A DNA stretch of 51,830 nucleotides from Roseibacillus sp. (GTDB taxonomy: Bacteria; Verrucomicrobiota; Verrucomicrobiia; Verrucomicrobiales; Akkermansiaceae): positions 57,119-108,948 of the forward strand of contig NZAC01000014.1 of assembly GCA_002686085.1 (NCBI GenBank). The letters run 5' to 3'. This document shows, piece by piece, positions 1 through 51,830 of the stretch (within the stretch, counting starts at the first letter, position 1; each line of letters opens with the position of its first letter). A model generated the notes under the pieces. That model worked only from the letters and a program-made list of their open reading frames with translations, did no database searches and was not told the origin of the DNA. The position numbers were made by a program, and so were the translations under genes.

Positions 1-147
1 ATCGCTTACACAGCCGATTTCTACGCGCTGAAGAGTAATAAATTCGACTACATTGAGCGCCTTGATCTGATCGATGATAATGGAGATGGCGATCCGGACC
101 TGTTAGGCAAGCCGCTGTTCTCACGTAATCTCGGAGTAAGGCGGTAA
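1..147 (+). CDS. C-terminal end of an unidentified protein (5' truncated)
   Basis: An open frame runs from the first base of the window to a TAA at 145-147, giving the last 48 residues of a protein. The piece contains an acidic stretch, DDNGDGDPD, and ends in NLGVRR. It lies 22 bases upstream of the pseudopilin gene on the same strand, so it probably belongs to the same operon. Too little is present to name it. A member of the neighbouring pseudopilin gene set is possible but is only inferred from position. Confidence 0.55.
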   Translation: MAYTADFYALKSNKFDYIERLDLIDDNGDGDPDLLGKPLFSRNLGVRR

Positions 148-169
148 CTATAATCCTTTCTTTTTTACA

Positions 170-1108
170 ATGACCACCCTCTTCCCTCAGATGCGTCGTG
201 CGCGCGGCTTCACTCTTGCCGAGTTGATGGTGGCGATGGCGATCACCGTGATTCTCATGACCCTGCTAGTATCCGTGACTGCGGTTGCTTTGGACGGCTG
301 GAGAGTCAGCAGGAACAAGGTCAGAGCGTCACGACAGGCCAAGGCTACGCTTGAGCAGATGAGTCGTGATTTTGAAGCAATGGTTGTGCGAACGGGAACA
401 AATTTCGAGTGGCTCTACACCGAAACCGATCCGGATGACCCCGGACCGAATGACAATGAAAGCCCGAACGCGGCGAGGATCCTGATGTTTTCCGCAGCGA
501 CCGATCGTTACGACGGAGATGTTGAGGGTAGGAATGACAAGGGGGGTGATGTGACCGGTCTAAGCTATAAGCTTCTGTATAAGGACCCGATCACTGATGC
601 GTATGATGACCGGTTCAGTGTGTTTGCGCTCTATCGGAAACTCGTAAATCCTGATGAGACCTTTGAGTTTCTTCTGGAGCATGATCCGGTTGCTCCAAAA
701 GACCTCGACACGAAGTTCAGGCGATACGACGCGGAGCTTGGGGACTCAGATAACTTTGTCTGTGAAAACATTTTTGAAGTAAGCGTGGTATTCACGGTTG
801 AATACACCGAACTGGTGGGTGGCAGACTGGTGACCAAGATCGAGCGGGTTCCCATCATCCGGACGGCTGGCGGAGAGGCTGCAGAGACGTTCAGTTTCAC
901 CGGGAATGGGATCAAGGTCGATGACGATGACGGCGTAGAGTTCGGGAGAGGGCGGATCTCGTCGGTGGATCTGAGTATCACGGTCCTGACTGACGGAGGA
1001 ATTGCTCAGTTGAGGAGGGGAGGCAACTTTACCGGGACAGCTCTCGAAAAATTTCTTTCCAAGAACTCCTACCAGTATTCCAAGACGATTCTGCTGCCGC
1101 AGCCATAG
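170..1108 (+). CDS. Type IV pilin-like / pseudopilin protein (prepilin N-terminal motif)
   Basis: The 312-residue product has a prepilin cleavage motif, RG-FTLAEL, near residues 12-19. The conserved Glu lies at +5 after the Gly-Phe cut site, and a hydrophobic helix of about 20 residues follows. This is how type IV pilins and type II secretion pseudopilins are recognised by prepilin peptidase and inserted in the inner membrane. The long, acidic C-terminal part (residues 40-312) resembles the large pseudopilins of the Verrucomicrobia-specific 'Verru_Chthon cassette' families, possibly protein C, but that assignment is from memory of the family. The ATG at 170 is taken as the start; an ATG at 191 (residue 8) would also keep the motif. 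It follows the truncated upstream gene after 22 bases. Confidence 0.75.
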   Translation: MTTLFPQMRRARGFTLAELMVAMAITVILMTLLVSVTAVALDGWRVSRNKVRASRQAKATLEQMSRDFEAMVVRTGTNFEWLYTETDPDDPGPNDNESPNAARILMFSAATDRYDGDVEGRNDKGGDVTGLSYKLLYKDPITDAYDDRFSVFALYRKLVNPDETFEFLLEHDPVAPKDLDTKFRRYDAELGDSDNFVCENIFEVSVVFTVEYTELVGGRLVTKIERVPIIRTAGGEAAETFSFTGNGIKVDDDDGVEFGRGRISSVDLSITVLTDGGIAQLRRGGNFTGTALEKFLSKNSYQYSKTILLPQP

Positions 1109-1265
1109 CTTCGGGAGGATCAAGGCCTCTTTTAGCAGGCACAGGGGGGAAGAGGCGCGTATTTCTGGTGACACTGTATTGCCCATAGGCGTGCAGAAAA
1201 CGTGGCGAGCTGGTCACTTTCCCTCTTGAGGTCAGACCACATTTGCTCGCACCCTGCGGACCAAC

Positions 1266-2765
1266 ATGGGATTCAACGCTCTTACTTTTCTTGCCCAGGC
1301 CAGTGGGGAGGCATCGCACGACACCTTTCGTCTCGTCTCGGTTCTCGTTCTTTCGATTGTCCTGATTCTTGTCCTGATTCTGGCATTCAGGATTCAGGCC
1401 TTTGTGAGTCTTCTCGTGGCAGCGATCTTCGTAGGGATTGCCTCTGGCACGATGGAACTCATTGAGGTCGGGGATACCATCAAGGATGGCATGGGTGGAT
1501 CCTTGGGTTTTATTGCGACGATTATTGGATTAGGGGCGATTTTCGGGCAGATGATTGAGCACTCGGGTGGAGCTCAGAGTCTTGCCAATGGAATGCTGAA
1601 AACCTTTGGTGAGCGTCGGGCTAACTGGGCCATGCTGCTTACCGGCTTCCTCATTTCTATTCCGGTATTCCTCGATGTGGGCGTGGTGATCCTCGCCCCC
1701 ATCATCTATGCGCTGGCTCGCAGGAGCGGAAAGTCCGTCCTCGTATTCGCCCTGCCATTATTGGCAGGAATGGCGGTGACTCACGCCTTTGTTCCTCCAA
1801 CTCCGGGGCCTACGTTCGTGGCTTTTGCTCTTCAAGTTCCCCTTGGCTATGCGATCCTCTGGGGTGTCGTAGTGGGACTTCCTACCGCCCTGATCACGAT
1901 TCCTCTGTGCCGTCGCCTTGGGGAGAAATTCCATATTCAACCTCCCCCTGTAGTTGAGGAGACGGAGGAAGAGCCCGTTAAGACCATTGGCCTTCCCTCG
2001 GTGTTGACCATCCTGGCGGTCCTCGGAGGACCAGTGCTCATCATTGTCATTGCCTCGTTTGTCGAGGGATCCATTGCGGCCCGCGTTCCTGATTTTCTGG
2101 CAACAGAGGAGGGGAGGACCTTGACCGAAGGAATGGAAAAGAAGAGCTCCTTCGACACGGCTCTCGGCGAGCTGAAGAGAGGGTCAGCACTTCCCTCCCA
2201 GATAGTTCTTTTTCTAGGGCATCCCATAATCGCCCTGCTGATTGGAACCTGCGTTGCGATCTACGTCCTGGCCATGCGTCGTGGTGTGAGAGGGAATGCT
2301 CTCATGGAAGTGGCGACCAAGGCTTTGGGTCCTGCCGGCATCATCATTCTAGTGACAGGTGCAGGAGGAGTCTACAAGCAGATGCTCATCACTACCAAGG
2401 TGGGCGATGCTTTGGCTGATATTCTGCAGCGATCGGGGTTTGGCCCTTTGATTCTTGCGTGGGTGCTTACAACGATCATCCGGATCGCACAGGGTTCCGC
2501 TACTGTGGCGATGGTCACTGGTGCCGCCTTGATCAGCCCGTTCCTCGTAGCAGGGGATTATTCAATATCACAGCTTGCGCTGGTCACGATTGCTATTGCG
2601 GCCGGAGCGACCGGATTTGGGCATGTCAACGATAGTGGTTTCTGGATCGTTAACCGCTACTTTCACATGACGGAACGCGAGACCCTTCTGACGTGGACCA
2701 CCTTGCTGACCGTGATCTCTCTGGTGGGCCTGGGTATCGCGTCCCTTTTGTGGATGTTCGTATAA
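1266..2765 (+). CDS. GntP-family permease (gluconate:H+ symporter-like)
   Basis: The 499-residue, very hydrophobic protein has roughly 12 predicted membrane segments. It carries motifs typical of the GntP family: PPTPGPTFVA near residue 180, GSATVAMVTGAAL near 415 and GFGHVNDSGFW near 450. Family members import gluconate or related sugar acids with protons across the inner membrane; the substrate here cannot be told from sequence. It is somewhat longer than E. coli GntT/GntP (about 440-450 residues), mainly through a longer N-terminus and a hydrophilic loop around residues 225-305. No kinase or regulator gene sits beside it. It ends 20 bases before the convergent DUF1501 gene. Confidence 0.88.
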   Translation: MGFNALTFLAQASGEASHDTFRLVSVLVLSIVLILVLILAFRIQAFVSLLVAAIFVGIASGTMELIEVGDTIKDGMGGSLGFIATIIGLGAIFGQMIEHSGGAQSLANGMLKTFGERRANWAMLLTGFLISIPVFLDVGVVILAPIIYALARRSGKSVLVFALPLLAGMAVTHAFVPPTPGPTFVAFALQVPLGYAILWGVVVGLPTALITIPLCRRLGEKFHIQPPPVVEETEEEPVKTIGLPSVLTILAVLGGPVLIIVIASFVEGSIAARVPDFLATEEGRTLTEGMEKKSSFDTALGELKRGSALPSQIVLFLGHPIIALLIGTCVAIYVLAMRRGVRGNALMEVATKALGPAGIIILVTGAGGVYKQMLITTKVGDALADILQRSGFGPLILAWVLTTIIRIAQGSATVAMVTGAALISPFLVAGDYSISQLALVTIAIAAGATGFGHVNDSGFWIVNRYFHMTERETLLTWTTLLTVISLVGLGIASLLWMFV

Positions 2766-2785
2766 GTCCAGTCCCGCTGCTCTCG

Positions 2786-4108
2786 CTATCCGAAAAGTCC
2801 GGTGAGCGGAGTACCATCCCGTGCTCCAAGTCTGAAGGGGCGGCGGCTGGGTGACATGAGGGTAAGGTCGTGAGGAACTCCCATTGCAAAACCGATGGTG
2901 GCATTAAAGTCCGGTCCGCCGACCGGATTCTCGACCACATTGGATCCTGTCTCATCTGTTTTTCCGTAGACCTGACCGCCCTTGATGCCTCCCCCGGCAA
3001 GAAGATAGGAAAAGGCCTTTGGAAAGTGATTTCGTCCCGAACGAGCCTGCACAATCTTTGGGGTTCGTCCGAATTCGGTAGCCACAACCACAAGCGTGCT
3101 CTCCAGTAGACCTTTTCCTTCAAGGTCCTTGAGGAGGGCTGACAGGGCTTGATCGAGAATCGGAAGTTTCTGTTCGCACTGATCGAAATTGTCGTTGTGC
3201 CAGTCGAATCCACCGAACTCAACGTCAACAAAGCGAACTCCCCGTTCGACGAGTCGCCGGGCAAGGAGAACACCCTTGGAAAAGTTATGATCACCATAGG
3301 CAGAGTGTACCTTTGAGTGTTCCTTCTTGAGGTCGAAGGCTTCGAGATCCTTGCTCTCCATCAGTTTGACAGCCTCATCGAAGACTTGGTTGTAGGCGCG
3401 CACATTTTTCTGGCCCTTGTGAAACTGGGCGTCGAATTGCTTGTCGAGGAGCTGTCGGAGTGCCAGTTGTTTATTGAACTGATCCTCGCTTACGTGCCGC
3501 AGGCGGCGAACATTCTGTAGACCAGCGGTAGCATCCCCAACCGGCAGTGGAGCATACTGGGGTTCAAAAAATCCGGCTGCCGGGTGGCCATTGCCGGATC
3601 CGACTGTGACGAAAGAGGGGAGGCTCTTATTGGCTCGTCCCTTCAGTCTGGTGATCCATGCTCCGTTGGACGGGTGAACAAGAGAAGCCCGCTGAGTATA
3701 ACTCGTCCGCATGAAATATCTTCCTGGGCCATGGGCTCCCTGTGTGGAGGTCATGGAATTTACCAGTGCGACCTTGTCCGCCTGGCCGGCAAGTTTGGAC
3801 ATGTAATGTCCAAGTCTGACACCATCGGCCTTGGTTTTAATTGTTTCGGTTGGCCCCCGAAATTCGTCCGGAGCATCAGGCTTGGGGTCGAACGTGTCGA
3901 GGTGTGTCATTCCGCCTGACATAAAGAGATAGATGACACTCTTAGCCTTGCCTCCGCCGCTTGCGATAGCAGCAGGATCAGCGGCAAGGACCGAGGGAGA
4001 AAACAGCTCCGCTGCACTTCCTGCGATGGTGACTCCCAGGCAGCTCCGAGCAGCAGCGGTCATGAAGGACCTCCGGGTCACTTCGTCTAGTTTGTTGAAA
4101 TCAGACAT
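2786..4108 (-). CDS. DUF1501 domain protein, Tat-exported
   Basis: The 440-residue protein begins with a twin-arginine signal (TRRSFMTAAARS, then a hydrophobic run ending near LAA, about residues 11-43). The rest matches DUF1501, a sulfatase/alkaline-phosphatase-like fold very common in Planctomycetes and Verrucomicrobia. Recognisable landmarks are the strand IYLFMSGGMTHLDTFDPKP near residues 59-78, an EFGRTP motif, and the RNHFPKAFSYLLAGGGIKGG block. The molecular function of DUF1501 is not established. It lies 38 bases downstream of the DUF1549/1553 gene on the same strand, so the two form the usual pair of this group and are probably cotranscribed and both exported. Confidence 0.9.
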   Translation of the reverse strand: MSDFNKLDEVTRRSFMTAAARSCLGVTIAGSAAELFSPSVLAADPAAIASGGGKAKSVIYLFMSGGMTHLDTFDPKPDAPDEFRGPTETIKTKADGVRLGHYMSKLAGQADKVALVNSMTSTQGAHGPGRYFMRTSYTQRASLVHPSNGAWITRLKGRANKSLPSFVTVGSGNGHPAAGFFEPQYAPLPVGDATAGLQNVRRLRHVSEDQFNKQLALRQLLDKQFDAQFHKGQKNVRAYNQVFDEAVKLMESKDLEAFDLKKEHSKVHSAYGDHNFSKGVLLARRLVERGVRFVDVEFGGFDWHNDNFDQCEQKLPILDQALSALLKDLEGKGLLESTLVVVATEFGRTPKIVQARSGRNHFPKAFSYLLAGGGIKGGQVYGKTDETGSNVVENPVGGPDFNATIGFAMGVPHDLTLMSPSRRPFRLGARDGTPLTGLFG

Positions 4109-4146
4109 GATGGGTATTGAGGGGTAAGAAAGGACAGAATGATGAC

Positions 4147-6225
4147 TTACTGTACAAAGAGGTACCGCTTAGAGGTCAGCATCGCACGTGCAAGAGTGAA
4201 GATGTCCTCTCGATCCTCCGCGAGGGGAAGGAGATCTTTTTTCTCTGCCGCGGAAGGGCGACAGGAATAAAAGGCGAGGAAGAGATATTCCAGCCTTTGT
4301 TCCGGATTGGTGATCTCGGCCAGAGCCTCGAAGGTTTTCGAGCGTCGATTCTCAGTGCCCGCCGCAGCCTGTCCGTTTAGCAGGGTCAGAGCCTGAGGTA
4401 TCGTCGCATCGGTGTGCGCGGCCTCCGGACTGTTGCGATCAGAGCCGCCAAATTGACGGACCATGCTACCGGCACTGAAGGGGCTAGGGTGTTCGGAAGC
4501 CCGCATGTTGACGGCAGCCCGACCAGCCCTCGAACTACGATTTGTGACAGCACTCATGCCCGTCATGCTCTCCTGCTTCTTTCTTCCGTTGGCCCGGAGT
4601 TGTGTTTGCTGGCGCTTGAGGCGCCGCTCCTCCTGGATGTTCCCGGCCGCTTTGGCCTTGGTGATAGCGATTTGTATCTCGCGGTTTTTTCTCTGGTAGA
4701 TCCGCCTCTGATCATCCATTTCCTGAGCTTCCTGGCTGGACTCAATGAGTTTGCTCGCAGAGAGGTTTAGCAGGGCATCGACGTCACTCTGGTAATTTTT
4801 CCATTTGTATTCGAGGCCCGTATTGACCTTGTCGTCGGTGTTACCGAAGGCAAGAACCGTAAAGGAGTCATAGAGTTCCTCGGCTGACATGCGCCGAAGC
4901 TGGGGGCCGATGAAATCATAGTCTGTTCCGGGGGTAGCCTCCACCGGCGATACCTGACGTTGGAAGAGCTTGGTGTGGTAGAGGATTCTCTCAAAGTCCC
5001 GGGTGCGATAGCCGACTCCCTTCATGACCTTTTCGATATAGTTGAGAACTTCCGGGTGGGACCCCTTCAGTTTGTCGCTCCAGTCATCTACTGGGTCGAC
5101 CAATCCATGCCCGAAGGTCCGGCGCCAGAGCCGGTTTGCAATCACCTTCGCAAAATAGGGGTTTTCGTCGCTGGTCACCCAGTCTGCGAAGACTTTTCTC
5201 CGGTCTTCAGGATTCACCTCCGAAGCCTGCAGGCCGAAAAGAGTGGCGGGCTGAATGACTTCTCCGGGCTCACCATCCTTGTATTGATAGTCGTCCGGCA
5301 GCTTGAGTTCCTGACTCCGAGACTCCACAATTTCGTTCCTATTGAAATAGCGCAGTAGATAACGCATTTCGCCGGTGATTCGTCTCAGGAGGCTGCCGCG
5401 GGCCTTGGCCCTTGTGGCTTTGTTCTTGGATTTGAACGCCCGGTTCATACCAGGGTGATTCTTCCGTGAGTGGTCGGCGACCTTGTTTACCAACTGGCGC
5501 GCTTCATCGCTCCGATACGTAATGCCGCCACTGAAGGCTGCCATCTCGTAATATTCCATCTGGGTCCATGAGTCGAAGGGATGATCATGGCACTGCGCAC
5601 AGCCGATCTGATGCCCAAGAAAGACCTGGACAGTGTTGCTGACGTTATCGAGAAGCATGCCGCGGTCACGGAGGTAATATCCTACGGCAGGATTTTTGGA
5701 GGTATGACCCTCGGCCGAAAGCATTTCGTGGACGATGTTGTTCCAAGGCTTGTCAGAAGCCAGTGAGTTTCGCAGCCAGACGTGCCAACCCAGCCCATAT
5801 TGTTCTTCGTTTGTCTGCAGGCGCAGAAGGTCGGCAAAATAATTGAAGGCGGAACTGTCGTATCCTGGAGAGGAGATCAGTTGCTCGATCAAGCGCGTCC
5901 GCTTGTCTGGCGTTTTGTCGTCCAAAAATCGGGATGCTTCCATGGCGGTTGGAATGCGACCGACAATGTTGAGATATGTCCGACGGACGAAGGTGCCCTC
6001 GCTGACGATGGGAAGCGGCTGTAACTTCTTGGCCTTGAGGTCTGCTTCTAGGAGTTGATCGATTTTCGCTGCTGCCTGCAGAATCTCACGGAGATCGAGG
6101 GGCTTGGAGGGGGTTGCCTCCGCAAGGAGGCTGGGTGCGACCAGCGCCAGAAGGGCGTAGGAGACCTGTTTTATGCGGGGGGAAAGCATTGGGTAAAAGG
6201 GGAATTGGATGGGATGTGTGGCCAA
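4147..6225 (-). CDS. DUF1549/DUF1553 domain protein with a CxxCH haem motif (planctomycete cytochrome c group)
   Basis: The 692-residue secreted protein has a DUF1549 domain (about residues 48-235) with a single CxxCH at C209-C212-H213, in the context CAQCHDHPFD. A charged middle part follows, then a DUF1553 domain (about 340-690). The family is common in PVC bacteria and is usually encoded next to DUF1501, as here, but its biochemical role is unproven. The start is taken as TTG at 6225 because GGGAGG lies five bases upstream (complement of 6231-6236). The ATG at 6189 lacks such a site but would give a shorter, more typical signal peptide beginning MLSPRIKQ. The region at residues 490-545 is rich in Lys, Arg and Gln and looks coiled-coil-like. 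Confidence 0.88.
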   Translation of the reverse strand: MATHPIQFPFYPMLSPRIKQVSYALLALVAPSLLAEATPSKPLDLREILQAAAKIDQLLEADLKAKKLQPLPIVSEGTFVRRTYLNIVGRIPTAMEASRFLDDKTPDKRTRLIEQLISSPGYDSSAFNYFADLLRLQTNEEQYGLGWHVWLRNSLASDKPWNNIVHEMLSAEGHTSKNPAVGYYLRDRGMLLDNVSNTVQVFLGHQIGCAQCHDHPFDSWTQMEYYEMAAFSGGITYRSDEARQLVNKVADHSRKNHPGMNRAFKSKNKATRAKARGSLLRRITGEMRYLLRYFNRNEIVESRSQELKLPDDYQYKDGEPGEVIQPATLFGLQASEVNPEDRRKVFADWVTSDENPYFAKVIANRLWRRTFGHGLVDPVDDWSDKLKGSHPEVLNYIEKVMKGVGYRTRDFERILYHTKLFQRQVSPVEATPGTDYDFIGPQLRRMSAEELYDSFTVLAFGNTDDKVNTGLEYKWKNYQSDVDALLNLSASKLIESSQEAQEMDDQRRIYQRKNREIQIAITKAKAAGNIQEERRLKRQQTQLRANGRKKQESMTGMSAVTNRSSRAGRAAVNMRASEHPSPFSAGSMVRQFGGSDRNSPEAAHTDATIPQALTLLNGQAAAGTENRRSKTFEALAEITNPEQRLEYLFLAFYSCRPSAAEKKDLLPLAEDREDIFTLARAMLTSKRYLFVQ

Positions 6226-6466
6226 GGTTACCTCCCAATGAAACCATACAGACTAAACGGAGTTGCGCCGCCTCATATTTCAGATGAAAAACTAACCTAA
6301 AAGGGCTAGGGCGAGAAGCCGTATTCGCCGATCTGAGCAGTTTATTGTCTCCGGAAAAGCTACTGGCTGCGGCTTTTTGGTCCTGAGCTTCGATACGCGT
6401 ATCACAGGGGCTCTAAGCAGCTCTAAATTCGTGACAAGTGTTCTTATGAACAGTATTTATGAGCAT
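6226..6466. other. Divergent intergenic region
   Basis: These 241 bases separate the start of the minus-strand DUF1549/1553 gene from the chosen start of the YifB-like gene, so promoters for both must lie here. I see no convincing -35/-10 pair, hairpin or repeat apart from the ribosome binding site at 6231-6236. Confidence 0.4.
6231..6236 (-). promoter_or_regulatory. Shine-Dalgarno site that decides a TTG start
   Basis: The minus strand reads GGGAGG, then five bases, then TTG at 6225. Most genes in this window have no purine-rich site, so this one is a real argument for the TTG start of the DUF1549/1553 gene over the ATG at 6189. Confidence 0.55.
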
Positions 6467-8002
6467 ATGATCACGAAGCTGCATAGTGCGGGTCTCAGGG
6501 GCGTGGAAGCGGTGGAAGTAGAGGTGGAAGTGAACTCTCCGGGGCGGGGGGTGCCCCGAATGACCATTGTCGGGCTACCCGATGCTGCAGTGAGGGAATC
6601 CGCGGAAAGGGTGAGCTCGGCAGTCTCTGCCTCAGCGCTACCAAAGGATGACGGCACGATCACAGTGAATCTCGCACCTGCCGACCTGAAGAAAGAAGGG
6701 CCTTCGTTTGATTTACCGATTGCGCTGGCCGTGGTTGCTTGTGCGGAGGGCGTGGACCTGAAGGGAGCTGGGGACTGTCAGATCATCGGGGAGCTTGCTC
6801 TCGATGGTTCGGTTCGTCCTGTGAAGGGGATTCTTTCGGCCGCGATAGAAGCAAAGACCAGAGGAAGGAAGAGGCTTCTGGTGCCTTTGGAAAACGCGTG
6901 CGAGGCAGCAGCGGTAACAGGGATCGAGGTTTTCGGCGTGAGTGGGCTTCGCCAAGCTTGGGGTTTTCTCTGTGGAGAGGAGAAGTTGGAACCGGCGGTG
7001 GCACGAATCTCCCCAGATTCCCGGGCAGAGTCCTATCCGGTCGACCTCGGGGAGGTCCAAGGCCAGAAGCATGTCAAAAGAGCTCTCGAAATTGCGGCGG
7101 CTGGATCACACAACATTGTGATGGTAGGTCCGCCAGGAACAGGAAAATCCATGTTGGCAAAACGCATGCCTACGATCCTTCCTGAGATGACGGAGAGAGA
7201 AGCCATGGAGACAACCCGAATTCACTCCATTGCGGGTCACCTGGCGGCAGGATCGGGGCTGCTCAGAAGCCGGCCTTTTCGGAGTCCGCATCACACGATC
7301 TCGAATGCAGGATTGCTAGGGGGAGGAAGTAACCCAGGCCCCGGGGAGATTTCTCTGGCCCATAATGGAGTTCTGTTTCTGGATGAACTGCCTGAGTTTC
7401 GTCGTCAGACTCTGGAAGTTCTGCGTCAGCCACTGGAAGATGGAAAGGTGACAATCTCGCGGGCAGCAGGAACTTTATCCTTTCCTAGCAAGGTGCTATT
7501 GATTGGTTCTTTGAATCCATGTCCCTGTGGTTATTTTGGGGACCCTTTCCGTAGTTGCTCCTGCTCGCTCCGTCAGGTGGAGAGGTATCGGAGTAAGATT
7601 TCCGGACCCTTACTCGACCGAATGGATCTTCATATCGAAGTTCCCCTTGTTGAATTCAAGGACCTGTCATCAAGGGTGCCGGCAGAGCCTTCTTCCAGCG
7701 TACGCCAGCGAGTTTGTGAGTGTAGAGAACGTCAGCGAAGTCGTTTTGGTAAATCTTCCGCAACACGAGTGAATTCGGAGATGACTCCCAAGGAGGTGCG
7801 TCTTTCCTGTGAGATGGATCCGGAGTCTAGCGATCTGATGGAGCAGGCGATGAGTCGACTTGGTCTTTCAGCCCGGGGCTACGATAGGATCCTGAAGGTA
7901 GCCCGGACAGTGGCTGACTTGGCAGGCTCCCAACGGGTCCTGCCCGAGCACCTTCTCGAAGCCATTCAATTTCGCTCCTTGGACCGCAAATTGGCAGGGT
8001 AG
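6467..8002 (+). CDS. YifB/ComM-family Mg-chelatase-like AAA+ ATPase
   Basis: The product has the family's three parts: an N-terminal Lon-protease-like ChlI domain (about residues 1-190), the AAA+ core, and a C-terminal Mg-chelatase helical domain (about 410-511). Walker A is GPPGTGKS at 221-228. Walker B is LFLDELPEF. The Cys-rich NPCPCGYFGDPFRSCSCS insert is also typical. In naturally competent bacteria the homologue ComM is a branch-migration helicase aiding integration of incoming DNA; whether that holds here is inferred. The frame is open from a TTG at 6377, but family members begin shortly before the sequence aligned with MITKLHSAG. The ATG at 6467 gives 511 residues, the usual length; ATG 6446 is an alternative. 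Confidence 0.93.
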   Translation: MITKLHSAGLRGVEAVEVEVEVNSPGRGVPRMTIVGLPDAAVRESAERVSSAVSASALPKDDGTITVNLAPADLKKEGPSFDLPIALAVVACAEGVDLKGAGDCQIIGELALDGSVRPVKGILSAAIEAKTRGRKRLLVPLENACEAAAVTGIEVFGVSGLRQAWGFLCGEEKLEPAVARISPDSRAESYPVDLGEVQGQKHVKRALEIAAAGSHNIVMVGPPGTGKSMLAKRMPTILPEMTEREAMETTRIHSIAGHLAAGSGLLRSRPFRSPHHTISNAGLLGGGSNPGPGEISLAHNGVLFLDELPEFRRQTLEVLRQPLEDGKVTISRAAGTLSFPSKVLLIGSLNPCPCGYFGDPFRSCSCSLRQVERYRSKISGPLLDRMDLHIEVPLVEFKDLSSRVPAEPSSSVRQRVCECRERQRSRFGKSSATRVNSEMTPKEVRLSCEMDPESSDLMEQAMSRLGLSARGYDRILKVARTVADLAGSQRVLPEHLLEAIQFRSLDRKLAG

Positions 8003-8113
8003 CCACTGTATCATGCTGGAAATGGAGAGAGTACTTTCGGTAAGAGCCGTTATAATGGCTGCGGGCTGTCACCTTATGGAAGGCTGTCGAACTTTAAGTA
8101 TTGGGCCGGGTTT

Positions 8114-8131
8114 CGACGCCTAACAGCGTCG
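8114..8131. repeat. Small GC-rich hairpin between convergent genes
   Basis: CGACGC, a six-base loop, then GCGTCG form a perfect six-pair stem in the 162 bases between the yifB-like gene and the bacterioferritin gene, which converge here. There is no T-tract on either side, so it is at best a weak candidate for a bidirectional transcription end. Confidence 0.3.
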
Positions 8132-8164
8132 CCGGGCAGTAGATAGGTTAGATGTAAGGACGCA

Positions 8165-8638
8165 CTAGGAAGCATTCATCTTCTGGGCGAGATACTGCTC
8201 CAGGCCAATCAGCCCGATGAGGTCAAATTGTGATTCGGCCCAGTCGATACTCTCTTCGGATTCGACAACCATTCTTTCCATGAGGTCACGGCTGCCTGCG
8301 TCCTTTCTCTCGATTGCCAGAGATACAGCTTCGTTGTAGGTCGCCACTCCCTGTTTCTCGAGTGCATAGCTGTTCTCGATGTGTTCGCGAGGGGTGGCTC
8401 CGACCTTAATCTCGTTGTAGCGAGAGATCTCCGGGGTTCCACCCAGATAGAGGATCCGGTCGATGACTTCCTCAGCGTGCTTCATCTCTTCAATCGACTC
8501 ATCGTAGAAGTGCTTAGCCAGAGCCTCCAGCCCCCAGTCCTTGCACATTTTAGAGCTGATGAAGTAGAGGTTGATAGCGGTCAGTTCAATTGTGAGTCCT
8601 GCGTTGAGGGCATCGATTACGTCTTGGTCTCCTTGCAT
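8165..8638 (-). CDS. bfr: Bacterioferritin (iron storage), with altered ferroxidase residues
   Basis: The 157-residue product aligns end to end with E. coli Bfr (158 residues), a 24-mer haem-containing ferritin that oxidises and stores iron in the cytoplasm. The haem ligand Met52 and ferroxidase ligands Glu18, Glu51, His54 and Glu94 are present at the same numbers. In the last helix, however, the positions of Glu127 and His130 are both Ser (ESEES at 126-130), so the di-iron site looks incomplete unless Glu126, 128 or 129 substitutes. The frame extends to a TTG at 8656, but the ATG at 8638 matches the family start (MQGDQDVI versus MKGD). No ferredoxin (bfd) gene is nearby. Confidence 0.92.
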   Translation of the reverse strand: MQGDQDVIDALNAGLTIELTAINLYFISSKMCKDWGLEALAKHFYDESIEEMKHAEEVIDRILYLGGTPEISRYNEIKVGATPREHIENSYALEKQGVATYNEAVSLAIERKDAGSRDLMERMVVESEESIDWAESQFDLIGLIGLEQYLAQKMNAS

Positions 8639-8834
8639 GTGTATGATGGTTTTCAAGAAGACGATAGGAGCTCCTTGACCAAGTCCAAGGGATAATTCCT
8701 GACTTTGCCTATTGTTACTGAGACCTCATCTCATCTGTTCGATAACGAAGGATGCGCCGGGACTCGTATCCTGCCCTTCGCGGTGAGAGAGGGGGTAGCA
8801 GATCACGGTACTACCTCCCCCCGAGCCTGCTATT

Positions 8835-9560
8835 TTACCAAGCTGCCTGTGCGGCCTTGATCTGCTCCGCGTTTAACCCGAGGGCTTCCAGAACACCGGT
8901 AGCCATCATCTTGTTGCCGTCGGGATTCATGTGGACGCCATCAGAGGTAAGGAGCTTCCCGTTTTTCTTGTCGCTACTTGCCTCGATGATGGACTGCATA
9001 CCAGCGTTTAAGTCAGCAAGAAGACATTTCTTTTCTTTCGCGAGCTCTTTGAGAAAGTCGTTGTAGGTCGCAAGCTTCTTGTTGTTGGCATTATTCTTGT
9101 CCTCTCCGATCATGGTGGAGGTGAGAAGAACCACTTTAACCCCAGCCTCCTGACACCTTTCGACGATCTTGGTGATATTGGTCTTGTAGTCGGCGAGGTT
9201 GACACCGCGTTTGCCGTGCCAGACGTCATTGACGCCACAGCTGAGGGTCATCCAGTTGGGGTTTTTGCTCAACACGTCGCGCTCCAGCCTCGCAAGCATC
9301 TGATTGGACTTATGACCGCTGATTCCGGCCGGGATGGCAGAAGCCTTTACGCCCGCTGATTCGAGGCCTCGGATGGCGAGTCGAACGTAGCCATTTGGGC
9401 GCGCTCCCGCCTGCGTGATGGAATCGCCGAGGAACGCGATTTTCTCACCATCTTTTACGGCGATATCCGCCATTGCGGTCATCGCAACTGTCAGCACGGC
9501 GGAGGTTGTCAATGCGATCCGGGGAGCTGTTCCAACTGCTAGTCTATTCTTTAGTTTCAT
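8835..9560 (-). CDS. SGNH/GDSL-family hydrolase, secreted
   Basis: The 241-residue protein starts with a signal peptide (about residues 1-31, cleavage after AMA). It has the SGNH blocks in order: FLGDSIT with nucleophile Ser47, a Gly in PAGISGHKSNQ (block II), the GVNDVW block with Asn111, and SDGVHMNPDG with Asp207 and His210 as the rest of the triad. This fits an extracytoplasmic esterase or acetylesterase acting on small acyl or acetyl groups, perhaps on polysaccharide; the substrate is inferred only. It is a lone gene, transcribed away from the neighbouring beta-propeller gene across 121 bases. Confidence 0.9.
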   Translation of the reverse strand: MKLKNRLAVGTAPRIALTTSAVLTVAMTAMADIAVKDGEKIAFLGDSITQAGARPNGYVRLAIRGLESAGVKASAIPAGISGHKSNQMLARLERDVLSKNPNWMTLSCGVNDVWHGKRGVNLADYKTNITKIVERCQEAGVKVVLLTSTMIGEDKNNANNKKLATYNDFLKELAKEKKCLLADLNAGMQSIIEASSDKKNGKLLTSDGVHMNPDGNKMMATGVLEALGLNAEQIKAAQAAW

Positions 9561-9681
9561 TTGTCGAGGTGGTGATAATTTCAGATCCGCGAGGGTGCGG
9601 ACTCGGGATGTGCCGGTATCAGGGGTGAGGAGTCAACGCCAATCGCCCCAGGGAGGTTCCGAATTGACTGCAGGTTGATAC

Positions 9682-11064
9682 GTGAGCAGGAATACTGGCA
9701 TGCCCCATTTGTGTCAGCGTTTCCAACTTTCAGCCCTTTTGGCCTCTCTCATGCTCTCATGCGGACTGTCTTTTTCAGACGACCAATCTGCAAACTGGTC
9801 TCAGTTCCGTGGTCCTGGGGCGCGGGGTGTGGCAAGCAATCCGAACTTGCCGGAAAAGTGGTCTGCGACCGAGAACGTAGAATGGAAGCGTGATCTGCCA
9901 GGGCGGGGATGGTCCTGTCCGGTGGTATGGGGCCAGCGGGTTTTCCTGACGACCGTCGTTAACGAGGGTGTTTCGGAGAAACCTAAGAAGGGGCTCTACT
10001 TTGGAGGAGAGCGGCCCAAATTTCCGGAGACAATACATCATTGGAAGGTCTTTTGTCTCGATCTGCACAGTGGGAGCATAGTCTGGGAGCGGGAAGTGCA
10101 TCGGGGTAAGCCCGAGTCTGCTATTCACGTAAAGAATAGTTATGCGTCCGAGACCCCGGTCACGGATGGAGAGCGGATCTACTGTTACTTTGGAAACCTT
10201 GGAGTCTTCGTTTTTGATATGGACGGCAATCCACAGTGGTCAAAAAGATTCACCCCACGCAAAACCCGTTACAGCTGGGGAACGGCGGCCTCTCCAGTGC
10301 TTCACGAGGGCCGGCTCTACATCGTGAATGATAATGAGGTAGACTCTTGGTTGCTGGCTCTTGACGCCAAGACGGGGAAGGAGGTCTGGAAGGTAACCCG
10401 GGACGAAAAAAGTAACTGGTCGGCTCCGCATATATGGGAGAACAAGAAGCGCACTGAGATCGTGGTAGCCGGTAGTGGTCGAACGGTCTCCTATGATCTT
10501 GCGGGTAAGGAGCTCTGGTGGTGGCGTCGCGGAATGTCGAGTATAACGATCGCCACCCCCTACTCATCATCAGACCTGCTCTACGTCAGTTCGGGATATG
10601 TGGGAGACAAGAAAAAGCCGATTTATGCGATCAGGCCTGGCGCCCAAGGAGATATTTCCATCAAGCCCTTCAAGAAGAGCGATAATGACTACGTCGCTTG
10701 GTGTAACTGGGAAGCGGCTCCATACAATCCATCAACCCTGCTGTATCAGGGGCAGCTCTATTCGCTCCTCGACAGGGGGTGGCTGAGGGCTCTCGACCCC
10801 AAAAGCGGGGAGTTTGTCTACGAGCGCAAGCGTCTTCCGCCCGGTGCGGGGTATACAGTTTCTCCGTGGGCCTACAATGGGAAGATTTTCTGCCTTAACG
10901 AGGACGGAGAGACCCGGGTCGTAGAGGCGGGGCAGGAATTCAAGTACCTCCATACGAACAAGCTTGCGGATGATGACATGGCTATGGCCAGTCCCGCGAT
11001 GGTTGGAGATCGTCTCCTCATCAGGACCTCAGCCCGGGTCTACTGTATCAGGAAGGAAGAATAA
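9682..11064 (+). CDS. PQQ-like beta-propeller repeat protein, secreted
   Basis: The 460-residue protein begins at GTG 9682, or at ATG 9700, which leaves MPHLCQRF and a hydrophobic signal segment. It then has the WSQFRGPGARGVA opening typical of PQQ-like (BamB-like) propellers in PVC bacteria. Repeated blades carry motifs such as VFCLDLHSGSIVWE, VFVFDMDGNPQWSKRF and LLALDAKTGKEVWKV, ending near residue 455. There is no dehydrogenase catalytic motif, so it is more likely a binding or scaffold propeller than an enzyme. These proteins are abundant in Verrucomicrobia and Planctomycetes and mostly uncharacterised. No operon partner is evident; the downstream gene is convergent. Confidence 0.85.
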   Translation: MSRNTGMPHLCQRFQLSALLASLMLSCGLSFSDDQSANWSQFRGPGARGVASNPNLPEKWSATENVEWKRDLPGRGWSCPVVWGQRVFLTTVVNEGVSEKPKKGLYFGGERPKFPETIHHWKVFCLDLHSGSIVWEREVHRGKPESAIHVKNSYASETPVTDGERIYCYFGNLGVFVFDMDGNPQWSKRFTPRKTRYSWGTAASPVLHEGRLYIVNDNEVDSWLLALDAKTGKEVWKVTRDEKSNWSAPHIWENKKRTEIVVAGSGRTVSYDLAGKELWWWRRGMSSITIATPYSSSDLLYVSSGYVGDKKKPIYAIRPGAQGDISIKPFKKSDNDYVAWCNWEAAPYNPSTLLYQGQLYSLLDRGWLRALDPKSGEFVYERKRLPPGAGYTVSPWAYNGKIFCLNEDGETRVVEAGQEFKYLHTNKLADDDMAMASPAMVGDRLLIRTSARVYCIRKEE

Positions 11065-11119
11065 GGATACGCTTTCCTGTCTCGTAAACTAGCGGCTGCT
11101 CACAGGTGGCCATTTATAA

Positions 11120-11590
11120 TCAGCGGCGGCGAGATTGTGGCTTTAAATACCTCCTCGGAGTAGAGCCCGGACTGGCAACCCGGCCGCTGCTCTTTTCAAT
11201 CACCGTGACCTGAACAGGAGAGCCTATCTCATCAAGGCGCAGTTCGTAGGTTTCACCGGGCCGGGATTCAAATCCAAAGGGAGCGGTGCCACGAATGGTC
11301 CTTCGTCCTCGCTTGAGAGTGAAGATGACCGTGCCCGCGGGAACGCGATACTTACGAGGCGCCAGCATCTCGAATGGTGTTTCAAAGCGGAGGAGCCATC
11401 CATTGCTACCTTTATCCTCAGGGCCAATCAGGCGTCGTCCCGTAAAGGGTTCTTCCGCTGGCATGACGACAAGCGCAAATCCTGCCTCTCTGGTGATCCG
11501 GCTCGAGGAGTGTGGTTTATTTGCACAACCGGAAAACAACACGATGATGCCGAGGGCGCCAGCGGCGGAAACTGAAGAAAGGATGCGCAC
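11120..11590 (-). CDS. Hypothetical small lipoprotein or exported protein
   Basis: I do not recognise a family. From GTG at 11590 the product is 156 residues. It has a short N-terminus (VRILSS), a hydrophobic stretch, and a lipobox-like FSGC followed by ANKPHSSSR, so it is probably a lipoprotein. The rest is a basic, beta-rich domain of about 110 residues with GETYELRLDE near its end and an Arg-rich C-terminus (YLKPQSRRR). The frame continues upstream to TTG 11662, but those extra residues do not resemble a signal. It is convergent with the propeller gene and divergent from the large CotH gene. Confidence 0.55.
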   Translation of the reverse strand: MRILSSVSAAGALGIIVLFSGCANKPHSSSRITREAGFALVVMPAEEPFTGRRLIGPEDKGSNGWLLRFETPFEMLAPRKYRVPAGTVIFTLKRGRRTIRGTAPFGFESRPGETYELRLDEIGSPVQVTVIEKSSGRVASPGSTPRRYLKPQSRRR

Positions 11591-11702
11591 GATGTGGACA
11601 GGTATTAATGCGTCAATACATCCAATATAAAAAGGAAGGTTTACTGTTTCTGCGAGAAGCAACTCGAAAAGGGTATATTTTATCCATGTCCCAGAGAGAG
11701 AG

Positions 11703-11732
11703 TTGGATGGACTGTAGTGGGTTTGCTACAAT
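11703..11732 (+). promoter_or_regulatory. Candidate promoter for the CotH/lamin-tail gene
   Basis: TTGGAT (11703-11708) and TACAAT (11727-11732) are separated by 18 bases. The -10 is preceded by TGC, giving an extended -10 form. It would start RNA near 11739, about 75 bases before the ATG at 11814. The -35 match is weak; the extended -10 is the main support. Confidence 0.35.
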
Positions 11733-11813
11733 GCGGAAACGGATTGACTGCCTCCAGCTGTGCTGCGGGAGGAAGGGCCCCGAAACTCATATGCTAAATC
11801 TTCCCATTTTTTC

Positions 11814-14800
11814 ATGAGCCGAATTCCTACCTCAGTTCTTTGTTGTGTTCTTACGGCGGCTGCCTTTCTTGTCGGTGAAGCAGCAGCTGACAGCATTGGT
11901 ATCAATTTTAACAGCAACCGTGATGCTGCTGTTGCGGAGATTGGGTCATCTGAGTCCGCGGGTCTTCCTGCCATTGCACAAGTCAATTGGAACAATACTA
12001 ATGGAGGGTCGTCAGCTACGGACGGAGCCAGCGGTAGTACGGCGGATATTTTGAGCCCCTCGGCGGGATTGCTGGTTGATGACAGTGGTAATCCAGTGGC
12101 AGTCACCGTGAGTTGGTCATCTAATGGAACGTGGAATACCAATAACGGGAGCTCTAATGGAAACGCCAAGCTGATGAACGGGTATATCGATGCGATTAAC
12201 GCCGGAGGCCTTGCGCGCATTGACTTGGCGGGTATTCCCTATGCTCAATACGATGTCTACGTGTATTTCGGGAGTGATGGTAACGGCAGAACTGGATCTG
12301 TTTTCAGTCCAACTGCCGATCAGGAGTTTTTCTTCACGACGTTTTCAAGTCGAGGTGGTTTCGATGGCGGGGATTACCTGCTTACCGAGGCTACTGCCGG
12401 GAATCCCGAAGCGAATTACTGTGTGTTTCGTGATCAGACTTCGGGAACGTTTTCGGTGCAATTGAATCGTGGTTCCAGCAACTCAGGGTTTCATGGAATT
12501 CAAATCGTGGGAACTTCAGTGCCAGGTGCACCAGCGGTAGTAACCAATCCAGCCACTCTGGTCTCCTCTGAGTCTGCACGGCTTAATGGTGCAGTCACCG
12601 ACGTGGGGTCAGGAGCTCCGGCAGTAACAGTGTATTATGGAGAAAATGATGGCCTGACAAATGCTGAAGACTGGGATTCTGCGGTGAGTCTGCAGGGCCC
12701 ACAGGCAGGTGCTTTTTTTGCTGATGTCGCCGGTCTACTTCCGGGGCAAACCTACTATTACCGTTCTTATGCGGCAAATACATCCGGGTCCGGTTGGTCA
12801 GCCGTCAGCGAGAGCTTTCAGACAGGAGTGAGCCCGCCTGCTATTGTGAACCTGGCCCCAAGTGAAATTATGACTGGTAGTGCCCGTGTTGGTGCCGAGG
12901 TGACGGCCACCGGTGGCGGAATTCCCTTGGTGACCCTTTTTTACGGGGTGAGCGATGGGGGCAGCTCTGAGGCAAGCTGGAGCAATTCGGTCCAACTGGG
13001 AGTTCAGGAAGGATCAGCGCGGACTGTGCTGACTGGATTGCAGGCTGGAGTGACCTACTATTACCGGGCGAGGGCAACGAATGAGGGGGGTGTCAGCTGG
13101 GCGCCTGTCACCGAGAGCTTGATGACCGAGCAGCCCGCTCCCCCGGTGGTCGTCAATCGTAACGCAGACAGTGTGCGAGGTGCTTCGGCAAATTTACGGG
13201 GCGAAGTAACGGATACTGGATTCGATGCGCCTGTAATAACTTTTTATTATGGAAGAAGCGATGGTGGAGCCGAGCTGGAAGGCTGGGAGCGGTCCGTGAG
13301 CATCGGTGAGAGAACAGGGCGATTTTCCCTTTTTGTGTCAGATCTCGAACCGCTCACCACCTATTATTTCCGGTGTCGCGCAAGCAACGTGGCCGGTTCG
13401 GCATGGGCCACGTCCAGCGAATCGTTCACCACGACAGAACTGCTCAGCAGCTCCGTGGTGATCAATGAAATTCATTACGACCATGAACCCAAAACAGAGC
13501 GGGGAGAATTCCTCGAGCTTTTCAACCCGGGGGACTCACCTGTGCTTCTTACGGGGTGGCAGCTCAATGGTGCTGTCGATTTTGATTTCCCTGAAGGTAC
13601 ATCGATAGAGGCCAATGGTTTTCTTGTCGTTGCCGAGGACCCGGAGGCAATGCAATCGATTTTTGGTTTCGATAATGCTCTGGGTCCGTATTCGGGAAGG
13701 CTGAGTAACGATGGAGAACGCATCGAGCTTGAGGATGAGAATGGATCACTGGTGGATGAGGTATCCTACGAGATCGGGTTTCCCTGGCCGACGGCTTCCC
13801 GGGGAGGAGGTTCCTCGATGGAATTGATCAACGAGGACCTTGATAACCAGCTCGGTAGCTCGTGGCGATCTTCGGGGAGCGTGATATCCGGAGGACCTCA
13901 GGTGACCTACGTCTCTGCAGGAGAAACATGGAGTTATCGGAGGGGAACCAGCGAGGCCTCCGCACCCCCGGACGCATGGCGGATGCAGGATTTCGTCGAG
14001 GATGCGACTTGGACAACTGGACGGGCAGGATTCGGTTACGGGGATGGCGACGACGCTACTGTCCTTAGCGACATGCGAGGCAGTTATTCCAGTGTCTATC
14101 TGCGAAAGGATTTCAACGTCACGGGAGAGATTCCAAGGCAGCTCTCCATACGTGTCTACCATGATGACGGGGCGATCGTCTGGATTAATGGTGATGAGGT
14201 GGCCAGGGTGAGCGTGGACCAGGGAGATTTGACATACCGTGGGATCCGGGCATCAGACCCTCAGGGCGGATCTGACGGTAGCGCGATAAACAACCACGAG
14301 GCGGCATGGACCGAAGTGATTTACCTCGGTGCCCGGAATACCCTCAGGACGGGGACCAACACGGTAACGGTCCAAGGATTTAATGGAACCCTTTCCAGCA
14401 GCGACTTCTCACTTGATTGCGAGCTGAGAACTCCTCCGCCCGGGAACCCGGCAGTTGGTGTTCCAACCCCGGGACAGGCTAACACGGTCTACGCCTCCAA
14501 CGCCCCGCCAAACATTCGGCAGGTTAATCATTCGCCGTTACAGCCTTCGGCTGCGGAGGAAGTACTGGTCACCGCAAAGGTTTCAGATCCAGATGGTGTG
14601 CGAAGGGTCACCCTGACCTACCAGCTGGTTGAACCGGGGGCCTACGTGCACAAGGAGGATTCCGCATACGAGGATGGATGGATTTCTCTCGAAATGGTGG
14701 ATGACGGTAGTGGTGGCGACATGGCCTCCGGCGACTCCATCTTCTCTGTTTCCATTCCCTCCGCCGTGCAGGTTCATCGCCGCCTTGTCCGCTACAGGAT

Positions 14801-17462
14801 CACGGTTGAGGATGAGCTTGGGATTTCTCAGCGCACACCTTTCGAGGACGATGAATCTCCCAATTTCGCCTATTTCTGTTACGATGGTGTCCCTGACTGG
14901 TCAGGGTCGAAAAGGCCGGGAGTGCTTCGCAATGAGAACTACTCTTCAGAAGCTCTGGAAAGTATTGCGGTGTATCATCTGATTACCAAGGAGTCTGATG
15001 TGATCCAGTGCCAGTGGACAGGTCCGACGGACGGGCAATATCGCTATCTCGGAACATGGGTTTATGAGGGAAAGGTCTACGATCACATGCGTTACCGCAT
15101 TCGGGGTCGTGCCTCTACCCGGCAGGTGGGAAAGAACAAGTGGAAGTTCAATTTCAACAGGGCTCGCCCCTTTGAGGCACGGGATAACTATGGACGTAAA
15201 TACGATGTCAGCTGGGATAAAATCAATGGACTGCCTGCAACCAACCCGTGGTGGAGGAATAATGCTTCCACCGACGGTACGGTTTTCTGTGAATCCCTCA
15301 GTTTTCGATTGTATCAGTTGGCAGGAGGCCTCGCCAGCAACACTCACTTCTACCACTTTCGCATCATCGATCAGGAGGAAGAGGCCCCTTCTGACCAGTA
15401 TGATGGAGATTTCTGGGGCCTCTATACAGCGATCGAGCAACCGGACATGAAGTTTCTTGAGGCCCGCAACATGCCCGAAGGAAATCTCTACAACGCCCAT
15501 GGTGGATCCGGATCAACAAAGAGGGCACAGGCCTCCACCCTGCCGGCTGATAAGTCTGACCTCTTTGACTTCCAGAGTTTGCACAACAGTGGAACCTCCC
15601 GGGCACAATGGGAGGAGACGCTGGAATTTGACGATTACTTCGCATTTAACGCAATTAACCTTGCGATCAACAACTCCGATATGCGCCCGCAGGAAAATGT
15701 GAACTACTATCATAATTCGGAAACCGGAAAATGGCATATCATCCCGTGGGATCTCGATCTGACGTTTGAGGATGCTCCTCACCTGGGGCGTGGGGACACT
15801 TCGGACTGGGAGAGAATTTACCATTGCCTGCAGTATCCCGATACCAACCAGGCCTATCAGAACCGAGTGCGTGAAATTCTTGACCTGCTTCTCGACAATG
15901 GGCAATCCAGCCATGCCGTAGATGAGTTCGCAGGGTTCCTGACTCGCGGAGGACGAAATAATATTGTGGAGGCTGGACAGGCCGTCTGGGATTACCATCC
16001 CCGGAAGAGCAAGAAGGGTATATGGTATGCAAACTTTAACTCCTCTCTGCTCACCAGCCGGACCTTTGCGGGGTTGACTGAATATACGAGAGATTTCTTA
16101 ACCGTGGGAGGCTACGGAAGGAGCAACCTGGCTGCCAAGTCTGCTGACAACGCGATTCCGAACAAGCCGGTTATTACGTATGTGGGTCCGTCCGGATTTC
16201 GTTCTGACGGACTCGTGTTTCGTTCGTCTTCCTTCAATGACCCGCAGGGTCGCGGGACTTTTGGATCAATGGAGTGGCGGCTTGGAGAGGTTCTTAATCC
16301 CGATTCCCCCAATTATACCGAGGGGGATCGATACGTTTATGAGATCGAGACCTTTTATCAGAGCCCGCGGCTCGAAACCTTTGAGCGAGATTTCACCTTT
16401 CCAGCGACGACCGCAAGGCCCGGCCGGACCTACCGTGCCCGTGTTCGTCATCTTGACAGTTCGGGCCGCGCCAGCAACTGGTCGGACCCGATTGAATTCA
16501 CGGCTGCTACCCCGCTCCTGTCGCCCTGGATCGAAAATCTGATGGTAACTGAGGTGCACTACAACCCTCTCCGGGCCAGTGCATCTGAAATTGCAGCTGG
16601 CTTTGTTACCTCCGATTTTGAATTCATCGAGATATACAATCGAAACGCCTCCGAGACCCTGGACCTCAGGGACATCCGGTTTACCAAGGGAATTGATTTT
16701 GACTTCCGGGACAGCAGTGTCACCAGTTTGGGTCCTCGCGAATTTGCGCTCGTAGTTCGAAACACGGAAGCCTTCACATCGCGTTACGGGGAAGGGTTGC
16801 CTGTGGCGGGTAGTTATGGCCCGGACAATCTCTCCAACGGGGGTGAGAACGTGAAACTTTCCTTTGGAGCTGGCTCCGCCATCAGGGAGTTTCAGTACTT
16901 GGATGAGGATCCCTGGCCTTCCGATGCGGATGGAAGTGGGTTTTCACTCGTTCTCGTGGCTCCAGACAGTTCCCCTGACCATGCTGATCCTGCTAGCTGG
17001 ACCGTCAGTTTGAACGTGGGAGGGAGTCCCGGGGCAGCGGAGCCGGGTGCAACTTTCGCCGAGTGGAAGAATGATGTTTTCACAACGGGGGAACTAGCTG
17101 ATCCTGATATCTCTGGAGATGCCGTCGACCTCGATTCGGATGGAATGAGTAACCTCCTGGAATATGCCCTCGCCTCCGATCCAAAGGTTCCCGATCCAGG
17201 GAATCTTCCCGATCTCATCATGGTGCCGGATGGCTCCGTGGTTCATCCTGCGCTCCGCTACCGTCGGCGTCCTACGAGCGGTGACCTCGCATACAGTATC
17301 GAGTCCTCGAGAGATTTGATCAACTGGCTTCCGGAAGAAAGCACGGTGCTGGTCGATTCGAGCAACAATGGCGATGGTTCCGTGACAGACACGGTAAGGG
17401 TTGAATCTTCGTCGCAAGCCCTTGACCGTTTTTTCCTCCGCCTCAGGGTTGAAATAAGGTGA
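11814..17462 (+). CDS. Giant secreted CotH-kinase-like / lamin-tail-domain protein with fibronectin-like repeats
   Basis: The 1882-residue protein has a signal peptide (1-26) and then a module of about 207 residues shared with two neighbouring genes (27-233). Three fibronectin-III-like repeats follow (about 236-542; each with a YYG..DG start and TYYYR end). Next come a lamin-tail-like domain opening VVINEIHYDHEP (543-690), a beta-sandwich region with VYHDDGAIVWINGDEVA (695-880), and a CotH-like region (1055-1430) with RGRAST and IIPWDLDLTFE. A fibronectin-like part, a second lamin-tail domain (1572-1738) and a Ca-binding-like DLDSDGMSN stretch complete it. CotH homologues in spores are protein kinases; in PVC bacteria such proteins are exported and of unknown role. 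The frame opens at GTG 11760, but the ATG at 11814 gives the signal peptide. The next gene starts 71 bases after the stop. Confidence 0.85.
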   Translation: MSRIPTSVLCCVLTAAAFLVGEAAADSIGINFNSNRDAAVAEIGSSESAGLPAIAQVNWNNTNGGSSATDGASGSTADILSPSAGLLVDDSGNPVAVTVSWSSNGTWNTNNGSSNGNAKLMNGYIDAINAGGLARIDLAGIPYAQYDVYVYFGSDGNGRTGSVFSPTADQEFFFTTFSSRGGFDGGDYLLTEATAGNPEANYCVFRDQTSGTFSVQLNRGSSNSGFHGIQIVGTSVPGAPAVVTNPATLVSSESARLNGAVTDVGSGAPAVTVYYGENDGLTNAEDWDSAVSLQGPQAGAFFADVAGLLPGQTYYYRSYAANTSGSGWSAVSESFQTGVSPPAIVNLAPSEIMTGSARVGAEVTATGGGIPLVTLFYGVSDGGSSEASWSNSVQLGVQEGSARTVLTGLQAGVTYYYRARATNEGGVSWAPVTESLMTEQPAPPVVVNRNADSVRGASANLRGEVTDTGFDAPVITFYYGRSDGGAELEGWERSVSIGERTGRFSLFVSDLEPLTTYYFRCRASNVAGSAWATSSESFTTTELLSSSVVINEIHYDHEPKTERGEFLELFNPGDSPVLLTGWQLNGAVDFDFPEGTSIEANGFLVVAEDPEAMQSIFGFDNALGPYSGRLSNDGERIELEDENGSLVDEVSYEIGFPWPTASRGGGSSMELINEDLDNQLGSSWRSSGSVISGGPQVTYVSAGETWSYRRGTSEASAPPDAWRMQDFVEDATWTTGRAGFGYGDGDDATVLSDMRGSYSSVYLRKDFNVTGEIPRQLSIRVYHDDGAIVWINGDEVARVSVDQGDLTYRGIRASDPQGGSDGSAINNHEAAWTEVIYLGARNTLRTGTNTVTVQGFNGTLSSSDFSLDCELRTPPPGNPAVGVPTPGQANTVYASNAPPNIRQVNHSPLQPSAAEEVLVTAKVSDPDGVRRVTLTYQLVEPGAYVHKEDSAYEDGWISLEMVDDGSGGDMASGDSIFSVSIPSAVQVHRRLVRYRITVEDELGISQRTPFEDDESPNFAYFCYDGVPDWSGSKRPGVLRNENYSSEALESIAVYHLITKESDVIQCQWTGPTDGQYRYLGTWVYEGKVYDHMRYRIRGRASTRQVGKNKWKFNFNRARPFEARDNYGRKYDVSWDKINGLPATNPWWRNNASTDGTVFCESLSFRLYQLAGGLASNTHFYHFRIIDQEEEAPSDQYDGDFWGLYTAIEQPDMKFLEARNMPEGNLYNAHGGSGSTKRAQASTLPADKSDLFDFQSLHNSGTSRAQWEETLEFDDYFAFNAINLAINNSDMRPQENVNYYHNSETGKWHIIPWDLDLTFEDAPHLGRGDTSDWERIYHCLQYPDTNQAYQNRVREILDLLLDNGQSSHAVDEFAGFLTRGGRNNIVEAGQAVWDYHPRKSKKGIWYANFNSSLLTSRTFAGLTEYTRDFLTVGGYGRSNLAAKSADNAIPNKPVITYVGPSGFRSDGLVFRSSSFNDPQGRGTFGSMEWRLGEVLNPDSPNYTEGDRYVYEIETFYQSPRLETFERDFTFPATTARPGRTYRARVRHLDSSGRASNWSDPIEFTAATPLLSPWIENLMVTEVHYNPLRASASEIAAGFVTSDFEFIEIYNRNASETLDLRDIRFTKGIDFDFRDSSVTSLGPREFALVVRNTEAFTSRYGEGLPVAGSYGPDNLSNGGENVKLSFGAGSAIREFQYLDEDPWPSDADGSGFSLVLVAPDSSPDHADPASWTVSLNVGGSPGAAEPGATFAEWKNDVFTTGELADPDISGDAVDLDSDGMSNLLEYALASDPKVPDPGNLPDLIMVPDGSVVHPALRYRRRPTSGDLAYSIESSRDLINWLPEESTVLVDSSNNGDGSVTDTVRVESSSQALDRFFLRLRVEIR
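11892..12512 (+). repeat. Shared SIGINF module, copy 1
   Basis: First of five copies of an unnamed domain of about 200 residues. Landmarks are SIGINFNSNRD at the start, NGTWNTNNG, MNGYIDAINAGG, YDVYVYFGSDGNGRTG and, at the end, NRGSSNSGFHGIQIVG. It directly follows the signal peptide of the CotH protein. Confidence 0.75.
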
Positions 17463-17533
17463 GTGAAGGCGCCGCTTGGGCAGGAGCGGGTTGCAAATTT
17501 TTTTCGTGCTGTCAAGCTGGTCCAACCCCAGTC

Positions 17534-20500
17534 ATGAATCGTTGCCTTTCAATTCCGGCGTTTGTCCTGATTGTCATCATTTCTGCTTCCTGTGGTGACA
17601 AAGAGAATAGGGGAGATGGAAGCCAGCCGATGCGGCAGACGAGAGAAGCTCAAGGGGCACCGGCTTCTTCCAAACCCGAGGGAATAGTCAAGAGCAGGCC
17701 CCTTGTTGCGCGCTCAGAGCAGAAAGGAGCGAGCCTTTTCCAGCGACTTAGTCCGGACGAGACAGGCGTCACCTTCCAGAATAGAATCGACGTCTCACAT
17801 CCACTCAAACGCCTTTACCATTCTGGGTTCGTGTGCGGAGGGGTCGCGATCGGCGATGTGACCGGAGATGGATTGCCGGATCTTTTCTTTGCGAGTGGAC
17901 CCGGAAAAAACAGGCTGTATCGGCAAGAACGAGATTCCTTTAAATTCGAGGATATTACACGGAATGCCGGAGTCGAGGGGGAAGATGCATGGGCGACGGG
18001 GGCGGCTCTTGCTGATGTGGACAACGACGGAGACCTCGACCTTTACGTGTGTAATTATGACTCAGCGAATGCTCTTTACCTGAACGATGGCTCCGGAAAA
18101 TTCAGGGAAGCTGCGGAAGAGTTTGGGCTCGCGCAAGTGGATGCATGTCTCGTGCCGAGCTTCTGTGACTATGATCGCGATGGGGACTTGGACGTGTTCC
18201 TGCTTACCAACCGCTATTACCGGAAGGGAGGACGTCCCGTTGATCCGCCTTTCGAAGAGGTTGCGGGTGGCAGGCCAAGGGTTAAACCAGAATTCAGAAA
18301 ATATTACGGATTGAAGGAAAAGGGTCCGGGTTCATACGGCATGGATGAGGTAGGAAGGCCAGATTTGCTTCTGCGAAATGACGGTGGGAAATTCACGGAC
18401 GTCAGCAACGAATCCGGGATCAGCGTGGATGGTCACGGGTTGTCAGCAACATGGTGGGATTACGACCATGATGGCCTGATGGATCTTTATGTATGCAACG
18501 ATTTTGCGGACCCTGATAATCTGTTCCGAAATAATGGTGACGGAACTTTTACCGATACGATTACCTCGGTAGTAAATTACACGCCGTGGTTTTCCATGGG
18601 AGCTGATGCAGGGGATATTAACAACGACGGTCAGCTGGATTTCGTGGCTCTCGATATGGCTGCAACCACACACTATAAATCCAAGATGGCCATGGGTGAG
18701 ATGGGAGCGATGAGATACGTGATTGAGAAAGCCATGCCCCGTCAGGTCATGAGGAATTGCCTCTACGTAAGTGTTGGAATGGGCCGCTATATTGAGTGTG
18801 CTAGCCTCTCGGGAATATCGAGTTCGGACTGGTCCTGGGCGGCCAAGTTGGCTGATTTTGACAATGACGGAAAGGTGGACCTTTTCATCTCGAACGGAAT
18901 GGCGCGGGATTTCAACAATTCGGACATCACCTTTACCCCAGCCGATCAGATCGGGAAAAGTGAATGGGATCACTACGAGAATACTCCCGCGAAGCCGGAG
19001 CAGAACCTTTCTTTCAGGAACAAGGGTGATTACAAATTTGAGGACACGAGCAAAGAGTGGGGCCTTGATCACGTGGGGATGAGCTATGGTAGCGCCTATG
19101 GAGATCTTGATGGAGATGGAGACCTCGACCTCGTGACAGTGAATCTGGAGGAACCGGTAAGTATTTATCGGAACGGTTCCCAGAAGGGAAATTGCATCAC
19201 CGTATCCCTGAGGGGAGTCCGCTCAAACAGTTCCGGGATCGGAGCACTGGTGACGGTTGAAGCGGAAGATGTTAAGCACGTCCGCCAGCTCGTTCCCATG
19301 AGCGGGTATCTCTCCAGCAACGAGCCGATTATTCATTTTGGGCTGGGCGAGGCAGAACGAGTGGATCGGATCAACGTGCGCTGGCCGGATGGCAAGGAGC
19401 AGGAATACCGCGGACTCGAGGTTAATCATCACCACGAGATTACGGAAGCAGGCGAAGAGCTGCCAGTCTATAAGCGCCGCGAGGTAGAACCGCTCTTTCT
19501 CCCGGAAGAGCGGCTCAGGGGAATAGTACACAAGGAGAAGGTTTTCGAGGACTTCTCGCGGCAACCGCTTCTTCCAAACAAGCTGTCGCAGCTCGGTCCA
19601 GGTGTTGCCGTGGCGGATGTCAATGGTGATGGTAGTGAGGATTTTTACATCGCTACGGCGCGTGGCCAGTCTGGTGCGATCTTCCTGAATGACGGGAAGG
19701 GAAATTTTCGACTGGGGACCACCTCTCCCTTTGATAGGGATGAGGATACGGAGGGAATGGGAGTTCTGTTCTTCGATGCGGACTCTGATGGAGATCAGGA
19801 TCTTTATGTCGCAAGTGGCAGCTATGAATATGATCCCGGGAGCCTGCTCACCCGTGACCGGCTCTACCTCAACGACGGGTCGGGGAATTTCGTGAAAGCC
19901 CCTCCGGGGAGCCTGCCGGAATCGCGGGACAACAGTAGTTGTGTGGTGGCGGCCGATTTCGATTGTGATGGAGATCTTGATCTATTTGTTGGAGGGAGGG
20001 TTATTTCGGGTGCTTATCCCGTTGCGGCAACGAGTCATCTGCTCGTGAATGAATCCAGTGACGGAGAAGTCCGGTTCGTGAAGGCCCCGGCCGCTGTCGC
20101 TCCGGGGTTGGAACAGACAGGAATGGTGACAGGGGCCCTGTGGTCTGACGCTGATGGAGACGGTTGGGTTGACCTTCTTCTCTCCCAGGAGTGGGGTCCA
20201 GTGAAGCTCTTTCGCAATGAGAGCGGCAAGCTGGTCGACGTAACCAGCCTGAGTGGTCTGCAGAAGTATACAGGATGGTGGAACAGTATAGCTGGTGGAG
20301 ATATCGACCATGACGGGGACATCGACTATGTGGTTGGTAACGCAGGCCTCAATACGAAGTACCATGCGGATGCCGGCCATCCAGTAATGCTGTACTATGG
20401 GGAGTATGGAGATGAGGGCAAAAAACGTCTTGTAGAGGCTAAGTATGAGGATGACATCATAGTGCCGGCTCGTGGGAAGAGTTGCTCCACCAAGGCCATG

Positions 20501-21250
20501 CCGCATCTTGGCAAGAAGTTCGGGACCTTCCATCAGTTTGCCAGTGCGACTCTCCCCCAGATATACACCGAGGAGTGCCTTACGGAATCCCTCAAGCTTG
20601 AAGCGACCACGTTAGAATCGGGAGTATTCACTAATGACGGAAAAGGCAAATTCTCCTTTCAGCCCTTACCTAACATCGCCCAGTCGTCTTCGATCTTCGG
20701 AGTATCACTGGTCGACGTGAACTCTGATGGAAGGTTGGACCTGTATGCGGTCCAGAATTTTTCTAATCCTCAGTTTGAGACCCCTCCATTCCGAGGCGGA
20801 CTGAGCGTGCTTTTGCTGGGCGATGGAGAAGGAGGATTCGACGCGGTTCAGCATTCTGAAAGTGGATTGGTCGTGCCTGGTGACGGGCGAGGCCTGGCTT
20901 GCACGGATTTCAACCGTGATGGGCGCCCGGATTTCCTGATCGGCATTAATGACGGTGAATTGAGGGCCTTTACAAATCGTCCGGGCCTCGCTGGGCGGTC
21001 CTTGCGGCTGGAGGGTAGGGTAGGAAATTCCCACGCTGCCGGTGCCCGAATCATCCTTTTCGCTGGGACTGGTCAACGAGTGACGGAAGTCTATCAGGGG
21101 AGTGGATATCTTTCCCAGTCGACACCGGTGATATTTCTGGATCCTGATGTTACCCGTGTGGAGGTAACTTGGCCAGGACCCGGAAAGAGAACCTCAGCGC
21201 TTGATCTTGACGAAGGGAGCAGAGAAATAGTGCTCACAATGCCTCAGTAG
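17534..21250 (+). CDS. FG-GAP/VCBS repeat protein with two ASPIC/UnbV domains, lipoprotein-like
   Basis: The 1238-residue protein is probably exported: hydrophobic segment then ISASCGDKENRG, with the Cys as a possible lipid anchor. It holds about 14 Ca-binding DxDxDGxxD motifs of FG-GAP/VCBS type (for example DVDNDGDLDLYV, DFDNDGKVDLFI, DADSDGDQDLYV). They are arranged as two halves of about seven, each closed by an ASPIC/UnbV-type domain: near residues 550-640 with SGYLSSNEP, and near 1155-1235 with SGYLSQSTP. It is thus a beta-propeller protein doubled in tandem, resembling the CRTAC1 family. The function is unknown; binding of cell-surface or extracellular partners is the usual guess. The frame overlaps the upstream stop from a GTG at 17459, but ATG 17534 gives the signal. 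Confidence 0.85.
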   Translation: MNRCLSIPAFVLIVIISASCGDKENRGDGSQPMRQTREAQGAPASSKPEGIVKSRPLVARSEQKGASLFQRLSPDETGVTFQNRIDVSHPLKRLYHSGFVCGGVAIGDVTGDGLPDLFFASGPGKNRLYRQERDSFKFEDITRNAGVEGEDAWATGAALADVDNDGDLDLYVCNYDSANALYLNDGSGKFREAAEEFGLAQVDACLVPSFCDYDRDGDLDVFLLTNRYYRKGGRPVDPPFEEVAGGRPRVKPEFRKYYGLKEKGPGSYGMDEVGRPDLLLRNDGGKFTDVSNESGISVDGHGLSATWWDYDHDGLMDLYVCNDFADPDNLFRNNGDGTFTDTITSVVNYTPWFSMGADAGDINNDGQLDFVALDMAATTHYKSKMAMGEMGAMRYVIEKAMPRQVMRNCLYVSVGMGRYIECASLSGISSSDWSWAAKLADFDNDGKVDLFISNGMARDFNNSDITFTPADQIGKSEWDHYENTPAKPEQNLSFRNKGDYKFEDTSKEWGLDHVGMSYGSAYGDLDGDGDLDLVTVNLEEPVSIYRNGSQKGNCITVSLRGVRSNSSGIGALVTVEAEDVKHVRQLVPMSGYLSSNEPIIHFGLGEAERVDRINVRWPDGKEQEYRGLEVNHHHEITEAGEELPVYKRREVEPLFLPEERLRGIVHKEKVFEDFSRQPLLPNKLSQLGPGVAVADVNGDGSEDFYIATARGQSGAIFLNDGKGNFRLGTTSPFDRDEDTEGMGVLFFDADSDGDQDLYVASGSYEYDPGSLLTRDRLYLNDGSGNFVKAPPGSLPESRDNSSCVVAADFDCDGDLDLFVGGRVISGAYPVAATSHLLVNESSDGEVRFVKAPAAVAPGLEQTGMVTGALWSDADGDGWVDLLLSQEWGPVKLFRNESGKLVDVTSLSGLQKYTGWWNSIAGGDIDHDGDIDYVVGNAGLNTKYHADAGHPVMLYYGEYGDEGKKRLVEAKYEDDIIVPARGKSCSTKAMPHLGKKFGTFHQFASATLPQIYTEECLTESLKLEATTLESGVFTNDGKGKFSFQPLPNIAQSSSIFGVSLVDVNSDGRLDLYAVQNFSNPQFETPPFRGGLSVLLLGDGEGGFDAVQHSESGLVVPGDGRGLACTDFNRDGRPDFLIGINDGELRAFTNRPGLAGRSLRLEGRVGNSHAAGARIILFAGTGQRVTEVYQGSGYLSQSTPVIFLDPDVTRVEVTWPGPGKRTSALDLDEGSREIVLTMPQ

Positions 21251-21451
21251 GAAGCTGGCAGAGCTTAGCATTTCCTAGGTATTAAGGGCCCCGATCAATG
21301 GAACAAGGTGAATTATGCTCAGCTTCGTGGCCCTAAACACTGCCCACATCGGAGAATAGTCACCTATTCACAATCCTGCTTCTGCGAGAGAAAAAGGCTT
21401 TTACTTCAGGTCTGATGCATGTGTAATCCACCAAAACCTATCTTTGCCAGA
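21251..21451 (+). other. Intergenic region upstream of the PEP-CTERM gene
   Basis: Two hundred bases with no gene. AGGGCC near 21285 and GGCCCT near 21330 are complementary but about 40 bases apart and without a T-run, so I do not call a terminator. No clear promoter is seen. Confidence 0.35.
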
Positions 21452-22171
21452 ATGAAAGTTCCACAAATCCTCCTCGCACTCACAGTATCTTTGGGTGCAG
21501 CTGCCTCTCTCTCTGCCGCATCGATTGGCTTCAGCTTCAACAGTAACCGTGACAACGCCACTGCGGTAATGACCTCAACCACAGTGGCCGGGGTAGTGCC
21601 TTCGACGGGATGGGTCAACACCGATGGAGGAGGTGATGCCACCGCTGGAGCGACGGGGACGTTGGTGAACAATGGAGTAACGGTAGACTGGTCTTCCAAC
21701 GGAACATGGAACACCAACAACGGCGCGGGAAATGGCGATAATATCCTCATGAATGGATACGTGGATGCCATTAACGCAGGGGGAGCAGCCCAGATTAACC
21801 TTACTGGACTGAGTGCAATGTTTGCGGGTAGCTATGATGTTTATGTCTACTTTGGCAGTGATGGGAATGGGCGGACTGGTGCGGTAGCGGGTCCCGGAGC
21901 GACCTTCGACTTTTCAACCTTTTCCAATCAGGGAGGGGTCGAGCCCTTCCCGTTTGTGCAGACTACCAGTACGGATGGAAGTAATCCTGATGCTAACTAT
22001 GCTTTGTTCTCCGGTTTGACCGGGGATGCCCAGACTTTCGACCTGATCCGCGGGAGCTCCAACTCGGGCTTCCACGGAGTCCAGATCGTTGGAAACCTGA
22101 TCCCTGAGCCTTCCTCCTGTCTCCTCGTTGGGATGGGCGGTTTGCTCATGATGCGCCGTCGTCGCAAGTAG
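21452..22171 (+). CDS. PEP-CTERM protein consisting of one SIGINF module
   Basis: The 239-residue protein has a signal peptide (MKVPQILLALTV to about residue 23), then one copy of the shared module (24-214). The C-terminal sorting signal is IPEPSSCLLVGMGGLLMM-RRRRK, with Pro-Glu-Pro, a hydrophobic segment and a basic tail. PEP-CTERM tails are processed by exosortase in bacteria that make extracellular polysaccharide, so the module is probably displayed or released at the surface. It is the simplest carrier of this module in the window, suggesting the module folds on its own. ATG 21452 is preferred over ATG 21419, which adds a polar stretch before the signal. A strong terminator follows. Confidence 0.85.
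   Translation: MKVPQILLALTVSLGAAASLSAASIGFSFNSNRDNATAVMTSTTVAGVVPSTGWVNTDGGGDATAGATGTLVNNGVTVDWSSNGTWNTNNGAGNGDNILMNGYVDAINAGGAAQINLTGLSAMFAGSYDVYVYFGSDGNGRTGAVAGPGATFDFSTFSNQGGVEPFPFVQTTSTDGSNPDANYALFSGLTGDAQTFDLIRGSSNSGFHGVQIVGNLIPEPSSCLLVGMGGLLMMRRRRK
21521..22093 (+). repeat. Shared SIGINF module, copy 2
   Basis: Copy 2 is the most diverged: it starts SIGFSFNSNRD and ends SSNSGFHGVQIVG, and keeps NGTWNTNNG and YDVYVYFGSDGNGRTG unchanged. Confidence 0.75.
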
Positions 22172-22189
22172 GGTTCTTTTTTGATTTAT

Positions 22190-22224
22190 AAGCCCATGTC
22201 ACCTGACGGTGTCATGGGCTTTTT
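22190..22224 (+). terminator. Rho-independent terminator after the PEP-CTERM gene
   Basis: A 14-base arm starting AAGCCCATG, a TGAC loop and the complementary arm ending ATGGGCTT pair with a single mismatch, followed at once by TTTTT. It lies 18 bases after the stop codon and separates the PEP-CTERM gene from the next large gene. Confidence 0.85.
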
Positions 22225-22377
22225 CGTCTCGAGAGCCTTGCGGTGCGGATCAATAGATCGCCACAGGAGGTGTCTCAAGAGATGCATCATTGCTAGTGAG
22301 CGAGTTATTCCATTTTTTCTTTATAACATCTTGTCGTGATTGACGTAATCGCCACACTACACGGAATCTAAAATCCA

Positions 22378-25300
22378 ATGAGAACCCAATGCTTGCAAGG
22401 GGTAGTTTTCGCCCTCGCCCTCCCGGTTTGTGTTCACGCACAGTCGATCGGGATTAATTTCACAAGTGACCGTGATCTGACTGCAGAATTAGCGCCCGAC
22501 GAGGTGGCGGGTCACCCTGAAGTAGCCCAAGCCAATTGGAACAGTACAAACGGCGGAGCCAACGGTAACGAAACCAATCTCCTTGGACTGACCCCGGGAA
22601 CGCTGGTTGACAGTGATGGGGCTCCCACCGGAGCACGGATAACGTGGACATCCGACGGGACTTGGAACACCAACAATGGTACTGCTTCCGGGGACAACAA
22701 GTTGATGAATGGCTATATTGATCACACTGGGGCGGGATCTACCGTCGAGGTAACCAACATCACGTATGCCAGCTATGATGTGTATGTCTACTTCGGCAGT
22801 GACGGCAATGAGCGGACCGGTGCGATCGAAAGCACCACTGCGGGGCAGACATTTTCCTACAGTACTAACTCCCAGCAGGCCGGGGGATTCCCGGGAATCT
22901 ACGTCCTGACCGAGGATGAGGGTGCCGGTAATCCTCCTGCCAACTACTGTGTCTTTCGAGACCAGAGCTCTCCCACCTTCTTTGCACAGGTCAACCGGGG
23001 CTCCAGTAACTCGGGTTTTCATGGAATCCAGATTGTTTCCAAAGCTCCCCCCGAGGATGGAGATAATGATGGATTACCCGATGGCTGGGAGACGGCAAAC
23101 GGACTTTCGCCCACCGATGATGGATCGGTTGATGCGAGCAACGGTCCCGCGGGGGACCCTGATGCTGATGGTTCCGACAATCTGGAAGAACTGACACGAG
23201 GGACCGACCCGCAGAATGACGATAGTGATGGAGATGGTCTTTCCGATGGTGTTGAGACCGGAGGAGGTACCTTTGTCGGAGCGACTGATGCCGGGTCTGA
23301 TCCTCTAGATGATGATAGCGATGATGATGGTCTCCTCGATGGAGCGGAAGTTGCCGCGGACCCTTTTATAACGGATCCCAACCTCAGTGACACTGATGGA
23401 GATGGGGTATGGGATGCGCTGGAGCTGGAGCTGGAAACGGACCCCACTGACCCAGACAGTCGCCCTCAGGGAACGGGAAGCAGCATCGGGATTAACTTTA
23501 ACAGTGACCGGGATCTCGCTATCGCCCAGATGGCTCCCGACGATGTGGCCGGCCACCCTGACGTAGCTCAGAGTAATTGGAACAATACGAATGGAGGTAT
23601 TGATGCGGCAGGGGGAGCTAATGGTGATGAAACTACACTTTTGAGCCCTGCCCCCGGGAGCTTGGTCGACAGTGAAGGGGTGCCTACCGGAGTAACGGTG
23701 ACATGGAGTTCCAACGGAACCTGGAACACCAACAATGGAGGAAGCTCGGGGGACAACAAGATGATGAATGGCTATATCGACAACATCAACGCAGAGGGGT
23801 TCTGCCGGGTCGATTTCGAGAATATCACATATCCCAATTATGACGTATATGTGTATTTTGGAAGTGATGGCAATGGACGCACTGGCTGGGGGGAGAGCAC
23901 GACGGCGGGAGAGATCATCTCTTACAGCACCAACTCCCAGCAGGGAGGCCTCTTCCCGGATTCTTACCTCCTGACCGAGGATGACGCCAACGGAAACCCG
24001 TCTGCGAACTACTGTGTTTTTAGAGGACAGAACTCCTCTTCTTTTTCTGTTCAGATTAACCGGGGTTCAGCGAACTCTGGGATTCATGGAATACAGATCG
24101 TGGGGACGCCTCCGCCCGCAGACGCCGATGAGGACGGCCTGCCAGATGCGTGGGAAGAGGCTAACGGCCTGAGCAGCGCGGATGACGGATCCATCGACGT
24201 TAACAACGGTCCGGATGGGGACCCGGATAATGATGGCTCAGACAATGGCGAGGAGTTAGCGCGCGGAACGGATCCGCAGGTCGATGACAGTGACGGAGAC
24301 GGTCTCGTTGACGGAGTGGAAACAGCGACAGGGATCTTTGCCAGCGCAACGGATACCGGCACAGACCCTCTTGATGACGATAGTGATGACGATGGTCTCA
24401 CGGATGGGGCAGAAGCTGCTTCGGATCCTTTTGTCACGGACCCGAACAGCAGTGACAGCGATGGGGATGGAGTAAGTGACTCTCTTGAGATTGAGTTAGG
24501 GACAGATCCTACGAGTGCGGACAGCCGGCCGAGGGGTACTGGTAATAGCATAGGTATCAATTTCATCAGCAATCGTGACCTGAACGCCGCACTGGCCCCT
24601 GATGAAGTGGCGGGTCATCCAGATGTCGCACAGGTCAACTGGAATAATACGGCGGGCGGTATTGATGCAGTCGCCGGGGCTAGCGGGACAGAGGCAGACC
24701 TCATCAGCCCGGTTGCGGGCAGTCTTGCGGACAGCGATGGGGCCCCCAGTGGGGTGACGGTGAGCTGGGCTTCCAATGGGACGTGGAATACGACCAACGG
24801 GAATACAGATCCCGATGCTAAGTTGATGAATGGCTATATCGACAATATCAACGCTGATGGATTCTCTACGGTTGACCTGTCGGGAATTCCTTATGCGGCG
24901 TATGACGTCTACGTCTACTTTGGGAGCGATGGGAATGGTCGAACTGGCGCGATCGAGAGTACTACCGCTGGGCAGACATTCTCTTTCTCGACGTTCTCAA
25001 ATGCTCCGGGAGGTGCTGGCTTTTCTCCGGCAGACTACCTCCTGACAGAGGATGAAGGAATTGGCAATCCCAACGCCAACTACTGCGTCTTCCGAGGGCA
25101 AACCGAATCTGATTTCTCGGTCCAAGTTAACCGGGGATCCGGTAACTCGGGAATTCACGCCATCCAGATTGTGGGGACGGTCGTTCCAGAGGTGAAGTTG
25201 ATTGATGTAAACCATGACGAGTCAGCAGATACTACAGAACTGACTTGGGAATCTCTTCCGGGACAGGTTTTTGAGATCGCAAAGAGTCTGGATCTCAGCG

Positions 25301-25929
25301 GGGACCCTGCGACATGGCCTCGCATACTCACGGGTGTTCAGGCTGGTCCAGATGAGACTACCTCCTTGGTGGTAGATGTTGCGGCTGCAGAAGCCGAGGC
25401 CTTCTATAAGGTTTTCCAGATCCCTGCGCCTCCTCTCTTCGAAGATGATTTTGAAACCGACACAGGATGGGTGGCTATTGTGAATGATGCCAACGGCAAC
25501 ACCAATTGGGAGCGGGGAACGCCCAATGGTAGTACGGGACCCCTGAGCGGCGCAGATGACTCTATCAACGCGTGGACGACTAACCTGGGAGACTTTGGGA
25601 CGGATTCTGATATTTCTCTGCGGTCTCCTACCATTGACCTGACAGGTGTAGCGGCGGCGGAATTGAGCTTCGACGCCTACCGTGATGGTGACGGTTTCGG
25701 TGAATTCGCATCTCTACGTTTCCTGCGTGCTTCGGACCTGGTACAGCTCGGGGAGGAGTCTGTCATCGATATGACCTTGTTTGATGCGGACTGGGTCGCC
25801 CAGACAATCCCGGTAGTGGCAGAGGCGCTCGGAGAGAGCGTGGTAATTGAGTTTAACTTTGTGAGCGACAGCAGTCCGGATGCCTTTAGCGGGCTTTCCA
25901 TTGACAATGTGCGTATGGCCACGCCGTGA
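22378..25929 (+). CDS. Secreted protein with three SIGINF modules and thrombospondin-3-like Ca-binding repeats
   Basis: The 1183-residue protein starts with a signal peptide (MRTQCLQGVV to about residue 22). Its core is a tandem array: module (23-221), Ca-binding spacer (about 225-365), module (369-576), spacer (about 580-720), module (724-933). The spacers are rich in DSDGDGLSDGVET-type motifs characteristic of thrombospondin type 3 repeats. After the third module comes a short fibronectin-like or immunoglobulin-like region (about 940-1015), then a jelly-roll-like domain beginning FEDDFETDTGW (about 1020-1183). No PEP-CTERM or other sorting tail is visible, so it may be freely secreted or use a system not recognised here. 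Function unknown; adhesion or glycan binding is inferred from the repeat architecture. Confidence 0.85.
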   Translation: MRTQCLQGVVFALALPVCVHAQSIGINFTSDRDLTAELAPDEVAGHPEVAQANWNSTNGGANGNETNLLGLTPGTLVDSDGAPTGARITWTSDGTWNTNNGTASGDNKLMNGYIDHTGAGSTVEVTNITYASYDVYVYFGSDGNERTGAIESTTAGQTFSYSTNSQQAGGFPGIYVLTEDEGAGNPPANYCVFRDQSSPTFFAQVNRGSSNSGFHGIQIVSKAPPEDGDNDGLPDGWETANGLSPTDDGSVDASNGPAGDPDADGSDNLEELTRGTDPQNDDSDGDGLSDGVETGGGTFVGATDAGSDPLDDDSDDDGLLDGAEVAADPFITDPNLSDTDGDGVWDALELELETDPTDPDSRPQGTGSSIGINFNSDRDLAIAQMAPDDVAGHPDVAQSNWNNTNGGIDAAGGANGDETTLLSPAPGSLVDSEGVPTGVTVTWSSNGTWNTNNGGSSGDNKMMNGYIDNINAEGFCRVDFENITYPNYDVYVYFGSDGNGRTGWGESTTAGEIISYSTNSQQGGLFPDSYLLTEDDANGNPSANYCVFRGQNSSSFSVQINRGSANSGIHGIQIVGTPPPADADEDGLPDAWEEANGLSSADDGSIDVNNGPDGDPDNDGSDNGEELARGTDPQVDDSDGDGLVDGVETATGIFASATDTGTDPLDDDSDDDGLTDGAEAASDPFVTDPNSSDSDGDGVSDSLEIELGTDPTSADSRPRGTGNSIGINFISNRDLNAALAPDEVAGHPDVAQVNWNNTAGGIDAVAGASGTEADLISPVAGSLADSDGAPSGVTVSWASNGTWNTTNGNTDPDAKLMNGYIDNINADGFSTVDLSGIPYAAYDVYVYFGSDGNGRTGAIESTTAGQTFSFSTFSNAPGGAGFSPADYLLTEDEGIGNPNANYCVFRGQTESDFSVQVNRGSGNSGIHAIQIVGTVVPEVKLIDVNHDESADTTELTWESLPGQVFEIAKSLDLSGDPATWPRILTGVQAGPDETTSLVVDVAAAEAEAFYKVFQIPAPPLFEDDFETDTGWVAIVNDANGNTNWERGTPNGSTGPLSGADDSINAWTTNLGDFGTDSDISLRSPTIDLTGVAAAELSFDAYRDGDGFGEFASLRFLRASDLVQLGEESVIDMTLFDADWVAQTIPVVAEALGESVVIEFNFVSDSSPDAFSGLSIDNVRMATP
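22444..23040 (+). repeat. Shared SIGINF module, copy 3
   Basis: Starts SIGINFTSDRD directly after the signal peptide and ends SSNSGFHGIQIVS. The glycine-rich signature reads YVYFGSDGNERTG here, with Glu in place of Gly. Confidence 0.75.
23482..24105 (+). repeat. Shared SIGINF module, copy 4
   Basis: Starts SIGINFNSDRD and ends SANSGIHGIQIVG. With the Ca-binding spacer after it, this copy forms the second unit of a tandem repeat of about 350 residues. Confidence 0.75.
24547..25176 (+). repeat. Shared SIGINF module, copy 5
   Basis: Starts SIGINFISNRD and ends SGNSGIHAIQIVG. It lacks a following Ca-binding spacer and is joined to the C-terminal domains instead. Confidence 0.75.
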
Positions 25930-26083
25930 GTGGCCGGACGGAGCGTCCAGCCTACAGAATTGAACTGCCGTTGCGTTGGGGCTATGGCCCTAACGCGTCA
26001 TCTTGAAAATCTGGACTCACTCGTTGGAGCGATAAAGTGAGGGCTGGCGGGTGCCTCGATTTGTGGTACTGGTAGGTCTTCCG

Positions 26084-28753
26084 ATGATTCGCTTGCGAAC
26101 ACTCCTTCTACTGTTTCTCTGGATCCTGCTGGGCCCGGTGGGCACCGGTAGTCCAGAGGGTGAAGAATGGTGGTCTCGAAAGCCGCTCCTAAAACCAGAA
26201 GTTCCAGAATTCAGAGAATGGATCCGTAATGAAGTGGACCGCTTTATTCTGGCCAAGCTGAAAGCTAATGGGCTCCATCCTTCAAAAAGGGCTACACCAC
26301 TTGTGCTCATTCGTCGGGTGACCCACGACTTGACGGGCCTGCCACCGACCCCAAGGGAAACAGAAGAGTTTCTGAGGGCCTATGAGAAGGATCCCGATAA
26401 AAGCTATGAAGCCTTGGTCGACCGCCTACTTGCCTCGCCTCGCTATGGAGAGCGCTTCGCCCGACACTGGCTGGACGTGGCCAAGTATGCGGATACCTGT
26501 GGCTACGATAAAGACAAGCTACGGCCAAATGCGTGGCCCTATCGTGATTATGTTATCCGCTCTTTCAATGAGGACAAACCATATGGACGGTTTATACAGG
26601 AGCAGGTTGCTGGAGACAGTCTCTACCCGGATACCCAGGATGGGATCCTTGGCCTCGGGTTTCTGGCGGCGGGACCGTGGGACTTCATCGGACATGCCGA
26701 GGTTCCTGAATCGAAGATAGACGGGAAGGTGGCTCGTAACTTGGACCGAGACGACATGGTTACCAATGTCTTCAATACCTTCTGCGCCGTGACTATCCAG
26801 TGCGCTCGCTGTCACGCTCACAAGGGAGATCCCTATACGCAGGAACACTATTATAGCCTGCAATCGGTATTTGCAGCAGTGGATAAGGCCGAGCGTAATT
26901 ATGGCAGTGATCCTCAGACAGAAAAACGCCGATCTCAGCTGACAAAGGATCTTGTTGCTCTGCGTGCTGAAAAAGGTGGCATTGAGGGCGCTATTAAGAA
27001 AGAGGGCGGAGAGGAGTTGAGCACACTTGAATCCACCATTGAGGCCTTGAAGAAGAAATCGAACCCGGCCAGCAAGCGTCCCGAGTTTGGTTACCACAGT
27101 AAGGTGGAGTCCTCTTCGGACCTGGAGAAGTGGGTGCAGATCGACCTGGGTGAACGAGTTGATATGGAAAAAATCGTGCTGCATGCCTGTCATGACAGTT
27201 TCAACAATATCGGTGCAGGCTTTGGCTTCCCTGTTCGCTTCCAGATTATTGCATCTAACCGCGAGGACTTCTCTCGCTCGCAGGTTTTAGTAGACAAGTC
27301 CGGCAGTGACTTTCCCAATCCCGGGCTCATGCCCCTAGAATATCAAACGGAATCCTCTGCGCGGTTTCTACGTGTGCGTGCCACAAAGTTGGCCAGACGT
27401 GCTGCCAACGACTACAATTTTGCCTTGGCCGAGGTTGAAGTCCTGGACAGTGCAGGCCGCAATCGTGCTCTTAAGGGCAAGGTGTCTTCGTTAGACTCGG
27501 TGGAGGCTCCAATCCGATGGCGAAGATCCAACCTGACCGATGGTATCTGGGCGCGGGGGGAGGACAGAGAGTCCGTGGCCAGCCTCGCCCGGCTCGAAAG
27601 GAAGAAAGAGGACCTGTTGGCCAGACTCCACACGGAGGAACGAAGGAAGCGCCTGAAGAATCTTGAGGGTGAGATCCAGAAGAAGAGTGAGGTCATGAAA
27701 AAGCTGCCCAGGGGCAATATGGTTTATGCGGCTGCTACTCATTTCAAGGGAGAGGGGCAGTTCAAGCCAACCAATGGGCGTCCGCGTGTCATTCATTTTC
27801 TCCATCGAGGTGAGGTGACCGAGCCCCGTAAAGAGGTCAGTCCCGGTACTCTGCCCATTTTTAAGGAAGAGCCATGGCAATTCAATCTGCCCCCTGATCA
27901 TGGGGAATCCGACCGGCGGGCCGCCCTCGCGAAGTGGTTGGTTCGTAAAGATCACCCGTTAACCTGGCGGGTCATTGCCAACCGAGTCTGGCAGTGGCAT
28001 TTCGGTGAGGGGCTGGTTGCCTCTCCCAATGATTTCGGTGAGCTTGGCCAGCTGCCCAGCCATCCCAAGTTGCTCGACTGGCTCGCATTGTATTTCAGGG
28101 ATCAGGGCGGGTCCTTCAAGAAGCTGAACAAGCTTTTGGTGATGAGCGCTTCTTACCAGCAGTCCTCGGCTGGGAACGAAGAGTTTGCCCGGTCAGATTC
28201 AGGAAACCGCCTGCTTTGGCGGATGAACCGCAGAAAGCTTTCTGCGGAAGAAATCCGGGATGCGGTTCTCTCAGTCAGTGGAAAGCTCAATCTCGAGATG
28301 GGGGGGCCGGGCTATTATCTCTTCGCTCTGGAAAAGACTGCCCACTCGCCCCACTACGAATATCATAAGTTCAATCCAGAAGATTCCAAAAGCCACCGCC
28401 GTTCGATTTATCGCTTTATTGTTCGCTCGCAACCTAATCCTTTCATGACGACCCTGGATTGTGCCGACTCCTCCCAGAGTACGCCAAAGCGCAACGAGAC
28501 GCTCACTGCTTTGCAGGCTCTTAGCCTGTTAAACAACAAATTCAGTGTGGTGATGGCACGTCATTTTGCCACCCGACTCGAAAAGGAGGAGTCAGATATG
28601 GCCAGGCAGGTCAGGCGAGGGCATGTTCTGGTCACCGGGAGAGTGCCGGCAAAAGAAGAAGCCGATTTGCTGCTGGGATATGCCCGTAAACATGGACTGC
28701 AAAACCTCTGCCGTGCCTTGTTTAATCTTTCCGAGTTTACCTATCTTGACTGA
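26084..28753 (+). CDS. DUF1549/DUF1553 domain protein with inserted discoidin-like domain (planctomycete cytochrome c group)
   Basis: From ATG 26084 the product is 889 residues. It has a signal segment (MIRLRTLLLLFLWILLG), a DUF1549 domain (about 40-255) with haem-type CxxCH at C240-C243-H244, and a central insert. The insert contains a coiled-coil-like stretch and an F5/8 type C (discoidin)-like domain (about 334-462, with WVQIDLGERVDMEKIVLHA and RFLRVRATKLA). The DUF1553 domain runs from about 600 to 885. Discoidin domains usually bind carbohydrate or surfaces, so the insert may target the protein. The frame also opens at GTG 26051. The DUF1501 gene begins one base after the stop, so the two are translated as a pair. 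Confidence 0.88.
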   Translation: MIRLRTLLLLFLWILLGPVGTGSPEGEEWWSRKPLLKPEVPEFREWIRNEVDRFILAKLKANGLHPSKRATPLVLIRRVTHDLTGLPPTPRETEEFLRAYEKDPDKSYEALVDRLLASPRYGERFARHWLDVAKYADTCGYDKDKLRPNAWPYRDYVIRSFNEDKPYGRFIQEQVAGDSLYPDTQDGILGLGFLAAGPWDFIGHAEVPESKIDGKVARNLDRDDMVTNVFNTFCAVTIQCARCHAHKGDPYTQEHYYSLQSVFAAVDKAERNYGSDPQTEKRRSQLTKDLVALRAEKGGIEGAIKKEGGEELSTLESTIEALKKKSNPASKRPEFGYHSKVESSSDLEKWVQIDLGERVDMEKIVLHACHDSFNNIGAGFGFPVRFQIIASNREDFSRSQVLVDKSGSDFPNPGLMPLEYQTESSARFLRVRATKLARRAANDYNFALAEVEVLDSAGRNRALKGKVSSLDSVEAPIRWRRSNLTDGIWARGEDRESVASLARLERKKEDLLARLHTEERRKRLKNLEGEIQKKSEVMKKLPRGNMVYAAATHFKGEGQFKPTNGRPRVIHFLHRGEVTEPRKEVSPGTLPIFKEEPWQFNLPPDHGESDRRAALAKWLVRKDHPLTWRVIANRVWQWHFGEGLVASPNDFGELGQLPSHPKLLDWLALYFRDQGGSFKKLNKLLVMSASYQQSSAGNEEFARSDSGNRLLWRMNRRKLSAEEIRDAVLSVSGKLNLEMGGPGYYLFALEKTAHSPHYEYHKFNPEDSKSHRRSIYRFIVRSQPNPFMTTLDCADSSQSTPKRNETLTALQALSLLNNKFSVVMARHFATRLEKEESDMARQVRRGHVLVTGRVPAKEEADLLLGYARKHGLQNLCRALFNLSEFTYLD

Positions 28754-28754
28754 T

Positions 28755-30197
28755 ATGACTCACAAGGAATCCCGCAGAGATTTTCTCAAGCAGTCCAGCT
28801 TTGGTGGTTTGGCTCTTGCTTCCATGCTGGCGAGGGATCCTCTGTCCGCCGCGACCACTCCGGCACTGGATCACCCTCCCCGGGCAAAACGGGTTATCCA
28901 GCTATTCATGGCTGGTGCTGCAAGCCATCTCGATATGTTTGATTTCAAGCCCGAGCTGGTCAAACGGCATGGTCAGAAGTCGGATTTTGGCGAACACGTG
29001 GAAGCCTTTCAAAATGGGCTTGGACCGTGGATGAAGTCGCCATTTGAGTTCAAGTCTTACGGGGGATGTGGGAAGTTGATGAGTGACATTGTGGCTCCGC
29101 TGGGTGAAGTGGCCGATGACATCGCTTTTGTTCACAATCTGGTCGGTAAGACCGGAGTTCATAGTCAGGCGACCTATCTGCAGGCCACCGGGTTTCAATT
29201 ACCTGGTTTCCCCGGAGCTGGCTCTTGGGTGAGTTATGGACTGGGTTCTGAAAATGAAAACCTTCCGACCTTCGTAGTGCTACCCGACCATCGAGGTTTT
29301 GCTTCCAATGGACCAAAGAACTGGGGTTCTGCCTTCCTTCCTACCCACACTCAAGGCACCACGATCTTTCCTCAGCGTGAGAACCCCATCGAGGACCTTC
29401 ACCCTCATGCGGACTACGTTTCCGAAGTCAGCCACCGGGAAGGAATTGATCTGATCAACGAGTTGAACAAGCGCCACAGTAAAAGCCGTCCCGGGGATCC
29501 ACGCCTTGATGCGCGGATACGAAGCTACGAATTGGCCGCTCGCCTGCAACTCTCAGCAACAAGAGCATTGGACATTTCCAAGGAACCGAACCACATCCTG
29601 AAGATGTACGGGCTGGATAACCCAAAGACGAAATATCCCAAAGAGATCAATCCTGCGGAAGAAACCGAATATTTCGGGCGTAAGTGTCTCATCGCGCGCA
29701 GGCTGATTGAAAGAGGGGTTCGCTATGTCCAGATCTGGAGTGGTAATGACAACAGTTTTCCGCGTCGTAACTGGGATAGTCATGAGGATATGACCCGCGA
29801 TCATCCTTCTCTGGCCCTTGGAATGGCCCGTGGAGCGGCAGGTCTGATCCAGGATCTGAAGCAGCGGGGTCTGCTTGAGGATACGATCATCCACTGGACG
29901 ACCGAGTTTGGACGCATGCCGAGCACGCAAGGCCAGAAAGGCCGTGATCACAATCCTTTCGTGTTTACCAACTGGTTTGCCGGTGGAGGGATTAAGGGTG
30001 GAGTGACCCACGGTGAAAGCGACCAGTGGGGCTACAAGCCGCTGGACCGGAACAACCCCACGCAGGTCTACGACGTCTACGCAACCATGTTGCACCAGCT
30101 GGGAATCAATCACGAGACCCTGAGCGTGCGACACAACAGTATTGATCGCAGACTCACGGACGTCCATGGGCACGTGATTAAGGAGATTCTCGCCTAG
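28755..30197 (+). CDS. DUF1501 domain protein, Tat-exported
   Basis: The 480-residue protein begins MTHKESRRDFLKQSSFGGL, a twin-arginine signal, followed by the DUF1501 fold: VIQLFMAGAASHLDMFDFKP near residues 47-66, TEFGRMPSTQ, and GRDHNPFVFTNWFAGGGIKGG-type sequence near residue 396. The ATG at 28755 is one base beyond the TGA of the DUF1549/1553 gene; the frame is open further upstream only as an overlap inside that gene. It is longer than the DUF1501 protein at 2.8 kb and only moderately similar, so the two loci are not a recent duplication. Function of the family is unproven. Confidence 0.9.
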   Translation: MTHKESRRDFLKQSSFGGLALASMLARDPLSAATTPALDHPPRAKRVIQLFMAGAASHLDMFDFKPELVKRHGQKSDFGEHVEAFQNGLGPWMKSPFEFKSYGGCGKLMSDIVAPLGEVADDIAFVHNLVGKTGVHSQATYLQATGFQLPGFPGAGSWVSYGLGSENENLPTFVVLPDHRGFASNGPKNWGSAFLPTHTQGTTIFPQRENPIEDLHPHADYVSEVSHREGIDLINELNKRHSKSRPGDPRLDARIRSYELAARLQLSATRALDISKEPNHILKMYGLDNPKTKYPKEINPAEETEYFGRKCLIARRLIERGVRYVQIWSGNDNSFPRRNWDSHEDMTRDHPSLALGMARGAAGLIQDLKQRGLLEDTIIHWTTEFGRMPSTQGQKGRDHNPFVFTNWFAGGGIKGGVTHGESDQWGYKPLDRNNPTQVYDVYATMLHQLGINHETLSVRHNSIDRRLTDVHGHVIKEILA

Positions 30198-30270
30198 AGA
30201 ATTTTTGGAGATGAGCCCGGTGAAAGGGTCGGTGCGTGCGGTCGTCGTAGCAGATTTGGGCTGCGGGTGG

Positions 30271-30296
30271 TGGGTGAACTGCCTTTCCATCACCCA
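30271..30296. repeat. Hairpin between convergent genes
   Basis: TGGGTGA and TCACCCA form a perfect seven-pair stem with a 12-base loop, in the 123 bases between the DUF1501 gene and the convergent hydrolase gene. There is no T-tract, so a terminator role is only possible. Confidence 0.3.
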
Positions 30297-30320
30297 GAAG
30301 AAGCGGGAAGCGATTGTGCC

Positions 30321-31481
30321 TTACGGCTTTACCAACCAAGGCTGAATTAGCTTCTGTATGGAGCTCCACTCTGAGAGAAAGAGAAAAGGGTCACCGGATG
30401 AAAGGTAATGAGTGGTGGGACGCATTTCGAAGGATTCCATGGTTGCCTGCGCCGCGCGGATCGATTTCCCAGAAGCTGAGGTGTCCTGTTCGCCGGTAAT
30501 GATCATGACCTGTCGATCACGCCAACCATCAATGAATGGTTGGGAGTTAATAGTTTGTTGTTCGATGAGCGGAGATATCAGAAGAAGTTTCTCCCATTCG
30601 CGCGGTGCCACTGCTGCTTCATGTAGAACCCCAATTCCGGCTTCGGAAATGCCCGCGAGAACAAGCCTTTCTTCGTCAATATCCGGGTGCTGTATACAAA
30701 ACTCCCGGGCTTGCGCGATGGCTGCCCGCCCTCCTTCCTGACTCCACTTTCCTGTGGCAAACGTTGGGGCAACGATCGCCACGCCGGTGGAATCTGCGAG
30801 TTTCTTCCAAAGCAACCACGATCCCTGAAAGTTTCCGAGGCTACCGTGCAGGAGAACAATTGCGATCTTCTTTCCCGGTGGTCCTGAACTCGAAGAGCTG
30901 GGGATATAAGTAAACAGAGGTCCAGGAGAGGACTTGAGTCCAAGCATCTCCCGGTAGGTAGATCCCAGCAGGGAGGGGAGAGATGAAAGCTGGGGATCCA
31001 GTGAAAGATCACGATAGAGATCATTCGTGATGCGGCGAAGATCAGAGGCCCGTTGCCAGCTCAAATCTGGGTTGGTGGCGGCCATAACGTAAGAACGCAG
31101 GGCGAACTGATCAACTTCTGCGACAAGGTTCGATACGCCAAATAAGCCGGAAACATTCTCATGGTGAACACGGCAGGCAGCGGCCCCTTGTGTGCTGGGC
31201 GCTTTCTGTGCCTGTTGTTTGCAGACAAGGAGCGCAGATGAACCAGTCACAAGGAGGAGGCCAGCAACAACTTTTCGGCTGGTTCTCCGCCAGTGCAGGA
31301 GATTCAGGGGGATAGGAAGAAGGCAGATGAGCGCAATGGCGAAAAGTCTGGAGGTCCACATCGTGGATACAGCAAGAAGCCCAAATGCAGCGATCCAAAG
31401 CGGGAGAGAAAGTAGCGTCCAGGTGCCTGAGAAGACACAACCAAGTGCACAGGTGTCCGATTCCGGATCTTTTTTATCCAC
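30321..31481 (-). CDS. Membrane-anchored alpha/beta-hydrolase-like protein
   Basis: The 386-residue protein has two or three hydrophobic segments (about 20-42, 47-63 and 70-88), then a region of about 100 residues without recognised features. An alpha/beta hydrolase core follows: IVLLHGSLGNFQGSW (208-222), nucleophile motif AGISEAG with Ser279, and acid GEQD with Asp333. Where the catalytic His normally sits (GHxxF), the sequence reads SSGDPFLF with Asp364, so the triad may be incomplete or use His358. The GTG start at 31481 lies two bases after the stop of the upstream peptidase gene, pointing to translational coupling. Substrate unknown; the fold would face one side of the membrane. Confidence 0.7.
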   Translation of the reverse strand: MDKKDPESDTCALGCVFSGTWTLLSLPLWIAAFGLLAVSTMWTSRLFAIALICLLPIPLNLLHWRRTSRKVVAGLLLVTGSSALLVCKQQAQKAPSTQGAAACRVHHENVSGLFGVSNLVAEVDQFALRSYVMAATNPDLSWQRASDLRRITNDLYRDLSLDPQLSSLPSLLGSTYREMLGLKSSPGPLFTYIPSSSSSGPPGKKIAIVLLHGSLGNFQGSWLLWKKLADSTGVAIVAPTFATGKWSQEGGRAAIAQAREFCIQHPDIDEERLVLAGISEAGIGVLHEAAVAPREWEKLLLISPLIEQQTINSQPFIDGWRDRQVMIITGEQDTSASGKSIRAAQATMESFEMRPTTHYLSSGDPFLFLSEWSSIQKLIQPWLVKP

Positions 31482-31483
31482 CT

Positions 31484-32776
31484 CTACTGAGAGGGCTTGA
31501 GGGTGATGAGGTGCATTGTGGCCGTGTAGGCGTTGGCTGCACTCATACGCTTAAACTCATGACCCGGCCCCCATGAATCGGTATAAAGGATCTCATCAGT
31601 TTTCGAATTATACCCAATAACCAACCTCATGTGTCCTCCGCCCTGCTGGGGAATACCCCGCTCCGGGAACACGCCGACCTGCAAGGCCCAAAGCAGGGGT
31701 GTTCCAGTATCTATAGTGTCCTTGATCTGTTTTCGAAATCGATCGAAGGCAGTGCCCTTGGCGCGGACCTCGCGTAGAGTCGGTCCATGGCAATTTGAAA
31801 GAAAATACTGGTATGGGGTGACAGCGCCTTCGCGAAACTCCTTTCCCTTCTTGTTTTTCCGGATCAAGCGGTTGTAGGCCTTCATCTCGGACCTGACCTT
31901 GCGATCCTCGATTTCATAATGGACAAGAAGTCGAGTCTTTGTCCGGCCCGCGACCTTCTTAAGGGCCGCAATCATGTTGGCGGGATTCGTCCCCCCTTGG
32001 GCACTACTTTCGGCAATCTGAGCCATCGCGTGCTGATCCACGGGCAGGCCGTAATATCGGAAGACGCGCTCTGCGCTGGCTACCGCGCAATATCCCTTAC
32101 GGCCCTGATCCACCATGGGAACACCCTGCACAAAGACATCACCGTTAGGTGCGCTTACCCTGTTGGCAACAAGGTCCCGGCGTCTTGCCATGCTTTTTGT
32201 CAGGCCAGACCTTTGTTCGTAGATCTCCTTACCGTATTTTACAGAGACAAGGCTGAGCTTCAGGAATTCAGGGGTGTAACCTCTGGAGGCTCTGGATTTA
32301 CTGGAGGTGAGAACGAGAAAAGCTCCGGGACACTTCCACACCCAGCGATCAGCTGATACAACACTCCCTTTTTGGGTCCGGCTCATTTTTTCTCCCTCAA
32401 GGCTGGTTTTCTCCATGAGTAGCCCATGCCATTTTTCGGTCAGCTCCTTAAACCGCGCCTGCTCCATCTCCCCATTATCGCCCCGATTATAGATCGAGAT
32501 GTCAAAGGAATGCAGTTTGCCATCCCGGCTCCGTAGAATCGTTTCGCCGACCGGCAGACTCCAGAGTTTCAGCCCTCGCTGGGTGCTTCGTGCATCGTTG
32601 CGCTCCTTTGAGAGCCAGTGAAAGCCAAGGGGCTTACGGTCACGGAGGACCTCGCCGACCGGCTTGTCCCACATCGCAGCATCGAGGAATAAAACCTCAA
32701 GATCCGGAACTGGGGCTGAGAGTGCCGAGCCCTGCGCAGAGAGGCAGAAGACGAGGATGAGATAGAGACGGCGCAC
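31484..32776 (-). CDS. C39-like cysteine peptidase, secreted
   Basis: The 430-residue protein has a signal peptide (to about residue 20), an N-terminal part without a recognised domain (about 25-205), and a papain-like C39-type domain (about 212-425). Catalytic candidates are Gln224 in MVDQGRKGYC, Cys230, His382 in GGGHMRLVIGYN and Asp400 in LYTDSWG. This matches the Peptidase_C39_2 group, exported cysteine peptidases of mostly unknown targets; there is no ABC transporter part, so it is not a bacteriocin exporter. The start is GTG 32776 with GAAGAG immediately before it. It is the first gene of a two-gene unit with the membrane hydrolase. Confidence 0.82.
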   Translation of the reverse strand: MRRLYLILVFCLSAQGSALSAPVPDLEVLFLDAAMWDKPVGEVLRDRKPLGFHWLSKERNDARSTQRGLKLWSLPVGETILRSRDGKLHSFDISIYNRGDNGEMEQARFKELTEKWHGLLMEKTSLEGEKMSRTQKGSVVSADRWVWKCPGAFLVLTSSKSRASRGYTPEFLKLSLVSVKYGKEIYEQRSGLTKSMARRRDLVANRVSAPNGDVFVQGVPMVDQGRKGYCAVASAERVFRYYGLPVDQHAMAQIAESSAQGGTNPANMIAALKKVAGRTKTRLLVHYEIEDRKVRSEMKAYNRLIRKNKKGKEFREGAVTPYQYFLSNCHGPTLREVRAKGTAFDRFRKQIKDTIDTGTPLLWALQVGVFPERGIPQQGGGHMRLVIGYNSKTDEILYTDSWGPGHEFKRMSAANAYTATMHLITLKPSQ

Positions 32777-32812
32777 CTCTTCAAATTAGTTGATCTTGGT
32801 CATACTGCAAGG

Positions 32813-33247
32813 TCAGTGCTGGTGCTTCCCCGTGCAACCTTCGCATCCTACCCAGTTACTGGATCCATCGGGGTAAAACTCCTTCTTCCAGATAGGAAGA
32901 CGCCGTTTGACTTCATCGATGACAAAGCGACAGGCATCGAATGTTTCGCTGCGATGTGGGGCAGAAACTACTACCATGACGGCACATTCGCCAATCTCGA
33001 GAGGGCCGGTGCGGTGGATTGCTCCAGCGTAATCTAGGTCGAATTTCTCTATCGCCTCCCGCAGGATGATCCGTCCCTCCTTCTCTGCCACCGGGCCATG
33101 GGCTTCATACTCCAATCGGAGCACTTTTCGGCCCTGGTGATGATTCCGGACCAGTCCTTCGAAGATTGATACCGCGCCAGCATGAGGGTTGTTCGCCGCA
33201 TCCCGCAGAGTGGATGGGTCTATCGGTTCTGAGGTAAGGCAGAACAT
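32813..33247 (-). CDS. moaE: Molybdopterin synthase catalytic subunit MoaE
   Basis: The 144-residue product is the large subunit of molybdopterin synthase, which inserts two sulfurs from MoaD thiocarboxylate into cyclic pyranopterin. Family landmarks are GAVSIFEGLVRNHHQGR, IHRTGPLEIGE, VSAPHRSETFDACRFVIDE and the catalytic-lysine block RLPIWKKEFYPDG near the end. The Cys-containing tail GCEGCTGKHQH is a small extension. The frame is open upstream, but ATG 33247 has GGGAGG eight bases before it, formed by the Gly-Gly codons that end the preceding mobA-moaD gene. The gap to that gene is four bases, so the two are tightly coupled. Confidence 0.93.
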   Translation of the reverse strand: MFCLTSEPIDPSTLRDAANNPHAGAVSIFEGLVRNHHQGRKVLRLEYEAHGPVAEKEGRIILREAIEKFDLDYAGAIHRTGPLEIGECAVMVVVSAPHRSETFDACRFVIDEVKRRLPIWKKEFYPDGSSNWVGCEGCTGKHQH

Positions 33248-33251
33248 GGAT

Positions 33252-34082
33252 CTAGCCTCCCGCAAAGGGAGGAAAAAGGGTGACTTTGTCCTCCTCAGCA
33301 AGAGGTTGATTCCAGGACCTGAATTCATCATTAATAGCTATTTTCACGGAATCGATTTCGAGGGAAAGCCTACGGGACATACGCAGTTCTTCCCACAGAC
33401 CCGCGGCTGTGACTGAACGGGTCTGGACCTCTTCGGAAGCGCAGCCTGCGTCTTCCCTCAGGACGCCGCAGTATTCAACCAGAACGTTTTTAAGAGTTCG
33501 CCCGTGATTAAGGCTCAGACGTGCTTCTTCAAGATCTTCAGGGCGGTTACAATTGTCTAGAGCGGATAGCTCGGGCAGTTCGATTTCCTTGCGTGTCAGG
33601 CTGGAGAGGAATCGTCGGGCACACCGGACTCCCCCGGAGAGCATTCTTTCCAGAGAAGAATGAGAGGAGGGCTCGTAAATCGTGCAGAGGGGTTCGGGCT
33701 TACCGTCGAAGCGGCTGGTAAAGCAGGTCGCATCGCTAGTCGGATCCCTCGACTCCACCAGGTATTGCAGGGTGGGTGCGGTGAGAAAAGGAAGGTCACA
33801 GGCAGTGACAAGCCAGGTTGCTTCCGGTGAATGACGGAAAGCGGATTCCAGTCCAGCCATCGGGCCGGCATTCTCTCGCAGGTCCTGAATGGTCGGGTGA
33901 TGATACTGCCGGTCGTCATCTTCCGCGATGGCCAGGAAGGACTTTGCGGTAACTGCTCCGAGCAGTTCCATTCCTCTGTCGCGCATGGAGAGGCCGTCAA
34001 CGACCATAAGGTCGGCCTTGTCACGGCCCATGCGGGTGCTTTTGCCTCCTGCAAGGAGGAGACCATGAAGGGAATTTCTCAC
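33252..34082 (-). CDS. MobA-MoaD fusion: Moco guanylyltransferase plus molybdopterin synthase sulfur carrier
   Basis: The 276-residue protein has two parts. Residues 1-187 are a MobA nucleotidyltransferase: LLLAGGKSTRMGRDKADL (8-25), ENAGPMAGLESA, VTACDLPFL and NCNRPEDLEEA. MobA adds GMP to Mo-molybdopterin. Residues about 197-276 are MoaD: VLVEYCGVLREDAG, VKIAINDEF, and the ubiquitin-like tail VTLFPPFAGG ending in the free Gly-Gly that is adenylated and thiocarboxylated. There is no separate moaD in the cluster, and the frame is continuous with no internal start at the junction, so the fusion appears real. It starts at GTG 34082, overlapping the moaC stop by four bases (GTGA), and is followed by moaE. 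Confidence 0.9.
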   Translation of the reverse strand: MRNSLHGLLLAGGKSTRMGRDKADLMVVDGLSMRDRGMELLGAVTAKSFLAIAEDDDRQYHHPTIQDLRENAGPMAGLESAFRHSPEATWLVTACDLPFLTAPTLQYLVESRDPTSDATCFTSRFDGKPEPLCTIYEPSSHSSLERMLSGGVRCARRFLSSLTRKEIELPELSALDNCNRPEDLEEARLSLNHGRTLKNVLVEYCGVLREDAGCASEEVQTRSVTAAGLWEELRMSRRLSLEIDSVKIAINDEFRSWNQPLAEEDKVTLFPPFAGG

Positions 34083-34564
34083 GAAGACTGAGAAGGAAAA
34101 AAATCGCTCTTGCCGCCTCGCTTTTCCTCAAGACGAAGAGTGGTGATTTCGATCGCAGGGTTTACCGCCTTGCACATGTCGTAGACGGTGAGTGCGGCGA
34201 CGGAGGCTCCTGTGAGGGCTTCCATTTCCACGCCGGTCCGGCTGCTGGTTGAACATTCACACTCTACCTTGAGCGAATGATCGCTCTCGGGCTCAATCGT
34301 CACATTGCACTTGTCGAGGGGCAGAGGGTGACAGAGTGGGATGAGAGAGGAGGTCTTCTTGGCCGCCATGATGCCTGCCAGAATCGCAGTGTTGAGAATG
34401 GAGCCCTTTTTGGTCTGGAAACCTTTTTCCTCCAGCTGGCACAGCAGCTCCGGACCGAGAACGATGATGCAGCCGGCTCGGGCATAGCGCTTGGTAACAG
34501 CCTTGGGGCCAACATCAACCATCCTGGGATGGCCGCCCTCATCCAGATGAGAGTGATCGCTCAC
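34079..34564 (-). CDS. moaC: Cyclic pyranopterin monophosphate synthase MoaC
   Basis: The 161-residue product matches MoaC, which completes the first step of molybdenum cofactor synthesis together with MoaA. Landmarks are MVDVGPKAVTKRYARA near the start, GSILNTAILAGIMAAKKTS, IPLCHPLPLDKCNV, and the SSRTGVEMEALTGASVAALTVYDMCKA block followed by NPAIEI. The start is GTG at 34564. It lies 50 bases downstream of moeA, a spacer that includes a run of nine A (34577-34585), and overlaps the next gene by four bases. Confidence 0.95.
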   Translation of the reverse strand: MSDHSHLDEGGHPRMVDVGPKAVTKRYARAGCIIVLGPELLCQLEEKGFQTKKGSILNTAILAGIMAAKKTSSLIPLCHPLPLDKCNVTIEPESDHSLKVECECSTSSRTGVEMEALTGASVAALTVYDMCKAVNPAIEITTLRLEEKRGGKSDFFPSQSS

Positions 34565-34614
34565 GGCTGCAGGTTAGGACAATGGGAAAAAAAAACGAGA
34601 GGATTTACGGTCCG

Positions 34615-35805
34615 TCAGAGCCACGACCAGTAGGGAGCGAGGGTTCCTTTGGGAAAAGAACCTTTTTCGGCAGGGAGCTCGATAAATCCATCCGACTCAA
34701 TCGCGGAAGCAAAGTCCCCGGAATTTGCGAGGGGGAGAGGTTCGGCAACTATGCAGGCTTCCTCCTGACTTGTTTTGACCGGGAGGCTGTAAGCAAATGC
34801 AGGCTCGAAGGAGAAGTTGGAAGAGAGAGACACTATCTGTGACGAATATCTTTGTCTTTGAGCAGCTTTGAGAAACGGGAGGACGTAGCGATGGAAGGTA
34901 ATCTGAACCGACATGGGGTTGCCCGGGAGGGCAAAAATAGAGGGAGTTCCGCCCCAGAAGGCCAGAGGCTTGCCGGGGCGCTGGGCGACCCCGTGGAAGG
35001 ATGGAGGTCCGAAAAGTTTCTCCATGACTGGTCGGACGAAGTCGTATTTACCCTTGGAGATCCCACCGCAAAGGATGAGGAGATCACAATTTCTGTGTTT
35101 CTCCACCGCAGTGAGGGTAGCCCCGGGATCGTCCGGCAAGTGCTGGTAATGGGCTAACTCGGCACCTGCTGCGGAAAGTGCAGCGTGGAGGGCTGCAGCA
35201 TTTGATTGACGAATTTCGTGGTCTGCAGGGGTTGACGTGGGGTCGACCACCTCGTCACCTGTGGTGAAAAGAGCGACGCGAGGTCGTTGCAGAACCCGCA
35301 GGGTGGTGGCGCCCACCGTGGCAGCGACTGCTGCAACGCGAGAATCAATGACGGTGTTTGGTGGAACCAGAATTTCACCAGTTTCGTAATCGCTGGCTCG
35401 ACGGTGAATGAAGCGTCCCGCTACGGCTGAACCGGCCTCGATGGTAAAGTGATGATCTTGGCGTGAGATTTGTTCGTAGGGTATAACGGTATCACAATCG
35501 GGAGGTAGACAGGCTCCCGTCATCACTTCCCAGCAGTGTCCTCGTGGAGTTTGCTGCGGCGTTGGAGCTCCAGCCGGATGGTCGCCCGCGATTGCGAGAG
35601 TCGTGTGTTCCTCCAGGTCAGAGCTTTTACAACATATGCCATCCATCATTACCCGGTCGTAGGGGGGAAGGGGTCTGTCGGCAACAAGAGGGAGCGCGAG
35701 TATTCTTCCCCTGGCCTGCTCAGGAGGGACATCTTCTTCTGCGAGTTCCGGGATGGCAGACAGTGTGATTTCTTCCGCAGCCCTGGGAGTGATGAGAGGA
35801 TTCAT
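34615..35805 (-). CDS. moeA: Molybdopterin molybdenumtransferase MoeA
   Basis: From ATG 35805 the product is 396 residues, the usual MoeA length. MoeA inserts molybdate into adenylylated molybdopterin. Visible are the PPYDRVMMDG motif in domain I, PRVALFTTGDEVV and ILCGGISKGKYDF in the MogA-like domain, and LPGNPMSVQ near residue 306, followed by the beta-barrel domain IV. The upstream extension of the frame overlaps the divergent moaA leader and is rejected. It is the first gene of the minus-strand Moco operon moeA-moaC-mobA/moaD-moaE. No mogA or moaB gene is in the window. Confidence 0.95.
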   Translation of the reverse strand: MNPLITPRAAEEITLSAIPELAEEDVPPEQARGRILALPLVADRPLPPYDRVMMDGICCKSSDLEEHTTLAIAGDHPAGAPTPQQTPRGHCWEVMTGACLPPDCDTVIPYEQISRQDHHFTIEAGSAVAGRFIHRRASDYETGEILVPPNTVIDSRVAAVAATVGATTLRVLQRPRVALFTTGDEVVDPTSTPADHEIRQSNAAALHAALSAAGAELAHYQHLPDDPGATLTAVEKHRNCDLLILCGGISKGKYDFVRPVMEKLFGPPSFHGVAQRPGKPLAFWGGTPSIFALPGNPMSVQITFHRYVLPFLKAAQRQRYSSQIVSLSSNFSFEPAFAYSLPVKTSQEEACIVAEPLPLANSGDFASAIESDGFIELPAEKGSFPKGTLAPYWSWL

Positions 35806-35818
35806 GAGGTGCCGCCAG

Positions 35819-35850
35819 TTCACAGTGAATGAACAAATACCCAAGTATTT
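35819..35850. promoter_or_regulatory. Two dyads in the moeA/moaA divergent promoter region
   Basis: Between the divergent starts (35806-35887) lie TTCACAGTGAA at 35819-35829, a palindrome around a central A, and AAATAC-CCAA-GTATTT at 35835-35850, a perfect six-base dyad. They could be operator sites or part of the overlapping promoters. They do not match the ModE box as I know it, and no regulator gene is next to them. Confidence 0.3.
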
Positions 35851-35887
35851 AGTTGCGGGATGGCGTCGCTACGCTTGGCTGGGGGGG

Positions 35888-36880
35888 ATGCCACTGGATC
35901 AGTACGATCGACCGCTGCGGGATCTGCGCATCTCCGTCACCGACCGGTGCAATTTTCGTTGCCGTTACTGTATGCCAGCGGAGGTTTTTGGCCCGGGCTA
36001 TCGCTTTCTGGCGCGGAAAGATCTTCTCACTTATGAGGAGATTGAGCATCTAGCAGCCCTCGTTGCCGGCCTCGGAGTGCGCAAATTTCGTTTGACCGGA
36101 GGAGAACCTCTCCTCCGGCAGGGGCTGGAGGAGTTAGTAATGATGCTGTCCAACCTCGAAGGCGTAGAGGATCTTGCCATGACGACTAATGGGGTTCTTC
36201 TGGAAAGCCACGCGGCGAAATTACGGCGTGCTGGGTTGCACCGGGTCACAGTCAGTCTTGATGCTTTGGACAAAGAAGTGTTCGGACAGATGAATGGAGT
36301 AGGGGCAAAGGTGGAAAGAGTTCTGCGTGGAATCGAACGAGCACGTTCTGAAGGTTTGGGAGTCAAAATCAATACGGTCGTTCAACGCGGAATCAATGAG
36401 AGTGAGATCCTGCCTCTTGTTCGCTGGGGTAGCGAGCGGGATATACCAGTTCGGTTCATTGAATACATGGATGTCGGGGAGACCAACGGTTGGCGAATGG
36501 ATCAGGTGGTGCCAAGCGCGGAGGTTTTCGAAAGGATTGCGGCAGAGTTCCCATTGAGAAAATTAGAGCCAGCTCACCGAGGAGAGGTCGCGCGTCGTCA
36601 CCAGATTGGTAAGCGGAAGGGAGAGGTTGGATTTATTTCCTCGGTCACGGAGCCATTCTGCGGTGATTGCAATCGGCTGCGTCTGTCTGCAGAGGGTAAA
36701 CTGTATACCTGTCTCTTTGCGGAGAGCGGGTTTGATGTCAGAGAGCTGATGAGAGCAGGTAGAGATAAATCTCTGCTCCTTGCCGTTCAGGGGGTTTGGG
36801 CTGATCGAAGTGATCGTTATTCAGAGCGCCGAGGGGCAGGAAAAAACCAGAAGGTAGAAATGAGTTACATAGGAGGATAA
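35888..36880 (+). CDS. moaA: GTP 3',8-cyclase MoaA (radical SAM)
   Basis: The 330-residue product matches MoaA in length and motifs. The radical SAM cluster ligands are C21, C25 and C28 (TDRCNFRCRYCMP), followed by RLTGGEPLLRQ. The C-terminal cluster motif is CGDCNRLRLSAEGKLYTC, and the chain ends in the family's conserved Gly-Gly (SYIGG). It converts GTP to 3',8-cyclo-dihydro-GTP, the substrate of MoaC. The frame opens at 35753, but ATG 35888 fits the family start and is preceded by a G-run that could act as a ribosome site. It diverges from moeA and is followed by the MOSC gene after five bases. Confidence 0.95.
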   Translation: MPLDQYDRPLRDLRISVTDRCNFRCRYCMPAEVFGPGYRFLARKDLLTYEEIEHLAALVAGLGVRKFRLTGGEPLLRQGLEELVMMLSNLEGVEDLAMTTNGVLLESHAAKLRRAGLHRVTVSLDALDKEVFGQMNGVGAKVERVLRGIERARSEGLGVKINTVVQRGINESEILPLVRWGSERDIPVRFIEYMDVGETNGWRMDQVVPSAEVFERIAAEFPLRKLEPAHRGEVARRHQIGKRKGEVGFISSVTEPFCGDCNRLRLSAEGKLYTCLFAESGFDVRELMRAGRDKSLLLAVQGVWADRSDRYSERRGAGKNQKVEMSYIGG

Positions 36881-36885
36881 GAGTT

Positions 36886-37377
36886 ATGGATTGGGAAATT
36901 GATATCATTCATTTGTTTGTGTCAGGTGGACACAACTATAAGGGGCGGCATGAAAAAGGCTCCCTCGATTACCAGATAGAGGATCCTGATGTTATCGAAT
37001 GTGTGGCGGGAAGGGGAATCCGAGGAGACCGGTATTTTGATCACAAGGAGAACTTCAAGGGGCAGATCACGTTTTTTGAATACGGCGTCTATGATGACGT
37101 GAAAAAGGCGTTCGGGCTCCCAGACCTTTCTGCCTCGGTCTTCCGAAGGAATGTTCTGGTGATGGGAGTGCCTCTGTCAGAGCTCATTGGAATGCGTTTC
37201 ACTATCGGGAGCTTGGAGTTCGAGGGGACTGAGGAGGCGGCTCCCTGTTACTGGATGAATGAGGCTGCTGCTGACGGAGTGCATGAATTTCTCAAGGGTC
37301 AGGGTGGGCTCAGGGCCCGTATTCTGAGGGGAGGATCGCTGAAGAAGGGGATGGATTCTCTTTCTCTCCTCGCCTAG
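36886..37377 (+). CDS. MOSC domain protein
   Basis: The 163-residue protein is a small stand-alone MOSC (Moco sulfurase C-terminal) domain. It has GRGIRGDRYF near 42-51, the conserved Cys121 in EEAAPCYWMN, and GLRARILRGG near the end. MOSC domains bind Moco or carry sulfur for it, so its place directly behind moaA fits a role in cofactor maturation or delivery. ATG 36886 is preceded by AGGAGG (in CATAGGAGGATAAG), which overlaps the end of moaA and supports coupled translation. It ends 11 bases before the convergent SET-domain gene. Confidence 0.85.
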   Translation: MDWEIDIIHLFVSGGHNYKGRHEKGSLDYQIEDPDVIECVAGRGIRGDRYFDHKENFKGQITFFEYGVYDDVKKAFGLPDLSASVFRRNVLVMGVPLSELIGMRFTIGSLEFEGTEEAAPCYWMNEAAADGVHEFLKGQGGLRARILRGGSLKKGMDSLSLLA

Positions 37378-37388
37378 GCCCTGTCCGG

Positions 37389-37766
37389 TTATTCCGGTGA
37401 GATCTGGCGAGCTTCCGAGTTGACGCTCTTGCCTGTGACGTAACAGGTAAAAGGGGATGCGATTTCGGTCTCAGTAGCGAGGTAATTAAAGGTTAATTCC
37501 TCTCCTTTTTCGATTTCACGGAGTGCAAAAAACTGGCGACCCTGAAGATAGAGGTTGGGGCTGAAAGAGTGATTGAGGCACACAGCATAGTCATCTACAA
37601 CATGCTGCTCTGGTGCAATTTCGATGCTCTCCCGGGTTCGCGTTGTGGAGGGTTCTCCCCGGACGACATAGACAAGCTCTCCTTTTGAAAAGGCGAAGCG
37701 AGAGTAGATAGCATTCTCTCCGTGCTCGTTTTCACTTTTTCGGAAGCAGTCACTGCGGTCACTCAC
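37389..37766 (-). CDS. Small SET-domain protein (putative lysine methyltransferase)
   Basis: The 125-residue protein has the SET core pieces: an N-terminal YSRFAFSKGELVYVV strand region, LNHSFSPN (64-71, the NHSxxPN motif) and GEELTFNYL with Tyr95, then PFTC. In SET enzymes these bind S-adenosylmethionine and place the target lysine. The post-SET Cys cluster expected after PF is mostly missing (PFTCYVTGKSVN), and the N-terminus is short, so activity is uncertain. Single-domain SET proteins of this size are scattered in bacteria, and their substrates are largely unknown. The start is GTG 37766. It is convergent with the MOSC gene and shows no link to Moco synthesis. Confidence 0.75.
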   Translation of the reverse strand: MSDRSDCFRKSENEHGENAIYSRFAFSKGELVYVVRGEPSTTRTRESIEIAPEQHVVDDYAVCLNHSFSPNLYLQGRQFFALREIEKGEELTFNYLATETEIASPFTCYVTGKSVNSEARQISPE

Positions 37767-37895
37767 CCTGCTTAACCCAATACCACGATGAACGGGTCAT
37801 GGCGAGGCGAATAGACCTCTTGCGCTGGATGATTTTTAAAGGAGATGAGACCGCAACGGTAATCAGGCCGTCATTAGCAAGCCGTGATGGGCGGT

Positions 37896-40865
37896 TTAGT
37901 TGATCTGGAGAAAACTCTCACTGAGAAGAACTGCGCGGATGAGAGACCTCAAACGATGGTTTTCGTCAGCTGTGTTTTCCACGATCTCCTCAATAGTAAG
38001 AAAGTCCGCCGGATTCAGCTCCCGGGACGTTGCATAGCGCATAAGATGGGCCGTAAAGGCCCGAGCAAAACGGCGATCCTCTTTAGCCAGTGATTCCTTG
38101 AAGCGAACCGCGCCATCAAAGGGATACTTTTTCATCAAGGTGCCGCTGGCGTCAACGGCTCGACCATTTGGATACTTATCTCTCCACCTGCCGATGATGT
38201 CATAGTTTTCAAGAGCGAAACCGAGGGGGTCAAGGCGTGAGTGACAACCGGCGCAGTCTGGATTCTCACGATGCTTGGCAAACTTCTCGCGAATCGTGAG
38301 ATTCTTGTCGGCAGCATCCTCGTTCAGAGGAGGAACATTATTGGGTGGTGGTGGGGGAGGGTCATTGAAAATTACCTCGATGACCCAGGCTCCCCGGGCA
38401 ATTGGGTGGGTGCGTTTAGGGCCTGAGGTCATGCTAAGCATTGCCGCATTGGTTATCACCCCTCCGTAACGAGGGTCATCAGCCTCCCGACGGGAGAAGG
38501 ATCTTGAACGTAGTTTACTACGAATATCATCCTCAAATATTTTCTTGGCGTCCTGCCGCGCCCGTCCCGGGTCGGTATTGGGAGGAACATTGTCGAATGA
38601 GCTTTGCGCCTGTTTGATTTCCTGAACCAGGCTATTGCGCCTGTCTCTCTGGGAGGGAGTGAGGGCCTCCGCCAGTTCCGACTCGGTGACATAAAGTCCA
38701 CCGGCAGAACCTGCGATCTCCTCAGCATTGAGAGCCCGGTTGTAGAGTCGCGCTCGTGCCAGACTGACATCAAGGTATCGGCCGCCTCCGGCAGGAAGAT
38801 GGCGCACTCCAAAAATGATGGAGCTCTTGTGCTTGGGAAAGGTGGCGAGGCTGGTGCGGAAGGGCTTGCCGTAGGGCATGCCATTTCGATAGAGGGTCAC
38901 CGAACCATCGGCTCCATAGACCATAGCGAGGTGAATCTTCTGGTCTGGTTTCATCTCGGGCGTAGAATCCGGGAAGTCCTTTGTGCGGGCGAAGCGGTTG
39001 CTGCCTGAGATCCAATGTCGTTTCTTCCGCTCCCCGAGCACGATGGTATCAAAAAAATCGCCAGGGCCCTGAACCCCCATGAATCCCCCTCCGTCCTGAT
39101 CAATATTGTGCACCATGCCCCAAACCTCGAGGGTCCTCTCTTTCAGGTCAAATGAGAGGGAAGGGCTTTGTAAGTAGGAGTTTTTTAGGACGACCATGCC
39201 TTCGCTGAAGCTGATTTTGCCGTGGCTTTTCAGGTGTAGCGATCCCACTGAATCTCGAAGGTCATTGTTGAACTCCCATGCTGCTATCGGATCAAGGTTG
39301 ACGGGTTTTCCTCCCTTGCGGCGGGCCTTCAGAAGGCGTGCTTTGACTGGGTCTACCAAAGTCTTGAGTTCCGCTTCCTTTGATTGGATTGTGGTTCTGA
39401 AGGCTGCGCGCTTTTCGTCGTTGGATTTGTTGCGAGCTACAATGGCATTAGTGTCAAAGCGGGGTGGTTTGAGATCGGAGGTATACCAAGCCTGGAGGAA
39501 TTCACTCTGATAGGAAAACCGGGGCGCAATGAGCTCAATGACAGGCCGGTCCTCAAGGAACATGGCGTCGAAAAGGAGAAGCGGTTCGAGGATCATCTGA
39601 ACGCTGGCCGGGCTGGATTTATCGACGTTAAAAAGGCGTGCCAGTTTTGGATCGGGAGTAGCGCCAAGAAGGTTTTCGAGTTGCATCCATTGCGAAGGGA
39701 AAGCGTCAAGAAAGCGCTCGATCCGGGAATCAGACATCATGCGGTTACAGGCGTTCTTGAACACGTCGAGATTGGCAAGTTCCCCGCTCTCCGCTAGTTC
39801 AAGAAGCTCGAGATCTGGACCACTGTTCCAGAGGAAGAAGGAAAGATTGCTTGCGACGACGAACAGGTCCTTCCCTGCGCTGGTTGATCCATATCGGAGA
39901 AGAAACCGGGGAGACGAGAGGACAGCGGAGGCTGCTCGTTTCATCGCGTCGGTGAAGGATAGTCCCTGTTCGATCTTTCCGAGGGTGTAGTTGGTGTAAC
40001 GCTCGAGGGTATCTACTTCGATAGCGCTTCGGAAAGCGAGGAACAGGAAGCTCTTCAACCGTTTTTGGACCTCTTCCCGCATGTCTCCTGCCTTGGGTGC
40101 ACGGAAGAAATCGTTCCATATGCCCACTGTTTGCTCATTAAAGTCCGGGCTTTCAATGATTGAGACGCTGAGACGCAGGAAGGAGTCGAGAAGGAGGGGC
40201 GACAAGGAGAGCTGATTCGCCTGATTGTCGTATCCATGGGCAGCCCGGAGGTCTTTGGGGAAGGCTTTGACCTCACGCATTCCTGCGGCAGGAGAGAGTG
40301 AGTGACAGGCAACTTCGACCTCGTTGGGCATCTTTCTGGTGTCCGGCTTGAGATAGTCGCTGTGCCGGGTCATGAGCTTCTCTGGCAGCGCAAAGAGATC
40401 CCGGTTGAGCAGGAAGAGATCACGAACAGCATTATTGTACTGGAATCTGTTGAGTCTCCTGATCTGAACATGTCGGTCTTGCGGGTTTTCTGCTGTGGCT
40501 TCGCGCAGCATCGATTTTAAGCTGGCGACAAGTTCCTCGCGTTTGGCGTCTGGAATCTCGGGTTCACTCTCGGGAGGCATATCGTAGGAATCTACAGCCT
40601 CGATCAGCTCCTTTAGCAGTTTGGGATTGGCCCGGAGGTGATTGAAGGTAGTGACCTTCTTGAGGTTAACCTTTCCCTTGGTCTTTTCGCCTCCGTGGCA
40701 CTTGATACAGTGCTCTGCGAAGAGCGGTTTGATTAGAGAGTCAAACTGAGCTCCACCGTCTGATTTTGGAGCGGCGGCTCTACTGGCCGGGTGCAACAGA
40801 AGCGTTGCGGCCAGCAATATCAAAGCAAAAGCCCTCACAGGCATAGACGCGCACGGTGTGGCCAT
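37896..40865 (-). CDS. DUF1592-type planctomycete cytochrome c protein with inserted LamG domain
   Basis: From ATG 40865 the product is 989 residues, with a signal peptide (about 1-32) and an N-terminal c-type haem segment, C53-C56-H57 in EHCIKCHGG. DUF1587 and DUF1595-like parts follow, then the DUF1592 region. The last is split by a LamG/concanavalin-like domain (about 525-722, starting IAAWEFNNDLRDSVG). DUF1588 has a second CxxCH at 871-875 (CAGCHSRLDPLGF), and a C-terminal DUF1585 closes the chain. This domain order is typical of PVC-specific exported proteins of unknown function. It starts 26 bases after the DUF1552 gene. The inserted lectin-like fold suggests a glycan-facing role, which is inference. 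Confidence 0.88.
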   Translation of the reverse strand: MATPCASMPVRAFALILLAATLLLHPASRAAAPKSDGGAQFDSLIKPLFAEHCIKCHGGEKTKGKVNLKKVTTFNHLRANPKLLKELIEAVDSYDMPPESEPEIPDAKREELVASLKSMLREATAENPQDRHVQIRRLNRFQYNNAVRDLFLLNRDLFALPEKLMTRHSDYLKPDTRKMPNEVEVACHSLSPAAGMREVKAFPKDLRAAHGYDNQANQLSLSPLLLDSFLRLSVSIIESPDFNEQTVGIWNDFFRAPKAGDMREEVQKRLKSFLFLAFRSAIEVDTLERYTNYTLGKIEQGLSFTDAMKRAASAVLSSPRFLLRYGSTSAGKDLFVVASNLSFFLWNSGPDLELLELAESGELANLDVFKNACNRMMSDSRIERFLDAFPSQWMQLENLLGATPDPKLARLFNVDKSSPASVQMILEPLLLFDAMFLEDRPVIELIAPRFSYQSEFLQAWYTSDLKPPRFDTNAIVARNKSNDEKRAAFRTTIQSKEAELKTLVDPVKARLLKARRKGGKPVNLDPIAAWEFNNDLRDSVGSLHLKSHGKISFSEGMVVLKNSYLQSPSLSFDLKERTLEVWGMVHNIDQDGGGFMGVQGPGDFFDTIVLGERKKRHWISGSNRFARTKDFPDSTPEMKPDQKIHLAMVYGADGSVTLYRNGMPYGKPFRTSLATFPKHKSSIIFGVRHLPAGGGRYLDVSLARARLYNRALNAEEIAGSAGGLYVTESELAEALTPSQRDRRNSLVQEIKQAQSSFDNVPPNTDPGRARQDAKKIFEDDIRSKLRSRSFSRREADDPRYGGVITNAAMLSMTSGPKRTHPIARGAWVIEVIFNDPPPPPPNNVPPLNEDAADKNLTIREKFAKHRENPDCAGCHSRLDPLGFALENYDIIGRWRDKYPNGRAVDASGTLMKKYPFDGAVRFKESLAKEDRRFARAFTAHLMRYATSRELNPADFLTIEEIVENTADENHRLRSLIRAVLLSESFLQIN

Positions 40866-40891
40866 AGTAAGGAGTTCTTGTGGTGCTCCCT

Positions 40892-42253
40892 TCAGGTCCA
40901 CAGGTCCGAGACCACCCCGGAGCTGTCTGCAAAGGAATTGATTTCTGCTCCCATCAACTGAGCCATGGTCAGCCACATGTTGGAGTTGAGGGTGCCACTC
41001 TTGCACTTGAGGAATCTTCCCTGCTTGATCTGGCCCTGTGCACCGCCGGCGAGAATAAACGGGAGATCATAAAACTGGTGAGTTGCGCCATCGCCAAGAG
41101 CGGCCCCGTAGGAGACGAGGGAGTTGTCGAGCATGGTGCTTCCGTCCGCCTCGCGGATCTCCTTCATGCGCCTCAACATGTAGGCATATTGCTCAAGGTG
41201 AAAGATATCGATCTTCTGAACAGCCTTCCATCCGTCTCCCTTCTGGTTATGGGTCATGTTGTGGTGTTGCACCGGTTTATCAAACACGCCCTCATACATG
41301 AGGGTCGCATCCCAGCGCTCTGGCCCGATCATGAAGGTGCTGATATTCGTCATGCCCATCTGGAAGGCTAGGAGCATCAGGTCGGTTTGCAGGCGAATGT
41401 ATTCGCCGCGGGGCAGGATTTCATCTTTCGGAATCCGGATATCCGCCTTTGCGATTCGTTCCTTCTGTTTGGCAATGCGGATTTCGACATTGCGGATCAT
41501 CTCCATGAACTCGCCCAGAGTCTCCCGGTCATCGGTGCCGAGTTTCTTCGAAAGGCTTTTGGCATCGGCAAGTAACAGAGAGGAGACATCACTGAGGTGG
41601 GACTGAAAATTATCGGCCTTGAAGAGGCGCTCGTAGAGCTTCTGAGGATCCTTGATGGAAGGAGCGATCTTGTCCGGGCCATACCACGAGATGTTATCGA
41701 AGTAGATGGGTTCCTTGGGGGCTCGAAAGCCATTGCAGCTTATCTCGAGGGTCTTGAACACGGAGGAACCTCCGACATGGTCGCCGATGACCTGATCCAG
41801 ACTGCGACCGTTGGGATAACGCCATCCTTTCTCGGTGGCCTGCTCAGGGGAGACGCTGGTGAGATAGCAGGAGGCTCCCTGCGCGTGAACGTCCTGCCCA
41901 TTCTTGAACGTCCTCTCCATACCGGTGACGAGTGTGATATCGTTCGCGTGCTCGCGCAGGGGCTGCATTGAAGAGCTGAACTCCAAAGGGTAGACCCCTG
42001 TTTTGTTTTCAACACGCTTCTGTTGCTTGGTCTTGTCCGCATTGAAGCCGCCCACGAATCCGGGAAGCTGTGCCTGCTCTTCACCAGGGAAAAAGCCGCG
42101 CCGGTTGATCCCGTTGGGAACGTAGAACATGACCATCTTCTTATCCGGCTTTTTCCTCTCCTTTAAGGACTTGGCGGAAGCCAGTGAAGGCATGAAGGGC
42201 AAAGTCAGGAGGGCTCCCTGAGTTCGTAGAAATTTCCTTCTCGAAAGGTTCAT
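40892..42253 (-). CDS. DUF1552 domain protein, Tat-exported
   Basis: The 453-residue protein begins MNLSRRKFLRTQGALLTL, a twin-arginine signal, and continues with DUF1552: MVMFYVPNGINRRGFFP, a DVHAQGASCYLT motif, RSLDQVIGDH, and in the second half AFQMGMTNISTFMIGPE and HHNMTHNQKGD. DUF1552 proteins resemble DUF1501 in size and in their habit of pairing with cytochrome-like DUF1592 proteins; their reaction is unknown. The frame is open far upstream (to 42520), but the Tat motif fixes the start at ATG 42253. It is the first gene of the pair and diverges from the sulfatase gene across 102 bases. Confidence 0.9.
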   Translation of the reverse strand: MNLSRRKFLRTQGALLTLPFMPSLASAKSLKERKKPDKKMVMFYVPNGINRRGFFPGEEQAQLPGFVGGFNADKTKQQKRVENKTGVYPLEFSSSMQPLREHANDITLVTGMERTFKNGQDVHAQGASCYLTSVSPEQATEKGWRYPNGRSLDQVIGDHVGGSSVFKTLEISCNGFRAPKEPIYFDNISWYGPDKIAPSIKDPQKLYERLFKADNFQSHLSDVSSLLLADAKSLSKKLGTDDRETLGEFMEMIRNVEIRIAKQKERIAKADIRIPKDEILPRGEYIRLQTDLMLLAFQMGMTNISTFMIGPERWDATLMYEGVFDKPVQHHNMTHNQKGDGWKAVQKIDIFHLEQYAYMLRRMKEIREADGSTMLDNSLVSYGAALGDGATHQFYDLPFILAGGAQGQIKQGRFLKCKSGTLNSNMWLTMAQLMGAEINSFADSSGVVSDLWT

Positions 42254-42355
42254 TGAACCTATGGTTTCATACCATCCGCGCTCGAAAAGCCTTATTGTCC
42301 ACGTTTTCGAATGACAAGGGCCCCCGAGCACCTGAAATCCAGCTTCTCTCTCCCC

Positions 42356-44113
42356 ATGAAGGTCGTCATATCTCTTTATGCCGTAGTGCTTTTCGCTATC
42401 CCCGTTCTTGAGGGGAAGCCACTGCGGCCCAATATTCTGATTATCTTCACCGACGATCAGGGTTACGCGGACCTGGCTTGTTACGGTAACAAAAAAAATA
42501 AAACTCCTCGTCTTGATCAACTAGCGAAGGAGGGAACGCGGTTTACTTCGTTTTACTCTCAAACTGTCTGTGGCCCCTCGCGATCGGCTCTTCTCACAGG
42601 ACGGCAGCCTCTCAGGAGTGGCGGCTGGGGAATGCCTGCATCAGAGATCACGTGGGCCGAGTTGGCTCGTAAGGCGGGTTACCAGACTGCTTGTATCGGA
42701 AAATGGGATGTTTCCAACCGGAAGCCGATTGTAGACCGCATGCCAAACGCCCAAGGGTTTGATTATTACTTCGGTGCTCTCGGAGCGAACGATAATGGCT
42801 CAGTTCAGTTCCACGAGAACAACAGGGCGGCGGGCAGCAGCCGAGACATGGGAGGGCTGGTGCGCCTCTACACCGAGAAGTCTATCGATTTTCTCAAAAA
42901 CAAGCGAGATTCTGCTAAGCCCTTCATGCTGTATCTTGCCCATACCATGATGCACACAATCATCGATGCGTCCCCCTCTTTCAGAGGGAAGTCGGAGGGG
43001 GGGCTTTATGGAGACGTGGTGGAGGAATTTGATCACGAAACAGGAAGGCTACTCGATGTTCTGGATGACCTGAATCTCTCCGAGACTACGCTCGTGATAT
43101 ACACCAGTGATAATGGGCCATGGAATCAGGACAAATATACCAAGCGCAAGAGGGGACATCCGGAGGGCTCTGTTTTCTGGGGAGAGGCTGGTCCACTTCG
43201 GAATGGCAAAGGGTCTCCCTATGAGGCGGGCTACCGGCTCCCATGTATTGTGCGCTGGCCTGGGAAGGTGCCAGCTAATCGCACCAGCGACGCCATATTT
43301 GCCAGCATAGATTTTCTTCCTACGTTCGCGAGCCTCTGTGGCTTTGAGGCTCCGGATGACCGCCAGATTGATGGTATTGATCAGACTGAGTTGCTTCTCG
43401 GGAAGACAGAGAAGGGGCGTGACTACTTTTATTTCAACCGTGCTGGGGTCAGGAAGGGTAAGTGGAAATATCTGCGGCCGAATGCGCATTTTCATGGTTA
43501 CGCTGTTGAGGATGGACGGAAGAAGATAGATGAGCTTTATGATCTCGAGGAGGACCTTGGTGAGCGCAACAATCTCGCTGACAAGCACCCGGATCTCGTA
43601 TTGGAGCTAAAGGAGCTTACAAAGCAGCTGGAATCCAAGAGGGTCACGGTGGATGAACCGACTCAGTTTCAGATACGTCTCAAAGACAGAGGCCCTCAGA
43701 GAGAGAGTGCGAGTATCAAGGTCAATGCTGGGCAAGAGGCGGTGATTTTCGAAGTCAGCGACCAATCAGGTATTGGTAGTGGTTCGATTCATCTTCGCAA
43801 TGGACGGTGGCCTGAGAAAGTTGTCCTACGCGTTCTTCTTTCCGGGTTAGAAGGTTTCGAGATTAAGGTGGGGGGTAAAACGTTTTCGGGCGCTTATCAC
43901 GGAGAAGGTGCTCCGCGGCGTGACAATTGCCTGCCGGTCAGGATGCTTGATACAGGGGGAAGACCACTCAGTGGGCGGTATTTGATCGAGTCAGATAAAA
44001 GTGGAGTCACAAATCGCAGAGAAGGATACTACGAAATAGAGGTTCCCCAAGCGCTTCTGAACTCAGAGGCCCGGGCAATAGAGTTGTCCTGGGTAGATTT
44101 TTATCGTCGATAG
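42356..44113 (+). CDS. Sulfatase (CxPSR type), secreted
   Basis: The 585-residue protein has a signal peptide (about 1-21) and an alkaline-phosphatase-fold sulfatase domain. Metal-binding Asp33-Asp34 lie in IFTDDQGYADL. The formylglycine site is Cys72 in VCGPSRSALLTGR, and IYTSDNGPW carries further ligands. Such enzymes remove sulfate esters, here probably from polysaccharide, after conversion of the Cys by a maturase not seen in the window. Beyond about residue 440 is an extra C-terminal beta-rich region of about 140 residues (from SASIKVNAGQ), not part of the minimal sulfatase and possibly binding substrate. ATG 42356 gives the signal peptide; ATG 42311 would add a polar N-terminus. Confidence 0.92.
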   Translation: MKVVISLYAVVLFAIPVLEGKPLRPNILIIFTDDQGYADLACYGNKKNKTPRLDQLAKEGTRFTSFYSQTVCGPSRSALLTGRQPLRSGGWGMPASEITWAELARKAGYQTACIGKWDVSNRKPIVDRMPNAQGFDYYFGALGANDNGSVQFHENNRAAGSSRDMGGLVRLYTEKSIDFLKNKRDSAKPFMLYLAHTMMHTIIDASPSFRGKSEGGLYGDVVEEFDHETGRLLDVLDDLNLSETTLVIYTSDNGPWNQDKYTKRKRGHPEGSVFWGEAGPLRNGKGSPYEAGYRLPCIVRWPGKVPANRTSDAIFASIDFLPTFASLCGFEAPDDRQIDGIDQTELLLGKTEKGRDYFYFNRAGVRKGKWKYLRPNAHFHGYAVEDGRKKIDELYDLEEDLGERNNLADKHPDLVLELKELTKQLESKRVTVDEPTQFQIRLKDRGPQRESASIKVNAGQEAVIFEVSDQSGIGSGSIHLRNGRWPEKVVLRVLLSGLEGFEIKVGGKTFSGAYHGEGAPRRDNCLPVRMLDTGGRPLSGRYLIESDKSGVTNRREGYYEIEVPQALLNSEARAIELSWVDFYRR

Positions 44114-44243
44114 GAAAATGACCGGAGTGTGGCGTTAGCCAGTCTTTTGGTCGAAAATTCAGGCTACAGGGGATGATGGTATTCGGAAATTGCGGAGCGG
44201 ATCCCTGTGTTGGATACTTGCGAACTGGAGTTCCTCAGGTCTG

Positions 44244-47141
44244 ATGCGCTACGCCATCTTTTCAGAGATTTACGGTAATCGTCAGGCATGGAATGCCATT
44301 GTAGACGATTTCACAAGCCTTGGGGTGGACATGCCAATCTGTCTCGGTGACGTGTCTGGCCATGGTGCGGGAACAGCAGAAATCCTGGAAGACCTGAGGT
44401 CTCGGACTGGCAATATCGTTCTGGGGGACTGCGATGCGGCGCTCGTCGGGTTATTAGGAGAGGCGCACCCGGATGAGGGAACAAACAATTGTATCAGGTG
44501 GACCCGTGAGCATCTTCATCAAGGCGCCTTGTCCTATCTGGCGGAGCGCCCACTTGCTCTTGAGACGGGGGGAATTCTTTTTGTCCATGGGGAGTGTGTG
44601 GAGCCTGGGCGCTATCGGGGAATTGGCAGTGAGTCAGCGGCGCGTGAAAACCTCGAAGCGACTACGCACCGGGTTACCTTCCTTGGGCATGCGCGGGAGC
44701 CGGGCATCTACCGGCAGCAAGCGAACGGGGTAATTGACAGCCTTCCCGCAGAAAACCGGGAGCTATCCAGCGACTGTCGATATCTGGTGAATGTAGGGTC
44801 GGTGGGAGAACCCGCCACGGTAGAGGATCCCGCGGCTTGCTATGTTATCTATGACAATGAGACACAGGAGCTCACTTTCCGACGCGTAGCGTTTGATGTT
44901 GCCGCCTACCGGGCGGACATACTCGACGCAGGCCTTTTCCTTCGGCCATGGTGCACCGATGGTGACCAGAGAGATACTACCGGGACGCCGCTGGCCGAGT
45001 CCCTGAGCCCCGAGCATCGGGAGGAAGGTGCGGTAGTGGCTTTGGCCTCGGTAGAAACGGTGGTGGAGCCCTTGTTCCAACCGTCGGTGAACCCTCCCGC
45101 TCGTCGTAGCCGGGGCGTGCTGGCATGGATGGCGTTGGTCTCTGTAGTGGTATTGGCCGCAGGCGTAGGAGTTTTTGTATTCAAGGAAATCAGGGAAAGA
45201 CAGGAGATGCAGTTCCCTCTGGGAGGCAGTGAGACGGCCTCTGCTGGCAGGGCAATGCCGCAATCGGATCCCGAAGGGAATCTCCAGCCACTGGTTCTGC
45301 CGCAAACAGGCATTGAGGTAGCAAAGCAACCAGTTGAATCCGGTGATCTCCCGGACCTCGATTCAGAGCCGGTGATTGATGGTCCAGGTCGTTCTCCAGA
45401 AGGCGTTGCAGAGAATGACCCCTCCGATACTCCGGTCCCTCCTGCCTCGGAGCTAACCGATGAACCAAAGTCGACTGATCTGCCCGAGCCTGCTGGTGAG
45501 TCAGAGCCAGAGGATTCGCTGGAGCAGGGAGTTGCGGAGACGGCTCTACCGGAGGGAAAGGCGCCCATTCCTCCGGAGCCTGCCGATGTAGCATCTCTTC
45601 GACCTCCCACTCGGAGCCTCATTTACTATGCGCCGTTTGATGAGGATTCCACCGAGTTCCGAATCCGTGATCTTTCCGGGGGAGAGCGTGATTTGGATGC
45701 CACCAGTGGGAGCCCGGGGATCCTTGGGAGGATAGGGATGGCCTGTCGGCTCGTGGAGGAAAATGGTAGCGAAGCCATGCGCTCACCGGTGAAGCCTCTT
45801 TCCGAGGTTGAGGATGTCACTATCGCTTTCTGGCTGAAACGGCCCGATACAGCCCTGCAGACTCCTCCCGAGTCGGGTGCTCCTGCGGGAATCAAGAAAC
45901 TGACCGATGCTACTCTTCTCTCTTTTGACAGTGTTGGCGAAGTGCGGGTCGTCGATGACAGGATCGAGGCTGTGGTAGGAGAGGGCGCTCCAGCTACTCT
46001 TGGGTTTCCACAGGATTTGCTCTGGCATCATATCCTCGTCGAGCGAGTGAATGGAGAAACATCGATTTGGCTGGATCACAGGGTGCAATCCAAGGTCGTC
46101 CCAAGTGTTGCTGGGCCTTCTGCAGCCGAGGAGGCAGCGGTTCAGGTGGGCAGTAAGAATGCGGACTTTTGTATCGATGAGGCTGCTATATGGGCGCGCG
46201 GTTTTACCGCTGAGGAGCGTTGTGTGTTGTATCGTCTTGGACGATTTGACACTCCTATCATGGCGCCTCCGAGTTCGATCGCCTATTGGGGTTTCGACAA
46301 GAGTAAGCTGGGGAAAGGAGTTTTCGGAGACTACATCGGAACCCGCCCGTTGGGATCGTATGCCCGGTGGAAGCCTGCCAAGCCCCTTGCCCCCGATCCC
46401 GTGCCCATGACGACAAAGAGAAATGTGGTTGCGGCACAGGTATCCCACCTTGCTGAAAGCAAGGAAGGGGCGGGAAGCTTTGAGATGAAAGGAGACACCC
46501 CTTTTACCTACGAGGGCTGGTTTAAACCGGGACGGCTGACGGCCGGAACTCTGGGGGGGACGGTTCCCACGACAAATGACAAGGGGGAGGCTGGCTGGCG
46601 ACTCGCCCTCAGCCCGGGTAAGAGCGGAAAAGGGTTTCTCGCCTTCATCTACGATACAGGATCAGAGAAAATGCAGGCAGTTGCCGAGAATGTACCCATT
46701 TACGATGGGCTTCCACACCACCTTGCTGCGGTCTGGAATCCCCGGTCTTCGGAGACCCACGGGAGTATGGGCATTTTTCTGGACAACAAGCTCGTTGCAT
46801 CCGCGCTGCTACCCCTCGAAAAATTGAGGCCAGCGAGTGGGCAGCACTTTCGAATAGCGGTTGGTGGCTCAGCAGTGGTCGTTGATGAGCTGCGCTTTAC
46901 GACCGGATCTCTCAGACCCAGTGAATTTCTGACCAAAGGGGAGGCCCGGCCGGCTCCGGAGCTTCCGATTGCCGGGAACAATGAAAGACGGATAGCGCCA
47001 GCTTCGAGGCCGGGTGAAACGCCATTTCAACGGGCAGCTCGGGAATTAGAGGAGCGAAAGGCCGAGCAGGCCGCAGAGCGAGAGCGCAAGAGAGCGGAGG
47101 ATGACCGGCGGCGACGTGAGGGTTTTGGGGTCCGGGACTGA
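44244..47141 (+). CDS. Membrane protein: degenerate metallophosphoesterase domain, one TM helix, two LamG-like domains
   Basis: The 965-residue protein opens with a YfcE-like calcineurin phosphoesterase fold (1-240). Several metal ligands are changed: the usual DxH is SEIYG (E8, Y10), the GNxD motif is GDCD (60-63), and GHTH is GHAR. GDVSG and VHGE remain, so catalysis is doubtful. One transmembrane helix follows (about 291-313, ALVSVVVLAAGVGVFVF), then an acidic Pro-rich linker (315-455). Two LamG/concanavalin-like domains (about 457-670 and 677-900) come next, and the chain ends in a charged helix (ERERKRAEDDRRRREG). The likely topology is N-terminus in the cytoplasm and LamG part outside. 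It lies between two sulfatase genes; ATG 44244 has the family start MRYAIFS. Confidence 0.8.
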   Translation: MRYAIFSEIYGNRQAWNAIVDDFTSLGVDMPICLGDVSGHGAGTAEILEDLRSRTGNIVLGDCDAALVGLLGEAHPDEGTNNCIRWTREHLHQGALSYLAERPLALETGGILFVHGECVEPGRYRGIGSESAARENLEATTHRVTFLGHAREPGIYRQQANGVIDSLPAENRELSSDCRYLVNVGSVGEPATVEDPAACYVIYDNETQELTFRRVAFDVAAYRADILDAGLFLRPWCTDGDQRDTTGTPLAESLSPEHREEGAVVALASVETVVEPLFQPSVNPPARRSRGVLAWMALVSVVVLAAGVGVFVFKEIRERQEMQFPLGGSETASAGRAMPQSDPEGNLQPLVLPQTGIEVAKQPVESGDLPDLDSEPVIDGPGRSPEGVAENDPSDTPVPPASELTDEPKSTDLPEPAGESEPEDSLEQGVAETALPEGKAPIPPEPADVASLRPPTRSLIYYAPFDEDSTEFRIRDLSGGERDLDATSGSPGILGRIGMACRLVEENGSEAMRSPVKPLSEVEDVTIAFWLKRPDTALQTPPESGAPAGIKKLTDATLLSFDSVGEVRVVDDRIEAVVGEGAPATLGFPQDLLWHHILVERVNGETSIWLDHRVQSKVVPSVAGPSAAEEAAVQVGSKNADFCIDEAAIWARGFTAEERCVLYRLGRFDTPIMAPPSSIAYWGFDKSKLGKGVFGDYIGTRPLGSYARWKPAKPLAPDPVPMTTKRNVVAAQVSHLAESKEGAGSFEMKGDTPFTYEGWFKPGRLTAGTLGGTVPTTNDKGEAGWRLALSPGKSGKGFLAFIYDTGSEKMQAVAENVPIYDGLPHHLAAVWNPRSSETHGSMGIFLDNKLVASALLPLEKLRPASGQHFRIAVGGSAVVVDELRFTTGSLRPSEFLTKGEARPAPELPIAGNNERRIAPASRPGETPFQRAARELEERKAEQAAERERKRAEDDRRRREGFGVRD

Positions 47142-47147
47142 CCTCTA

Positions 47148-48686
47148 CTAGAATCGGTATCCTTTAACCTGCTCGTAGGATCGCAGTTCTTCGATCTCCC
47201 GGGTGGCACGGTCTGTGTAGCTTTTCATGAAGAGTTGAAGGGCTTGAGGATCATGACGGTCATCGAATGCAGGCAGGGCGGCGTCCGAAAGATGCAGCAT
47301 TAAGTTCCTGAGATGCTCTCGGAACTTGCTGACCGGGATTGGACTCCGAAGAGATGAGGCTTCTGCCGCCAGCAGGTTGGATAGGCAGTGGGGGTCTTCG
47401 CGAAGATTATAGAACTCCTCGACTGTCCGGAAGGAGAGGTGATGGACACGACGTTCCATGGGCGGTCGCGTTCGGGCTATCTTGCGAAGCACGTCAAATC
47501 CGTTCCATTGCCTCGGGAAATTTCGAGTGCCATCAGCCCATGGATTAAAAAGATAGGCCCAGTCGCGTGAGAGAATTCCTCTCATCGGGAACGCGTCTCT
47601 GCCGTGGATATGGAAGAACTGCGTGAAGACGTAGTCCCGGTTTGATTGTTGGCCACCCTGAAGGATTGAGAGAAAGGAGCGCCCGTCAGCCTTGGGAGCA
47701 GGGGGTAATTTTGCGGCGTCGAGGAAGGTCGGTTGAAGGTCTACGCAGGAAAGCATGTGGTGCCTGTCGTCCTGTCCGGCGGCAACTACCCCGGGCCATC
47801 GGATAATCCATGGCGAGCGAGTGCTGTCGGGATAGCAGTTTGCTTTTACCCCCGGAAACGCCATTCCGTGGTCCGACAGGAACAGTACGATTGTATTGTT
47901 CGCCAGTCCGGCACGATCCAGCTCTTGCAGCACTGCGCCTACCATGTCGTCTGTCCGGCGTACGGATCCCGCATAGCGAGCGAGATGTTTGCGGATCTCT
48001 AATGCATCGGGGAGACCCGCGCTGACCCTGACTTCAGAAGGGTCGTAGCTTTGCGACGACTCCGCCCGCTCGTAGTGAGGATTGCCCGGGTGACGACCGT
48101 CAGGGCCAGGGATAGCAAAGGGGTCATGGGGGTCATGGGTGTTGGCCATCAGGAAGAAGGGTTGGCGCGCTGATTTCGCATTTGCGAAAAAGTCCCGAGC
48201 GAAGCGCCGATAGATCGCGGGATCTCGCCCCCAGAGGTTCTCGTCGCCCTTACCCTGCCAGGTGTATGTTGTCGACCACCTGAAAAGCTCCTGTTGGTTG
48301 AGGGGCTTTCCGATAGTTCCACAGAGAAAGCCAGCTGCGTTCAGGAGAGAAGGAAGATTGGGAGTTCCGGGACGGATGCGCTGAAATCCCTCTGCTCCAT
48401 TGTTCTGAGGATAGAGACCGGTCAGCATCACGCTGCGAGAAGGTGTGCAGATGGCAATATTGGCATAGCCGTGCCAGAACTGAATACCTTCCTCGGCGAG
48501 TCGATCTATATTAGGCGTTACGCCCTCGGCTACGCCTCCAAAGCAACCAGGGGAATCCCAATTCATATCGTCCGCAACGAGCCACAGAATATTTGGGCGC
48601 GCGGTTGGATGGCGAAGCTGTTGCGCGGAGGCAACTGGAATCAACAGTGTGACAGCGGTCAGCAGAATGAGACCTGGAGTATGCAT
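47148..48686 (-). CDS. Sulfatase (CxPSR type), secreted
   Basis: The 512-residue protein has a signal peptide (about 1-22, MHTPGLILLTAVTLLIP) and the sulfatase fold. ADDMNWD carries metal-binding Asp39-Asp40, Cys80 in AICTPSRSVMLTGLYP is the formylglycine site, TGLYPQNNG and NTHDPHDPF are also present, and FLSDHG provides the distal ligands. It resembles the arylsulfatase/heparan-sulfatase-like group common in marine Verrucomicrobia; the substrate is not predictable. It is convergent with the LamG membrane protein gene (six bases apart) and diverges from the sugar cassette. The two sulfatases in the window are only distantly alike. Confidence 0.92.
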   Translation of the reverse strand: MHTPGLILLTAVTLLIPVASAQQLRHPTARPNILWLVADDMNWDSPGCFGGVAEGVTPNIDRLAEEGIQFWHGYANIAICTPSRSVMLTGLYPQNNGAEGFQRIRPGTPNLPSLLNAAGFLCGTIGKPLNQQELFRWSTTYTWQGKGDENLWGRDPAIYRRFARDFFANAKSARQPFFLMANTHDPHDPFAIPGPDGRHPGNPHYERAESSQSYDPSEVRVSAGLPDALEIRKHLARYAGSVRRTDDMVGAVLQELDRAGLANNTIVLFLSDHGMAFPGVKANCYPDSTRSPWIIRWPGVVAAGQDDRHHMLSCVDLQPTFLDAAKLPPAPKADGRSFLSILQGGQQSNRDYVFTQFFHIHGRDAFPMRGILSRDWAYLFNPWADGTRNFPRQWNGFDVLRKIARTRPPMERRVHHLSFRTVEEFYNLREDPHCLSNLLAAEASSLRSPIPVSKFREHLRNLMLHLSDAALPAFDDRHDPQALQLFMKSYTDRATREIEELRSYEQVKGYRF

Positions 48687-48898
48687 CGTGGTTTCTTGAT
48701 GAGAGAGTTCCGCTTCAAGGTGATAGGTCTACTCGTTGGGATGAATTCAAAATCTTTATGGAGCTGCAAATTGTGGATAACTTTGTCCTGACGGGCAGCA
48801 ATCGCGGGGTAAGCGAAAGAACGGAGTCGGTTACCAGTAAATTTCAGGCCGCGCTTTTTGGGGTTGCGGATTATGGTGCTGGGAATCATCAAATCTTT
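48687..48898. other. Divergent intergenic region before the sugar cassette
   Basis: These 212 bases separate the sulfatase start from the chosen start of the DapA-family gene and should hold both promoters. The sequence AAATCTTTATG occurs twice (ending near 48760 and 48901), each time forming a possible ATG start for the downstream frame. No confident promoter or operator is seen. Confidence 0.35.
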
Positions 48899-49852
48899 AT
48901 GAAGGTTGCGGATTACTTGGAGCGGAAGCGCCCGGGGCGCCACGTGGAGGGGTTAGCGGCCTGCCTGCTACCGTTTGAAGATAATGGTGAAATCGCGGGG
49001 AAGGCCTTTCGCGAGGCCATAGAACGGACCGCTGAGGCAGGCCTCGGGTGCGCGGTGAACATGGATACAGGGTATGCAAACTATATCTCGCCCAGCGAAA
49101 GGACGGAGGTGCTGAAATGGACGATTGCTACTCTTGGAGATGGACAGGATTTTGCGGCCGGCGCTTTTGTAGAGGGAAGAGAAGGTGAGTTGGAGGAGCT
49201 CTATCGAAGAGAAATGGATGAAATTGCCTCCCACGGTGGGACACCGGTGATTTTCCAGACCACCCGTTTCCATGACTGGGAGCCGCAGCGAATTATTGAT
49301 CTCTACACTTCCATCTGTGAGCCCTATCCGAAAGTGATTGCGTTCGAACTCGGACAGGTCTTCGCCCCGTTTGGAATGATTTATGAGGAGGAGACGATCC
49401 GGGGGCTCATGGAGATCCCCAGCCTCATTGGAATCAAACATAGTTCCCTGAGCCGGGCCGAGGAAATGAAACGACTGGCTCTGCGAGACGAGTTACGACC
49501 AGAGTTCCGGATTTACACTGGAAACGATTTAGGAATCGATATGATTGAGTATGGATCCGACTACCTGCTCGGGTTGGCGGCTTTCTGTCCCGAGAAGTTT
49601 GCGGAGCGGGACCGGCTCTGGGAGGAGGAGAACTCGGAGTATTATGAGCTGGCAGACGCTCTCCAATACCTTGGTAACGTCGGGTTTCGTGCTCCTGTCC
49701 CCGCATACAAGCACAGTTGTGCAGTCTTTCAGCATCTCCTCGGCCGTATTCCCAGCAGTGAGCCGCATCCCAGTTGCCCGCGGCGCCCGGATTGGGAAGC
49801 GGAGATCATGCGGGACTGTGCGTTGCGCCTCGGCTATGAACATAAAGGTTGA
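48899..49852 (+). CDS. Dihydrodipicolinate synthase (DapA/NanA)-family lyase
   Basis: From ATG 48899 the product is 317 residues, a TIM-barrel class I lyase. VEGLAACLLPFEDNGEI corresponds to the family's opening strand, and the Schiff-base lysine is K180 in LIGIKHSS. The catalytic Tyr of DapA (YNVP motif) is not kept: the aligned segment reads FELGQVF. True dihydrodipicolinate synthase activity is therefore unlikely, and a sugar-acid aldolase or dehydratase is more probable. The frame is open from ATG 48758, which would add 47 residues without family resemblance. It is followed by an isomerase and a dehydrogenase gene on the same strand, supporting a catabolic role. Confidence 0.82.
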   Translation: MKVADYLERKRPGRHVEGLAACLLPFEDNGEIAGKAFREAIERTAEAGLGCAVNMDTGYANYISPSERTEVLKWTIATLGDGQDFAAGAFVEGREGELEELYRREMDEIASHGGTPVIFQTTRFHDWEPQRIIDLYTSICEPYPKVIAFELGQVFAPFGMIYEEETIRGLMEIPSLIGIKHSSLSRAEEMKRLALRDELRPEFRIYTGNDLGIDMIEYGSDYLLGLAAFCPEKFAERDRLWEEENSEYYELADALQYLGNVGFRAPVPAYKHSCAVFQHLLGRIPSSEPHPSCPRRPDWEAEIMRDCALRLGYEHKG

Positions 49853-49921
49853 TGAACCTGGGATTGGGAAATCCAAGGTTTCCTGTGATGCTCAACTGCC
49901 TGTTGGTTTTTATCTCTTCTC

Positions 49922-50746
49922 ATGTCCTATCCTGAACTGGCTATTCACACGTTCACGACTCGTCCGTGGTCAATGTCCGAGTGTATCGAGGGTTACGCTC
50001 GACGCGGAATCGGTGGTATTTCTGTTTGGCGGGAAACATTGGAGGGGGAAGACCTATGCTCGGTCAGGCAGCACATTCGCGATGCGGGACTGGCAGGTCT
50101 TGCTTTAGTACGTGGTGGTTTTTTTACCGGTTCGTCAGCTGAGGAAAGGCGTGTAGCAATTGAAAAAAACCGTGAATGCCTGATGGAGGCGGAAGCGCTT
50201 GGCCTTCCTCAGGTCGTGCTCGTTTGCGGCGCTACTCCGGGCCAGACTGCCAGACAGAATTACGAGCAGATCCGCGATGGAATCGGAGCGATAGCGGAAG
50301 AGGCGGAACGGATGGGAATTCGACTCGCGATCGAGCCTTTGCACCCCGTTTACGCTGGTGATCGTTCCGGTATCTGTTCCCTGCGTGATGCCAATGCCCT
50401 TGCGGAGGAGTTATCGTTGCCCAATGTCGGGGTGGCGGTCGACGTCTATCACGTATTCTGGGAGGTGGACCTGCGGGAGCAGCTGCAGCGCTGTGCGGAC
50501 AATGGCTGGTTGGACGCCTACCATATTTGTGATTTCAAGCCTGATCAGGAGGATATTCTCCTCGATAGAGGGATCATGGGAGAAGGTTGTATTGCTCTCG
50601 GGGAAATTGACCAGTGGGTAAGAGAGGCCGGTTTTGATGGTCTTCGTGAAGTCGAAATCTTTTCACGCAGATGGTGGGACGAGGACCAGGACAAGTTTCT
50701 GGATAGGATCCTTGAATCCTACGACAAGGTATATCGTGTCAAATAA
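49922..50746 (+). CDS. Sugar phosphate isomerase/epimerase (xylose isomerase-like TIM barrel)
   Basis: The 274-residue protein is an AP-endonuclease-2/xylose-isomerase-like TIM barrel. Metal-binding segments are seen in order: RLAIEPLHP, VAVDVYHVFWE, AYHICDFKP and REVEIFSRRWW, with Glu, Asp, His and Glu as likely ligands. Such proteins isomerise or epimerise sugars, inositols or keto-sugars in the cytoplasm. It sits 69 bases after the DapA-family gene and 105 before the oxidoreductase gene, all on the same strand; the trio looks like a catabolic cassette. The leader just before the ATG is pyrimidine-rich (TTATCTCTTCTC) without a Shine-Dalgarno site. Confidence 0.88.
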   Translation: MSYPELAIHTFTTRPWSMSECIEGYARRGIGGISVWRETLEGEDLCSVRQHIRDAGLAGLALVRGGFFTGSSAEERRVAIEKNRECLMEAEALGLPQVVLVCGATPGQTARQNYEQIRDGIGAIAEEAERMGIRLAIEPLHPVYAGDRSGICSLRDANALAEELSLPNVGVAVDVYHVFWEVDLREQLQRCADNGWLDAYHICDFKPDQEDILLDRGIMGEGCIALGEIDQWVREAGFDGLREVEIFSRRWWDEDQDKFLDRILESYDKVYRVK

Positions 50747-50851
50747 TTGATTTAAGGAAGGGGAGGGTTTGACTTGGTGCCAACCCGGTCCACCTTTTCA
50801 GCGGAAACTCAGTGACCCTCAGGGGAGGCTTCCGCCCAAAATCTGAATACC

Positions 50852-51830
50852 ATGAACGAGCATCGAATCGGGATTATTATGAACGGCGTCACCGGACGCA
50901 TGGGGACCAATCAACATCTCGTGCGATCCATCCTGGCCATCAGAGAGCAGGGAGGAGTGGTGTGCGGGGATAAGAGAATCATTCCTGAACTGGTGTTGAC
51001 CGGACGCAACGAAACCAAATTACAAAATCTGGCTGAGCGTTATGGGGTAGAAGACTATACGACGGATCTAGATGGGGTCCTTGCCAACGAGGCATACTCT
51101 ATCTTTTTTGATGCCTCAGGAACTCCTTACAGGGTGAGCTTCCTTGAGCGGGCGATTGAGGCGGGTAAACACGTCTACTGCGAAAAACCCACTGCGAATG
51201 ATTATGGAGAAGCGCTCGCTATTGCGGAGAAGGCAGAAAGGGCAGGAGTAAAGAACGGAAGCGTCCAGGACAAGCTCTGGCTTCCGGGTATCCAGAAGTT
51301 TCGATCTCTTCGGGATCAGGGCTTTTTTGGAAAGATCCTCTCGGTGAGGGGAGAATTTGGATACTGGGTGTATCCGGGTCACGATCCGGAGCGTCCTGCA
51401 CAGCGACCAAGCTGGAACTACCGGAAGGAAGACGGAGGGGGTATCATCATAGATATGCACTGCCACTGGCGCTATGTAATCGATAACCTGTTTGGAAAAG
51501 TAACCCGCATCTTCAGTCATGCAGCTACGCACATTCCAGAGAGGATTGATGAACAGGGACGGGCATACCAGTGTACAGCTGACGACTCCGCCTATGCGAT
51601 CCTTCAAACCGATACTGGAGTGGTGTGTCAGTTCAACTCCTCGTGGTGTGTCCGGGTGCGGCGCGATGAACTGTTTACCATGCAGGTTGATGGCACAGAG
51701 GGGAGCGCGACGGTAGGTCTTCGCAAGTGCATTGTTCAATCTCGGGCCAATACCCCGACACCGGTTTGGAATCCGGATGTGGAGAGCCCGATTGACTTTT
51801 TTGAGGACTGGGAAGAAGTGCAGCCCCAAG
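50852..51830 (+). CDS. Gfo/Idh/MocA-family oxidoreductase (3' truncated by window end)
   Basis: An open frame from ATG 50852 runs to the window edge, giving 326 residues of an unfinished protein. The N-terminal Rossmann part begins RIGIIMNGVTGRMGTNQHL with a GVTGRMG dinucleotide motif. Glu111-Lys112-Pro113 (HVYCEKPTAND) is the family's EKP signature, and DMHCHWRYVIDNLFG holds the probable catalytic His. The family oxidises or reduces sugars and inositols with NAD(P). Together with the isomerase and lyase upstream it suggests oxidation, isomerisation and cleavage of a sugar or sugar acid. The true stop lies beyond 51830. Confidence 0.9.
   Translation, partial: MNEHRIGIIMNGVTGRMGTNQHLVRSILAIREQGGVVCGDKRIIPELVLTGRNETKLQNLAERYGVEDYTTDLDGVLANEAYSIFFDASGTPYRVSFLERAIEAGKHVYCEKPTANDYGEALAIAEKAERAGVKNGSVQDKLWLPGIQKFRSLRDQGFFGKILSVRGEFGYWVYPGHDPERPAQRPSWNYRKEDGGGIIIDMHCHWRYVIDNLFGKVTRIFSHAATHIPERIDEQGRAYQCTADDSAYAILQTDTGVVCQFNSSWCVRVRRDELFTMQVDGTEGSATVGLRKCIVQSRANTPTPVWNPDVESPIDFFEDWEEVQPQ

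Follow-up and report, generated by a model that had tools for sequence, protein, structure and literature searches.

A membrane-anchored, catalytically degenerate metallophosphoesterase with a LamG-type ectodomain is maintained by selection in Roseibacillus

The stretch of DNA analysed here, referred to as the window (51,830 nucleotides of contig NZAC01000014.1, assembly GCA_002686085.1, Roseibacillus sp.), contains between two sulfatase genes a complete gene for a 965-residue protein in which a metallophosphoesterase (MPE) fold is followed by a transmembrane (TM) helix and two LamG-type domains. The gene extends from an ATG at position 44244 to the last stop base at position 47141. Upstream of this ATG the reading frame stays open to a TTG at 44190; the orthologues share the start methionine, and the relatives begin with MRYAIFS. 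The features of the locus are as follows.

42311..44113, + strand: sulfatase, upstream and co-directional (Pfam; synteny kept in the genus)
44244..47141, + strand: membrane-anchored pseudo-metallophosphoesterase, complete gene
44244..44951, + strand: MPE-fold domain, catalytically degenerate, residues 1-236
44265..44273, + strand: former D-x-H metal motif, now E8-I9-Y10 (alignment with relatives)
44349..44351, + strand: bridging ligand D36 (LGD), retained (alignment with relatives)
44427..44432, + strand: D62-C63 in place of the GNHD ligand and catalytic His (alignment with relatives)
44586..44588, + strand: H115, retained (alignment with relatives)
44688..44696, + strand: former GHTH motif, with H149 conserved and R in place of H151 (alignment with relatives)
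44952..45113, + strand: juxtamembrane linker, residues 237-290, fast evolving (dN/dS 0.52)
45114..45191, + strand: single hydrophobic transmembrane helix, residues ~291-316 (AlphaFold model)
45192..45593, + strand: acidic Pro-rich linker, residues 317-450, modelled as disordered (pLDDT about 33)
45594..46259, + strand: LamG/ConA-type jelly roll 1, residues ~451-672
46260..46943, + strand: LamG/ConA-type jelly roll 2, residues ~673-900
46992..47138, + strand: charged C-terminal helix, residues 917-965, also found in one receptor kinase encoded by this genome
47148..48686, - strand: sulfatase, downstream and convergent (Pfam; synteny kept in the genus)

The original prediction of an MPE domain joined through a TM helix and an acidic Pro-rich linker to two LamG domains is borne out by Pfam, by the relatives and by a whole-protein AlphaFold model (mean pLDDT of 67, with about 80-90 in most of the MPE domain), in which the charged helix at the chain end spans ~33 residues. 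The second LamG domain is matched by PF13385 over residues 751-884 (E=5.9e-9, 36.7 bits against a gathering score of 27.6) and in fold by domain 4 of AbnA (Z=18.4). The first has no Pfam match in the window protein and is seen as a jelly roll in the full-length model, its isolated model being poor (pLDDT 47); two relatives, L046 and L048, carry two LamG stretches each. Judged from these folds, the LamG domains may bind glycan. A kinship of the ectodomain with clostridial neurotoxin binding domains was considered and rejected, as the two have only the common jelly-roll fold, with 7-14% identity among the matches listed.

By fold and sequence the N-terminal domain is a homologue in the calcineurin-like metallophosphoesterase superfamily (PF12850/PF00149). 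In phmmer searches it matches 3rqz with E=3.8e-19 and, as second sequence match, SapH (3qfm) with 1.1e-5, and its model superimposes on 3rqz (Z=21.4 over 222 residues), 1nnw (19.4) and 3qfm (17.5). Fold, length, the LGD and GH motifs and a C-terminal NxGSVGxP motif are those of the superfamily. The Pfam MPE models stay below threshold for the window protein and reach it in 10/10 relatives scanned, two of them degenerate orthologues. Hence the fold proposed earlier is confirmed but its label "YfcE-like" is not: the equivalog model of the YfcE phosphodiesterase (PRK09453) scores 15 bits, below the NCBIfam cut-off of 117, and 3rqz and SapH are the nearest solved structures.

What sets the window protein apart from the superfamily, besides its TM helix and ectodomain, is the replacement of five of the eight catalytic positions. 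Intact relatives carry D8, H10, D36, N62, H63, H115, H149 and H151 (DHDNHHHH); the window protein reads EYDDCHHR (D8>E, H10>Y, N62>D, H63>C, H151>R) and retains D36, H115 and H149. The substitutions read directly from the sequence before (DxH to ExY, GNxD to GDCD, GHTH to GHAR) are therefore real, and the ligand set of a dinuclear site (D-x-H, D, N-H, H, H-x-H) is incomplete. Following general knowledge of the superfamily, we take residues 8, 10, 36 and 151 to form the metal-1 site, 36, 62, 115 and 149 the metal-2 site, and H63 to be the catalytic His. Since all metal-1 residues except D36 are altered, this site is lost; the candidate metal-2 residues are D, D, H and H, which in the window protein alone could hold one weak metal site. 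Throughout the window's clade H10, N62 and H151 are gone, and D36, H115 and H149 are the only octet residues in common. The degenerate orthologues have D, Y or F at position 62, C, F or H at 63 (C or F in 12 of the 13 clade members) and R, Q, G, I, S, A or F at 151. A search of the clade for a rebuilt metal site yielded N77D, C118, E170 and N205 as the only ligand-type residues gained, and nothing that consistently replaces H10, N62 or H151. The MPE domain of the window protein thus probably lacks phosphohydrolase activity. A different change occurs in soluble (non-TM) MPE relatives with DHDDEHHH, in which Asp-Glu takes the place of Asn-His and the other metal ligands are intact, perhaps another altered catalytic site.

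The original prediction knew of no described protein of this layout. The layout is not an isolated one. Across 98 related genomes the MPE-TM-ectodomain arrangement is seen in several families of the order, a recurrence which argues against chance, and a wider genome scan added Kiritimatiellae, Lentisphaerae and other Verrucomicrobiota with versions of ~500 residues. The window protein fits this broad verrucomicrobial family, with its N-terminal MPE domain, a single TM helix at ~285-320 and a variable ectodomain; the ectodomains found across the family comprise the carbohydrate-related types LamG, PA14, F5/8C, SASA and weak CBM35, besides DUF2341. Among 77 distinct TM-anchored proteins 65 have the intact DHDNHHHH octet. 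The remaining 12 are all orthologues of the window gene, plus one copy split at a contig end, so that ligand loss is confined to the window's clade, i.e. one genus of Roseibacillus-type MAGs (13 genomes). In distant members of the family all metal ligands are invariant (22/22). Live receptors with LamG, PA14 or F5/8C ectodomains (L005, L048, L050, L062, L107) share the whole layout and the TM position with the window protein but differ in their intact octet; L048 resembles it in ectodomain and charged tail as well. One such live paralogue is encoded in the window's own genome (L005:7257-10226; 989 aa, MPE domain 45% identical), as is a soluble MPE of 240 aa (L007). Rather than protein phosphatases, the live members could be hydrolases of nucleotides or diesters, SapH being the closest characterised fold. 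In the literature search we found no described MPE-TM-lectin family.

In a tree of the MPE domains the degenerate proteins form one clade (99/96) and the live paralogues of the genus another (94/98), with the sampled soluble MPEs outside both. One genome, G009, encodes a degenerate copy (L046) beside the intact L048, whose ectodomain is of the same kind (40% over residues 385-962) and whose charged tail resembles that of the window protein. This co-existence suggests that duplication within the family of live MPE receptors preceded ligand loss. For six close orthologues we obtained dN/dS values of 0.062 for the MPE domain, 0.063 for LamG2, 0.106 for LamG1 and 0.37-0.52 for the linkers; the MPE domain of the live paralogue gives 0.047. 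The dead domain is therefore maintained by selection and functional, a conserved pseudoenzyme which combines lost catalytic residues with purifying selection. Together with the clade-wide loss of H10, N62 and H151 without consistent replacement, this persisting selection supports the non-hydrolytic role that had been suggested.

The relation of the domains to the membrane can be read from one relative. In L056 (G077; L056:6563-10666) a single chain of 1367 aa comprises a live MPE domain, a protein (Ser/Thr) kinase (297-550), a TM helix and two LamG domains, and its ectodomain groups with that of the window protein (100/100). As a kinase needs ATP, its insertion between MPE domain and helix makes it very likely that the MPE domain is cytoplasmic and the LamG domains lie outside, in line with the predicted topology of an enzyme fold inside and lectin-like folds outside. 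The fusion was encountered once; a second was not found among the matches listed for the family of G077 (75 genomes).

A second link to kinases comes from the C-terminal helix. The receptor kinases of the window's genome place their TM helix at ~300; their ectodomains are of Lectin_C, LamG, WD40 or FGE type, and one of these kinases (L178:3920-6952, TM at 312) ends in the charged helix of the window protein (L178:6830-6952 against 46992-47138; pattern GE[ST]P[FM]QRA.REL...). Such Hanks-type receptor Ser/Thr kinases resemble the window protein in having a cytoplasmic signalling domain, one TM helix at residue ~300 and a lectin-like ectodomain, but carry a kinase domain where the window protein has its dead phosphatase. 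In whole-genome searches (G000, G001, G005) the tail matched only the window-type protein and the receptor kinase, with E=1.1e-5 in G000 and E=2.7e-12 in G005 and with z values of 11.6-19.3 over composition-preserving shuffles. The tail-sharing kinase is present in 11 of the 13 genomes with the pseudophosphatase (missing in G002 and G009) and absent or only distantly similar in both genomes that lack it; as the Fisher-type p of 0.057 contains no correction for relatedness, this co-occurrence is suggestive only. Internal deletions affect the kinase in G003 and, probably, in G014 (L203, L204): in the G003 kinase most of the ectodomain is apparently lost and the last ~12 residues are kept, and the G014 match ends at the same place. 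The kinase tails of G005 and G008 are closer to the window's tail than to the kinase tail of G000.

Taken with the kinase links, the explanation that we favour, with confidence a little above even, is that of a receptor-type pseudophosphatase modulating glycan-responsive Ser/Thr-kinase signalling. On the outer side of the cytoplasmic membrane the LamG domains would bind glycan, and the single TM helix would relay their state inward, where the MPE-fold domain, presumably no longer able to hydrolyse phosphate after its ligand loss, would instead bind a phosphorylated target or partner. In this way it could compete with the live MPE receptor and a receptor Ser/Thr kinase or keep them in place. 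The protein probably originated by duplication among live MPE receptors, and it is kept by selection. A role as sensor or scaffold, as the original prediction had it, is plausible. A comparable case is provided by bacterial pseudokinases with a C-terminal TM helix, reviewed in PMC12599244, which are likewise inactive, selected and membrane-anchored signalling enzymes but have a kinase fold and belong to other lineages; for a bacterial pseudophosphatase of calcineurin-like fold in a receptor context our literature search returned no description. Within the genus there is a graded natural series, from the live L048 over the partly changed L046 to fully degenerate copies, some of which share a cell with a live paralogue, and the transition from signalling phosphatase to regulator is thus directly testable. 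The same applies to the question whether receptor phosphatases stand beside receptor kinases in verrucomicrobial glycan sensing. A complete circuit of this kind, in which the live MPE receptors are receptor-type protein phosphatases opposing the lectin receptor kinases and the window protein is a dedicated decoy or regulator paired with one kinase via the matching helix outside the membrane, is conceivable but doubtful.

Ranked behind the favoured explanation, and rather unlikely, is a nucleotide or alarmone sensor, derived from a family that hydrolyses a nucleotide like the Ap4A hydrolase SapH, whose dead copy only binds the ligand and then signals or gates the ectodomain. The sequence and fold matches to SapH and the clade-wide retention of H115 and H149 agree with such a sensor, but pocket residues beyond the ligands are changed (P44, N77, Y126, T150, R191), and both the L056 fusion and the shared helix favour protein phosphorylation.

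Unlikely as well, and placed after the nucleotide sensor, is a passive anchor or adhesin, with the MPE fold as an inert cytoplasmic plug and the LamG domains binding sulfated polysaccharide near secreted sulfatases. The conserved sulfatase synteny speaks for it, as do a LamG2 domain as constrained as the MPE domain and the sulfatase richness of marine Akkermansiaceae, in which sulfatases make up 1.5-4.1% of genes (PMC13174399). Yet a dN/dS of 0.06 over 236 residues is unexpected for an inert plug, and sulfatases are everywhere in the window's genome (111 matches, one per ~36 kb), which renders the neighbours weak evidence. The position between two sulfatase genes is confirmed but carries little weight. 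A functional link via sulfatases was also judged weak because live paralogues lie in other neighbourhoods (PDZ protein, PPDK-like).

We consider a residual or altered one-metal enzyme, in which a single ion bound by D36, D62, H115 and H149 supports low or different hydrolase activity, quite improbable. Four potential metal-2 ligands are indeed left, and the exchange of N for D at position 62 recurs in the soluble DHDDEHHH relatives; against this, the proton-donor His63 is replaced in nearly the whole clade, and in orthologues position 62 is Y or F and position 151 is G, I, S, A or F, so that the clade has no common one-metal site. A decaying pseudogene of a live receptor, to which the lost catalytic residues might point, is ruled out by MPE-domain dN/dS values of 0.06-0.12 and full-length frames in nearly all orthologues on intact contigs.

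Searches around the gene gave little else: scans for promoters and terminators yielded nothing above shuffles, plasmid searches gave no match for the DNA and, for the protein, only soluble homologues below 32% identity among the matches listed, PHROGs returned no match and PADLOC only a weak one. In eight orthologues the upstream sulfatase lies 130-134 bp ahead of the ATG, and beyond the downstream sulfatase most orthologues are followed by a DHDPS-like gene, a TIM-barrel isomerase and a Gfo/Idh-type oxidoreductase, conserved through the genus. The live paralogue of the window's genome is preceded by genes for a secreted PDZ-domain protein and a PPDK-N/EF-hand protein (L005:3643-7096), an arrangement conserved in much of the genus. 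Within the window, 37896-42520 comprises a minus-strand DUF1552 (HXXSHH) gene overlapped by the gene of a PSCyt/PSD-type cytochrome protein into which a LamG domain is inserted; in the genus, the PSCyt-type protein is seen again close to the orthologues of the window gene. At 11760-21250, two very long reading frames (1900 and 1263 aa) with a 4-base overlap encode a CotH/Lamin-tail/fn3 protein and an FG-GAP/ASPIC-UnbV protein.
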